Below are positions 1 to 64,000 of a DNA stretch of 64,000 bases, in pieces (the first letter of the stretch is position 1; each line of letters starts with the position of its first letter). The position numbers and the translations under genes were made by a program. The DNA comes from Russula earlei (taxonomy: Eukaryota; Basidiomycota; Agaricomycetes; Russulales; Russulaceae): NCBI GenBank assembly GCA_025769875.1, contig JAGFNK010000012.1, positions 236,224 through 300,223 on the forward strand, in the 5' to 3' direction. The notes below the pieces were generated by a model. It was not told where the DNA came from and ran no database searches. It was given only the letters and a program-made list of their open reading frames with translations.

Positions 1-845
1 TGTGAATGGTGGGGGTAGGGGTAAGTGGGTGGTGGATGCAATGCAGGTGAAAGCAGAGGAGAGAGGCACGGCAAGACCGGACCGGCTCGAAAGTCTGGCC
101 CCACCAAGCGTTGTGATCAGTTCAGTTCAGCTTAGCACTGACAATGGATGGTCACCCGATCGCGTTTCATCACACACCACGGATGCGTAGACCGTTATCG
201 TGATTATTCATTCATTCATTGAATAAAGCGCCGCAAAGTGCCCATCCCTGACTGCACGCAGTCACGATAAGCACCAACGCAATGGTCGCCCATATGTACA
301 ACCCCAGGTCACAATAGCCGAGAGCCGCACACTTTATTCTAATTATATTGCGGCGCGAGAGTGATTTTCGCCTCGCAGATCGAGCTAACTCGTCTTTGGG
401 TTAAACAAAAATCAGGTGACACGCCAAGCCCAAGTCCCAAGAGGTTGCAAACTCAGGCCATAAACTGAGCCCACCACCGCATACCTCGTGCTTCTCTACT
501 CGGTCCAGGGACTATCCAGCATTGGTGATTCTTCCTATGCACCTTGCAGTGCATGGACATCCAGTCCTCTATTTACGTATAAGACAGAGGGTCAGGGGAA
601 GGTCCTAGGCGCTTGCCATTCAATATGATTCCCGGAAATAACACCCCGTGGAGACTTAATGACCAACAACTTTTGGGAAGCGGGAAGATCATCAGATCGC
701 GGAGAAGTGACCAACTCCCTATGGACTGCCATCACATCACAGAAAGGTCTAGAGCTGAGCTCTGCAAGGTTACCAGTCCGAGTAAGATGACAGGCGATGC
801 TTTTCGGTAGCAGTACGCGTTAACTACCGCCAGCAATACCCGTCT
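1..845. other. Left-edge intergenic DNA
   Basis: No convincing coding region was found. Open frames here are short and resemble no family I recognise. A short TTCA run (about 208-220) is the only simple repeat. The right end is the 3' flank of the minus-strand RNA polymerase III subunit gene, so its polyadenylation region should lie here. Confidence 0.5.
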
Positions 846-3800
846 TCAAGCGTCGTCAAGGATCAAACGAGGGACGACATTCATTGCCATGAGCTACAGA
901 TGGGGCACCAGAAAGAGATGGCATCGATCAGTGACGGTTCTGGATGGAGGGACATCAGAAAAAATCACTCCGTACCTCTTGGAACAGCAGTTTTGCCGCG
1001 TAAGGGACAGTAAGCTGAGCCACGCTCTTGGAGCTTTTGCAATATGCACACCAACCCCTATAACCGAGCAAACCGCAGGTCTGGCAGGCATTTAATTCAA
1101 ACTTATCAGAAGAGATCATCAGACGCTCCAGCAGAAGTTGGGTTGCGCCATAACCAATCAAACAGTCGCGCTCCATCTCGCCAAGACGCAACCCCCCCTC
1201 ACGGGAAGCGCCCTTCGGTGGGTTGTCGTGTTAGCGTCGCGCGCGGTCCCCTACACACGACCAGTCAGCCCTGGAAACCGGGGGGGGGGGGAAGCCATCA
1301 TACCTAGCCCGAGCATGCATCTTATCCATCACCATGTGTTCTTGAATACGCCGAGTGAGGAGGCAAGGCAAAGATATGATAGACTAATAACATACTCAGT
1401 TTCTAGCCGATGAAGTCAGGCACTGAGATCAAATCTGATGGTATCAACAAAGAAGCCACTAAGCTCACTTGGTAGTAAATCGGCCCGAAGTAGACGTACG
1501 CCTCCAGTGGCTCTCCCGTGATACCACTAGTAAGCATATCCTTTCCAGCGTAACTGAACCCGTGTTCAATGAGGATGCGCGACATATCCTCGACCTGGAA
1601 GGCACATCATTCGGTCCTTCAGCTGTCCTTGCCCTGGTATGAATCTGGGAAGATGGACAGACCTTAGACCCTCCAAAAGCCGTGCCATATTGGAGCTTGC
1701 CGGCCAATACACCCGCCTAGAAAAATCGTGTGCAGTCTTAACCTATCGTACGGACGAATAGACACAAACCTTCCCAGAAAGAAGTTCAATCATCTTGCCG
1801 ACTGTCATTCTTGAGGGGAAACCATGTGGGTTCATAATGGTGTCTGTCTCGCAGAGTCACTTCACCGCTGCCAACTCCGTGAACATGGCGCTCACCAGGC
1901 ACGATCCCTTGATCGTTGAACGGCATATCTTCCTGATTCACAATCAGGCCACATACGCCTTTCTGACCGTGCCTAGAGGAGAATTTGTCACCTAACTCGG
2001 GTCTTCGTGTTTGTCGCACCAGAACCTTGATAAGCGTTTGATCGTTGTCAGTGTCAGAAATCATGACTTTGTCGATATATCCTGCCACAGGAGATTTATA
2101 CGTCATAGGAGCATTTTTGTATGGGGCCGAAGCGGCTGGCCCTGAGAAAGAGTTGTCATTTGCATTTGAGGGCGTCTGCTTGTGGACATAGACGTCGCCT
2201 GGATCCACACGTTCGCCAACGCCGGCAAGGCCATCAAGTTGAATGATATCGTACTTTTTCTGGATTTGGCCATTCTCGTCCAGCGGCGCATCCGCAAGGC
2301 GATCATACCTGGAAGGCAACGATCAAAGCAACTTCGAAAGAGAACATGAGACCGTTACCCACGTCCCATTAGGATACTTTCGGATGAGCGTCATGTTCTT
2401 GCGAAGGACTTGACACCGTCCGTACCCACGATCTAAACTAGCCTATACAATAAAACGTTACGGAGAAAAACCAGGAGATTTGGCGCCACGCACTTTGTTG
2501 AGAATCAATGCATCTTCTATATCGTAACCGGAATAGCTCATGACCGCGACAGTGGCATTCTGTCCCGCAGGAAGTTTGTCGTAGCCCACTAATTCAATCG
2601 TCTTCGTCTTGACCATAGGCAGTTGCGGGTAGACGGAGAGATATAGCAACGTATCAATGCGATTGAACTGGTTGTATCCAATAGCACCAATAGCCTGCTT
2701 TCCCATAGCACACTGGTATGTGTTGCGAGGAGACTGATTATGGTGTGGGTATGGAATGAGACCAGCAACCGCGCCTAGCAACGTGAAAGGCTCGATCTCC
2801 AGATGCGTGGTGGTTGGGACAATGTCCGGCTCATAGAGTGCAATGTAAGAATCATTTTCCTCGTTGACATCCAAGTACTCGACTAGACCTTTTCGTAGGA
2901 AATCGTCGAACTCTAAGAGGCCTTGTTTTAGGAGCTAGCAAAACGTGTCAATGCGTCCATTCGTCCCGCAGGTCGAATCGCACCTCAGTATGATGTTCCG
3001 TGACAGACGACTTGCCACCGTCTACTATAATCATAGGGCGGCAAATACGACCACCATCGCAAGCGATATTCACTGTTCGGTGGTGATGATTGATATAGAT
3101 GCTGACAAACTCGCTGACTCTCCCTGCTCGTCGCAGACGACGAAAGTTATGAACAAATCGAGTAGGAAATCGGGTGAGACCGATGATTGTCCCATTAACT
3201 TGTACGACAAAGGTACCGGAAGCATACATTTCCGTCCCAGTTGCCTGACAGATGTCTGATTATCCCCGGTTTCAGATTGTTGTCTGACATTTGGAAGGGG
3301 CTGCACACCTTCTACACTGAGCATGAACGCGACTTTCACGATCGGCTCCTCCTCCGCATCAGTGGTGATGTGGGTCATGAGAGCTAGATTTTTGACCAAT
3401 CCGCAGGCTTCACCCTCAGGTGTATCACTGGGACACAACATTCCCCATTGGCTAGGTTGTAACGCTCGCGGGCCACTGACTTTGCGTGTCTTCTCAAATT
3501 GAGAGGAAATGCGCGTCATCATGCCCAACGCCGAGATAAAACTCAAGCGTGAAAGAACGTGAGTGACACCCGCACGTTCCATCCGGAACCGCTTGAGAGA
3601 CCAGTTCCCTGTGGAAATAGCGCGCACGAAGCCCGCAGTAATATGATCACCTTGAAACTGCATAGTGTTCCATGCATCAAATTCGTTCGTTCGCGAGGGC
3701 TTCTTGAGAACCTTATCGATGGATGACTTGAGGTTAGTGTTGAAAGTCTTGAAGAGGTCTTCAAACAACAAAGCCAGTAGTTGTCCTGCCCTGCGAAGAG

Positions 3801-5060
3801 TCATGAACCATCACAAACAAGAGAATCACTTTCGCTTACAGCTCCAGCCTCTTGTTACCAACATAGTCCCGATCGTCCACCATCTTTTCGTCGTTCATGG
3901 CCATCAGGACGCGTCGCGTCATGGTTGCAACGAAGATCGCCTTCGATCTGAAGTCCATCCCTGCGACTGGTACGTGGGCGAGAACGATAGTTGCTAAAGC
4001 CTCAAGAGCTTCCTCCCAAGCGGGTCGGCGTGGGCCAACTACACGGCGGTTTACCTTTACACGTGTACCGATCCAGTCAAGGGCTTGATGGCGTGTAAAA
4101 ACTCCCAATCGTGCTGCATCTTCCAGATTTGGCGCAAAAGCGTTAACGTACGCCTCTGAATCGCCTGCGGTGAGAAGAAGGATCTCCTTATCCGATTGTA
4201 TGCCAAGAGCCTTGAGCGCAACGGCGATGGGGACATCTTCGTGTATTGAGTTATGCCGAAGGTAAATCTTTCCTTTCTTGGTTGTGATATAAGTCTTGGA
4301 TTTGAGACCGCCGTGAGTGGAACTTTTCACGCATCAACAAAGGAAGCAAGCGCAGGATGGGTTAAGTAACATACGAAGTACAAGAAGCTTGAACCACGCC
4401 CTTGACGGTATCGGTCTCAACGATGATGCGATTCTTGCTCAGCTGTTCCTGAACGAGGATGACCTTCTCCGTGCCTTTGACGACGAAATACCCACCAGGG
4501 TCAAGCGGGCATTCGCTCATATGAGCCAGCTGAGATTCGGTGCGACCTGTGAGGACACACTTGTTGCTCCGAAGCATGATAGGAAGGCGACCGATGTTCA
4601 CGTTCGACCTCCGAACGACGTTTTTACCCCGGGTGTACTGTATCGTAACAAGAATAGGTGCGCTATATGTGGTGTCGCGTAAACGGCACTCATGCGGCGT
4701 AACGCTTTTGTCGATCGCGTCCGCGTCCGTGCGATCGGGAAATCCAACATGAATGTCCGTGTACTTCAACCAGAACCGGGGATCCACGTCAGATGTAACC
4801 TTGTTATTCGCTCTTAAGATGTTCTTGATGTCCACATCGACAAAGTAATTGAAAGAATCGATATGTTGTTTGACCAGACCTTTGACCTTTAAAAATGCTG
4901 GGAGCAACAGCCATTTGTCCTAAGACCTCTAAACGCCAGCGCACAAAGCAGTTTATGGATCACCCACCTCGACCTTCTTTATAGGATCGGTGATGCCCAG
5001 GCCGTGCCACTCCACCTTGTTCGAATCCCCCCAACTTTCATCTCCTGCATGTCCTTCCAT
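846..5060 (-). CDS. RPC2: DNA-directed RNA polymerase III second-largest subunit (RPC2/Ret1)
   Basis: This is the beta-like catalytic subunit of RNA polymerase III, which transcribes tRNA, 5S rRNA and other small RNAs in the nucleus. Pol III rather than Pol II identity comes from the N-terminal run [20 protein letters not shown], the [13 protein letters not shown] segment and the C-terminal zinc site [17 protein letters not shown]. Other hallmarks are [22 protein letters not shown] and the [10 protein letters not shown] tail. I traced 15 exons (minus strand): 5060-4968, 4919-4375, 4322-3840, 3790-3289, 3244-2984, 2934-2494, 2442-2363, 2308-1896, 1843-1770, 1716-1663, 1594-1469, 1402-1396 (7 nt), 1340-1304, 1250-976 and 893-846, ending DDA-stop. 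The start is the first ATG before [17 protein letters not shown]. Every junction keeps frame except one extra A at 1206/1207 (plus strand), which breaks frame inside the RQPTEGRSR[DE]GGLRLGE motif. The gene is either sequencing-damaged or newly broken. Confidence 0.95.
1396..1402 (-). other. RPC2: 7-nt micro-exon of RPC2
   Basis: The conserved stretch [21 protein letters not shown] can only be assembled if AAACTGA (read on the minus strand) is spliced between a 66-nt intron (1403-1468, GTGAGC...TAG) and a 55-nt intron (1341-1395, GTATGT...CAAG). It supplies Lys, Leu and the first base of the next Lys. Both introns have consensus ends. Confidence 0.85.
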
Positions 5061-6118
5061 ATTTTCTGCCTCCAGACCATACGGCAGACTAGTTTCTGGG
5101 CTGTAACGAGAAGGATGTCGATGTCGCTCAGTGACTGAGTGGATGGATGTCCCGGTCACGTGTCTGACTCGCTTCACGCACGTCTCAAACTGACTCGGAG
5201 ATGTACGTTTACCAAGTCGATAATGGCACCTTCACCGACAGAAAGCAATTTTCGCAGCAGCCTTTCTCAATTTCGTTGGGCGAGAGGAGTCACGGATGAC
5301 TCGCAAGATCCGGGTGCTGGGACCTCTCGTAATCCTTTCTCTCGATTCTACAATGCAGTCGGAGGAGCGTATATCCCGTTGCGGTCCAACGAAAATTCCA
5401 ACGAAGAGGAGGCATACTTTGCTCTTTCCCGTTGGGAAAGGTGGATTCCATGTCATCTTCCGCTCCTCTCGCCTTACGAACGTCTTGTAGATTGCTGGGC
5501 TTTTTAGCTTGCCTTGCAGGTGCAGCCGTTTGCTTTGGGGTTGCTTTCTTCACACTTCCACTGCTCGCTATTCGTCCTGCAAAGTTTGCCCTCTCCTTCA
5601 GGTATTCGCAAGATGCTTCCGTGTGTTTCACTGCTCACGTTCCCCATTAGCCTTGGTAGCTTGTTAGTTATGTTTGGGTAAGGGTTAAGCTCGATCGAAC
5701 GATGCCGACGGAGGACTGAGCTAATTCAATAGTTTCTCCGTCCTGATCGGCCCCATCAATCACATGAGACACCTCGTGTCAAAAGAACGCTTGCCGTTCT
5801 CCGTTGCCTACATGTCTAGTCTAGGGTTGACGTTATATTTTGCATTGGGGGTACGCCACTGCTCGACCGCCCTCCCGCAATGACGTTAACAGGTGTTGCG
5901 CAGCCACAGTCTTATTTCGGGTCCTTGATAGGTGCAGTGGTCCAGGTCATTGCTCTTCTTTCATATATCCTTGCGTATTTTCCTGGAGGCACACAAACAT
6001 TACGGTTTGGGAGTCAGATGGCACTTCGCAGCGTTGGGACCCTACTTCCCTTCTAACCCAATTAATTATAAACTCGCGTACATATCCTATCTCTTTTCTT
6101 GTACTTGTAGCGATTATA
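5061..6118. other. Intergenic region with an uncertain minus-strand open frame
   Basis: This lies between the RPC2 start and the NUP192 stop. A minus-strand frame (about 5290-5631) encodes a lysine/alanine-rich stretch, KKATPKQTAAPARQAKKP, then PSNLQDVRKARGAEDD. An adjacent frame continues basic (5232-5456). They could be exons of a small basic protein, but I recognise no family and could not prove splice joins. The first bases next to 5060 should hold the RPC2 promoter. Confidence 0.3.
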
Positions 6119-9100
6119 TTATACGGTGATACCATCCACTTCCTCGTCCTCCACCTGCAAGCCAACGGTTTCCCAAATTCGTCTTGACATGACCTTGATA
6201 TATGCCTGACTTTCCCGCCATTTATGATCCTGTTCAGAAGTGAGATGGGTTGTTTCAGTTAAGTTGGTTGGAGACTTACAAGGCTGAGCAGGAGCAGATG
6301 ATTGAGGGCAGGTGAAAGTCGTTTCGCAGCGTCTTCGCGAAAGACAGCGCTCTCGTTAGGCTGTGGCACGGATCTAAGGACCGCTGCCGTCGATACTTTT
6401 ATATTTGGGTTGTTGACATGCCGTGACGCGCAAAAGCATGCAATGTGTCGCCAAAGGAGCAACAATACCATTTCAAGTGACGCTATAAAGAAGCTCATGA
6501 TCCAGTTATCCCCAAGACGGAAAGACAGCGGCCTCACACATAAGGTTATTCGCCATATTTTGTGCGCGTACGAGGGCATGCTCGAGTTTGTAACTCATTA
6601 AACCACGCTTTTGTCCGATGTCAAGATCGCCCAGAGTATCGATGTCTAAGGTGACAATCTGTAATCGGGATCAGGAATGCTTTTCAATTCAATGGGAGAG
6701 GTATAATGTGACTTACCTGCTGGATATCATTGACTTGGACATGGGCCTTAGACTCTAGTGCCGCACTGATAGCAGTAATTTCTTTCAGCGTCTCCATCAG
6801 CTCGTCGCAAAGGTTAGTTAGCGCCTCGATTGCATCACCAACTGTGGGAACGATGGCTACGAGGAATGCCATAAGACAGCAAATAACGTAACTATCATCG
6901 CAAATAACATACCGATGAAGCGAACTGCCCTGTCCTCATGTCGTGGAATTGTGATTATAGGCGACAAGACAATCGTAATGTCTGGCTCTATGTTCTTGAC
7001 GTAAGCAAGCGTCCGTCAGAGATGCGGGAAATGACGCGCCCGTAAATTCACTCGCAGCTCCCAGGTACCCGATGAGCGCCTTGCGAAGCGACTGCTCCTT
7101 TCGTTGAGGGATCAAATCGAACCTGCAGGCACCGCCACCTAGCCCACATCAGGACTGGATTAGTCTAGTCCAAGTAATGGCCTCGAATACTCAAACCTGG
7201 TATCCTGCAGTTTGTATCCAACCCCTCGGACTCCGTCTGTGGACGAACCTTGTGTGACGACTGATTCATTCCTATGCGTCGCGCTGCCAAACTCAAAATT
7301 GCGGCGTGGATGCCTCCGTACCCGCCACTCCCAGAAGCCTGGGAACGATGTAAGCACAACGACTCATAAGAGATGGATTGACTGACAAGCTCGGACTTGG
7401 GAACAGAAGGGAATATCACCGAACATAGATAAACGAGAAGGTGGATTTCGTCAAGTACAGAAAGAAAATACTCATCCCCATCATTTCTAAGTATCATGAC
7501 AATCGTGTCACGGTGGCTAGAGAGAAATTCCAGAGCCTGAATGATGTCAACTTATCAGTCTGAGGAAGAAAATACACTGTACTGCACCTGATTAACTGCG
7601 AACGAATGTCCTGAGCCCAAGGTTGCCAGAATTGTATCGATGAGTTGTACAGCTGGCATGAACAGTTGGTGATAACGCTGGATGGCGGAGGGTAGGAAAT
7701 GGTGGTGATCTGACAAACCAGTCAATAAGTTAGAGAGCAGAAGACGGGTTGGCACACCAATAAATGACTGATCGGCTTCAGGCAGAGTGTCCAGGAAATC
7801 ACAGTCCGCCAAGATAGGAATTACTCTAGCCTGTATCAATCGCTCGGCTCCTTGGCGTGTTTGGCCAATGCGAATAAGAAGGGACATCTTTGCCTCGTAA
7901 ACATACAGGGAGTTGAGATCATCTGAATAACGATCAGTCATCAGCCACGAGCGATAGAATGGAATTTTGATGTACGATGTTTACCTGGCTCTGGTTTGAG
8001 AACGGACTGCAGTCTACGGTCAGAGTCTTTGATGTCCCGAACAAAAACGCCGAGAAAACCGTGCTGAACGAGGGTCGAAAGAACATTGCACTGCTTGTCA
8101 TCTCGCGATAGATGGACAAGGCAATCTAGGAGCATGTAGGCCACGGTCTTCCACACCTCCGTCCCGTCCGATGCATCACGAGAGACAGTGGTTACCAATC
8201 TCTCTGCTACTGGCCTGAGGACTGCCAGGTACCCACTTGAGTTTGCGCTTGCTGACCCGTCAGGTCGGGATGGTGACCGCCAGCTCTTCCCGTGCCGCAG
8301 ACGAGAGTGAGAGTGTCATGATGGCGGACGGTTCACTTCCCCCGGACAGTGTTGTCAAGGTCTTCTACCACGAGGTGGAAATAATTGACGAGCGCTGCAT
8401 AAAGATTTCCGCGAACGAGTTCTATTCGGTATTCCAAGACACATTCCAGGAAGCTTCGCAACAACCCATGTAATCGCTCGGAAGACAGAGAACATGAGTG
8501 CGAATACGACCCTAGAAGTTGTTGATCACGCCAGTCCTCCCGCAGCTTCGTTATGAGCGACAAAGACACCTCGGAGAGTAGCACTGCAGTAGGTTCAGCT
8601 ACTGTGCCTGAGCGGATGATAGGGGGCAGCTCTTGTAGTAAGTCGAATAGCATTGCCTCCCGTCGGTCCCGGGGCAAGCGGGTGGAACACTTAACTAGTG
8701 TCATGTCCACTAACCTTCTCCACGATTCGAAGCTAGTCGTAGTGGCGAATAATATCTCCCGTTGATGGTTCTCCGTCGCACAACTTTCCAGGACATATGC
8801 AGTTTCAGCATTGAGGCGCTCGAGATCAATAGGGGTGACGATTTGGCCCTGGATGTGAAGAACGTGCCTTGTCCGGCTAAGCAGGGACAGGACGGCTGCC
8901 TGATCGACAACTTCACACCCTTTATCATCGAGGAGCACGCATGCGGCAAAATTTAGATTGCCAAGTAGTTGCATTTGGACGGGTTCGACAGTAAGTGTGT
9001 CAACCCAGTCGAAACAGAGGGACTGCAGATATTCAATGATGCGGAGGTTTGGCTGCCCCACGGCACGAATGCTTTGGAAAGGTTCATCCTCCCAGTCCGC

Positions 9101-12100
9101 AACATAGACCTGTCGCTGCTCGTTTCCGTAAATAAGCTCCAACAGTTCCGCGACGCCCTTGAGATGGCCGCGATTTGTGAGTATATGAAGGTCCAATGCA
9201 ATAAGGTCGAATATGAAAGACCGGAGTCGGAGGAAAGAGGCCAGAGATTCCACTGTCGTAGCAACTCTTGAGCCATCAGGATACCTGGCTTCTACATTGG
9301 GGGTGGATTGGGGTGGGGGATAGATTGGGAGTGCAGCTAATTGGCGAACGAAGAAGTTCTCGCGGGTACGAAGATAGCGCATTGTGAAGTCCGAAGTGTG
9401 ACGGTGCATGCATAGATGGTGCAAGACTCGATAGAAGCGTTCAGCCAAAGCTGGCATAATGTTAAACAGAGGCTCGGTATGGGCTAAAAGTTCATCATCG
9501 GTTTTGTTCTGGTCAGTACGAGGAATCCCCATGTTTACCCAGTCGAGGATGACGTGCACAGAGGTTCTTTGTGCCCCAAGAGCATGAGGATCCTGAATCT
9601 GTTCCACGTTGGTGGCTCCCAGGAGCAGGAAATGCGCCACATTTGGAAAAGGCGTCCCTGGTCGTGTATTTTGCGCAAATAGATCGAGCACGGCGATTCG
9701 GACCGCCTGTGGCAAGCCAGGTGCGACAACCTCGGACTCAACCGCGCCGGCACCTGTAAATTTATCTTCATCACTCTCGGCAGCATCAAGCCCGTATAAG
9801 GTGTCAATATCTAGGAGCTGACGATAACCAACTATGATCCGATCTGACTCTGGACTACGTTCGAGTAACAATGCCAGGCTTGGGAAGACATGCGATTTCG
9901 TGAGAAGGTTGAGGATCTTGACTGACAACAAAGACACTTCAGGATGTGAACGATAGGCGACGTAAGAAGCGATTGTTGGAACAAAGTTCGATCCAAAGGA
10001 GAGGGCTTGATCTAAGCGGGTGTAGAAAGAGCGAGGTCGAGCGACGTGGGTGGCAGTAGCGATCTCGGAGAGTAGCGGTACAAGTACATCGAGGAAGATG
10101 TCTTGCACTTCGAGGACTCGATGTATGATTCGCAGGATTCTGATAATGGTACCCCCGAAGAGAGGTTCATCGTTATCGAGGTTCTGGTCGAAGCCTTGGA
10201 TACCATCGATAAGATATGCAAACAAACTTGTTTGGAAGGGAGAAGTTGTTAATATGCGCTGGAGGACGCCAAATCCAGGGAGCATTATAAGCAACTTGAG
10301 GGCTTCCCTCCGGGCGTGGTTATCCTCAGGAAGCGATAGGAGGGTCTCCACATTGTAACTTGCCAAACATCGTTCGATAAATGCCAGGCACAAATCATTC
10401 ATTTGCCAACGGTCATAGTTGTCCTGGAATTCCCTATTGGGAATGCGCAAGAAAACTTCGTCAATGACAAAAGCCACAAAGGGATCAATGCCAGCCTGAC
10501 GATATGGCAGACCGAGGCTCTCCGGAATCGTGTTGATGGGTTCAGTGTCTACGATCCTGCTCTTGAGCGATAACTGCTTTGGCGTATGTATGAGAGTGGC
10601 CAGCAACTGCAAAAAAGGGATAGTTTCAGGGTACACTCTGCTCGCCTCCTCCACGAGCTCGAGTTCAGCTTGCACGCCTTTCTTGGCGATGCCACCTCCA
10701 CCACGGACATTGATGACTTCGAGCCTTTCCATGAGTAGCCACACTGCGCGGCATATCTCGACTCCAGGCGAACCCGCACCTGCCTCGCAGAATGCCGCTA
10801 GTGCGGAGAACACGGCACCTTTTAGCTCCAGGGGCACGCCAAGAGGGATGAGAGAGACAAGAGTGGGGATTGCACGTAAGTGTGCGTGGCCACCGATCGC
10901 CAATCGAGCGGACACAGAATATTTAGCAACGGTAGCCAGAAGGCGCAGGAAACATTGACCAAGGCAGACATCCTTCTGGGTTAGCGAGGCCTGTTGGGCT
11001 TGGTGTTGGGCTTGGTGGGAAGACATGAAGCCGTGGTGAGATGCCGCCGCTTGCTGAGATCGTGCATTGCTAGATGTCGTAGCCCATGAATCGAGAATGC
11101 CGAAAACGGTAGCCCAGGGCGCGATCGCGCCGCCCGAACTTGCGGCAGGCAGCACATTTCCTGGGATAATTTCTCCACCACCTCGCGCTAGGAAGTTGTA
11201 TGCCAGGTCGCTGCACTGGTGACCCTTGGCTAACCCAGCAAGCATGTCGTAGAGCGCAATGGACATGTCCAAATCACGCAGATTCGTTGACCATACGGCC
11301 CATTGCAAGAATGCTGGAAGTTTCCCAGCTTGGGCTTCTACAATTTCCAGCCAACTGAGCCGTTGTGACTCGGAAGGGCTCGACCCCGAGCCCCAAAACT
11401 GAAGCGCACGCTCGGGCGGCAAAGCGGAAAAAAGGACGCCAATGAAGGAAAAAAGCATTGCAATGTCATTGCGGGGTGTTTGTGTGGACCTGTCTGGCTC
11501 TGTACGAGTGGTAGACGAGCGAAAGTGCCGGGATCTGTCTTGCCGTGTGCTCGCAAGGATAACATCCTCCTGTCGCTGTTTGATTTTGCGTAGCTCCGAC
11601 GAGGCGTATGAGATGACAGATCTCACAAGCATCTCGAAGCACTGCAAGACCGCCGCCTTGAAATCATCCGGTGGAAGCGGTTGTAGTTGGTCCGCCTCAC
11701 TGAATTTGATCACGGAGCCCGCATAAGAGCCCGATGGAAAGGCGCCCTCACGCCTACGAAGCTTTCCCACGGAACCAGCGAGGAACGTGAAGGCGTTCCC
11801 TTGCACCGCATTCCATATGTTCGATTCTAGTTCCTCTGTCCTAAAACCGTCTTTGTGCTCGAGTGAAGGATCGCGATGTCGAGCCTCCGTCAAGAAGAGG
11901 GTCCACTTTAATTGTAGGGTAGCCTTGACCCCAGCCTCCTTCCACTCCTCCGTCGGGTCCAACTTTCTCTTCATGAGATTAAGAGTGGAAGTGAAAGTAG
12001 CGAGCTTTTGCCTTAACGTCCCTCCTGGAGTTTCGGGGTCTACGAGGTCAAATGCGGCGAGCAAGGAACAAAGAATGTAATACGAAATGGCGTGTCGTGG

Positions 12101-12996
12101 ATTTTCTTGCAGCCATGGCACCATTTTTTCGATTTCGTGAGGGGACAGATATCCCAGACGAGACAAGAGGAAGAGGATCGTAGAAAGAGCACGGCGCTCT
12201 TGGTTCAGTGATTCGACACGCAAGGAATGTATATCTGATCCTAGATTTATATTTGGTCCTGAGTAAAAGAACAAGTTAGAAGATTTGCAAGGGCGGGTTG
12301 TTGCGAGGGATGGAGGCATCATACCTTGGAGCGTTGTATTGCTCCCGGCATTCTGTTTTGCTGCTAAGGCCAGAGATATTGTCTGATCGAGGGCTTGAAT
12401 CTCATGTAACACCTTCCAACCCAAACCTTTCTCTCCAAATGACAGCGCCTCAACCGCCTCCTTTGACGAGATAAGTTGTTGTGTCACGAACATGTTCAGG
12501 CGAGCATGGAGAGAAGCTGCCCCAGGAGAATCAGCAATTTCCGCGGCTTCAAGGAGGAAGCGGATGCAGTCGACGAGATCGCGTCGCCTTCCGTGGTGTT
12601 CAAGCACAACCTGCTCCAAAATATTCACGGGACTAAAATTTGGGTTATTAGAGATGACATGTTGCATGAGCCCAGCGATATAACGCTCTGAACAACTGAG
12701 GACCTGGGCGAGGTAGATAACTTGCATAGCAAAGTCGCTATTGACAGACAGCTGTCGGCCGTCGACAGTACATTTGCCTGATAAAAAAATAAGTATGGGG
12801 GTTCTACCGAATAGGTGAAGTACGCGCCGTTCTGCAGTTCCTTCCTCTCGTCCTCGCAAGGGGGTTTTGTGTCAAACAAGTTGACTAGGTTCTGCCGGTG
12901 TAGAACCAGTAGATCAAACAGCTCTTGTTCGTCTATGGTATTTTGCGCTTCTAGTGCGCCCAAGAGGGCTGAACGAAGGCGTGTCAGGGATCCCAT
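6119..12996 (-). CDS. NUP192: Nucleoporin Nup192/Nup205 (inner-ring scaffold)
   Basis: This is a large alpha-helical scaffold nucleoporin of the nuclear pore inner ring. The N-terminus (LFDLLVLHRQNLVNLFDTKP, then KCTVDGRQLSVNSDFA) and the C-terminus (LYVYEAKMSLLIRIGQTRQGAERLI, then AIQRYHQLFMPAVQLIDTIL) are characteristic of the Nup186/Nup192/Nup205 family. The central exon 8333-12780 is nearly continuous, with one in-frame 66-nt intron at 12259-12324. Smaller exons follow through 8198, 7941, 7497 and 6872-6260. The last exon, after a GTAAGT intron near 6270, encodes DHKWRESQAYIKVMSRRIWE and stops at 6119-6121. The start at 12996 (MGSLTRLRSALLGALEAQ) fits the family but an upstream exon is possible. 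The first intron does not join in frame with a GT donor: the family frame needs a GC donor (AACG/GCGCGT) or a 1-nt correction. Confidence 0.92.
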
Positions 12997-14169
12997 GGAG
13001 AGGACAGACTCGGAAACGCGTCGAGGGAAGATGTTTCGTCGGATCCTCGTGCCAGACACGGGAAAAGGCTCAGCGAGGCTGTAGAGGATTGAGATATGAG
13101 GAAATGAAGTCAGAAATTAGATAAAACACGTGAGGTCGCGTGTGGTTGAAGTAAGGCACGCGTTGGACGCTGACTAGCGCTGACTTGCCGTCGTCGTTGT
13201 CGTCGTCTTCGTCGTCCGCAAGGGCAAGTCGCTTAGTCAGCACAAGATGCGGCAAGGCCAATGCGTGTGTGGGTGAAATAAAAGCATGGAGGACAAAAGG
13301 TTTCTTACCTTTTGTTCCTCCTGCTGACTCGGTCGAATCCTCACCTATAAATACGTTGGCTTGTGGATCGTAAACAACTGTACCCTCAAACCTCCTTCCG
13401 TCCAAATGGATTTCTTTGCCTCCATTGATGATCTGTCCATATCAAGCAGATTCGAGGCACGTGACGCTGCCACACCCGCTGCGGGCAGCGACGCTCCCCA
13501 CGACACACAACACGAGTCAGGTCCAACGGGTCCTGGGTTCCAGTGTGTTATCGCATGATAATGGTGTCGAGATGTGCGTGTCCCCAGCTACATTACTACA
13601 GCACAGATCAGTCAATAATCAAGTTGTGCATAGACGGGCACGACGTTCGTGCGGGCCGCGCTATCTCCCTCCTCCCCTATCCTCTTCACTCACTTGAGGT
13701 CATTCGTTTCACATCATACCGCGGCGTGCAGGCTTCACGCTCGGCAAATAACGACTAGGATGTACTATATATAAATACATAGCCTTCATAGTGCACGGTG
13801 CTAGCCTAATCATACCCAGCACGGAAGCGATTTAGCCGCCGTGCCGTCACGCCGTCCTCGGGCGCCCGCTTCAAGGACTTGTTCTTTGTTGTTCTCACCT
13901 CACATTGCCGTACAATACTCTATCGAGTGAATTGATCGGCTGATGCATCGGCCCTTGACCGGCTTGACCGCTTGATGAGCCTTTCCCCTGGTTGCCTCTC
14001 CATATGATCGATGACCCGACCCGACCGCCCCTGGATTAACCCTCGTTTGTGATGAACCGTAGTGAATGACAATGCCCGTCGCCCTCCGCTGAGCGCTCAT
14101 CCTCACAGCTTTTTTCTTCCACTTCCTTCACTTGTCTTTCCAGCCCCTAGCTTGCTACCTGTCCCTCTC
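12997..14169. other. Divergent intergenic region NUP192 / GH79
   Basis: This separates the minus-strand nucleoporin from the plus-strand GH79 gene and should hold both promoters. A TATA-like run TATATATAAATA lies near 13765-13776, about 400 bases before the GH79 start. A minus-strand frame at 13070-13405 (FEGTVVYDPQANVFIGED followed by an Asp-rich run) could be a 5' exon of NUP192 or of another gene. I could not join it in frame. Confidence 0.35.
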
Positions 14170-16474
14170 ATGCATTTTCTTCCAGTCCTTTCTCTACTTG
14201 CGGCGACCATTGGGCTCACCACTGCCCAGTACACCGTGTACCAGCCGCATCAGCAGGTTATTTTCGGCAATGTCAACTCAACCCAGAGTCTGACCGGAAC
14301 GGCCGCAGCTGCCCTCTATACTGGTGCAGCTGCCTACGATCCCACAGTCCTTCAAGCTCCACCTCCCCCCGTTCCCCCAGTCCCTACTAACCAATTCATC
14401 CAGCTGTATAGCGGAGGAATGAACGGCTTATCCGCGCCAGTAAAAGGCAATTTTGCTGGATTTTCCATCGAAATGTCTGTAGCGGCGCACGTCTGTATGT
14501 ATTCCCTCCTTCTTCACGCCTCCCCCCCGCCGATTTTGGTTTGTTCTTGGAGTGGGAAAGAATAGCTCGTTGTTACAAGTTTCCTTCCTCAACCTGATGG
14601 CGAATATAAAAGATCGTGTCGGTTCGGTCCAGGTCCGCATTGGAGGGAACACTCAGGAGACTGCTCAACTCGTTCCATACCTTCCCAATGGCACGATCAT
14701 ATCGAAGGGAGTAGCAAATAATCCCATTGGCACGCCGCCACTGGTGTTCACGCCAGATCTTCTCTACCTCATGAACAACATATCTTCGCTTACTAACACC
14801 CGCTGGTACCTTGGTTTGTATCAGCACCTCTTCGTTTTTTTTGCGCATCCCAATAAGATTTTCAGGTGTTCCATTCTTTAATACCACCCCTTTTGATGAT
14901 ACCATCATCGTGCAAGGCCAACAGATCCTCGGTAGCAATCTTCTCGCCTTCCAGGCAGGGAATGAGCCAGATCTTTACGCAAAACCTCCCCGCACTAACA
15001 GACCCTTGGTGAGTTATCATTTGAAGCTGTAGGCTTAGTTGTCTAATGGTGCACCTCAGGGCTATGGTCCGCTCAATTACATGAGTGACATTGGCATGCT
15101 TGTCAACCAAATCAATCAGAACAACTGGATTACTCAGAAGAACAACCTCCTTGTTATTCCCAGTATCTCTGCTACAGTATGGACTCCCGAGGACGTGTGG
15201 AATACTGGAATCGTCGGATCGGTCTCCAACAGTCTGTATGCTCTCGCTGTCGAGCGGTGCGCCAAATTCTGCTCGTTCCCGTTGCACAACGTTCTAACCG
15301 TGTCTCAGGTACCCGAATGATAACTGCGGTGCGCGGTTGGGATTGGGCGTCACTATCAACCCGCAAGATATATTTGCCAGTTATCTTACTCACAATGCCT
15401 CCGTCAACCTCGTCGCACCCTATGTCAATAGCAGCCAATTCGCGATGGCCAACAACAAGCCCTTCCTGATGTTCGAGACGAACACGGCTTCTTGTTCTGG
15501 CTTTCCCGGTCTCAGTGATTCATTCGGGGCTGCGCTATGGGCTCTTGACTGGTCCTTCATGATGGCATATCAAAATTTCACCGCCGCCCTTTTCCACGTG
15601 GGCGGACAGGGCGCGTATTATAATCCTTTCACCCCACCTCCCACCAATCAATCGACGTTCCGTCAATGGACTGTCGGTCCGATTTATTATTCCACACTTG
15701 CCATGGCTGAAGCCCTCGGCCCAAGCAATGCATCGCGGGTACTTGACCTCACCCAGAACTTGCTCACACCTATTTACGTCGTCTACGAAAATGGCACGCC
15801 CACGAAGCTCGCACTCTTCAACTTTGTCACAGACCCCTCAGGCGCGAATGACTATACAGTTACGTTTGCCGTTGGCGGTGGCACAACAGGTCAGCCCGGA
15901 GCAACGCCTTCATCGGTGCAAGTCAAGTATGTCGCTTTCACCGCCTATAGGCTACATATTTTTAAGTTGTCCTCCTCCAGGTACCTCACTGCTTCGTCGG
16001 TCTCCTCCACAGGCAACTTTTCATGGGCTGGCCAGGTGCGCAGTCTAGAATATATTCTATTTTTAACTGACACTCCTGCAGACATTTGGGAACAATTTTG
16101 AATCAGATGGTCGTCTTCAGGGTACCTCTAATATCCAGACGGTGAATTGTAATACGCAAGCCAATACGTGCTCGATCAAAGTTTCCGCTCCATCCTTTGC
16201 GCTTGTCTTCCTCACGACGGCTTCATTACAAGACGTGTCGACCTCGACCCTCACTTTTCCTACAACCGTGACGACGGCCCGTAACACAGTCTACATAAAT
16301 CCCTCTGTGCTTGCCAACTCTAACGGCGATTACGGCTTCCAGAACAAGAAGGGAACGACTTCCATAGGATCATCGTCCGATGCACGCTCGCTGAGGCAGG
16401 CCCTATCTGGTTCAATCGCTCTCATATCTATTGTCGCGATCGTATTCACGTTTCTCAATCGTCTACCATCATGA
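14170..16474 (+). CDS. Glycoside hydrolase family 79 protein, secreted, probably GPI-anchored
   Basis: The protein resembles the basidiomycete GH79 (beta-glucuronidase/heparanase-like) group: NFAGFSIEMSVA, QVRIGGNTQETAQLV, FQAGNEPDLYAK (the NEP acid/base motif), FLMFETNTASC (the second catalytic Glu region) and FHVGGQGAYYNPFTPPPTNQ. The start at 14170 gives a clean signal peptide (MHFLPVLSLLAATIGLTTAQ). Seven exons were traced: 14170-14494, 14553-14813, 14866-15008, 15060-15256, 15309-15926, 15981-16035 and 16082-16474, all with GT-AG introns of 46-58 nt and all in frame. The C-terminus ends in a hydrophobic stretch (SGSIALISIVAIVFTFL) after a Ser-rich spacer, the layout of a GPI-attachment signal. 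Expected role: hydrolysis of glucuronic-acid-containing glycans at the cell surface. The exact substrate cannot be read from sequence. Confidence 0.93.
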
Positions 16475-16814
16475 GAGCGCTTGGTGACGTAGTTTCCCAC
16501 ATTCGTCGTCTTTACCTGGCGATTACGAGTTTTGTACTATGATGCGTCTACAGTAGTAATACAGTCACTCTAGAACACTTCTGTCGTCGAGGCTGCGTAA
16601 CCGACCCGTACTAAGTAGACATCAACCCAGCAGGGTCCCGTCGGCGTTTCCACGCAGGTGCACGGTGGATGGTGGCAAAAAAGAGACATCTTGAGAAGAT
16701 TGTGATAGCGGACGTGGGAATCCGATGGACTCCTTGGAGATGCGTTTCGACTTACGTTTCTGCTTGCGGTTCATGCACCATGGTTTATACTTCTCCATTG
16801 GCTGTGGCTTGGTT
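16475..16814. other. Tail-to-tail intergenic region
   Basis: This is the 3' flank of the GH79 gene, converging on the minus-strand hypothetical gene. A minus-strand frame (16622-16918) continues RKQKRKSKRISKESIGFPRP and could be a last exon of the neighbour. The frame change would need an intron with weak ends. Confidence 0.35.
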
Positions 16815-18245
16815 TCATCGTTGCCAAGGATACATCGAAACAACGAGCGTTCTCGCCGCCTTAAAAGTGGCACTGGTTTTGGAGCTATGGGGCAGGTCGG
16901 GCTTTGAGCATTGGTCACTTAGTGCCGATGAGTCCAGACTGAGAACTTCCCAAGACAAGCTGGTATCAGCCAAAGAGCCCTCCAGGTCATTGCACGGAGA
17001 AAGAGAATCTCCCATCTCTTTCCTGGCAGCGATGCCCTCCCAAAGAGGCAGAGATGGAGACGGAGAGCCAAGATCGCAGCCATCAATAATTATGGACGGC
17101 TGATCGATTTCCATCCGTCCCCGGTAGGTCGTAGGGGGTGGGGCAAGCAAATCCTCGGATAGTGATGATGGTGGTTGCAGAGCTTCCGTGGGTAGAGACC
17201 CCCCTTCGGATGTTACGACAATGCAAGGGATTGGAACCCCAAGAAATGTCTGATCTTCTCTGTATACATCCATCTCAAGGATACGCAATGAAAACCCAGA
17301 CGAATCGAGAAAAGCGTGCAAATTTGGCGGCAGAGGCGAGGGAGGCGGTGCGTCGGTCATGTAGAGGATATCATCACTGTCAAGGCTCTTCATCGTCTTT
17401 AGTTCATCAGCAACTGCCAACAGTTCAGCGAGGGGACCACAGGAAAGATTAAGAGCTTCCAACGGAGACGTTGACCAAAGAGGAGGGCGAGAATGAGTAG
17501 ATTTGATGCTCGGGGAGGCATGTAGACAACGCGGTGCAAGAGCAGGAGAATTATCCAGCAAAGGGTCCACCTTGTTGAGTTCCATCACCAAAGCTTGCAG
17601 TTCTAGTACCGAGTCGAGCTCTGTTTTCATCGGCGATTGAAGAGGAGTCGTCTGAGCTCGGCTTGACTCGGAGGTGGGGTCCGGCGATGAAAAAGGCGTG
17701 CTCGACATGGCTTGCACGGAGGCTTCGTCAACTGGCGGCGGTGGCCGACGACGAGGACGTGGTGGACCTCGATGCGAAGTCAAAGGCAGTGAGGGAACAA
17801 GTGGACCATCTGAGCCGGAACCTAGATTGTGAACCTCCTCAACCCTTCTGAAAAAAGAGGAAGGCGAGAACGAGACACTATCGGTGTCATGCAGAACAAG
17901 GCGAGTCAAAGATGCGACGCGGTCGCGCCCGATATAACTATCTGAACGGGGGACATCTCCCTGGTCCTTAGTAAGGCCCGCTCTAGAAAGGGAGGTCGGA
18001 TCATGTCGTGATGCTCGCTTGGATTGTCGCCACAAACGTGCCATAGTTCGCTGGATGAATGCTCTGGCGGCTGACCCCCATACCCGAGTACTCGTGCTGG
18101 GCGTCTGCGTGCAGGGGTCTACGAGGGCAGGAATGTCTTCTCCTCTGAGATAGCTGTATGTGTATGATTCGCTACGTGTACACCTGAGTGTGCCGGAGGA
18201 AGATTGGGTATGGCGGTTACCATCCGATGGGCCCGCCAGAAACAT
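16815..18245 (-). CDS. Hypothetical Ser/Pro-rich disordered protein
   Basis: This is a single long frame of about 476 codons from the first Met (MFLAGPSDGNRHTQSSSG) to a TGA at 16815. Composition is dominated by Ser, Pro, Leu and Arg, with a basic N-terminal third (RRRPPPPVDEASVQAMSS) and short acidic patches, which suggests intrinsic disorder. No catalytic motif, signal peptide or membrane segment is visible. One Leu-rich stretch (LELQALVMELNKVDPLLD) may be helical. It is transcribed away from the small secreted gene to its right, sharing about 200 bases of upstream DNA. The 3' end could extend to 16622 through a small intron. I do not recognise the family. Codon bias looks normal for this locus. 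Confidence 0.55.
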   Translation of the reverse strand: MFLAGPSDGNRHTQSSSGTLRCTRSESYTYSYLRGEDIPALVDPCTQTPSTSTRVWGSAARAFIQRTMARLWRQSKRASRHDPTSLSRAGLTKDQGDVPRSDSYIGRDRVASLTRLVLHDTDSVSFSPSSFFRRVEEVHNLGSGSDGPLVPSLPLTSHRGPPRPRRRPPPPVDEASVQAMSSTPFSSPDPTSESSRAQTTPLQSPMKTELDSVLELQALVMELNKVDPLLDNSPALAPRCLHASPSIKSTHSRPPLWSTSPLEALNLSCGPLAELLAVADELKTMKSLDSDDILYMTDAPPPSPLPPNLHAFLDSSGFSLRILEMDVYREDQTFLGVPIPCIVVTSEGGSLPTEALQPPSSLSEDLLAPPPTTYRGRMEIDQPSIIIDGCDLGSPSPSLPLWEGIAARKEMGDSLSPCNDLEGSLADTSLSWEVLSLDSSALSDQCSKPDLPHSSKTSATFKAARTLVVSMYPWQR

Positions 18246-18454
18246 ATCGCGTGGTGATGTACAGAAGTGATCGCCAGCTGCGATCGCTGTGAGTATTGGA
18301 GGCGGGCTCGATCTGGAAGATATTCAAAGTTGCACTGCCAATGGGTGTATTTTCTGCGCGGATCAGCGCCACGGATGATCAAATCATGTGATTGTGCAGC
18401 TCGTTGCAACTTCACGTGATCGTGAGACAAAAGAGGGGGTCACCGATCATTCAA

Positions 18455-19289
18455 AAATGCATTGCCTTGGTCGTCGCCTTGGTCGCTCTCTTGACTTTCA
18501 CTACCTCCGCGAGGTTTGCCTGGTGCATCATTCCCCACTCCTTTTCTCCCTAGAGTCGAATGCGTCCCGTCAATCTCTTCGTTTTCTCTGTCTTGCTTGC
18601 TGGTCAAGGCATGGTCGATTAATGTGCGCTTGAATGACGACCTGTTCTGACGTGAATTGTCCCAAGTAGCCCTGGCCCTAAACATTGCCATCGGTGGCCC
18701 AGTGGGCATTGTTACGGCTGACAAGTTCTTGACGGTGCAGGATACTAATCTTACGAGCCAGGTGCGGCATACTAAAACATTTGACATATGTCATGCTGAG
18801 AAACTACTAGTGTCAAACTGCTTGTAACCCGGCAAACGCTGCTATCCAGGTAGGTTGACCGAAGTCTTGACCAATATCTTGTGGCATTGACGCGATTTTT
18901 GGAGGCCTGTAATGGAGATGACGCCTGTCTGTGCCGCAATGACACCGTCACGGCTGTTACGGCCTGCCAGCAATGCTACTTCACGACCGTTATCAAAGAA
19001 AATCGCCAAATGCCCGACCCCCGAGCAGGATCTACCCCTGCTCTTGCCGGTTGGTTGATATTCAACGTCCTTCTGGATACTAGCGCTGACTTGTCTTGTA
19101 GCTTATGTTGCGGCCTGCCAAGCTTCTCCCGCGAATGTCACCGTCCCGGCTACCGAGGTTACGCTTACACTCCCCCCCGATTGGGATGGACCTACTGGGG
19201 AGCACTTGAATCTTGGAGAGACAATTGTTTACGTTGTGACTGGGGCAATCATTGGTATTGGGTCCATTGGAATCCTTTGTACAATGTAG
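18455..19289 (+). CDS. Small cysteine-rich secreted protein with C-terminal hydrophobic tail
   Basis: Exons spell CQTACNPANAAIQ, then ACNGDDACLCRNDTVTAVTAC, CQQCYFTTVI, PDPRAGSTPALA, then after a 60-nt intron AYVAACQASPANVTVPATEV and LPPDWDGPTGEHLNLGE. This pattern of paired cysteines followed by N-glycosylation sites matches a family of basidiomycete extracellular proteins of unknown function. The stop is at 19287-19289, after a hydrophobic tail (IVYVVTGAIIGIGSIGIL) that may be a GPI signal or membrane anchor. The 5' end is unresolved. A classic signal-peptide core (CIALVVALVALLTFTTSA) follows 18455 but lies one frame away from the only nearby ATG and does not splice in phase to the next exon (LALNIAIGGPVGIVTADKF). 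The given start is therefore approximate. Confidence 0.7.
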
Positions 19290-19849
19290 GAGATGGGAAA
19301 ACTTTTGTTGTCACCGTTGCTATGGAAGGGTTGATTGGATTTTGCTGTCCTTTGTGGGACAATGTGTGGAGGACATGCAATTGCAACTACCAGGATCATC
19401 TGAGACCACCGAGGGGGGGCATCCAGACATGTTTCTGCGACTGCGACTGGTTCAAACATATGCCTTGATTGCAGTCCAATCATTGAGCGAGCAATCTTTG
19501 TGACGTAAGTGATGCGACGGTCAACGTCGTTCAGAAAGCCGCTTTCCTTCCATCATATCCATCATCAGCAATAGTGCATTCTCCTCCTTCCAGATAGCAC
19601 CCATCCTGGCCACGCAATTCTGGGCTGATGTTCGCTTCGTCTTTCGCAACTCTGGCCAGTCCTTTAAAAATCCCCCACTCTTCAAGGCCGTGCGCAGTTG
19701 CCGGTTCCGGCCAAAGGCAGATGGCCTTCAATGCGTGATGTTCCAGAGGACGTATTCGTCATGTAGGTTTTCCAACCTCGTCACACTGTTCGAGTTCTAG
19801 AGTAAAACATGAGAACCTTTCTCACCGTCGAGCATCCGACCTAACAATA
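19290..19849. other. Intergenic region upstream of the helicase
   Basis: This contains the 3' flank of the small secreted gene and the 5' flank of the helicase. No further coding frame with family resemblance was seen. Confidence 0.4.
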
Positions 19850-22800
19850 ATGACGAACAATTCAGATGATCGCTCTTGGGAAGATGAGGCATTCCAGGAC
19901 GTGATGCTATCACGGCCTCAGCGACAACTTATTCCTCTGCCATTGAAAGAAGGCGACATCTCCGTTCATGTTGAATCTCTTAGAGCAGCGTCACCACTCT
20001 GGTCAACTGTCCCTGGCCGTTCCCTCCCGCGGTTCGACTGGCGACACAGGGCTCCATCGCGTCTACCTTCTCAGGGTAACACGCATAGAGCACTGTATGG
20101 CGCAAAGGCCTACGTCAAGCGCTTGATGCCTCCACACCTCGAGATTCAGCCGGGGGAGCGTTTCCATCATGAAGTGAGGGCATATGAAGATAGGTATGTT
20201 CTTTCTATCATATCTGAGATCGCTCTGGAGCCCTTCCATGTTAGGTTTCTACCCTTGCTCGAGCTCGAGCGAGCCGAAGAGGAGAAGGAAATGCGCGAAA
20301 GACTGGCAAAGTGGCCCGTCAAGAGGTTGTGCGATAACGGTTACTGCATCACCGGGATGTCGGCGTTCTGGTTAGACACGAAGTCCGGCAACATCGCAGC
20401 TTTTGGCCTTGGCCCTGGGGTCGCCCTTCCGGATAACAAGTTTGAGTGAGTGCTTGGCGATGACATGATGGTACGTTTAATGAATGCACAGTTCAGGGGT
20501 GGTGCCTCTGTTCTCGTCACACGTGTGGACCCTCTCCGAGAAAAACCCACACACGGGCGAGTACTTTCGCGCACATCCACCCAGTTACGAGTGTCATTTC
20601 AAAAACTATTTGACCTCGAGAGTCAACTGTGGAGGTATGCAACATGTTACCCCACACTGAATTATTTCTTACAATCCCCAAGGTTAGACCTTGGGCAGTC
20701 GAACATCGCCTATGAGCGTATGTGCCATGCCATTACGCAATTGCATCAAGATCCGCAAGCTCTCGAGGAGGACAATTCGAACCCTGAGAGTGAACTTGTC
20801 CTTCTTGGGACGCATATTCGCGACGTTATCCTCCGCTCATTTTCTCCGAAAGGCGACTTTTATGAACCCAAGCCATTCCAGGCTGCGGATGACGCGTCAT
20901 ATGCCGCACATGATATGTTGGATCACCCAGTGGAGACCGGGGCTGAGCATGGGGGCATATTCAAAGACGATATGCGGATCCAGAGTTGGGCAAGGAGGTT
21001 TTCACGCATCAACCCAGTTCGCGTAGAAGGAGATCCCGAACTGCATTGGGCTGAATGCATCACAAATACGGGCGATTGCCATGATGGTCGGGCAACGAAT
21101 TACTCTCATTCACGGTGTAAGGGCCGATCTTCATGTATTTCTGCTCTTCTGATCGAGTCACCATCACTCCACAGCCCCCCGGAACGGGAAAGAGTAAAAC
21201 AATTATTGAGGCGGTCCTGCTACTGAAGGTGGGTTTTACGCTGAAAGTGTCGTATATCTGTTTGAATTAAATGTGACATTCCAGGTCGTTTTCCAAGTCC
21301 CTGCGCCCATACTCGTTTGCACGTACACAAATATGGCACTTGACCATATCGTAGAAGGTTTCGTTCGGCGGGGCCTAAAACCATTGCGTGTAGGTCTCGA
21401 TGCAAAGGTCCAGCCAGCGGTCAAGGGCTTTGTGTTGGAGGCTTACCTCGACAGACACCCTCGACGGGGCGATCTGGAGCGTCTCGTCCGTGAAGAAACG
21501 AGGTTGCAGGAGAAAGCACGGGTGCTAGAGCGAGACATTGAGGAAGCCAAAGCCCGAGGTCAACCGATTCGCGTAGGCACCTTGCAGACCATCATGGCAA
21601 ATGTCAACCGTCAGTTGTCGGCCGTCAATGTGAGGCTCTTCAAGTTACGCCAAGAAATGATTACGAACGTCCTGAAGCAGGCCGATGTGGTTGGTTCACA
21701 CGTTGATCTCTGATCTTATTTTTGTTGACGGCTTTGTTGTTTTTAGATCTGCACGACGTGCATCGGCGCAGCATCATCAGAACTAAAGAACACCGATTTC
21801 CCAGTTGTGTTCCTCGATGAGGCATCCATGGCCACCGAACCTGCATCGCTGATCCCGTTGATGAAAGGCGTAAGTGACGGCGTCCTCGATCGCGCATGGC
21901 CCGTTGACGAATATATTGCCTGGTTGACATAGTCGCAGCATGTGGTTTTGATTGGCGATCACAAGCAGCTACCACCTGTGATAAGAAGTCGCGATGCCCT
22001 GATCCGGGGTTTGAATATTAGCCTGTTCGAGCGCCTCACAGAGGAAGGCGGTAGGTCTCAAATGTGTGTACCCGTGATTTCCGTGTTAACGCGGCACCTG
22101 CCAGCTGTACCCTCAATCATGCTTGACATGCAATATCGGATGCACCCCGAAATCTCGCGATTCCCTTCCTCGGAGTTCTACGCGCGGTCATTGAAAGACG
22201 GCACGGTCGACTCGGGGGGAAATGTTTTTGCCTGGCTTGAGCCGCCTGTGTCTGAGCACCTTGTGATCAATACACTGACGGGGGACAGACCGTCGGTCGT
22301 GTTCTTGGATCATGATGGCCTTGAGGCAACAAAAGATCGCAGCAGAATCAATGTGACTGACGCAGCTATAGTGTGCGCCGTCCTTGCAGATTTGCTCCGT
22401 CAGAATGAGGTGGGGATATCGTGCTCTGGGTGCCGAAGTGGATTTCTAAAGCATCGTTTCTCAGGACCTCCGTGGGGAAGATATTGGGGTCATTTCCCCA
22501 TATGTAGCGCAGATTTCGCTTCTGAACTATTTGCTTAACGTCGACCCCGATTACCGAGACCGGTTTGATAAAGTGCTCGGTTCAAACCGCATCAAAGAGC
22601 TCGCTCGGATCGAAGCCAAGACTGTGAACGGGTTCGAAGGCAGACAGAAGGAGGTGATCTTGTTTTCTACGGTGAGGAACAATGCTGCTGGAGCCCTTGG
22701 CTTTCTCGCCGACCGCCGCCGGCTCAATGTGGGACTGACGAGAGCGAGGAGAGGGCTGTTCGTGATTGGCGGGCTGGCCACCTTGCGCGCTGGTTCTTCG

Positions 22801-22938
22801 GCTCGGGGTGCGGTTGCATGGAAGCATTACGCGGACTTCCTGGCTGGAGCACGGCTCGTGCGACCGCTGAAGGGTGATGTGCTCAGACATGTCTTGGCCG
22901 GGACTGGCTCAGGGTCGTGGAGCAGGATGCCGCCTTGA
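19850..22938 (+). CDS. UPF1-like superfamily 1 helicase / P-loop NTPase
   Basis: This is an SF1 (UPF1/SEN1/IGHMBP2-like) nucleic-acid helicase. Motif I is assembled across an intron as HG-PPGTGKS. Motif Ia region VCTYTNMALDHIVEGF; motif II VVFLDEASMATEP (DEAS form of Walker B); motif III VLIGDHKQLPPV; motif IV region LDMQYRMHPEISRFPS; motif V KTVNGFEGRQKEVILFSTVR; motif VI GLTRARRGLFVIG. The reading frame is carried across about eight short introns, for example 20453-20506 (GA/GTGAGT ... TTCAG/GGGTGG) and the intron splitting NE/DLRGEDIGVISPY. All motifs are intact, so the gene appears functional. The N-terminal 350 residues are not recognisable. Likely an RNA or RNA/DNA helicase of the nucleus or cytoplasm; the substrate is unknown. 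It is not the UPF1 orthologue as far as I can see, since no CH zinc domain is visible. Confidence 0.88.
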
Positions 22939-24167
22939 CGGTATGAGCGCGAGAGGGTGTTGGGACGTCGGATCCGCTTTGGGAGTCTGGGCACGGAATC
23001 TGTTGGGATACCCTATAGAGTAGCGTCGTTGTATAATACAAACCCTTAATTGCGTATCTCATGTGTCGTAATTTTTTTCCGGGCGGTCGTCATCTATCGA
23101 GTGGGTTAACCAACAAAGAAGTTTTGATGCCAAATCACTCGTAGCCCTGACAACTTGAAAATAAAAAATGGTGAGAAAATGAAGTGAATGAGACAGGGCC
23201 ATGATTCATATATCACGGGATTATTCCGCGGATGTGGGTTGCCTCCGTGGGTGGGTTCGAGGATGGACCTTTCTGTCCTGGAGTCCCAAGTGTGGGATGT
23301 TCATCGCGGTCGGGGGGGGGGGGGGTCGATCGTCGGCCAGCGAGGATGCGTTTCGGAAGCCCAGACGGAGCGGACAACCGTTCGCCGCGGAAGAATTTTG
23401 CGGCCATGCGGCAATGCATCGAGCGCCTCGGGCGGCCAACGGCGCCGAATAAATTTTGCATCAGAGGGTACAGTTACGCCAAACGGCGAGAGGTCACGAG
23501 GGGACGACCTAGTAACCGGATCGGGCGATATTGGATCTCGGACATGGATCTTCGACAGGGTTCATCCTTCTTTCTTCGACTCAAGTTGTGCAGGTGTCAA
23601 GCTGGCTGGCCACTTTGGGAATTCTGCTGCCCTTGGCGGACACGGAGTCGAGGCCAGTCTCGAAACCAACGCTTTCTCTTTGCTTTTTCGTCGCGCTCTC
23701 TCTGAGGGTGCTGGCCCCAGTTGAGCGCCATGTATCCCCGTTGGTTGGATTTCCATCATCATCAGACATTTGGCGGGTACGCGCGTAACGTATTTGGGGA
23801 TCAATGACGAAACGCTGGGGTGGACCCGAGTTCGGACTTGACGACAGAGGAGAAGAAAGGAAGAAGGTGAGGCTTCGCGTATCGAGTATCGACGTTTCGG
23901 ATTTCGCCCTCCAGCTGTCAGCGCTGTACGGTACGGTGGAGACAGGGTCAGCCGTCAGCGTCGGTGTGCTGTCAAGCCAGGCTTTCGCTCTCGCCGCTCC
24001 CTCGTCCAACGACGATCGCTCTCCTTCCCAACCCACTTTCTCTCTTCACTCGTTTAATTTCCCCTTTCGACCCTCTTATCTCCCGCCGAGGTGACCAGCC
24101 CCCAACCTAAAGAACCCTCCCTCGTTTCACCTTTCTACCTACATCGCTTCCCCCGCTCCGTCCCAAC
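22939..24167. other. Long intergenic region with G-run and promoter-like DNA
   Basis: This is 1.2 kb between two plus-strand genes. Several overlapping open frames exist on both strands (23188-23724 plus, 23581-24036 minus), but none shows family resemblance and they overlap each other. They look like by-products of GC-rich DNA. A run of about a dozen G occurs near 23315. The pyrimidine-rich last 150 bases resemble a fungal promoter/5' UTR for the zinc-finger gene. Confidence 0.4.
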
Positions 24168-26568
24168 ATGGCTATCGTCCCAGACTCTCTCTCGATCGAC
24201 CTTGACCGCTCTCTCTTACGCTCCTCTCATTTTCGTCCCCAACTTCCGCTCCTTTCACCTGAAGGTCTCTCTAGCCACAAATCCGACCCCCATCTCGCAC
24301 TTCAGGATCGCGATTCACTTTTCCTTACAAACCGTTCGCGTGTTTTGAGAGCAAGTCACTCCTTAACGTCATGCCGCCTCTACTCAACGTTACTGCTAGT
24401 TCGATAATCTCACAACAGTGCCCTCTATTTTCCTTCACAGCCTCTTCCTCCAGGCGGCACAAGAGAGCACAAGGGTACGCGACCGTTCCACAATCCTGCA
24501 GGACCATGGTTCACTTCGTCCCCATCCCAATAGGTCGTTCCCACTCCCAAGTCGCTTTGGACTCGCAGAGCTGAATACGTGACCGTTGGCTCAACTGATG
24601 ACGGTGTTTGGGCGGTCTTCGGCACGCATGAAGAGGTGAGTTATTTCGTGCACAGCCACCATCTCGTAAATCGAACCAGATATGGCGGTGTATGCCTCCC
24701 CGCGGCGTCCGCCAATGCCCTTCTTCCTCAACATCAACATCTTACCGTCGTTCCTGATGGTTTCGTTTCACCTTTCCATAATACAAGCGAGCGTTGACTA
24801 TCACATCTTCCCCGACTTTTATAGGCCCGCTCCTCTCTTGCTTTCTTTGGTCCCACTGTTTCCCTTTCGCCTGCCCTTGAATCCGACTTGGAGCCGTTGT
24901 ACACCCTGCAGAGGGTCCAGCTCCGTGCTGTGGTATTTGATTCACTCGTCATTAACGCGCAACATCAAACTCGCATGCTTCCAGACAGGTCTCTCAACGA
25001 CTGAAGAGTCGCCGATGATCACCAACGACCTCTCGTCCTGCGACTTGATTCGCAACCAGACGGGCCTATATCCATCATTCTTACGTCGTTCCCCTGAACC
25101 CCGTGGTGGACAAACCATCTCCGGTCTCGGGTTCAATCTGTCGAGCAACCCACCGAATCCGCGGAATGTATTTCGCTTGGGTGACTGGATGTGGATATTA
25201 TATTGTCTCACTTACATCCCCTCCCTCTGACGATCGGTTTCATTCTAGGTGCCCTTCCACCAGCTGTGCTGCTCACAACTTTGGGTGAGTCTGGCGGGTC
25301 CTTTCCGTAGCCCCTATCTGGGTTTCAACATTGCCCTTTGACCCCCTATTTCCTCAAACGTCTGACCTACACTTACACCTCAGGCGCAACTTCATTTGCA
25401 TTGGTTGCGGTTGCCCACGACCGTCGACTCTACACGTCCCTCCAGCCTCGAGGTTTTCATTCCCTACCATCCATTCGGCACACCTTTCCTCTCCTCGCTT
25501 CGCAGGCATCCTGGAACCCCAAATGCCGACTTCGGTTTCTCATAGGATCCCACATGTACTCACCCCATCTGGTCGCGCGTTCAGCGTCGGTGGAAGGGTG
25601 CAGAACGTGTCCTCGGACCCTCTTTCCTCTTGTTTTCTCTTCTGGCCAGACAATGAGCCTCTTCCTGAGCAGGGCCAGATACGGCCGAGTAGCCTTGTTG
25701 GCGTTCCTGTAGGTGTATGGACTTCCCAGTCGCTCAACTCGGTCTGACTCGAGACGTTCGTAGCACCCTCCCATCCTTAACACAGGAAATAAAGGCCCAA
25801 TTGAGCACCAACCGGGCGACTGGGTTTGCCAGAAGTGTAACTATCTAAATTGGCGCAGACGAAAAGTTTGCCAAACATGCTATCCTTGTGAGTTCAGTCT
25901 CTGTATCGTCAGTGCCGTTGTTCCGACCACCCAATTGTGAAGACGCCGAAGGAAACGGTGATTCAATTCCAGCGGCAGTCCAGGCTGACCGCATCAAACG
26001 ACTCCGCGAGGCACTCACCACGACTCTCACCCCATCTCTCCCTCCGCTTCAAACTGCCCCTCTAGATTACCTTTCACAGTCCCCATTTGTGCACATACGG
26101 CAAGGGAACGGTTGCTTCTCAAACTCATGCGGATGCCCTACACCATGCTCAGCCTTGCCGAGCGGCGATCAGACTTGTGTAGAAATCGGTTCACGTTGTT
26201 TCAAAGACACCATTTATCAGACGTCCACACCCTCAGTCTCATCATCGTATGGGGAACCTGTGCCATTTCCTGTTGAGAACGCATCTGGTCGTTTTCTTCC
26301 GTCTTGTCTGCAGGATATCGTGCAGTCACCATCTTTATCGCCCTCATCCACAACATCCGCGGACTTGTCTGTCGACGAGCACATTGCCAGTCCCATCTCC
26401 GTATACTCGACTGGAAGCACGAAGCTCGGCACAAATGGCGATCCCTTTTTGCACGCGCATCGCACGCCATCCTCTGTCAGCCTAGGAAATATCTGGCAAC
26501 TTGATGGGGAAGAGAGCAAAGCATTTTCGAGTTCGTTGTCGTCCCACCACGAAATCTCACGTGTCTGA
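24168..26568 (+). CDS. RanBP2-type zinc-finger protein, probably RNA-binding
   Basis: Two RanBP2-type zinc fingers are visible after splicing. The first is GDWMCPSTSC-AAHNFGRNFICIGCG, assembled from three exons joined at 25189, 25250-25285 and 25384. The second is PGDWVCQKCNYLNWRRRKVC followed by QTCYPYAEGNG, with its last join across the 25879-25940 intron. Both follow the W-x-C-x(2-4)-C-x(10,11)-C-x2-C plan used by splicing-related single-stranded-RNA binders. The N-terminal region (MAIVPDSLSIDLDRSLLRSS) and the exon after 24826 (LYTLQRVQLRAVVFDSLVIN) match a conserved mushroom protein that carries these fingers. The C-terminal 200 residues are Ser/Thr/Pro-rich and disordered. The introns before 24540 and near 24990 were not fully resolved. 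The last host gene before the transposon block. Confidence 0.8.
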
Positions 26569-26794
26569 CGGCCGGGATTTGTCATAATTGGAGCCGATAG
26601 GGTGTTTGATTGGACATTATTGTGATCAAGGGTGGTACCTCACCTCCTTGTGTGAAGCGACGCCGCGTAGTGTTTTGCTCCTATATACTGCTTCACTTTT
26701 TTTTTTGGAAGGTTTGAAGGATGGATTTGTACAATGCGTTATATATAGCGCTTCGTGACTCACTACTTAACATGTGGAATCATGTACTCACTCG

Positions 26795-27040
26795 TCATGT
26801 CCTAGATTGTGCCAGCGTGGGCAACGCTTTATTATATCTAGAAATGACTTTTCTCGACCAGTGATGAGGGTATTCGGCACGTGAAACGTTTCTGCTTTCG
26901 CGTGAGATGATAGCGAACCAGTGATACCGGGGATCCTTGCGGGGGGCCCACTTTGAGGTTGGTGACTGCCGTTGAACGTTGAACCTCAGCCTGGCTGTAT
27001 GGTCCGACAGGAAGGACCTGCACCAGTTGACCAGCACTGG
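26795..27040 (-). pseudogene. Non-LTR retrotransposon (LINE) reverse-transcriptase remnant
   Basis: On the minus strand one frame reads LVNWCRSFLSDHTARLRF and the neighbouring frame continues VGPPQGSPVS, the motif pair around domain 4 of LINE reverse transcriptases. The frames disagree, so the copy is frameshifted and only about 80 codons long. It marks the left edge of the transposable-element block, about 230 bases after the zinc-finger gene. Confidence 0.75.
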
Positions 27041-27089
27041 GGTGAAACCTAAGTCCTGGAAGACATGCGTCAGTGCCAGTGAAGATGAA

Positions 27090-27830
27090 TTCTAGTTTCT
27101 GACCTCAGAAACCAAAAAAACCCAGCTGAAACTGGGAGATTGGGAGACTGGGAAACCCACATCAGTAAAGATGGATTTTAGTTTCCATTGGTTTCTCACC
27201 TCAGGAAACCAAAAAAAACCAGTGGAAACCAGGAAACCGGGAGACTGGGAAACCCATGTCTGGTTTCCTGGAAACAACCTGAGAGTATCTTTCATGGAAA
27301 CCTAAGAAACTAACAGAAACCTGTCGAAAGTATGGAAACTGGTTGAACTATAGTATAGTAGGAAAAAAATGGTCAGAAATAGGGTATACGTCGTTTCTAC
27401 TTGTAATTGGAAGTCAATTTGAGCTCATACAGATCTAAGCCTTGATGGGACTCTCAGGTATATACAGATCAGCATGGAATGCAGATATCATCAAGGCATC
27501 AGCATGATGAAGGGATTCATTGTCACCATCATTGTCTGCACATTCCAGTGCAAGGTGCCAGCGTCACTCACTCAGACAGTTGATGTGACCATAGAAAACT
27601 TGAATTGTTTTCCAGTGTGCTTCATGATGTCTACCAGGTTTCCCAGTTTCTGGGTTTTCAGTTTCTGGAAACTGGGAAACCAGTGGAAACCAATGAAAAC
27701 CCGGGAATTTTTTTGTGGTTTGCTGATGCATGTCCTGGTTCCCAGAAACAACCTGTGAGTATATATTGTGGAAACTGACAGAAACCTGTTGAAAGTATGG
27801 AAACTGGTAGACCTAGGCATCAGCAAATTC
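27090..27830. repeat. GGAAACC/GGTTTCC-rich repeat cluster
   Basis: Words such as GGAAACC, GAAACTGG and TTTCCAG recur dozens of times. A roughly 100-bp unit (ACCTCAGAAACCAAAAAAA ... GGGAGACTGGGAAACCCA) is present twice in tandem (about 27100-27165 and 27200-27260). A second segment (GGAAACAACCTG ... AGAAACCTGT-GAAAGTATGG) occurs at about 27262-27345 and again at 27741-27805. No open frame of interest. The origin is unknown. Confidence 0.6.
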
Positions 27831-28195
27831 ACATAAAACTTTTTGAGCTTTATAAAGACAATGTACAGTCAATAAAGTCAAAAATTGAGAAGCCATTTGG
27901 CTAGACCCCCTGTGAAAAATTATGGTGTCGAGGTTGGCTGCAAGGCTAGGAAAGCCCAAAAAGTATCATCGTTTTCAGATAATGTGACATGCCAGAAATT
28001 CCAAAAAAATTCAGAAAAAATAGCCCATTTGAACCACAATGAAATGTACTTTCTAAATATTCCATTCCAAGAACAGATGCATTGAATTTCAGACATGCCC
28101 ATGTCAGGTAGGCACAGTTGCTGTTGTGGGAATGATGTAGACTTCTGGCACTTTGTTCCCTGCTTCCTCTCTGATGGCAAAAAGACCAAAAGGTC
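27831..28195. other. Unassigned DNA left of the Gypsy LTR
   Basis: A-rich and CG-poor, with no coding signal. It is the sequence into which the Gypsy-family LTR at 28196 appears to have inserted, although the matching right flank is lost so the target duplication cannot be read. Confidence 0.3.
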
Positions 28196-28688
28196 TGCTA
28201 TGATCTATCCCTCTGTTGGTTCGTCACTAACCCTGTTTTCTTTCTTAATGTTCTCTACTGCCATCCATGTCCCCTTGACGACTGTTTCATCCCTTGATGT
28301 TGATGGTCCCTTATTGTTTCACTTGTTATGTTTCATCTATTGTTTGAGCTCTTTTGCTACTGGTTTAGTATTATCTATTGTTCTGCATATAGTACTGTAC
28401 AGCCTTGCTAGATACAGTATTTAAGCACCTGTAAAAGCTGGGGAATACCCCAAGCTTAGCTTTGTTCCATTTCCTGTCACATCCCTTGCCTTGTATAACT
28501 CTCTTGAATCACAACTTGTGTTGTGCTGGCTTACACTCTGCTTGACCTGAGCTCATCACAAGGGACCTTTGTGTTCCTCTCCCTCCTCTGCTTCTCTCTC
28601 ATCATCCTCCTCTTCTGTGAAACCAGGAGATCAACTCTCTCTGTCTGCAGATTAGTCATTGTCTGACTTATTCCTGAGACACTAAACC
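28196..28688 (+). repeat. LTR of the Gypsy family (copy L, 493 bp)
   Basis: The sequence TGCTATGATC...CACTAAACC matches, in inverted orientation, 37077-37569 over the same 493-bp length. Both contain the TATTTAAGCACCTGTA promoter-like stretch and GTCTGCAGATTAGTCATTGTC near the end. Similarity stops at both edges, which defines the LTR limits. Confidence 0.75.
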
Positions 28689-28880
28689 TTTGAACCAGTC
28701 TCCTTGAGCTGGCCCCACTGAACCCCTTGAACCAAATTACAGGGACTTGGCCCCACTAAACCCTGAGCTAATGCTCCAATGGCTGCAACGCTGTACCACA
28801 AGCTAAGCTTCCTTACTCCATTCTGGAGATCAACCTTGAACTACCCCCAAATCACTGGATTCGTGTCCAACCTAGATCCT

Positions 28881-29525
28881 TGGTGAAGATATGATACCCA
28901 GGCAGTGGGAATGTGCGAGTGGGCAAGGTGGTCTGGTGGGCTGTTGGCATGGCACAGAGTCAGGGATGCATGTAAACGACATGGAGCAGTGGTAGAGCAC
29001 GAGAGGGGGGGGACTTGTTTGAAGTGCCCTGAGTGGTTTTCGAGAACAAGGAATGCGACAATTTTGTTACATTTGCAGGCAATAAGATGCTATTTTATAT
29101 GTTTTACAAGTATGTTACTTAAGGAATAAAATAGGGGAGTGTTTTTAGGAGTTTTTGGAGTTGAGAACGGAAGTAAAACAGAAATGAAAACGTATAGTGA
29201 AAAGACTTTGGACTTCAACAGAAATAACGCATTGCCTCTCTATGTGGCTGATGTGCTTGTTCTGGTTTTGGTGCGTGTGTGCAATTGAGTTGCACATTTG
29301 CATTGTTCTCGGATATGGAGTTGTGGAGACAGTGTAGAATGTTCTTGCTTTTCAGACATTTTTCAATTTTGAAGTGGGTCGTACAAGGCCTGAGAAGGAT
29401 AACAGCAGAATGTATTTTCCCCTGAGGGGAGTGGAAAAAATTAGGGGATCAAAATGATCCCAGGGATGCGCTATGTTGTGCTTTTGCGCTCCTCTGCATG
29501 TGCCCCTGGCAGCCCAAAACTGCCA
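28881..29525 (-). repeat. Copia-1 3' LTR
   Basis: The left copy on the plus strand is the 3' LTR of a minus-strand element. It is highly similar to 34470-35116, with scattered transitions (for example GGGATGCGCTATG versus GGGATGCACTGTG). Many differences are CG versus CA/TG. Confidence 0.9.
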
Positions 29526-29532
29526 CTCCCCC

Positions 29533-32500
29533 TCAAGTGTGAAGCCCAAGGGAGGAGATATGAAAACCCATCTTCCACTTAGGAAGTGGTTTGGTCATCA
29601 TGTCCACCACCATGTCTTCTGTGGGGCAATATGAGACCTTGAGTGTGCCTTTGGCAATAGTGTCTCTAATAAAATGGTAATGCAAGTCAATATGTTTAGT
29701 GTGCGCATGATAATTGTCTGTTGTGGCGAGTGTGAGTGCTGCCTGGTTGTTGCAATAAAGTGTGGTAGGGGCAATGAGTGAAGGAAATAGCTCAAAGATG
29801 AGCTTCTGGAGCCACATCACCTCCTTCGTGGCGTGCGTTGCTGCAACATATTCAGCCTTGGCAGTTGATAGTGTGACCAGCTCTTGTTTTCAAGAGCTCC
29901 AAGAGATGGTGCCTCCATTGATAAGGAAAGTGTATCTGGATATGGTGTGCCATTCTTGCAAGGCACTGTCTGCGTCTGTGCAGCCTGTCAGGTCAAAGTG
30001 TTTGCCTCTGTATGTGAGCTCTAAGGTTTTTGTTCCAGACAGATACTGGAACACATGCTTCACCACCTCCCAATGAGCGATGGCTGGATTTTTGAAATAT
30101 TGGGATAGAGTGGAGATGGCGAAAGCGATGTTGGGTTGTGTTGCTACTGCAGTGTACATGAGGCTGCTGATTGCCTCTCAGTATGGTGTTCTCTTCATCC
30201 AATCAACTTTGGCTGGGTCGGTTGGGCAGTCACTTTGGCTGTGCATGATGCCGGGGGTCATTGGTGTGGCATAGCTCTTTGCATCTTTGAGTCTGAAGCA
30301 CTCCATGATGGTGGTGATGTAAGACTCTTGTGAGAGTGCGATGGTGCATGTCTCCTGGTCATGCGTGACTTTGATTCCAAGTAGCCAATGGATTGGCCCT
30401 AAATCAGTCAGCACATACTTCTGATTTAGCTTGTTTTTGTAATTTCTGATTAGCTCTTTTGAGCTTCCTGTGAGTATGCAATCGTTGACATGGATGGCAA
30501 GAATTAGGAGGTGGTTGTTGACGTGGGCATGGAACACTCCCGGATCTGCCCTGCTAATGCGGAATCTGAGGTCAGTGAGAGTGTGCACGAGTGTGTCGTA
30601 CCATTGTTGCCCCGCCTGTTTCAGTCCATAGAGCAACTTATGAAGTTGCTTGACTGTGTTCTCCCCCTCAATTTTGTATCCCAGGGGAGGTTGTAGGTAG
30701 ATGACTTCATTGTTGCCCAGTTCGCTGTTTAGGTATGCACCTGTAAAGTCAAAGGTTTCAATGTCCCAGTCGCCACATGCTGCCAAGGCCAGGATTGTCC
30801 TAAGGCTTGCAAATTTGGCTACAGGGGAAAATGTGTCAAGGTAGTTGACTCTGAATCTCTGCATGAATCTGTGAGCGATGAGTCGTGCTTTGTACTTGTC
30901 AATGGTGCCGTCTTTGTTGCATTTGATGTGGAAGACCCATTTTGAGCCTACTATGTTTCTGTGGGACAGGTGCAGTACAGTGCTCCAAGTCCCGGTTTGC
31001 TCCAGGGTCACAATCTCAGTGTCCATGGCCACTTTCCATTCCGGCCAGTCCTTGTGCGCTTGCACCTCCCTTTATTGAGTGCTTATATACTACAAGAGAA
31101 CTGCTAAATAGGGAACAAGTCATAAACTTGTTATCAAGCACAATAGATGGATGAGTAAGAAGTTGGAGTATGCTTACTGAGCATGCTCAGTCATGCTCAG
31201 TAAGCTGCTGAGTAAGGAGGCTTCTCTTGATGAGTAAGAGCCTTTACTGTCCATGTGTTCACTGCTTTAGTACATGTGTGAAGCACCTGATTCATTTGCT
31301 GTTAGTTAGTTTAGGGCTGGTCATTTGAGGACTTATAGTTTGGTTCAAGGAATAGAGTTGCCTATAAGGCCCCTTATATAGTTCTATTAGGGTCCTTAAA
31401 GTCAACTTTAATACTTCTATTAAGGTCCTTAGTATTGCTTTATAGTTCGTTCTATAGTTATTAGAGTTAGTCTAATAATGCATTGTAGGGGCTTTAGTAT
31501 TGTGTTAGTGCCTATTGTAGAGCACTTAGGGTCGTCTTAAAGGGTCCTTAAGGAGGCTATAATACTGTCCTTTATTGCTAAAAGGGTTGCCATTAAGTGG
31601 GGCTTGCTGTATGTTGATCGTGCCAAGAATTGCTCATGCGACAATGTGCATGCGATATTGTGGACACCTCTACTCACCCCTTTTGTCTGTGTGAACAGGG
31701 TGACACCATAGAGGCTTGGATTCCTCTCATAAGGAAGGGTCCTTCAAGGGCCCTCTCTGGGAAATGGTTCATGACAGTCCCTTCTCCAATGAGGAGGTGT
31801 TTTACCTTGTCGGATGGTTTTGGAATGCGTTCTGATCTCTGTATGGGCTGGACTAGTGATTTTGCCTTCCTCGGTGTCCTTGGAACTGGGACCAATTTCT
31901 TCTTTGGTGTGACCAATACTGACTGGTTGGGTACGTCTTCCCACAGGTCTTGGCTTCTGACCACTCCTGTGGTGGTGTTGTAGCCTGTGGGGCTGGGGCG
32001 AGTCCACCTGGCATCGTTGTCTCGCCCTCTCCTTCAGTTTCTGGTTCTTCAGCTTGTGTTGGTGTGCCTTCCAAGGTGCGTGTTGTGAGGCTTGGACTTG
32101 CTGGTGTGCCTGCAGGTGGGGTGACTGGTTGAGGTTGGATGCCAATTTGAGGTGGTGTGATGCCAGAGGGGCTGGGTGCAATGGGCTGGTGGAAAGTGAT
32201 GGACATGGGTACGAACTTTATATTTCTCTCCACCGACACTTTGCGTTTCTCTGGCCAATAGACACAATGAGCATGTGTGCTCTTGCAATTGTGTCCTACC
32301 CATCGCGCTTTGATACCACAAGCATTGAGTTTTGATCTGGCGTCTGAGTGAACCCAGATGGTGCTGTCCCCATTCTGGCACACCACTCAAGTCTGGTCTG
32401 TACCCGTTGAGCCGTTCGAAAGGGGTGTGATGACCGAGTGCTTTTGTCAAAGTTTGGTTCTTCAGCCATACAGTGTGGTGGACTGCTTCACCCCATAGGT

Positions 32501-34386
32501 ACTTGGGAAGTCCTAACTGGTGGAGCATGGCTCAAGTTCGTTCAAGCAGGCAGTGGTTTAGTGATTCAGCGACACTGTTGTGCTGAGGTGTGTCATGCAT
32601 TGTGAGGCAGTGCTCAGTGCCTTGCTCCTGTAAAAAATCTGTGAATTTCTTTCCTGTGTATTCACCTCCCCTGTCGGAGTGAAGTCACTTGATGCACACA
32701 TTGTGCTGCATTTGTGCCCAGTTTGCAAAAGTTTTGTAGGCTTGCAATGTTTCATCTTTAGTTTTGAGCAACTGTAGCTTAGTGTAATGCGTGTGATCAT
32801 CCGTGAAAGTTACATGGTATTTGTTCTTGCGATAGTCTGGAGTGATGAAGGCCCCCACAAATAGGAGTGGATTCATCTCCAAATGATTAAGCAAGCGGGG
32901 CTTCTCATTCCTTTTTGATTGCTTTATGTGTTAATTTCATGTATTTGCATGAGTTGCAGAAGAATGAAGGGATGTTGTCTATTAATTGCAGTCCGTCAAC
33001 TGCCTTCTTCTGAATGAGAGTGCAGATTGCATCTGCTGAGATATGCCCAAGCCTTCTGTGAAGTGTGAGGATGTCCATGTGCTTGGGCTCCGGCTTGTGC
33101 CACATTTGCATGCTCAACTTTGTATAGCCCATTTTGGCTTGCAGGGATTTTGCTGATAACTCTCCATGTTTGATTTTCAATTTGGCACGCATTTCCTGTA
33201 AAGGAAACTTTGTATCCAGCATTAGCGATCCAGCTAACCAATATGACAGTGAATCCGATTTGGGGTGCATGAAGTGTGTTTTGTAATAATATTGGGCATG
33301 TGAGTTTTTCTGTTCAGTACCTGAATTAGAAGGTTGCCAATTCCCATTGCATAAAAGGGGTGTTTGTTGGCTGCAATGATTGCCCAGGGCTGAATTGTCC
33401 GATATGTCATGAAATTTGTCTTGGAATGGAGTAATATGCCATGAGGCCCCAGAGTCATGCAGCTTGGCCTCTGGTATTGGGACATTTTGAGTTGCGTTTG
33501 GCCATTATTTCTTCAATATTGGCACCGGCTCCGGTTCCCAAGTCAATGATAGCCCAGGACTCTATGTCCTGACTTTCTTCTACTGCTGCGGCTGAGTTGT
33601 CTTGAGTGCATGAACGTTCTTTCGCCCTTGGCCTTCTTTTCCACCTCCTTTGGCCCAGCAATCTGCTTTTGTATGCCCCTTTTTATGGAAGTTATAGCAT
33701 TCAATGTCGTGTTTCGACTTCTTTTTGGTGACAGCACTAAATGCTTCATCCAGTGTATTGGGGAGACCAATGGATTTGCGTATAACAGGTTTCTGGAATC
33801 CATTGGACACATATTTGATAACCATTTGAGTTGTGACATCATCATTATTCATGTCAGCGCTCATGGTCATAGATGAGATGAGATAATTGTAGATGGGGGA
33901 AGCAAGGAGATAAGGATTGTCGTGTATTCATCATCTCTGATCATTTTGCCCATAGATGCAATCTTCTCATGCATATCTTGCATCTTATCAAAGTGCATGT
34001 GGATGTCATCATCTTCATCACATTTGGTGGTTTGGAGCTTCTGCATGGCATCCAGTTGGAGTGATTGAGATCAGTTTTTGTACAATGCCTTTAGGGCATC
34101 CCAAACCCCCTTTGCATCAGTCGTGTGCTTGATTCAGCCAAATGCTATGTCTGATATTGACAAAGCAATGATCTGTTTGGTTGTGGCATCATCATTGGCC
34201 CACCGTGTTGCCGGTGATACTCTGTTTACATCTCCTGCATTGATATATCTTAGACTAACCGATATCTTGGTTAGATGTTCTTCCATGCCCTTCACTTGGA
34301 GAGTCCACACCATACGGTCCCTGGTATGATACCCAATTTGATCCATCACTGGCTAATTTGACCACTGGAAGTCTGTTATCTTCCAT
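29533..34386 (-). pseudogene. Copia-1 gag-pol polyprotein, broken
   Basis: In minus-strand order: a UBN2-type gag (from ATG 34386; WTLQVKGMEEHLTKISVSLR), a zinc-knuckle region (CYNFHKKGHTKADC), a GAG-pre-integrase domain (LHRRLGHISADAICTLI), an integrase core (LHSDRGGEYTGKKFTDFL, QHNSVAESLNHCL), reverse transcriptase (SKWVFHIKCNKDGTIDKYKA, then LYGLKQAGQQWYDTL) and RNase H (YCNNQAALTLATTDNYHAHT) to a stop at 29533. Damage includes frameshifts near 34345, 33450-33240 and 32390, TGA stops at former Arg codons (32530, 32690), a solo-LTR insertion at 31071-31776 and an RT active site reading HVND instead of YVDD. Confidence 0.88.
31071..31776 (-). repeat. Partial solo LTR, family C (copy 1) inside Copia-1
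   Basis: On the minus strand this runs from TGTCATGAACC to ...CTCAATAAA, matching 54813-55510 of the complete copy but ending abruptly at the AATAAA-like box, so the downstream (R-U5) part is missing. It splits the Copia-1 frame: LLIGEG lies on one side and QAHKDWPEWKVAM on the other. GGGA is present on both sides of the insertion. It contains the palindrome CTTACTGAGCATG / CATGCTCAGTAAG (about 31166-31197). Confidence 0.85.
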
Positions 34387-34455
34387 CTTATCTTATCGGA
34401 CTTTTCTCTTGTAAGGCATGAGTTAATTTAACTTTGGTATTTCAATAGGCAACTC

Positions 34456-34469
34456 CAGGGCCCATAACC
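34456..34469 (-). promoter_or_regulatory. Copia-1 primer-binding site (initiator tRNA-Met half-molecule type)
   Basis: Directly inside the 5' LTR the plus strand reads CAGGGCCCATAACC, which equals the anticodon-arm sequence of eukaryotic initiator tRNA-Met (CAGGGCTCATAACC) apart from one base. The element-sense strand is therefore complementary to that tRNA arm, as in Copia-type elements primed by a cleaved tRNA-iMet. Confidence 0.75.
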
Positions 34470-35116
34470 TGGTGAAGATATGATACCCAGGTGGTGGGAA
34501 CACGTGAGTGGGCAAGGTGGTCTGGTGGGCCATTGGCACTGCACAGAGTCAGGGATGCATGTAAACGATGTGGAGCGGTGGTAGAGCACGAGAGGGGGGG
34601 GGGACTTGTTTGAAGTGCACATGATTGGTTTTTGAGATCAAGGAACACAACAATTTTGTTACATTTGCAGGCAATAAGAAGCTATTTTATATGTTTTACA
34701 AGTATGTTACTTAAGGAATAAAATAGGGGAGTGTTTTTAGGAGTTTTTGGAGTTGAGAATGGAAGTAAAACAGAAATGAAAATGTATAGTGAAAAGACTT
34801 CAGACTTCGACGGAAATAACGCATTGCCTCTCTATGTGGCTGATGTGCTTGTGCCAGTTTTGGTGCATGTGTGCAATTGAGTTGTGCATTTGCATTTTTC
34901 TCAGATATGGAGTTGTGGAGACAGTGTAGAATGTTCTTGCTTTTCAGACATTTTCAATTTTGAAGTGGGTCATACAAGGCCTGAGAAGGATAACAGCAGA
35001 ATGTATTTTCCCCTGAGGGGAGTGGAAAAAATTAGGGGATCAAAATGATCCCAGGGATGCACTGTGTTGCGCTTTTGCACTCCTCCGCACACACCCCTGG
35101 TGGCCCAAAACCGCCA
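34470..35116 (-). repeat. Copia-1 5' LTR
   Basis: The right copy on the plus strand starts TGGTGAAGATATGATACCC next to the primer-binding site and ends CCGCCA before the ATCCT target duplication. Confidence 0.9.
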
Positions 35117-35121
35117 ATCCT

Positions 35122-36540
35122 CCCTAGACCTCCCACAACATGTCGTTAAAACTGCCACTTGGGACAGCTTCCACACCTTCCTCTGCTACATCACTGCTAA
35201 AAGTGAAGGAGAATTACTGGTAGAATTTATTAACAATTGCTGGTTTGAATTACAACGAAGATGAGGACAACTCTACACTCATCAAGAGTTAGCACTTGAA
35301 TGAAATAGTCTTGGACTAGGTTACTGGAGGGAAGATGACCCTTGCTATGAACCATCCTCCAAATCAGAATCTGCCCCTACCAAAAACAGCTCTTCTGACC
35401 CCTCTGAAAACCCAGAACCCTAGACACCCCCAGAATCCCCTGAACAACAGAACCTTCCTGAAACCCAGGAACCCACCAAACTGCTAGAACCTCAGACACC
35501 CCCTGAATCCCCAGAACCCACTATGGCAGCACAAGCCCCACAAGCTGCTCCAGTCCCCCAAGTCACTGCACAACCTCCAATTGTAGCACAAGTGCCACAG
35601 GCCACCCAAAGAACCAATGGGTCCCTTAGCAGAAAAGAGCCCACAGTCTTCACAGGGGAAAGAAACAAAACTAAATGATTCATCATGGAGTTCAACCTCT
35701 ACTGGGGACTCAATGACAACAAGGCAGTAGTCATGTTTGACCCCTCAGAAAGGGTCATTCTAGCCCTTTCATACATTCAAGGGGAAAAGGTGGAAGACTG
35801 GGTAAACTCGCAAGTTAGTGCCCTTAGGGAAAAAAAAACCAGGGCTCAGAATCCCATCAACAGAAATGATGAAGTCTTGTGGAATGACTTGTCACAGATT
35901 TCACTTTCAAATTCACCAACACTGTGGAAAAGGAAGATGCCCAAGCAGCTCTTGTCAAACTCGAGATGATGGATTCCCTTGATGACTACATCTCCACCTT
36001 TGAACAGCTCCTGACCAAAACTGCTGGATGGCCAGAAATGGACATAATTGCCATTGAGAGTTTCAAAAATGGACTCAAGAGCAAACTTTATTGTGCAATC
36101 TTGAATAGGGACATCTGGCCTACCACTCTTCAGGAATGGAAGGAGGAGGCTAGAAGACAGCACCAACGATTTGTCACCATCAGGGAGAAACTCAAAGGAA
36201 AGAAAACCACACACTCCACCCCAGATCACAAATCCCACCACTCTGATTGAATGCAAGTGGACACTGCCAAGTCCAACTTTAAGAAACTCACTGAGGATGA
36301 AGGAAACAGTTGGCAAAGAAGGACAATGCTTCCACTGTAGAGAAAAAGGCCACCTCAGCAGGGAGTGCCCCAAAAACTTGGCTCCCACTACCTCAAAAGC
36401 TTGCATCTCAGAATCCACCTCAGAATCACCCAAAGAAGAAGAACCAGCTTCCGTGGTAGCCCACATGAAGGCCTTACCAGCAGAAGAAAGGGCCAAAATC
36501 TGGGACCTCATCCTCAAAGAGGATTTTCTCTAGGCCAAAG
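35122..36540 (+). pseudogene. Gypsy gag region with CCHC knuckle
   Basis: Plus-strand frames give an N-terminal helical region (ATWDSFHTFLCYITAKSEGE), a Pro/Gln-rich linker starting at the Met at 35524 (MAAQAPQAAPVPQVTAQPP), the capsid-like retrotrans-gag domain (FNLYWGLNDNKAVVMFDPSE, then SYIQGEKVEDWVNSQ) and a CCHC knuckle CFHCREKGHLSREC near 36330. Breaks: TGA at 35676-35678 where Trp is expected, and a frame change near 35900. The frame ends at 36534 in TAG; beyond it the ancestral frame can be followed to 36571, where the block insertion starts. The stretch is strikingly poor in CG dinucleotides. Confidence 0.85.
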
Positions 36541-36571
36541 TGCAACAGTCAGCACAGAGGCCCAAATAGAT

Positions 36572-37076
36572 TGTCACCAACTGGGGGTGGTATTGCTGAC
36601 AAATTGTGTCACATGTGAGACGTGTGCACTGAGTTGAGTGAGGACAAGAAGTTCTCATGAAGATTGGGGATCTCGGTGACAACAATGCTGAGGCAATTGT
36701 GTACTGTGGAGAGGAAAGGCAGCTGATAAGTCTTTGCATTTGAAGACTTAAAGGTTTGAGAGGGACCTTGAGTTGATTGCTTGATTACTTGCAAGCCCAC
36801 AAGTCCAAAGCAAGATCCAGTGATATTTCACAAGAGAACAAGCTTAAGGCTTGTTCTCATCAGGAAGAGGGTTTCTATACATCAAGACTACCTATATCAA
36901 CTAGGATCCTTAAGGGAGGAGCAAGGTGATCAAGGGGGAACATGCTGGAATGTAGTGGTAAACATGAGTCAGGGTGAAGAGTCATCAGTCATGAGTTAAA
37001 TGTCAGTTCTGTCCAGGTAGGTTAGCCTGGTTACTGGTCTGGTCCAAAGTACCAGTACTTGTGAGACCAGTTCAGA
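36572..37076 (-). other. Leader-like sequence next to the reversed Gypsy-family LTR
   Basis: This begins TGTCACCAACTGG exactly at the break in the Gypsy gag-pol frame and continues without coding signal to the reversed LTR at 37077. By position it would be the internal leader of a minus-strand relative of the Gypsy element, but it does not clearly match the leader at 28689-28880. Confidence 0.35.
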
Positions 37077-37569
37077 TGTTTAGCGTCTCAGGATTAAGTC
37101 AGACAATGACTAATCTGCAGACAGAGTCGATCTTCTGGTTACTTCACAGAAGAGGAGGATGATGAGAGAGAGGCAGAAGGGGAAGAGGAACACAAGGGTT
37201 CCCTGAGGTGTGCTCAAGTCAAGCCAAGTATAGGCCAGCACAACAAGTTGTGATTTGAGAGAGGATACAGGGCAAGGGATGTGACAGGAAATGGGACAAA
37301 GCTAAGCTTGGGGCATTCCCCAGCTTCTACAGGTGCTTAAATACTGTATGTAGTGAGGCTGTACAGTACTATATGTGGGACAATAGATGATACTAGACCA
37401 GTAGCAAAAGGAGCTCAAACAATACATGAAACATGACAAGTGAAACAATAAGGGACTATCAGCATCAAGGGATGAAACAGTAACCAAGGGGATGAGGGTG
37501 AAAGTAGAGAACAATAACAAGCAAAACAATAAGGTTAGTGACAAACTGACAGGAGGGTAGATCATAACA
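37077..37569 (-). repeat. LTR of the Gypsy family (copy R, reversed, 493 bp)
   Basis: This is the reverse-complement partner of 28196-28688, starting TGTTATGATC and ending CTAAACA on the minus strand. Flanking pentamers (TCAGA and GTGAG) differ, so it is not a simple solo LTR with target duplication. Confidence 0.75.
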
Positions 37570-38215
37570 GTGAGTGAGAAATGGTGCATGCTTGAGTGCT
37601 GGATGAGGACAGGACAGTGAGCAAGAGATGAGCACACAAAGTTTGATAGACAAGGGGAGTTGAGGTGCCAAAATGTGAGGTCAAGAATGACAAAATTGGA
37701 AAACATACAAAAGAAATTGAACCATGAAACACATACCAATGATCTCATAGCATAATACTACTGATACTGAAACTGAGAGATGAAAGTGAGAACGAGAACA
37801 CAATGCATTGAGGATTGCAACCCCTTGCATACTTTGGTGGTGTTGTCAATTGATTGTGAGCACACGCATCTTGATTGGTCATAAGAGATTGAGTCTGGGT
37901 CTTGAAGAAGATTGTGGCCAGTTGATGATTGGTTAGAGAGAGGGATGATGTGAGTTGAAGAGGATTCAAGAGGAGAGGGAGAATGAGGAAAGAGTGCTTA
38001 AAGAAGAGATTCAAACAAATGCAAATGCAAACACTGAGTGAGTCAGTGGCACATATGTGTATGCTTGTTTTCTTTGAGTTGCTTCCTTGCTGCCACACAT
38101 CACTTGGACACTGTATGTCACTTCTCACACCCACCTTACCTTCACCTAGCCCATTCTCTTGCTCTTGAGGTTGAACATGCCATATCCCAACATCTTCAAG
38201 CCCATTGTCCAGCAC
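37570..38215. other. Unassigned TE-block spacer
   Basis: AG/CT-biased sequence with a long minus-strand open frame (37745-38221) rich in Leu/Ser that resembles no known protein. It could be part of an element between the reversed LTR and the family C LTR. No repeat partner was found inside the window. Confidence 0.3.
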
Positions 38216-39071
38216 TGTCAAGACTCACTGTTGAACTATCCAGTTCAAGAGTGAGGGATAAGCTCAAAGACAAGTTGATAAACGTCCAAGACAGCATGGG
38301 TGAGAAGTAATGTCCAGAGCAGTACCAAATACCAAAGGGGTATGGTAACTGGGAGCGTCGAGCAGGTATGCAGAGAAGAGGCCAGAATGGTCACAAGGGG
38401 ACAGTCCTTAAAGGAGTATCCCAGAGATTGAGAGTGCTATAAACAAATGGACAGTCTAAAGACTGTCTGCTACTTTATTGAGCGCTTATATACTACAAGA
38501 GAACTGCTAATTAGGGAACAAGTCATAACCTTGTTATCAAGCACAATAGACAGATGAGTAAGAAGTCAGGGTACGCTTACTGAGCATGCTCAGTCATGCT
38601 CAGTAAGCTGCTGAGTAAGAAGGCTTCTCTTGATGAGTAAGAGCCTTTATGGTCCACATGTTCACTGCTTTAGCACACATGCAAAGCACCTGATTTATTT
38701 GCTGTTAGTTAGTTTAGGGCCAGTCATTTGAGGACTTGTAGTTTGGTTCAGGAAATAGAGTTGCCTATAAGGCCCCTTATATAGTTCTATTAGGGTCCTT
38801 AGAGTTGACCCTAATACTTCTATTAAGGTCCTTAGTATTGCTTTATAGTTCGTTCTATAGTTATTAGAGTTAGTCTAATAATGCATTGTAGGGGCTTTAG
38901 TATTGTGTTAGTGCCTATTGTAGAGCACTTAGAGTCGTCCTAAAGGGTCCTTAGGGAGGCTATCATACTGTCCTTTATTGCTAAAAGGGTTGCCATTAAG
39001 TGGGGCTTGCTGTATGTTGATTGTGCTGAGAATTGCTCGTGTGACAATGTGCACGTGATATTGTGGACACC
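38216..39071 (-). repeat. Partial solo LTR, family C (copy 2)
   Basis: This starts TGTCAAGACTCACTG (the LTR 3' end in reverse) and extends to ...ATTGTGGACACC, covering all but about the first 105 bases of the complete LTR at 54813-55777. It keeps the TATA/AATAAA region (TTTATTGAGCGCTTATATAC) and the same palindrome as copy 1. The truncation is at the opposite end to copy 1. Confidence 0.8.
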
Positions 39072-39613
39072 CAGTGGCAGCATATGCACTTGAAAGTCGG
39101 CAAGTTCATACTTCAATAGTAAATAAATGACTTATTGGTTTTTTCCAATCAGAAGTCATGTGCAGCTAGAAATTGGGCCACAATTGTATCCTTGGCATAG
39201 GCCCAGCATAGATGTCCCTTTTGAGCTCTGTAGACCTTCTCATCTCATGAGAGCTGAAGGATCCCAGTTCCCACAGCAGAAACCACTGTCCAGGCATTTA
39301 TCAAGCATGCATAATGTAAACAAATTGCATCGTTGGAAACCTGTATTTTTTTTTCTAATTGTCATCTGCCAGTTGTGGCCTGAACAGGGTCAGAATCTGC
39401 TACTTATCCACCGCATGGATCATTCATCAACCATTGTCCTATTAAATTGGGTGTCACAGCAGCCCAAGTCACATCTAACTGCCACTGTCCAAATGTCCAA
39501 ACTTGAACACCCTTCAATGAGTTGTTCATCCAAATGAATATAAACCAAAATTGATACCCCCAAATCTAACTTGAACCCTCCTGTGCAGGTCTTGTCGCAT
39601 TATCCATCCTTCT
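39072..39613. other. Sequence upstream of the WD40 pseudogene
   Basis: There is an open plus-strand frame (39127-39537) without recognisable family. It may be the 5' part of the same captured or decayed gene as the WD40 frames, but I found no supporting motif. Confidence 0.3.
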
Positions 39614-40930
39614 ATGTTAATGAGCCACTACATGCTGAAGAAGACTCTTAAGAAACATTATGACTCCATCAACACTCTAGTGTTCTCTCACAATGGTTCA
39701 CTGTTTGCCAGTGGTGCTGATGACAGTCTCATCATCATCTTCAAGGGACATGGAAGCAGATGGGAGGTTCACCAATTTCAAGTCAAAACACCAGTGACAA
39801 CATTACTCTGGCATTCTCAATTTGGCTATACTGTGGTGGCAGTGATGCAAGTGGTGATGTGCATATACATTATGCCTTCAAAAGTCAGCAGATGTAATTG
39901 TTTCTCATTGCCTGGCTATGTTCAAGCAATGACTGATTAAACTGAAACATTCTGGGTACAGTGAAATTTGGCCTATCACTCCCTCAATAGCATGCCTGGC
40001 CTGATTCACTGCATGGAACAGAGTGGGATTTGGTTGGCCATTGGTTCTGGCAATGTCATCCAACTGATCAAGCAAGCGACCATTGGTTTGTTTGAACCAT
40101 GCCTCCCATGACTGCTGTCTGACCCAGGTACTGATTCTAATGAACAGCTACTTAGGAAAGAGCAGCTCTCCTCCTGGATCCACCTAAGTTCCCAGAGCTA
40201 GATGAAGAGCTGCTGGAGCCTATGGTGTGGGCCCTCCATTTTTTAGGAGCTAATGATGATGTCCTGCTGGTGACATATCTGGACCATGATGTGATGTGAG
40301 TTCTCCATAATTTATGACAGATCTCCCTAACCTATCCAACTCTTTAGTGTGTGGAATCTGAAGACCTTTGAGATCAAATGGTGCATCCACCCATGTTGGT
40401 GTAAAATGTATGACACACCTCTTCTGCCTCTTGCCCACACTCCTGAGATTGATGGGCACATAGAGGCTGTTTGGTGGTATCCCCTGATGAGAAGACACTG
40501 GCCATTATGAACCTTTATAATGGCGTTGACTGGTATTCCCTGACTTCCAATCACTTTGTGGATGCCCCATTCCAGCACACCACAATGCATCCAATGCCAG
40601 AGAATGTCATTCTACCCTTGACATTCATCCCTGCTGGCAATGATGTTCTGTCAGGAATGTCCTATGGATGCACCCAAATCACAAGTACAAAGGATTGGAG
40701 CTTGATAGAGAAACTTCCACATGAATGCAAGCAATTCGACATTTTTGAAGAAAAGTGTGTTTATTAATCATCTTCAATGGAAGACATTGTGCAGGCCATG
40801 GTGCATATTTGGTAGAACATTGTTCTGGTTTAGACACTCATGTGTGACTGTGCTTTGCTCAGGCTTACTCCTCTGCTTGGATCACCTGCCAAATTGTGAC
40901 TGGCATAGCCAGGAGGGGTGTTAAGGCTCC
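39614..40930 (+). pseudogene. WD40-repeat gene remnant (mushroom-type)
   Basis: Plus-strand pieces read LKKHYDSINTLVFSHNGSLF, ASGADDSLIIIFKGHGSRWE and VKTPVTTLLWHSQFGYTVV (about 39640-39840), then LVTYLDHDV (about 40270), VWNLKTFEIKWCIHP after a normal GTGAGT...TTTAG intron, and SPDEKTLAIMNLYNGVDWYS (40475-40545). These are WD40 blades of a protein family often found in mushroom genomes. The pieces lie in different frames (a shift near 39842 and another near 40470) with stops between them, so it is a pseudogene. It directly precedes the left LTR of Copia-2. Confidence 0.75.
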
Positions 40931-41066
40931 AAAGTGCCTTAAATAATATCAATGGTTGCATCCATAAACACATCCTACCAATACAGATATGCTTGAGTCA
41001 AGCAAGCAATACTTGTGGAGGAGAAGGAGTGTTAGATCCTTCTAGAGTATGGCAACTAGATAAGAG

Positions 41067-41397
41067 TGTTGAATCGTGCAGTGATAAGGTAGATTAGATC
41101 ATAATAGATCTAATAAAAACTTATTCAGTTTCTGTGAGACAAAACTGAAGTATCTACTGTATGTACGACACTCTTAAGTATCTGAGAGCATCCCTAATTA
41201 TTTTATCTGTAGTAACTATCAAATTATTTTCACGATCGCTATGTGCTAGCTACCGATTGTCTTAGATCACACTATCAATTTTTGCTATTGTATGCATTGC
41301 AGCAACTGAGCTGAAATGCTTATGTGGTCTGGGCCTGTGGGCCGCCTGGACAGTTTGGGCCAACGTGTCAATGCTTCAGCTACTCTTTATCTCAACA
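41067..41397 (-). repeat. Copia-2 3' LTR (331 bp, intact)
   Basis: The intact copy is used as reference to show where the DNA transposon cut the other LTR: its CTCTTAAGTATC is interrupted there as CTCTTA/TAAGTATC. Confidence 0.88.
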
Positions 41398-41430
41398 TCC
41401 CCCCGTGATCTAGACAGTCAGTAGATTAGA

Positions 41431-44400
41431 TCAGATGAGACCTAATCCAGTGATGAAAGTCTGAAGCAACACATGAGTGTGCGGCTTGGTTAGACCATCA
41501 GCAAGCATCTCTGCTGTGGGTGTTCTGACTAGATCAATCAGTCCATCCTTGATGTACTGTCTGATTGTGTGATGCTTTATGGGGATATGTTTTGATCTTC
41601 TTCTGGTGACGGGATTAAGCACAAGATCTACGGCGCCTTTGTTATCACCATGGAGCGGAATTGGATCAGTGATCTCATAGCCAATTTTGGAGAAGAAGCT
41701 CCAATACCACACGGCTTGATTAGCTGCGTCGGCTAGGGCCATATACTTGGCTTGAGTGGTGCTCTGGGCGATGGTCTTCTGTTTATGCAAGGACCATGAA
41801 ATTGCAGCTCCGGATAGCAAGAATACATAGCCCGAAGTGGAGTGAAAGTCATCTGTGTCATCTCCGAGACTAGAATCAGAGTATCTGTGTAGTCCAATGC
41901 CTCATGCGCCATCGTAATGTAGCTTTAGTTGGGCTGTGCTGTTAAGATAAGATAGCACATATTTTGCAAGGCATAGGTGCTGTGCTGGCAGATTGCTGGA
42001 ATACTGTGCAAGACGTGAGACTGCAAAGGAGACATCTGGATGCATTCCGATTTGCACATACAGGAGGCTGCCAATTATTCTCTGGTAGTACTTCATTTCT
42101 GAAGGCGTTGCCTGTCCAGTATGCTTAACCAGATGTATTTCCATGCCAGATGGAAGTGGGGTGCAGACCGGATTGGCATCCACCATCCCGAAGTGATTAA
42201 TGATCTTTGAGATATACCTAGATTGGTCAATGTCTAACACTTTAGCCGAGCGATCGCACGTTACGTGGATCCCAAGATAGGACTTGATCTCACCTAGATC
42301 AGTCATCTCATAGCATGTAGACAGTGATTGTTTGATGCCAGTGATCTGCATGTGCAAGTCACTTAAGATTGTGATATCATTGACATAGAGGATGATAATG
42401 ATAGTGGATCCCCCCACGTCTTGGCGATGATAGACACTGGCATCAGAATGTGTGCGTGTGAAGCTGAGCTCAATGAGAACCCCATAAAACTGCAGATTCC
42501 ATGCATGCGAAGCTTGTTTGAGACCGTAGATCGCCTTCTTCAGGTGGCAAACTTGGTGTGATGTCTCCAGAACAGTGAATCCTTGTGGTTGCTCCATGTA
42601 AATCTCTTCGTCCAGTAGCCCATTCAGGAATGCCGACTTGACATCCATCTGGTGGATCTCCCAATCCTCTAGCGTGGCCAATGCTAACAAGAGTCACAAA
42701 GACTCAAATCTCGCTACTGGAGAGAAGGTCTCACTGTAATCAAGTCCTTCAATTTGTGTAAACCCCTTGGCTACAATGCGTGCACAAAATTGGCCATCTG
42801 ATTTGCGTGCAAATACCCATCTTGATTTCACGGCCTTACAGCCCAGCTGTAGATTGACTAGCTCCCAAGTACCATTTTTGGCAAGCGCATCTATCTCATA
42901 CTGACAAGTGGCTTTCCAATCATTGGCTGAGTCTGATTGCATCGCTTCCCAATAAGATACAGGGTTTAATGCCTCGGCAGTTGCTAACAGGGCCGTATGC
43001 GATACGTGCCCTCTCCGAGCCAGATGTTCTGTGTTGTCCTCACCGAAATATCTTGGGTTTGGATGTGGGTTAGCCCTAAGTCTACAAGGCGAGGGTGGAC
43101 GCATCATGAAGGCAGGTCGCGGAAGTGCTGGAGGGGTTGGGATAGGAATGTGGGATGGGGGAGTATGGTACACTGAAATATTCTGAGGTGTTGCCACAAG
43201 ATTTGCAGGGGTCTCTGGAGGCATGCGGCCATCCGGTTGGTGTGGGACAGGTTCTGGGAGGGAAAATGTAATAGGTCCGGCAGGGACCAGGGGTGGTATG
43301 GGCAAGGCGGACAGTCCACTGCTTGCCTTTGCTGGGAAGAACACTTCGTTGAATGTTACATCACGCAAAAGTACTATTTTCCAGGTGGCTGGATTCTATA
43401 GGCGGTAGCCTTTAGATCCTGATTCATAGCCGATGAATGTCATTTCGATTGCCTTGGGATTGAGCTTCTTCCGCTTAGTGTCAGGGACATGTACATATGC
43501 CCTGCATCCGAAAACTTGGAAGTAAGAGATGTCCGGGATGTGTCCGGAGTCCCACAATTCATGAGGGGTACGCCAACCAAGAACACGAGTGGGCGTGCGA
43601 TTGTGAATGTGAACTGCAGCATCAGTAGCCAGTTCTCAAAACCCAAGAGTAAGACTGGTGCTGTGTATCATGGCATGCATCTTGTCTTCCAGGGTCCAGT
43701 TCCATTGCTCCGCTAATCTGTTCTGTTGTGGGGAACCCGGCATCATTAATTTGTGCTTGATCCCCTTCTGCATTAGTACCGATCTAAGGGTGCCCGACAT
43801 GTATTCTCCACTGCAATCCGAGTGCAAAGCCTTAACTGTCTCGCTTGTTTGATTTTCAGCCCAAGCCATATATTTCTTGAAGGTGTCTGCACACTGATCT
43901 TTTGTTTTGAGAAAATACACTACTCCAAAGTGGGAGTAGTCGTCGATAAATGTCGCGAAGTAACTTGTGCCCTGGATAGACTGGACCTGCATCAGACCGG
44001 CTAGATCACTGTGTACAATTTGCAATCTCCATTCCGAGCATTTAGAGGAACCCAAGAAAGGAAGTCTCGGCTGCTTGCTGAGTTGACACCCTGGGCAAGG
44101 GGCAAGATCCTTGTCGGTTGAGCTAAGCGAAATTCCATTAACGGAATCGCTGTAATGTATGAGTGCATTCCGGGACATATGTCCCATCTGCTGATGCCAG
44201 ATGTCGAGTGATAGCGCACCGCTCTGCGCGTGTAGGGATGGAATGGATAGGTCAAACCAGAATAGATTATTCTCCATGTACCCTTGTGTGATCTTCCGAT
44301 CTTTGATGTGGATCTGGAAGCCATCTTTAGTGAATGCTATTTGACCCCCTTTCCAGAGCAGCGCTGACACTGAGAAGTACCGTGCGTCGGCTTCCGGAAC

Positions 44401-45456
44401 ATGCATAACATCAGAAAGGGTCAATTGAACATCCCCAGTTCCTCCTGATGGCCTGACAGAAACTGATCCAGTCCCAATCTGTGAGATGACAGCATGACCT
44501 CCAAGACTAACAGATCCGGATGCTGGAGTCCAAGAAATGAAGTCGGAGCAGAATGGCATAATATGATGAGTTGCTCCGGAATCGACCATCCAATGGGATC
44601 GGGCTGTCACATAGAGAGAAACATGTATTTCATTATCATCATCCGATACTTTGGTAATAGTGGCAGTAGTCTCCACTATGTGCACATTGACTTTGGATGT
44701 CTGAGCGCCTCCTGCAGCCCCCTGTCCTTTCTTCGCCTTCTCCTCCTCATCCTTCTTTTTCTTCCTGCACTCCGGTGACTTGTGTCTGAGTTTCTGACAA
44801 TAGTAACACTTTATTTTGGACTTGTCTTTGTCCTTTTTTACTGGAGCGACTTTATTGAGGGATGCGGAGGGGCCGGCCCATTGACCTTCCTCATTGAGGA
44901 TCCGTTCCTGGATTGTTTGCAGGGAAAGATCTTTTGGAGCACCAGCTGCGAGAATAGTCAAGGCGACAGCCAAGTAAGCATTGGGTAACGCTTTGATCAG
45001 AATGAAGCTAAATTGAAGATCAGAAATCTTCATATCATTGTTTTGGAGAGTGTTCCATGTGTCATTAAGTTTCTGTAATTGCAGAAGCATTGGAGTCACA
45101 TCATCCAGGGCCATGCCTGTCAGGGAGACCCAGCTATTGAAGGCAGACATAGACCCCACGCCTCTGTATGTGCGCTTTAGTTCCTCCCATTTGTCTTTGC
45201 ATGATTTGAACTTAGTATCATCGGAAACTGCCAGCAAGATGTCTTTCTGCACATAGACCTCAAAGACTCCAAGGAGGACCTGCTCCTCCGAGTCCCAAGC
45301 TGTGTCCGGAGGGGATGGCAGGGAATCCATGATTTGATGCCTAAATCTGTTCATTCAGCAAACAGCAAGTACGTGTGAAGACCAAGTGGACCAATTAGAT
45401 CCATCGAAGATCTCCATTGTGACTTCGGGCGGGAATGTAAAAATTGAGGGTGCCAT
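41431..45456 (-). pseudogene. Copia-2 gag-pol polyprotein, broken
   Basis: The frame starts at ATG 45456 (MAPSIFTFPPEVTMEIFDGS). It encodes a UBN2 gag, a zinc knuckle (CYYCQKLRHKSPEC), a protease (HWMVDSGATHHIMP), a GAG-pre-integrase (LDIWHQQMGHMSRNALIH), an integrase core (VHSDLAGLMQVQSIQG, then PGSPQQNRLAEQ), reverse transcriptase (SRWVFARKSDGQFCARIVAK, then IYGLKQASHAWN) and RNase H (SKHIPIKHHTIRQYIKDGLI). Defects are few: TGA stops at the end of exon-like blocks (near 45356, 42692 and 41911, all plausible CGA to TGA), a frame change near 43640 and an RT box reading YVND. It is better preserved than Copia-1. Confidence 0.9.
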
Positions 45457-45691
45457 GTGATTTGATTAGGTAAATGAGGTGATAAAACCAATCTGGGCAA
45501 GTGGAGCAAATATGCATGCCAGATGTTAGAAATCTGATCAGTACCCCTGACAAGTGGGTCAAAATTTCAATCCAAGTACCGAAAGTGTGGGGTGTCGTTC
45601 TGATGAACAGTGGCTTGTGAAGGGGAGAGAATGTGTCGATAGACTGTGTGAGCTTGTGTGTGGATTTCTGTCTTGGGAATTTACTAGTGGG

Positions 45692-45705
45692 CAGGGCCTA
45701 TAACC
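45692..45705 (-). promoter_or_regulatory. Copia-2 primer-binding site
   Basis: The plus strand reads CAGGGCCTATAACC directly before the 5' LTR. It resembles the initiator tRNA-Met anticodon arm at the same position as in Copia-1, with two mismatches. Confidence 0.65.
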
Positions 45706-45919
45706 TGTTGAATCGTGCAGTGATAAGGTAGATTAGATTGTAATAGATCTAATAAAAACTTATTCAGTTTCTGTGAGACGAAACTTTTGTGTCATATTTA
45801 CCTAATAAAAACTTACTACAATGCGTAATCAGCTACTGATAAGATCGTGAGATAGTAAGCACTTACTTCAGTTTCTGTGAGATGAAACTGAAGTATCTAC
45901 TGTATGTACGACGCTCTTA

Positions 45920-46639
45920 CTGTCGTTTTCACGTGACCTTGCACTTGCCATTTTTGGATGTCATTTCAAGTGCGAAATTAAAACTGCTATATCTCAACAG
46001 TTTCTCAACAGATTGCCTTGAAATTTTGCCAGTAGAACCTTATATACTATATCTAGGTGCAGCGAAAATATGGGAGTCTAATATTCAGTTCTTGAGATGT
46101 TGATTTTCAGGTGCTGACATGAGTGCAAAACTTTGAACTGCCATATCTCAACTGTTTCTCAACAGATTTACTTGAAACTTCGACAGTGGGATCTCATGTC
46201 CTGTATCTAGGTGCAGCCCAAGAGTTGGGGCATAATTATCAGTTCTTGAAGTTTCGATTTTTGGGTGCAATCTGAGTGTGAAATCTTGAACTGCCATATC
46301 TCAACCGTTTCTCAATAGATTGCCTTGAAACCTGGAAAGTAGAACCTTATATACCAGTATCTAGGTGCAACTAAAATATGGGAGCCTAATATTCAGTTCT
46401 TGAAGTTTCGAATTTTGGGTGCCGATCTGCATGCGAAATTTCGAACAGCCATATCTCAACTATTTCTCAATGGATTGCCTTGAAACTTGGACATCAGAAC
46501 CTCATGTACTGTATCTAGAGGCAGCCAAATATATTGGGTTTCATTTCACATTGTGGGGTGCCGACCCCAAGCATGATAAGATTACATTTGCTCTACAGCT
46601 AAAAACATGACATGATACAACTATTTACAACTGTAGCGA
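45920..46639 (+). repeat. Left terminal inverted repeat (720 bp) with about 154-bp tandem units
   Basis: This is the reverse complement of 50956-51674. Inside it the motif CTGCCATATCTCAAC recurs at about 45984, 46138, 46291 and 46446, a period of 153-155 bp. Each unit also carries TTTCTCAA-AGATTGCCTTGAAA, then TATATAC/TGTAC and TATCTAGGTGCAGC. Units have diverged from each other more than the left TIR has from the right TIR. Confidence 0.93.
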
Positions 46640-47629
46640 CGCGAGAAGGGCACGCTTGAGGTGTTCATGGGAGGTAGCGATTGCGATCGCGTGCTGAATG
46701 TGCGAGGAGCGGCACGTAAGGAAAGTTGGGCTTAAGGCACGAGGATATGACGAAGCGGAAGTGGGAGCCTGTTGGGAGATGTGGATCTGGGAAGGTGCGG
46801 AAGCGGATGGGAGAGGGTGGGTAAGGCAGGATGGTCTTGTTCATATGCACCAAGATGTCTGAACAAGCCATCAGGAGCAGGTCCACCATGCAATTGGAGA
46901 GCTGTGGGGGACATATACGCACATTCATATTTATTGGAGGGCCAGAGCTTGGTCAGCTTGTCCACTCAGGTTGCAGATGAAGAGTTGGGCCATCCGTCCA
47001 TGACTCGGCGGAAGCAGCAGTGGCGGGACGTCAAAGGAGGAGGCAAGGGTGATCAAGATGCGAGATGCGAGATGCGAGAAGAACGCATCTGTGAGCGAAG
47101 TATGGCATCGTTGAAATGAGTGGGGAAAGTGCCCATGGCTTCGTGCTTGAGGCGAGGTCATGTTCCAAAGTCTGGGTCAACTGAAGCTGAGGGACATCAT
47201 GTTCAGTCGCATTGGTACCAGAGAGAGGATATCAGACGACGACTTTGACTGGCGTCTGGATAAACTGCCCCAACGCACGTAAAGATGATGTCAGGTGGCA
47301 GAATTGATGAGCGGAGCAAAGACAAAGTCTGCAGCGAACAAGACCAGGAGGTATTGATAGACAAGGTGATGATTGACATGTGCAGGAAGAGAGAACAACA
47401 GTTCCCATAGCACGTCTTTGTTTTGTTTGTCTGTGGGGGCAGTCAGGACAGAGTGAGGCGATAGACAAAGACAAAGGCAAGGAGCAAGGCTTGCCTTGTT
47501 TCGAGCCGCAGGTGTGGTCGACTCGCCTTCCTTGGCATCCATCGGAGGGGGAGGTGGTGATGGTTTGGAAAGTCGAGGTGCAAGAGAAACGGTCAGGTGT
47601 AAGCGAAATAGAGACTTGGAAGCAAGTAT
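46640..47629. other. Unidentified interior of the long-TIR element, left part
   Basis: GC-richer and CG-rich DNA between the left TIR and the transposase 3' end. Open frames on both strands (for example 46732-46965 minus and 47232-47639 minus) show no family I recognise. By analogy with the synthetase fragment this could be more captured host sequence. Confidence 0.35.
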
Positions 47630-48884
47630 CTACACCCACGGAATGGGGCCTAAAGCGTGTTCATGGGTCAGAAAGCAGCCGAGAGAGAAAAAAAAAAAGG
47701 ACCGACCACACGAAGAAAAAGATATGAAAATAGAGGAGGACGGTCGGAGACTGCGGAGAGGGGAGACAGGGGAAGGGAAGAAACTTGGGGCAGCGACGCC
47801 GCTCGGTACTCGCCATGCTGTGTCATGTGAGAACAGGTACTTCATTGCAGAAAATGCCAGCTCAATTGGGTTATAATCAGGGGAATAAGGCGGCAGAAAT
47901 TTGACACGCATGCCCCTAAATATGAACAGGAGTGTCAACACTTGTCAATAGATGTGAATAGAATTTACCAAGATTCAATAAGCTCTATAATGGCAGGGTC
48001 CTTGTGAATTCGACAATTGTCCATAACAATGACTGAATTGGGGGCCGGAAATGGCTGCATATGATCCAAGAGGCGATTGATGAATGTGGAGAAAAGCTCA
48101 GTGTCGAAAGAGCCTTCAACGATGTCACAGTGTATAATACCATCGTTGAGAGATAAGGCAGGAAGGACAGAATATCTGGGACATGAAAATCATGAGTTAC
48201 ATGGCATTATGGATGGCATGTCACTCACCGTTGTCCTCGACAGAAAAATGCCTTGCGTGTGGCTTTCCTGCCACGAATAGCCCAAGCTCGTCCATGGTAT
48301 GTTGTTCAGCGATCAACAGAACTCTCATCCACAAAGATAATCTGATTTGGATGATAGGTTCCGATACGTGCAGCAAATGCAGCTCGCTTTTCTTCACAAT
48401 GCTCAAGTGCAGTGCGTGAGAGCTATCCATCGTGTATCAGAAGCTTGAAATGTACATAAGAAAAAGTGCGTACCTTCTTCAAGCTATAGCCAGCCTTGAC
48501 AAGTGTCCTCCATATCGTTGACAGTGATACCGACACCCCACATGTCTGTAACAGTTCCAAATGCAACTCATCGAGATAGGTATCTGGCGCACTATTCAGA
48601 GTTCTGAGCAGGTGCTGTATGGGTCCAATTTCAATAAAAGTGCCTGCTAGTACAGATTTTGTGCCACATACCTCGACATCATAGTCACAAAGTGACTGAT
48701 GGAGTTGAGGTTTTGAGTGGTGGGGAAGTTCGACCCCACCAGTGCGCTTGAAGTTGGCGATGATCCCTTTCACTTTTCGCACACTTACATCTGTATACAT
48801 GGAGATATCCTCCGCCGACATGTTTGTACTGAGACGAATGATGATCCATTGCACTTCTTCTGAGATTGCTTTGCCTTGAGCCAT
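47630..48884 (-). pseudogene. DD34E Tc1/mariner (IS630-like) transposase, nearly intact
   Basis: The start MAQGKAISEEVQWIIIRLS is followed by a helix-turn-helix region (MYTDVSVRKVKGIIANFKRT, then GVSVSLSTIWRTLVKAGYSL). After three ordinary introns (ends near 48430, 48235 and 47965) the catalytic core reads IIFVDESSVDR, SVIVMDNCRIHKDPAII and FLPPYSPDYNPIELAFSAMK. The three acidic residues are present, with 34 residues between the second Asp and the Glu, hence DD34E. One in-frame TGA at 48306-48308 follows VDR at a position where Arg is expected (CGA to TGA). Apart from that the frame is open. The protein would cut and paste the flanking TIRs. The end of the frame beyond AFSAMK is uncertain (the stop used is at 47630). 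Confidence 0.88.
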
Positions 48885-49625
48885 GGCGGTGATGGGTGTG
48901 TTGAAAGTTTTCCCTCTTTGGGTACGCTGTGACCAAAATGGACATCTCTATCTCCGACCTTTCAGTGCTGTCTCACTCAGCCTTGTCCATCGTCCATCCA
49001 CCATCAACCCTGCATCTGTCACACCTGCTGTATCCTTATCGTCAGCCGCTCCATTCTTTGCCTTGCCAAGTCGTCGCCATCACGTCCCCAGTTCTGCCCA
49101 CTGCCGCCTCTTGTCCATCAGCACCTGCTTCGTCCGCTGAGTCTTCATATTGCCTGCCGCCGTCATTTCAGCATCGCCGGCTGTCTACGTCACCAACACT
49201 ATCCCTGTCTCTAGTTGTTTCAATTCTGTCGGCCATTCTGTTGGCCACATGTGCTGCCTTGCTGGCCTTATCTGCCCCAGTTGTCTCAATCCCAGTTGCC
49301 GCAGTCTCAGTCTCCTCCTTGTCTCCTCTAGACGCCGTTACTTCAGTTCAACCAGCCCCTACAAAGTCAGCTTCTTCCACAGCTTCAGTCTTGCTCACAG
49401 CCGTTACCTCCGCTGCCACCATTTTGGTCTCAACCCTGTCCGTTGTTTTAGTCTCATGCAACACATGTTGTCCAAGAAGGCCCCAGACCTGAGCTCAGTC
49501 ACTCGCCACCTCAGGAGGAGCACAAACTGCCTCCACACCACCAGTGCCTGAGACGCTGCTGACACAAGTAATACGCCCCACGCCACCCCTCATGTCGCCT
49601 CATCCCCGTGGGTTTGAATGTGTCA
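48885..49625. other. Interior of the long-TIR element upstream of the transposase
   Basis: This probably holds the transposase promoter. A Ser/Ala/Val/Leu-rich plus-strand frame (48929-49492) has repetitive composition and no recognised family. Confidence 0.35.
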
Positions 49626-50249
49626 TACAACTGTGTTGACCATTAGGCATTCAAACATCCCAACAAGGTCCATACCACCATAGATTATGATTGATCAGAG
49701 CCATTTCTGGGTATCTCCATGTTGGATGGCTCATCTATCCCAGACCGCTATCATTTACGAAGCCAATGAGCCCAACAAAGGTCAAGAGGTCCCTATGCTG
49801 AATTGCCACATGACATTTCTAGTGTTGCCAATGTACTGAAATCTCTTGGCATCAAGAAAGGTGATTCTGTCTCTATCTACCTTCCTCTGGCATGGCAAGC
49901 GGTCGCTGCCCTCCTCGTGTGTGCGTGCATTGGTGCCGTAAGGACGACGCGGCTCTGGCAGTTGTTGATACAGTCACGATTCGCCCCTGCAGAGAAGCCA
50001 GAAAACACGACAGAGTGGATGGCCGAACAAGGGCGTTGTGGTGGGAAGACTATCGCAACCAAAGCAGTCGATTCGGCACTGAAGGGCTGCCCGCATGTTG
50101 AGCATGTCCTTGTTCTTAGGCACACGGGGAACGAAGTTCCGTGGATGCAGGGCCGTGACAAGTGGTGGCACGAGGAGCTGATGCGAGTCCTCAATCACTG
50201 CGCACCAGAGATCTTGTCAGCGAAGATCCACTCTTTATTCTTTATGTGA
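49626..50249 (+). pseudogene. Captured acetyl-CoA synthetase fragment with an internal inversion
   Basis: Pieces read YNCVD-AFKHPNKV (49626-), TAIIYEANEP (about 49745), ISSVANVLKSLGIKKGDSVS and IYLPLAWQAVAALLVCACIG (49812-49937), then GGKTIATKAVDSALKGCPHV and EHVLVLRHTGNEVPW (50041-50150), then EDPLFILYV (about 50225). All belong to the N-terminal half of acetyl-CoA synthetase (acetate + CoA + ATP to acetyl-CoA), ending just before the TSGSTGKPKG AMP-binding loop. The segment 49938-50024 fits only on the minus strand, where it encodes HSVVFSGFSAGANRDC and INNCQSRVVLT, exactly the missing piece. It has therefore been inverted in place. A stop replaces Trp in YNCVDRW, and frameshifts occur. Non-functional. 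Confidence 0.88.
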
Positions 50250-50955
50250 GATGCCTGCTTGCACATGCCCATCGGCAAGCATCTGAACTCGCTGCAGAGG
50301 AGGGAACCCATGACATGCAAGTTCCATGTCTTGCTCAAGACCACACACATATGATAGTATGATGCACTGTGTGGGAGAACAAAATGAAAGGTAGACAGGA
50401 ATGACGAAGGTATGTCTCCCTGAATCCCATCCTTCCTCCAGACCCCTCTGCTCCTTCACACGTGTCCAGCTGCCGACAGGTCGAGACTTGTACGCCACCG
50501 CTTGTGGTCCCGTCGTCCCTCAATAGAGAATGTGACAGACAGCTGGCCGCAGTCAGACCAGAAGGGAATAATGATTTCCACCTTCAGAGTCATATAATTG
50601 AATGCCCAGGTGAAAGGGGCAAGCTTTCATATCCAAGGGTCAACAACAATGTCCTGATATCAGGTATGTATGACGCACCACATATGACAGAGCTGTCCTG
50701 ATCCCTCTAATGATAAATGAGCGCATTTTTCTGTGGGTCGGGTAGGCGATGAAGGTAGTGCACATGCGAATGCTGCGTCACGCACGACAAACGCCGAAAG
50801 GTGCCCGAGCATCACACTGTCGCTCACCGCGTCACTCCGGCCTACCGGGCCATCCCGCCATTGTTCGCCATTGTTCACCGCCGCTGTATGCGAGGGCTCG
50901 CAGCCCACTATTTGCCCATTCATGCGCAATTGCAATCGCTGCCTCGATGCACGCC
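50250..50955. other. Unidentified interior of the long-TIR element, right part
   Basis: This lies between the synthetase fragment and the right TIR. Frames at 50462-50701 and 50749-50970 have no recognisable family. It has the same CG-rich composition as the left interior. Confidence 0.35.
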
Positions 50956-51674
50956 TCGCTACAGTTGTAAATAGTTGTATCATGTCATGTTTTCAGCTGT
51001 AGAGCAAATGTAATCTTATCATGCTTGGGGTCGGCACCCCACAATGTGAAATGAAACCCAATATATTTGGCTGCCTCTAGATACAGTACATGAGGTTCTG
51101 ATGTCCAAGTTTCAAGGCAATCCATTGAGAAATAGTTGAGATATGGCTGTTCAAAATTTCGCATGCAGATCGGCACCCAAAATTCGAAACTTCAAGAACT
51201 GAATATTAGGCTCCCATATTTTAGTTGCACCTAGATATGGTATATAAGGTTCTACTTTCCAGGTTTCAAGGCAATCTATTGAGAAATGGTTGAGATATGG
51301 CAGTTCAAAATTTCACACTCAGATTGCACCCAAAAATTGAAACTTCAAGAACTGATAATTATGCCCCAACTCTTGGGCTGCACCTAGATACAGGACATGA
51401 GATCCCACTGTCGAAGTTTCAAGTAAATCTGTTGAGAAACAGTTGAGATATGGCAGTTCAAAGTTTTGCACTCATGTCAGCACCTGAAAATCAACATCTC
51501 AAGAACTGAATATTAGACTCCCATATTTTTGCTGCACCTAGATATAGTATATAAGGTTCTACTGGCAAAATTTCAAGGCAATCTGTTGAGAAACTGTTGA
51601 GATATAGCAGTTTTAATTTCGCACTTGAAATGACATCCAAAAATGGCAAGTGCAAGGTCACGTGAAAATGACAG
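50956..51674 (-). repeat. Right terminal inverted repeat (719 bp)
   Basis: Reverse complement of 45920-46639, with only scattered mismatches visible (for example GTATCTAGGTGCAAC-units agree base for base). It ends GGTCACGTGAAAATGACAG followed by the duplicated TA. Confidence 0.93.
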
Positions 51675-51903
51675 TAAGTATCTGAGAGCATCCCTAATTA
51701 TTTTATCTGTAGTAACTATCAAATTGTTTTCATGATCGCTATGTGCTAGCTACCGATTGTCTTAGATCACACTATCAATTTTTGCTATCGTACACGTTGC
51801 AGCACCTGAGCTGAAATGCTTATGTGGTCCGGGCCTGTGGGCCACCTGGACAGTTTGGGCCGACACATCAACACTTTGGCTACTCTTTATCTCAACAATA
51901 GAT

Positions 51904-54900
51904 ACCATTGTCAACCATAAAGAAAACTCAATGAAAGTTCCTTTTATGTTAACAACCAATGGAAAGACTGGCCAAGCACTCCTTGACAGCGGAGCAACAG
52001 AAAATTTCATCAGTCAAGGAATAGTGGGAAAATTACAAATCCCACTTCAAACTGTCAGAACCCCCAGACCCATCATCAATGTAGACAGCGCTAGTAACCA
52101 GGGGGGAGCACTGACTCATTATACCCACATGGCCATACGACATGGCCCTACCACTTGACTTCTCACCTTCTATGTCACAAACCTAGGAGAAGACAGAATG
52201 ATCCTTGGTTACCCCTTCCTGAAGGTGTTAAACCCCCTGGTCAACTGGAGCACTGGTTGTCTCAGAAATCACCTAGGTGTCCTTCTCACCCCTGTACCCC
52301 TGGCAAGCACCCAAAAGACCTGAGATGCGCATCTTAGAACAACCATTGTTCCCAAAGAATACTCATGACTGTTGGATATATCTGGGAGGTCCTGGGGTCA
52401 ACCCCCAGTCTGGCCATTTTCTTAATTGCACCAGGATATAGGGAATCATGTGAGTGCATGTCAACCCCCTTCTCTGAGGTCCCCAGGTTGGGTCACATAG
52501 TGTTGAACCCACAAGTCAGACCCAAGAGGATGGCAATGACTAAGCACCTCCTCTGAGGTCCCTCTATCTGTGGTTGCATTTCACAACAATGACATCAAAG
52601 GGTCTTCTCAGAAGAAGCAGCCAAATGACTCCCACCCAGTCAAGGAGAACTTGACTTCAGAATCACCTGAAACCTGATGCCCCCAAGTTCCTTGATTGCT
52701 GAACTTACCCCCTCCCCCAGAATGAGAAACAAGAATTGTCTAGGCAAATACAAGAAGACCTGGCCAAAGGTTTTATCAAAGATGGAGTATCAGACTTCAT
52801 CTCCCCCATCTTCTTTGTCCAAAAGAAGGATGGTACTGCCCCATGAATGGTAGTAGACTACTGAAAACTCAACAATGCCACCATCCCTGATCACCATGCC
52901 TTACCAAACATGGAAGAACAGTAACACCGACTAAGGGGCAAAACCACCTTTAGTAAATTTGATGTCAGAGCTGGCTACAACAACATCCTAATTCAATTGG
53001 AAGACTGACACAAAGGGGCTTTCAAAACCCAATTTGGCACATTCATCCCTATGGTAATGGGCTTTGGCTTCACCAATGCCCTGGCAGCCTTCCAACAAGC
53101 AATGAACCACACCCTCTGACCCTGGCTCCTCAAATACCCTGAAAACACCTGTAACTACCTAGACAATGTGGCAATAGCCACAGGTTTGGGAGAAGAGCAC
53201 CTTCACCAACAGATCACACACAAATTCCTTGACCTTTTGGAAAGAGACTCTTACTTCTTGAAGGTGTCCAAATGTGCTTTTAAACAAGAAGAAATTGACT
53301 TCTTGGGCTTCTGGATCAACCAAGGGACACTAAAGATTGACCCAGTCAAAATGGATGGCCTCGAAAACTGGCCGAGATCCCCCAATAATCTGATACAAGT
53401 ACAACAAATCATGGGTGCACTCAATTACCAATGACCATTCATCTGAGAGCCACCAAAATAGCTTGCCCCATCTTTTCCACAATCAAGAAGGGAACCCCCT
53501 TCTCTTGGACCCCAGAAGTGACTGCTGCCCTGAAAACCCTGATATTGGCAGTTTGTGACAACCCTGAACTCTATACTGCCAACCATGACCTTCCATAGAA
53601 ATTAGCAACCAATGCCTCACAGTTTGCCACTGGAGCAATCCTACTCCAAAAGGACTCAAGGGAAAAAAGGAAAATGATTGGTAACATGTCACATGCATTC
53701 AAAGAAGCAGAAAGGAACTACCCAGTCTGGGACAGGGAATTCTTGGCCCTGATTCTCATGCTCCAACATTGGTGGTACTTACTGGTTGGGACTAAGCACC
53801 CTATCAAAATCTTCACAGACCATGCCAACCTTGCCCACTACTGACTCCCCCACAAAATCAACCGAAGAATTGCAGGATACATTTCCACACTTGCAGACTA
53901 CCACTTTGAAATTCACCACAAACCAGGAGTCTCTAACTGAGCAGATGCCCTCTCACAATGACCAGATCATAATGATGGATCAGGAGATCACCAAAATATC
54001 ATGGCACTCCCTGATAAACTCTTTATCTGCACATTCAACACTGAAGACTTCTACACCCAAGTCCTGACAGAACAGAAGAACTGACAATCAGATCTACTTA
54101 TATGGAAGGTCAAACACAACCTCCAGGAAGACAATGGTGCACAATTCAAGGATGGAAGATTGGTTGTGCCATACTAAGAACCCCTTTTAAGAAACATTCT
54201 ACACACCTACCATGACAGCATTCTTGGTGGACATACAGGAAATGCCTGGACCCTATATTCAATTCAAGAATCCTTCTGTTGGCCTAAAATGGGCTACTTC
54301 ATCTGAGACTACATCTGAGGGTGCACCACCCATCAAGCCAACAAATCTTCCACACATCCCACTTGTCCCCCAACTCACCCAATTCCCCCTTAATTTCAGA
54401 AGCTCTTCCAAACCTTAGCTATTGACTGGATTGTTGACCTCCCCCTATCAGAAGGATATGACACCATGATGACTATCACTGACCATGACTCTACCAAAGT
54501 GGCAATATTCATACCATGCTGTAAAAATATGGGAACTCTAGAAATGGCTAAATTTATTCTTACAACATGCCTTCCCATGGACTGGAGTCCCCTCCAAAAT
54601 CATCTCCAAGCATGACTCTTGCTTGTTTCACTTCCAAACTGTTTCAAGAAGTCTCCCAAATCCTTGGGATCAACCAAAACCTGAGCACAGCCTGTCACCC
54701 TCAAACAGATGGGCAGTCAGAAAGAACCAACCAAACTCTAGAAATTTATCTCCACATCTACATTGGAGAGAAACAAGAAGAATGGGCACACTGGCTTCCC
54801 ATAGCTCAATACTGTCATGAACCATTTCCTGGAGAGGGCCCTTGAAGGACCCTTCCTTATGAGAGGAATCCAAGCCTCTATGGTGTCACCCTGTTCACAC

Positions 54901-55974
54901 AGACAAAAGGGGTGAGTAGAGGTGTCCACAATATCGCATGCACATTGTTGCATGAGCAATTCTTGGCACGATCAACATACAGCAAGCCCCACTTAATGGC
55001 AACCCTTTTAGCAATAAAGGACAGTATTATAGCCTCCTTAAGGACCCTTTAAGACGACCCTAAGTGCTCTACAATAGGCACTAACACAATACTAAAGCCC
55101 CTACAATGCATTATTAGACTAACTCTAATAACTATAGAACGAACTATAAAGCAATACTAAGGACCTTAATAGAAGTATTAAAGTTGACTTTAAGGACCCC
55201 TAATAGAACTATATAAGGGGCCTTATAGGCAACTCTATTCCTTGAACCAAACTACAAGTCCTCAAATGACCAGCCCTAAACTAACTAACAGCAAATGAAT
55301 CAGGTGCTTCACACATGTACTAAAGCAGTGAACACATGGACAGTAAAGGCTCTTACTCATCAAGAGAAGCCTCCTTACTCAGCAGCTTACTGAGCATGAC
55401 TGAGCATGCTCAGTAAGCATACTCCAACTTCTTACTCATCCATCTATTGTGCTTGATAACAAGTTTATGACTTGTTCCCTATTTAGCAGTTCTCTTGTAG
55501 TATATAAGCACTCAATAAAGTAGCGGACAGTCTTCAGACTGTCCATTTGTTTATGGCACTCTCTATCCCTGGGATACTCCTTTAAGGACCATCCCCTTGT
55601 GACCATTCTGGCCTCTTCCCTGCGTAACTGCTTAATGCTCCCAGTTACCATACCTCTTTGGTACCTGGTATTACTCTGGGTGTTATTACTAGCCCACACC
55701 ATCTTAGACATCTATCGACTTGTCTTTGAGCTTATCCCTTGCTCTTGAACTGGATAGTTCAACAGTGAGTCTTGACAAATACCATTTCAATGCTTACAAA
55801 TCCACAACCACCAAATGAACCCCCTATGAACTTCTCATAGGCCTTAACCCACAAGGACTGGGCACCCAACTAAGATCCAAATTCCCAGGGATCCAAGAGT
55901 GACTCCAGGCCCTGAAAGATATGCAGGAATTGGCTCAGGAAGCAATTAAAAAGGAACAGGACAATTGGGTAAAA
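51904..55974 (+). pseudogene. Gypsy pol region: protease, RT, RNase H, integrase
   Basis: In order: aspartic protease (TGQALLDSGATENFISQG), reverse transcriptase (FVQKKDG..., SKFDVRAGYNNI, QFGTFIPMVMGFGFTNALAA), RNase H (ATNASQFATGAILLQKDS, WDREFLALI) and integrase (DWIVDLPLSEGYDTMMTITD, then CHPQTDGQSERTNQTLE), the last split by the solo LTR at 54813-55777 and resuming FNAYKSTTTK-TPYELLIGL to 55974. Most in-frame stops are TGA at positions where Arg or Trp is conserved (for example VVDY-stop-KLN, LNYQ-stop-PFI-stop-EP). The RT box reads YLDN instead of YLDD. Truncated at the 3' end. Confidence 0.88.
54813..55777 (+). repeat. Complete solo LTR, family C (965 bp, copy 3)
   Basis: Ends TGTCA...TGACA. 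A 5-bp target duplication AATAC is on both sides (54808-54812 and 55778-55782), and removing the LTR plus one AATAC restores the integrase frame IAQY-HFNAYK. A promoter-like TATATAAG and an AATAAA box lie near 55500-55520. The palindrome ACTGAGCATGCTCAGT-type is at about 55388-55420. No coding internal region for this family is present in the window. Confidence 0.92.
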
Positions 55975-56493
55975 TGTTAGGATTCAGTTTGTGTTCTTGT
56001 CTGCTTGCTTACCTATGCTTTGGTTACTCATCTCTGCTTACAGTTGCTTAGTGATTTGCTTAGTGATTGCTTACTGGCTCAATTACTTATTGCTTACTGT
56101 TTGATGACAGATGATGCTAGGAAAGGATGACTCACACGTGAGTCATTTCTGACACTCTCAAATTGCACTTTATAGTTTTGGATACTACTGGTTCTCAGCT
56201 ATGTGCTCCCCGAGTTTCGTACGAATCAGGTTAGCCATTATTGAGATATCATATAAATACTCTGATGTACCAACAGTCGAGCCTTACACTCGACTTACTC
56301 TTTCAAACGAGAAACAACTATCTTGTCAAAACTTTCTAAAACCAAGTCATTGCTCTAAGTGAAAGAGGCTCTTCTCATCTCTCACATCTACTCTTCCTGA
56401 GATAATATCAAAGGATTTGAAGTCTAGTGCTTGAACTATATCAAGCAACTCTTTCACTAAGAGTCAGAAATATGATCTATCAGGATCTTAACA
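55975..56493 (+). repeat. Candidate LTR, family E (519 bp)
   Basis: Begins TGTTAGGATTCAG exactly where the Gypsy integrase breaks off and ends CAGGATCTTAACA (TGTTA/TAACA ends), with a CATATAAATAC promoter-like box near 56248. Flanks AAAA and TAAGT do not match, so it would be the 5' LTR of a truncated element rather than a solo LTR. No second copy is in the window. Confidence 0.5.
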
Positions 56494-57011
56494 TAAGTCA
56501 AGTGTACTCATCTTTGCACCAAGTAGGAGCAAAATTTGGATCCCAACTTATGCAGAAGTAGTCACAGGGAGGAACCTGTGTCGATCAGGAACTTCTCCAA
56601 GACTTTATATCCTGGAAAAGAAGGATATAGAACATAGCCAAATCCATTGGTATTTTTGCCAAGAACAAGCTTGTCGGTATCACAATTGAAAGCTAGGCAA
56701 AACTGGAGTTAGAATTGATCAACACTCCATTCAAGACAGGAAGTAACGGAAAAAGATATGCAAGGTTTTCTGGATGAACTAAAGACCTTCAAAACTTTTC
56801 CTTGACTGGTGTAGGAGCATGGTGACATCCTACCACAAAACCAGAGGGTGGATGTTTTGACATACAATTCAACAACAAAGCCCGACCTGCAGAATAATTA
56901 ACAATCAGTGGTATTTCATTGATTGGGACAAAGATGGGTTCTATGTACTCAAAGACAATTTCATTGCCAATCCAGAGGAGTTTGGTTTAAGAACCAAAGC
57001 AAAGCCTTATA
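56494..57011 (+). other. Internal remnant of an unidentified retroelement
   Basis: Plus-strand frames with several stops contain fragments such as INTPFKTGSNGKRYARFSG and GGCFDIQFNNKARPAE. They look like decayed protein, possibly gag, following the candidate LTR, but I cannot name the family. Confidence 0.35.
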
Positions 57012-57780
57012 CAGTGACCCAAAAAAACCGTTCAAATGTTTTGTACATTTTCATTGTATTAACCATATCTAGAGAACCACTGCAGCTGATAACATGTTAG
57101 TGGGCTTGTTTTAAAGCTCTACATCATAGCTTTGTAATGAAATACTATATATACTATGAACATAATTATGTAAGAAGATATAAGGTATTTCTTCCAGTGT
57201 ATCCATTTGAACAGTTTTTTTGCCTTGGTATCTAAATAGGGTATATGCCAAAACTTAGTAGTTTATGTATCCTCCATTTGCTTTGAAAACCTCTTCCACC
57301 CTCCTAGGCATACTTTCTATCAAATTCTGCACCACATTACAGCTGTGTGCACTCCCAAAGTTCATTGATTCCCTTAGGGGGTGTTGGATAAGCTGCAAGC
57401 TTCTTTTTGAGATGAGCCCAAAGATACTCAATAGGATTGAGGTCTGGGGATTGAGCTGGCCAGTCCATGACCTGAATTCTTTGGTCTTGGAACCAAGATG
57501 TGGCAAGCCTGCTCTTGTGGATAGAGGCATTGTCCTGTTGAAAGAGGGTATCTTTGCATTTCTTCTTGAAATACTTGATAGATGCAAGTAGTTCATCCTC
57601 TAAAATGCTGCAATAAAGTTCAGCATCCATCCTTCCATCAATCTTTGCTGCATGCCCAACTCCTTCCCAGGGTGCCATGAGGCCGGAAGCTGGGAGCCCA
57701 CTGCCATTGTCGTCCTTGTCTGACGAGTCTGCGCTCATTGTAGTTGATATGGGAAGGGCCTCTTTAGAAGGGCACACTTG
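57012..57780 (-). mobile_element. Truncated Tc1-type transposon
   Basis: The left end is TA followed by CAGTGACCCAAAAAAACCG, a typical Tc1-like terminus. The short inverted words CCGTTCAAATG (57028) and CATTTGAACAG (57206) lie subterminally. The transposase on the minus strand stops abruptly near 57780 and no second end is seen, so the 5' half is lost. Confidence 0.75.
57255..57777 (-). pseudogene. Tc1-type transposase C-terminal fragment
   Basis: The frame contains LFQQDNASIHKSRLATSWFQ and WPAQSPDLNPIEYLWAHLKK, the second Asp and final Glu region of Tc1-like DDE transposases, followed by a short C-terminal tail. The N-terminal DNA-binding part and first Asp are missing or unrecognisable. 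It is a different lineage from the long-TIR element's transposase. Confidence 0.82.
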
Positions 57781-58819
57781 GGTTCATGGAGCTGGACAAG
57801 GACTGACCTTGCTCGACTCAGGGACACCAGGGCATGAAGGAATCAAGCGGGGGTGAGAGGGGGGGTTCTGTATCCAAGTTATCAGTGGATGCTTTGCCTT
57901 GAGGTCAAGGTCGGGAGGTGGCATGATGACGCGCTCTCGCGTCCAGCGCTGGGACCACCAGTGGCAACAAGCATGGAGCTGCAGCAACTGCTTGTGGGAT
58001 CAACAGGAGAATGATTTATAACTCAAGTCAGCGTGGTTCACAGCTGTCAGGGAGGGATGGTGAGGATGCACACGTATGATTTGGTGTATGTTTGCCACGT
58101 TCCTTGGCTTGAAATCTCCGCGGAGGCTCAGGCGAGGTGACACGCTCATTTGGGTGCCTATGGGCAATATTGGAAGGCTCCACAACCTTGTGAGAGTGCG
58201 AGCAGAAGAGGTGCAAGCAGAAGATGGTGGCGAGGGGGATGATCGTAGTATGGAGGAAGGCCCATGACTGGGGATGAACAAGTTACCTGTGAGATTCATT
58301 AACTCAGTAGCGATCGCTAGCGCATGCTCTGTCAGAGGATCTAGAGTGGAACCTGTCCATGTTGCGAGCAATATTGTTACTGCAAGTAACACATGGCATC
58401 TATTAGACCCTCCACATAGAGGCAAAGACAAGAGATGTAGTTGCCTACTTCAAGACAAACTGACTGACGAAGTTCGCTGGGCTGATCGGCAATACTCCCT
58501 TCTTTATTTGGTGATACATTGATCAAGGTAAGATGTGGGTTTCATAATAAAAGACAGAGGAGTATCCTTGGATGGCCTTGAGGGAAAGTAGCTGCATGGC
58601 ATTTTGTTGATGCTGTTGCCTGCAGAGGAAACATCATCTGCATGGCACCATTGTTGACCAGCAAGTCAATTCATGCATTCGAAATCATGACAAAGAGCTG
58701 GTTACCCATCCAAATAGAGAAGAGTGGCCCATATATCCTTGACCAGGCTCGTAGAGTGTGCTCAGGATAAGAGTGAAGGAAGTAGTAACGAAGGAGTGGG
58801 CCGGGAGGGATCATATGGA
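57781..58819. other. Unassigned DNA between Tc1 remnant and TIR relic
   Basis: CG-containing sequence with a minus-strand frame (58000-58431) of mixed composition and no known family. It may be interior of a second, decayed long-TIR element whose TIR relic follows. Confidence 0.3.
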
Positions 58820-59187
58820 TATGGCAGGTCCGAAATTTTGCATGCAGATCGGCACTCAAAAATCGAAATTTCAGGAACTGAACATTAGGCTCCCATATTT
58901 TAGCTGCACCTAGACACAGTATATAAGGTTCTACTGTCCAAGTTTCAAGGCAATCTACTGAGAAACGGTTGAGATATGGCAGTTTGAAATTTTGCACTCA
59001 GATCACACCCAAAAATTGAAACTTCAAGAACTAAGAATTAGACCCCAACTCTTGGGCTGCACCTAGATACAGTACATGAGATCCCATTGTCGAAGTTTCA
59101 AGTCAATCGATTGAGAAACAGTTGAGATATGGCAGTTCAAAGTTTTGCACCCATGTCTGCACCTGAAAATCGACATTTCAAGAACTG
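58820..59187 (-). repeat. Relic of the long-TIR element's terminal repeat
   Basis: About 370 bases closely resemble the right TIR (51150-51510) in the same orientation, covering about 2.3 of the 154-bp units (GTTGAGATATGGCAGTT..., TATCTAGGTGCAGC reverse words). It diverges at several positions and breaks off before the outermost terminus. It shows that the family has more than one member here. Confidence 0.85.
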
Positions 59188-60254
59188 ACACAACGGACAG
59201 GAATGGATAAGTCCAGTCCACTAAAACTCAACTCAGTGGTCAATAAAGGTGAAATATATTGACCACTGAATTGACTCAGCTCAGATTACAAATTATTTTA
59301 AAACAATTGATTGATTTGTTGCCCTCTCCTCATGCATCGCATTATTGTAAATATGTCAACCCAAACAATTAGAACTTAGTCAAATGCTTAAGAGAGGGCA
59401 GCTCAGTGCCCAAGTTATGTAACCTAAGATGCAACATGAGTCGCCCCGAATCACCAGGGGGATCATATACACTTAATTTGCCCGATCAATTTAGCCTTAG
59501 CAGACTTGGATAAACTTAACACAATGGCGTATGTTAATACATGGATTTATATTGAATAAATCGAGACATAAAGTGCATCCACAAATATGACACCAAATTT
59601 TAAATAGGAACAGTCTACTCATTACATGGCGATAATCGGCCGATGGGGATCAATCGCACCCGATGGGGATCAATCGCCTCGATGACAGAGACTGACCACA
59701 CAGATTAAACTCAACGCGAAGATCTGGGCTTTACATTTTGTTACAATTTTACTCGAGCCAAATAATATAGTTAGCATTCTTATAATTGAATCTTGTTTGT
59801 ATTTTCCCACTAAGAACCAAGTCTGTGTTGAAGGCAGCGGGCGGCGGCTTGCTGAGTTCGCGAAAACACACACAAAAGAAGGGACAAAACAGGTCTCTTG
59901 TTCCAAGGCGTAACTAGAGTTTCTACATATGAGACGCGATCTATGAGAGAGGGGGATATTGGGGGATTGGGGAGACAGAAAGATGCGAGTTGGGAGTGCG
60001 ATACATGGATGTGGAACAAGACGAGCCAGAGCGATGAGCTGCGATGAAAGAGGGTCAAGAGCTGGCTGGGCAGCGGAGGTGGAACCAGTATGCGATGAAA
60101 GAGAGTCGAGAGCAATGACGCAGGGCTGGAATGGGATGCCGCCTTACAGCGGGACACTGTGTGACGACGTACTAAAGAATTACCTTGGACATGGAAAGCT
60201 TTGCGAGACAGCCGACGAGCTATACCTGGAAAGTGAAGATCCTTTTGGTGGATA
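59188..60254. other. TE-block right border; palindrome and GATGGGGATCAAT repeats
   Basis: This contains a 16-bp near-perfect palindrome (59230-59245 with 59257-59272, core TCAGTGGTCAATA). A tandem CGATGGGGATCAATCGC unit lies at about 59642-59683, with a matching copy at about 62830. Open frames at 59670-60157 are low-complexity and not convincing. The 3' flank of the FunK1 gene is at the right end. Confidence 0.45.
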
Positions 60255-62546
60255 TCATCCTCTATGCTTTTTGTTGAATGATAGACCCATTTCCTTTTCT
60301 ACAGGACTATCATCATCTTTAGCCTTGCGCTTGCGGCAGCCCCTGCTGAATGTTGGATCATGACCAACGATGTTCTTTGATAGGCTGCCGTCATTGTCGG
60401 ACCAATTTTTGGATTCCAGGTTCCGTGTTATGAGATTCAAGACCCATTCAGAAGAACAAAGCTTCTCATGAGCATCCTTGACCTCCATCCGGACATTCCT
60501 CTCCGCTTGAGGTTCGGGCATAATTGATTTTGGGTTAATATCATCATAGAAGGTTTTAAGAAGGGTGCGCAACTCTTCAATGATCTGGCGGCATGGTTCC
60601 GGGACAAAACCAAACGAATCCGGGTGAAGCATTAGTTTGTGTAGGAAAGATAGCTTTCCATCACCGCCCCGGATAACACCATCTTCATCCACGTCTCTGT
60701 ATCCATCAAATACGCATTGCATATCTTGTGATTGGCCCTCGATCGCAGAATGTCGGCATTTCATGACAATATAAATAAGAACCCAGTAAAAGGATTCAAT
60801 ATCATCTGAAATTTGATGAGATCGAGCGTGAGGGTGTAATAAAAGTCCTGTTGATATGAACTGCCATGTACCCTGAACACGAAGTCAATTCGCCGCGCAT
60901 AGGGGATAAACAGATCATACCGTGCGGGAGTGTTGTCTCTGCTGGGTCACATCCACCCTCTTGGACATGTCCCAGTCGATCAATAAACCTGATCGATCTG
61001 GGGCGATCAGAATGTTTCCTGCGCTCACATCCCGATGTAAAATTTTTGCTTTGTCGTATGCGTCCGTATGAGCTGTTCCAAATTGTCAAACAACAAACTT
61101 AAACGTAATGCCAATCCTCACCGATCATAGCATCCCGAATGACCTGGCATAGCTCCCGAGTCGATCTGAACGTACTCAGCGGCTGTCCGAGCGTGTTCAA
61201 GACAAGTCGGTAGTGGACATATCGTTTGACGCGCGGTGTACCGGGACACCAAATACGTTTGCGTTCACCATCTTTCACATAGTCTTGCGTCCTTGTGCAT
61301 TGTACGTCGAGTGAATGCTCCGGTGTCGACAGCATGTTGCCAGCTGGACCCAACTCCAGAATGAAATGCATTTTTGCTTCTAGTAAATCGCGATAAATAT
61401 CCCCTTCTTTCTCGATACCTGGGAAATTGGTACGCCAGTAATCTTTGAGGTAAACCAGTTTATTCCGTTCGACGTCATGGCACACAAATCCAAACGTCAA
61501 CCGACCAAAAAGGGTTTTCGTCTCCCATATTGGTTTCCATATGATATAGGGCTTCGGCTGTCCGTCCGTGGCATGATCATCATTGACGAGAATCTGGTGA
61601 AGGTCTTCAACTTCAATTTTCTCGACGTCCATGTATACCGCCAGCGTGGACTGTGCATCACCAACCCCCTTATCGTTCTTCGAGACCGAGGTGACAGTGG
61701 TGTCATATCCACGCTGGGCAAAAGTGAGAGAGTTGAGCCTCCAGATGAATTCAGAAAGGGTGTTGGGATTTTTGGTCCAATCGAATATCTCGGTATAGAT
61801 TGCACCACTGCGATCCCATCGCAGTAGTCGCCCTTCTGCCTTTCCAAAGAGGATGATCAAGTAAGAGAAGACCCAAAACTGTGAACGATGGATAGAAGTG
61901 GCATAATGTGTGAGTTGACCACACACACGATACGTGCGCTCAGTCCACCTAACGTGACACTCGACCCCAGCCTCTCGCCTCATATGTGTAAGGTTGCGAA
62001 AAATGTCCTCTTTTCCCTTTTTGTTTTCGATCCACACATCGACCGCTCTCCAGTCCAGTGAGGTCAGCCGCTCGTTTTCCTGATGACCTTCCCTTTTCCG
62101 ATAGATAACGATGTCTGGTCTCCCTAGGATTGCCTTATCTTGCTTGGCAGTGGTGTTGACGAATGTGAGATTATCAGCGAGGCCGGACATTTTGATTGCC
62201 TGTATCTGTCATGTACGTGAGCGTGGATCCCCCCTTGAATGTGGGGACTGACAAAGTGATCCTCATTGTGTGAGACGGAGCGCTTGTCGAAGCTGATGAT
62301 GTGCTCCGTCTTTCGAGCTTGGCTTGCTTCTGGCACGAATTCCGAGAGGAATTCGGCTATTGGCATAGGCCCGACAAATTTGTCACATACGTCCCAGGTC
62401 ATGTCCTTATATCTCTCTGAAGCTAGCTTTTGAGGTGTGGATGTGTGTGTGTGACTTCCTGATAGGTCGTATTTTAGAGGTGAAAAGGTTATAGTTAGAC
62501 TACTTTGCTCGGTTTGAGGTGGCGTGCTGGGATGGATGACGGCCAT
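60255..62546 (-). CDS. FunK1 fungal-type protein kinase
   Basis: Starts MAVIHPSTPPQTEQ at 62546. A FunK1 N-terminal region (CDKFVGPMPIAEFLSEFVPE) is followed by the long conserved block (GRPDIVIYRKREGHQENERL, WTERTYRVCGQLTHYATSIH) in the exon ending near 61131. After an intron with a GTGAGG donor the catalytic loop reads ILHRDVSAGNILI and the metal-binding motif GLLIDWDMSKRV replaces the usual DFG with IDWD, as is normal for FunK1. The next exon continues GTWQFISTGLLLH, SDDIESFYWVLIYIVMKC and ends in a basic tail (CRKRKAKDDD...) at 60255. All joins keep frame and no premature stop was found, so the gene appears intact. FunK1 kinases are a mushroom-expanded family, usually accessory in distribution; substrates are unknown. 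Confidence 0.93.
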
Positions 62547-62973
62547 GTTGTGAGATGAGACAAAGAAAAGGTGAGAATCACCTACTGCAATCAGTACGTG
62601 GTCCCACAGTCAATGATTCTCTCTTGACTCTAATCTTAAAACAGGTTGTGTGCGGCAGCAATTACATGTACCATATGAACAATCACTTCGACGTACATAC
62701 TTGAGCGAAACCAGGGTGGTTCAGGGTGCGCGAGCTCGCTCGCTTAAGTATCTGCCTACTACACGGCCACGGCCAGTGAAACCTGGAGAACCGCGGGCCG
62801 TAAGTGCCTTATTGGCAATAATTGGCCGATGGGGATCAATCTCCCCGATGACGGAGATACGCACATATGCGCTTTCATGCAAATTCTCACACACAGAATA
62901 AAACCGAGGAAAGTATTGACATTGACATGAACGACCTGCCAAGTCGTCATCACATATGCGCACACACATTCAT
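62547..62973. other. Intergenic region between FunK1 and the F-box-like gene
   Basis: This should contain the FunK1 promoter and the 3' end of the F-box-like gene. It holds a second copy (about 62818-62860) of the GGCCGATGGGGATCAAT / GATGACGGAGA sequence seen at 59637-59690, so the FunK1 gene is bracketed by a short direct repeat. Confidence 0.45.
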
Positions 62974-64000
62974 CTAAGAGAGACCACGCAATTCGGTAAT
63001 GACAGTATGAAGCGTGGGCTTTGCTGCCCTACGTAGTGCATCAAGGACATCCGTCCCCAACTTACCGCCCACATCTTCCCAATAAACCCTTTCTACCATC
63101 GGAAAGGATTGTACATAGGCACACATGATGTCCTGTTATATGGGTAAGACATGGAAGACGAAAATGTGGTAAGGTCATACCATATCTCTATGTGATAAGC
63201 AAGCCTGGTTCAGGAACCAACTCAGAGTGCGGATCTGTCTTAGCTCACGAGTTGGGTAACCATCACTATCATAGTGGCTCAGGTTTGTATGCGGTGAGGC
63301 AGATGGCAAAGTCGGCAAAATTCGAAGCCCAAGATGGTCGAGGTTCTGGAAATGGCTCACGATTTGCAAGAGACGAAGAAAGGTAGGATCATGCGGTTGG
63401 AATTGGCTCATTTCCACTTCTAGGTTGTAAAGGCTTGTCGAGTTACCCAGTCGCTCTCCAATGTCACAGCAAATCCCCAATGGAGCACAAAGGGTCAGAA
63501 GATTGGGTAGGAAAGGCTGACGGCTAGGTCGAATGCGGTCCAATGGCACGTTGCATTGGATACGGATGCTCTTAAGGCCCTTGTGCTTGGTTAGAAAACG
63601 AATGAGCGCTGGCCCTGGGATATCCCCTTCGAGAACGAGTTTCTCAAGAGATGTCATGTTGAGCTCGCCAAGTAAAGCGGTCCAGTGGGAGGGTTTCAAA
63701 GATACTATGCAAAGGAACAGGGACTCGATAGGTGAGTGCTTGAGAATCCCCATCGTGGTTTCCGCGATTCCGGGAGCGAAGGCGTAATCAGATGAAATAT
63801 CAAGTAAATTAATTGTGTGAGAGCTGCATGCTCCGCTTCGTAAGGCGATGGAGGAAGGAAGACAATCCACAGAACCGAATCCTGCGAAGTGCAGTCGTGT
63901 GAGTGGTAGGGTGTTAAACAGTTGGTGCGATTTGATGATGAACCCAAGGCCAGAAGAAGCGGATCGGACCATGGAGAAGAAGAAGTGGAAATCCCGAAGA
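62974..64000 (-). CDS. F-box/LRR-like hypothetical protein, N-terminus beyond window
   Basis: The exon from the right edge to 63179 encodes leucine-rich-repeat-like segments (LEKLVLEGDIPGPALIRFLT, LKSIRIQCNVPLDRI, LRLLQIVSHFQNLDHLGLRI). It is joined by a GTATGA...ACAG intron (about 63134-63178) to a last exon (CAYVQSFPMVERVYWEDVGG, then HTVITELRGLS) ending at 62974. The layout fits basidiomycete F-box proteins of unknown target. The F-box itself would lie upstream of 64000 and is not seen. The frame stays open to the window edge, so the Met at 63972 need not be the real start. Confidence 0.75.

Follow-up and report, generated by a model that had tools for sequence, protein, structure and literature searches.

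Does a transposon that carries both a transposase gene and a piece of a host gene hunt for host DNA with its own enzyme, or does it descend from one old capture and depend on enzymes made elsewhere? The question is raised by an insertion at positions 45920-51674 of a 64,000-nt stretch of the genome of the mushroom Russula earlei (hereafter, the window), which a first-pass annotation had read as a recently active, gene-capturing Tc1/mariner DD34E element with long terminal inverted repeats (TIRs) and a fragment captured from a host gene. The identity of the element holds, given its DDE_3 transposase, its TA duplication and the existence of a donor gene; the signs of recent activity read into it are wrong or unsafe. 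We consider it most probable (roughly 0.85) that the element is a non-autonomous, Pack-type Tc1/mariner DD34E element, whose history would have involved capture of acetyl-CoA synthetase sequence at the DNA level, a split of the lineage, movement in trans, and the copying of arms.

Insertion site and terminal inverted repeats

The insertion interrupts the right long terminal repeat (LTR) of a Copia-type element, which encodes copia gag, an integrase core and then RVT_2 on the minus strand. The LTR pieces of this element lie at 41067-41397 and, on either side of the insertion, at 45706-45919 and 51675-51897. Joined together, the flanks form an unbroken alignment with the other LTR (41111-41364; 93.3% over 255 nt), which represents the empty site and reads CTCTTAAGTATC; the occupied site reads CTCTTA...TAAGTATC. 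The letters and the empty-site alignment place the TA target duplication at 45918-45919, inside a TTAA target, and at 51675-51676, in agreement with the exact delimitation, TA duplication and split right LTR reported previously. The ends read TTA on the left and TAA on the right, only the TA being doubled, and the four nucleotides beyond the TIR arms (CTTA/TAAG) are target context outside the element. Insertion at TT^AA without duplication, by an element with termini A...T, would leave identical letters; duplication of TA is the canonical reading. A piggyBac element, as suggested by the TTAA, was rejected because TTAA is not duplicated at both ends and the transposase is of the DDE_3 type. Within its own genome, the family has 146 exact tips (102 + 44), all preceded by TA and 141 by TTA, and 67 tips examined for their flanks represent 62 distinct flank groups.

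The left TIR measures 724 nt (45920-46643, plus strand) and the right TIR 723 nt (50952-51674, minus strand), with 715 of 724 aligned columns identical (98.8%), so that near-identical repeats of ~720 bp had been correctly described. The left TIR contains four diverged tandem units of ~154 nt (45950-46560, plus strand; starts at 45950, 46104, 46257 and 46412) that are 72-80% alike to the reference unit and are putative transposase-binding units. Long IR/DR termini with internal repeats are a feature of Tc1-like DD34E transposons of the Tc3, Minos and Sleeping Beauty type. The Russula family resembles these in its DDE_3-type core, the 34-residue spacing, the TA duplication and the internally repeated long TIRs, but differs in the number and divergence of its repeat units and in its strong preference for TTAA.

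The near-identity of the TIRs had also been taken as a sign of recent activity, which is unsafe. Five sister copies possess two unlike TIRs, of different sub-types and only 87-89% alike, and TIR identity is therefore no simple clock in this family, which serves as an example of how a common measure of age can mislead. Likewise, the supposedly CG-rich interior, offered as a second sign of youth, is not CG-rich: GC content is 0.48 in the element and in the window alike, and the CpG observed/expected ratio is 0.63 in the element, 0.68 in the window and 1.17 in the host gene. A better argument for a fairly recent spread may be found in L009, a second full copy that has flanks of its own and an identical order of internal parts, from which the window copy differs at 147 of 5718 sites (114 CpG transitions and 33 other changes). 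This second copy also bears on whether the arms are independent insertions, or the whole element an assembly artefact. The presence of two TIR sub-types within each of the five sister copies and the duplication of a nearby stretch on contig C1334 might be cited in favor of such an explanation, but the single TA pair, the single empty site and the independently flanked L009 leave it with almost no credibility.

The transposase gene and autonomy

A defective DD34E (DDE_3) transposase gene was delimited on the minus strand at 47835-48884 by Pfam matching, splicing and comparison of copies. Its first four exons, from spliced translation, lie at 48884-48672, 48614-48474, 48422-48229 and 48175-47969; a fifth runs from 47915 as far as the MID1 junction at ~47835. 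Four short introns of 51-57 nt separate them. The Pfam scan yielded a DDE_3 match (E 3.4e-26), and 34 residues separate the second D from the E when counted on the spliced translation. A protein search with this transposase gave 434 matches at E ≤ 1e-3; among the best 120 of these, several are named as Tc1-like transposase DDE domain proteins, and the three best-scoring full-length matches are 59-61% identical. The intron-containing DD34E gene described earlier is thus real, but it is not intact. Codon 157 is an in-frame TGA (48306-48308, minus strand), and the C-terminal ~47 amino acids are missing, their place being taken by MID1 (46644-47834), which class comparison identified as specific to class A. 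In the one frame of MID1 that was scanned, all Pfam matches were below the cut-off (best E 0.028).

An autonomous, recently active, gene-capturing element with a working transposase of its own would be consistent with the highly similar TIRs, with a DDE triad at the correct spacing, and with the mere 33 of 5718 sites, other than CpG transitions, that distinguish L009. TIR identity, however, carries little weight as a clock here, and the TGA and the missing C-terminus already contradict autonomy in the window copy. Nor are these defects peculiar to that copy: in-frame stops are present in 19/19 transposase copies read from the family, none of which is intact and autonomous, and the identical truncation ends the gene at 24 places among the best 40 of 55 candidates. 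We therefore regard autonomy as very improbable. In the same 40 candidates, 10 places have at least 201/221 nt of the intact transposase end. The introns, and the defects in every copy read, further distinguish the Russula transposase from those of the Tc3, Minos and Sleeping Beauty type. Some of the stop codons may reflect later CpG decay, and alone they are no proof of mobilization in trans.

The captured acetyl-CoA synthetase piece

Alignment with the donor places a decayed genomic piece of a host acetyl-CoA synthetase (AMP-binding) gene at 49615-50298 (plus strand). This cargo of ~690 nt is 80.5% identical to the host gene over 699 columns, and the donor is still present in the genome, at G000:C133. 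The AMP-binding match and the donor together confirm the earlier identification of a host fragment on the strand opposite to the transposase. Two host introns are kept in the cargo (49668-49743 and 50246-50297, plus strand), and the capture breakpoint, 50298/50299, lies one base past the second. Since both introns are retained, capture was from genomic DNA, and capture of a spliced mRNA copy is ruled out. Alignment also revealed an internal inversion of 89 nt (49935-50023, minus strand) in 3/3 class A rows and 0/8 other element rows, which is absent from the host. On the basis of class comparison, a spacer designated ACSr (48961-49614), partly conserved in classes A2 and C, extends from the transposase 5' end to the cargo, and MID2 (50299-50951) fills the space between the cargo and the right TIR. 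Whole or partial cargo was found at no fewer than 29 class A-like and at least 8 class C-like places among the best 40 of 125 candidates, which included at least two further places matching MID2 only. With these numbers and the distinct flanks of the copies, the cargo has been multiplied by transposition.

The 3' breakpoint is common to 11/11 element-borne cargo copies aligned, both introns included. This common breakpoint, and the common flanking spacer, argue for a single ancestral capture rather than serial gene hunting, and the capture happened long ago. Independent, repeated captures of host DNA by different copies, as seen in active Pack-type elements, would account for the three unrelated interiors beneath related TIRs and for a mean TIR identity of 88-91% between classes. 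For acetyl-CoA synthetase, repeated capture is rejected by the one breakpoint. For the interiors of classes B1 and B2, five frames lacked a Pfam match over the cut-off, and a protein search with one 129-aa B2 frame gave a single weak match besides two hypothetical proteins of Russula earlei. Genome searches with the B1 and B2 interiors (best 40 of 421 and best 40 of 705, respectively) were non-exhaustive and, among the candidates scored, recovered repeated copies with no recognizable donor. We judge repeated capture overall to be possible but unlikely. Of the notion of a gene-capturing family, one host capture, made in a single event, is shown.

The cargo could conceivably have been kept because it is useful, whether for a protein product or for RNA directed against the host gene. 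Palindromic copies do carry the gene piece in both arms, and 81/672 of the host-segment 21-mers are exact in L045-L047, compared with 26/672 in the window element. The host reading frame, however, is broken in 11/11 aligned rows (the three of class A have a 1-nt gap and the inversion, and the remaining eight lack 11 nt), and a useful cargo is therefore highly unlikely.

Gene capture had been called unusual for Tc1/mariner, which is only partly right, since Pack-Mariners in rice and one fungal Tc1/Mariner transduplication are in print. The carriage of genes by mariner-type elements is, in other words, already known from rice and one ascomycete. Like the Russula elements, rice Pack-Mariners are mariner-type, duplicate TA and carry host gene fragments; the examples given are from a plant, have 15-nt TIRs and span a few hundred bp, whereas the Russula elements span 3.6-6 kb, with TIRs of ~0.5-0.73 kb and, in class A, transposase remnants (PMC8903248). 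In the ascomycete Pyrenophora tritici-repentis, an additional ORF lies between the TIRs of a Tc1/Mariner element that has 46 family members, and a hAT element carries a histone H3-like gene; palindromic derivatives, present in the Russula family, are absent from the description of the former in the portion of that report used here (PMC3538342). Animal Pack-TIRs also carry gene pieces in TIR transposons, and the FoSTeST model attributes gene uptake to template switching, either at stalled forks or while gaps are filled; these elements differ in their animal hosts, and neither Tc1 nor mariner is named in the main text of that paper (PMC8277862). No description of the Russula family was found in the open-licence literature with a search wording that partly missed the spelling “Tc1/mariner”, and its absence from print is weakly supported.

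Classes, palindromes and a proposed history

Element layout was determined at 40/40 loci fetched by place. Related TIRs bound classes A, B1, B2 and C, the window copy belonging to class A, and the expectation that numerous TA-flanked copies would differ in their interiors was thereby borne out. Two non-coding interiors occur under the same TIRs, one of them a ~1 kb internal palindrome. Inverted repeats fill most of the element in classes B1 and C, but not in the window copy. In palindromic elements with arms of 2.8-3.0 kb, the captured piece is held twice; for example, the arms measure 2782 nt in L045 (95.7%) and 2957 nt in L047 (98.9%). A comparable recruitment of internal sequence into long, variable TIRs is described for Galileo, a P-superfamily element of Drosophila for which the account consulted reports no functional copies; Galileo makes 7- or 8-bp duplications, whereas the Russula elements are Tc1/mariner and have recruited, among other sequence, a captured host gene piece (PMC4168063).

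According to the history that we favor, an ancestral element would have taken up ~690 bp of the acetyl-CoA synthetase gene as DNA, and its descendants would then have split into a lineage with the 89-bp cargo inversion (class A, including the window copy) and one from whose cargo 11 bp were deleted (classes A2 and C). Unrelated sequence has replaced the end of the transposase gene in class A, and the copies of this class were therefore most likely mobilized in trans: a transposase encoded elsewhere would recognize the long TIRs with internal repeats that the elements share and insert the copies at TTAA, duplicating TA. In other derivatives, one arm was presumably copied onto the other, which would place the captured piece inside very long inverted repeats; repair or template switching may have generated both the arms and the exchange of TIRs.

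It is tempting to go further and to suggest that the lineage habitually turns its interior into its own ends, placing the gene piece in mobile arms of ~3 kb, swapping TIR sub-types, and forming hairpins that could make dsRNA matching the host acetyl-CoA synthetase, although we regard this as rather doubtful. If the palindromes are transcribed, they would provide a natural setting in which to test hairpin RNA that is made by a transposon and directed at a host gene. In this mushroom, where the donor gene survives, one capture can be traced through an inversion, a deletion, the copying of arms and the exchange of TIRs, and the order of steps that build Pack-type and foldback-type elements is thus testable within one genome.

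Finally, one candidate parent of class B2 was a Tc1-like fragment that adjoins the B2 fragment at 57665. It was rejected, as 38/40 scored places have the Tc1-like fragment without the B2 part. The other two scored places are the window and contig C1334, on which a stretch near the element is duplicated.

Boundaries, target site and distribution of the family

The element occupies window positions 45920-51674 (5755 nt) and is bounded by TIR arms at 45920-46643 and 50952-51674, which are identical in 715 of 724 aligned columns. Alignment also reveals four diverged tandem units of ~154 nt inside each TIR, 72-80% alike to the reference unit. Long termini with internal repeats are known among Tc1 elements. 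The element is preceded by CTCTTA and followed by TAAGTATC, while the other LTR of the split retroelement, assigned to the Copia type by its domain order (copia gag, integrase, RVT_2), reads as uninterrupted CTCTTAAGTATC at the matching site. Comparison of these letters thus indicates a single insertion, which interrupted the right LTR and duplicated the TA of a TTAA target. The same letters would also allow insertion at TT^AA without duplication, leaving termini of A...T; duplication of TA is the reading expected for the Tc1/mariner superfamily.

The family was searched for in the source genome (66.6 Mb, 1374 contigs), with at most 40 candidates scored per genome DNA search; copy numbers from these searches are therefore minimum values. 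Genome-wide, the exact tip CTGTCRTTTTCACGTGACC is present 146 times, and the control, the same pattern read backwards, not once. TA precedes all 146 tips (102 + 44), and TTA precedes 141; insertion of this family is almost confined to TTAA, a narrower target than the TA alone that the superfamily would predict. The window together with the 40 fetched loci contains 67 tips that deviate from the exact tip by no more than two mismatches, and their flanks form 62 distinct groups. Flanks of 58 nt are common to L017, L037 and L038, and likewise to L034, L035 and L042, indicating that some copies were duplicated with their surroundings or occupy equivalent sites in a different repeat. No published description of this TIR family was found, in a search partly blind to the wording “Tc1/mariner”.

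Capture of a host acetyl-CoA synthetase fragment

Gene carriage by the superfamily is not new, since Pack-Mariner elements carry host gene fragments in rice (PMC8903248) and one Tc1/Mariner transduplication has been described in Pyrenophora tritici-repentis (PMC3538342). TET/JBP capture has been described for other fungal transposons, in a source whose main text does not contain the word “mariner” (PMC12730594).

In a TIGR02188 search of the genome (9 of 135 candidates scored, giving 13 rows), contig C133 was the only scored place to match most of the TIGR02188 length, with six exon-like rows free of stops. Stops are present in six of the remaining seven rows; the last one is a fragment of 333 nt on contig C220, which also carries a transposase copy. 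Among 120 matches listed, the best relatives of the host protein (partly stitched) are from Russula and other Russulaceae, the top one, at 87%, being from Russula dissimulans. These 120 include no Russula earlei acetyl-CoA synthetase close to 100%, which counts against the otherwise probable origin of the window from that species. Identity to the C133 gene is 80.5% for the cargo of the window copy (49615-50298) and up to 84.8% for class C pieces. Eleven cargo rows were aligned with the host gene: the window copy, L009, L033, L042, L044 (left and right), L045 (left and right), L046 (left), L047 (right) and L048. Both host introns are retained in the aligned copies, and all 11 share one 3' breakpoint, departing from the host sequence at an identical position past the second intron. 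Judged from these alignments, capture is a single event at the DNA level. An 89-nt inversion is common to the three class A rows, while the other eight have no inversion but a common 11-nt deletion; the host reading frame is broken in all 11. Genome-wide, at least 29 class A-like places carry part or all of the cargo.

Element classes, palindromes and TIR exchange

Inward reading covered 40 loci, a minority of the 146 tips; as the first 20 were chosen by paired tips and the second 20 by a transposase or cargo match, the following class proportions are not representative. Class A, to which the window copy belongs, comprises 14 loci (L009, L029-L041), several of which hold nested insertions or have broken ends. 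Class B1 (13 loci, ~3.87 kb uninterrupted) has an interior consisting of a ~1.0-kb inverted repeat around a ~400-nt core, and class B2 (six loci, about 3.6-3.7 kb uninterrupted) has an interior distinct from B1, with a reading frame matching two Russula earlei proteins. Class A2 (L043, L044 and L048, of which L043 and L048 are incomplete) represents a second lineage in both its cargo and its transposase, class C (L045-L047, three loci) carries cargo in both arms, and L042 is a chimera of A and C. In class C, L045 has arms of 2782 nt with 95.7% identity, and L047 has arms of 2957 nt with 98.9%. The right arm of L046 is incomplete, leaving 1571 nt that align at 95.4%. In L044, cargo arms flank the transposase on both sides (1945 nt, 94.1%), the left arm being cut by the fetched stretch. 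No multi-kilobase Tc1/mariner palindromes with a host gene were found in the literature, again in a search partly blind to “Tc1/mariner”.

In the 25 elements whose two ends are both long enough to compare, identity between left and right TIRs lies between 0.869 and 1.000. Five class A copies (L033, L036, L037, L038 and L040) lie at 0.869-0.889, and in a FastTree tree, read for its topology alone, their TIR beside MID2 (50299-50951 in the window copy, from cargo to right TIR) groups with class C, whereas their TIR beside MID1 (46644-47834) does not. A single sub-type occurs on both sides of the window copy (0.988) and L009 (0.992). The mixed sub-types indicate that TIR identity reflects exchange as well as age.

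In the mechanism we propose, the DD34E transposase would recognise the long repeated ends and carry the intervening DNA into TTAA, and post-excision repair with template switching would give rise to host DNA uptake, the copied arms of B1, C and A2, and TIR exchange. Such repair can explain all three by analogy with animal Pack-TIR work (PMC8277862) and with Galileo, whose TIRs are reported to be extended by internal sequence (PMC4168063). Tandem long TIRs have been reported in MULEs (PMC3310237).

A second member of the TIR family lies within the window, a truncated B2 copy at 57665-59188 (94.9% to L012) missing its terminal 165 nt. A different, abundant Tc1-like fragment (DDE_3, E 1.5e-12) at about 57008-57669 ends at this copy, and occurs without the B2 part in 38 of 40 scored places (91-96% identity; 414 candidates). 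Contig C1334 (4453-6353) holds a second copy of window 56.9-58.8 kb, with the same B2 match and 100% identity over 56900-57800, perhaps a haplotype or assembly duplicate. Finally, a 1.25-kb repeat is nested at differing positions in L017 (714-1959) and L026 (3563-4820), 95.7% alike, and its end pieces are present in L024.

CpG decay and the truncated transposase

The first-pass annotation had taken a CG-rich interior as a mark of youth, an argument that fails on composition: GC is 0.48 in element and window alike, and the CpG observed/expected ratio of the element (0.63) is below that of the window (0.68). Over 5718 sites, the window copy and L009 share 97.4% identity, and 140 of their 147 differences are transitions, 114 of them CpG transitions. 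Set against the host gene's CpG observed/expected of 1.17, these differences are a sign of methylation-linked repeat decay. Since the two copies are very similar outside such decay, a fairly recent spread is plausible.

The transposase gene lies on the minus strand in five exons (48884-48672, 48614-48474, 48422-48229, 48175-47969, and 47915 to a junction at ~47835) and encodes DDE_3 (E 3.4e-26) and winged-helix HTH_33 (E 1.4e-7) matches, with a spacing of 34 residues from the second D to the E. Nearly all named relatives among the 120 matches listed are Agaricomycete proteins, and the three best-scoring matches are 59-61% identical. In-frame stops occur in all 19 transposase copies read, including a TGA at codon 157 of the window copy (48306-48308), a codon that varies among CGA, TGA and CAA across copies; 14 of the 19 have frameshift runs relative to the window copy. 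Because certain of these stops fall repeatedly at CpG sites, they may have arisen by later decay. Past the residues MKY, the window frame enters unrelated sequence, MID1 replacing the C-terminus, whereas the intact end in L048 and five relatives continues for ~47 residues to a GWYRHCGYV-type terminus. When the genome was searched with this intact end (40 of 55 candidate places scored), 24 places stopped at the window copy's truncation junction, 10 extended over at least 201 of 221 nt, three broke elsewhere and three were distant. This common truncation is a stronger sign than the stops that class A spread via transposase supplied in trans.
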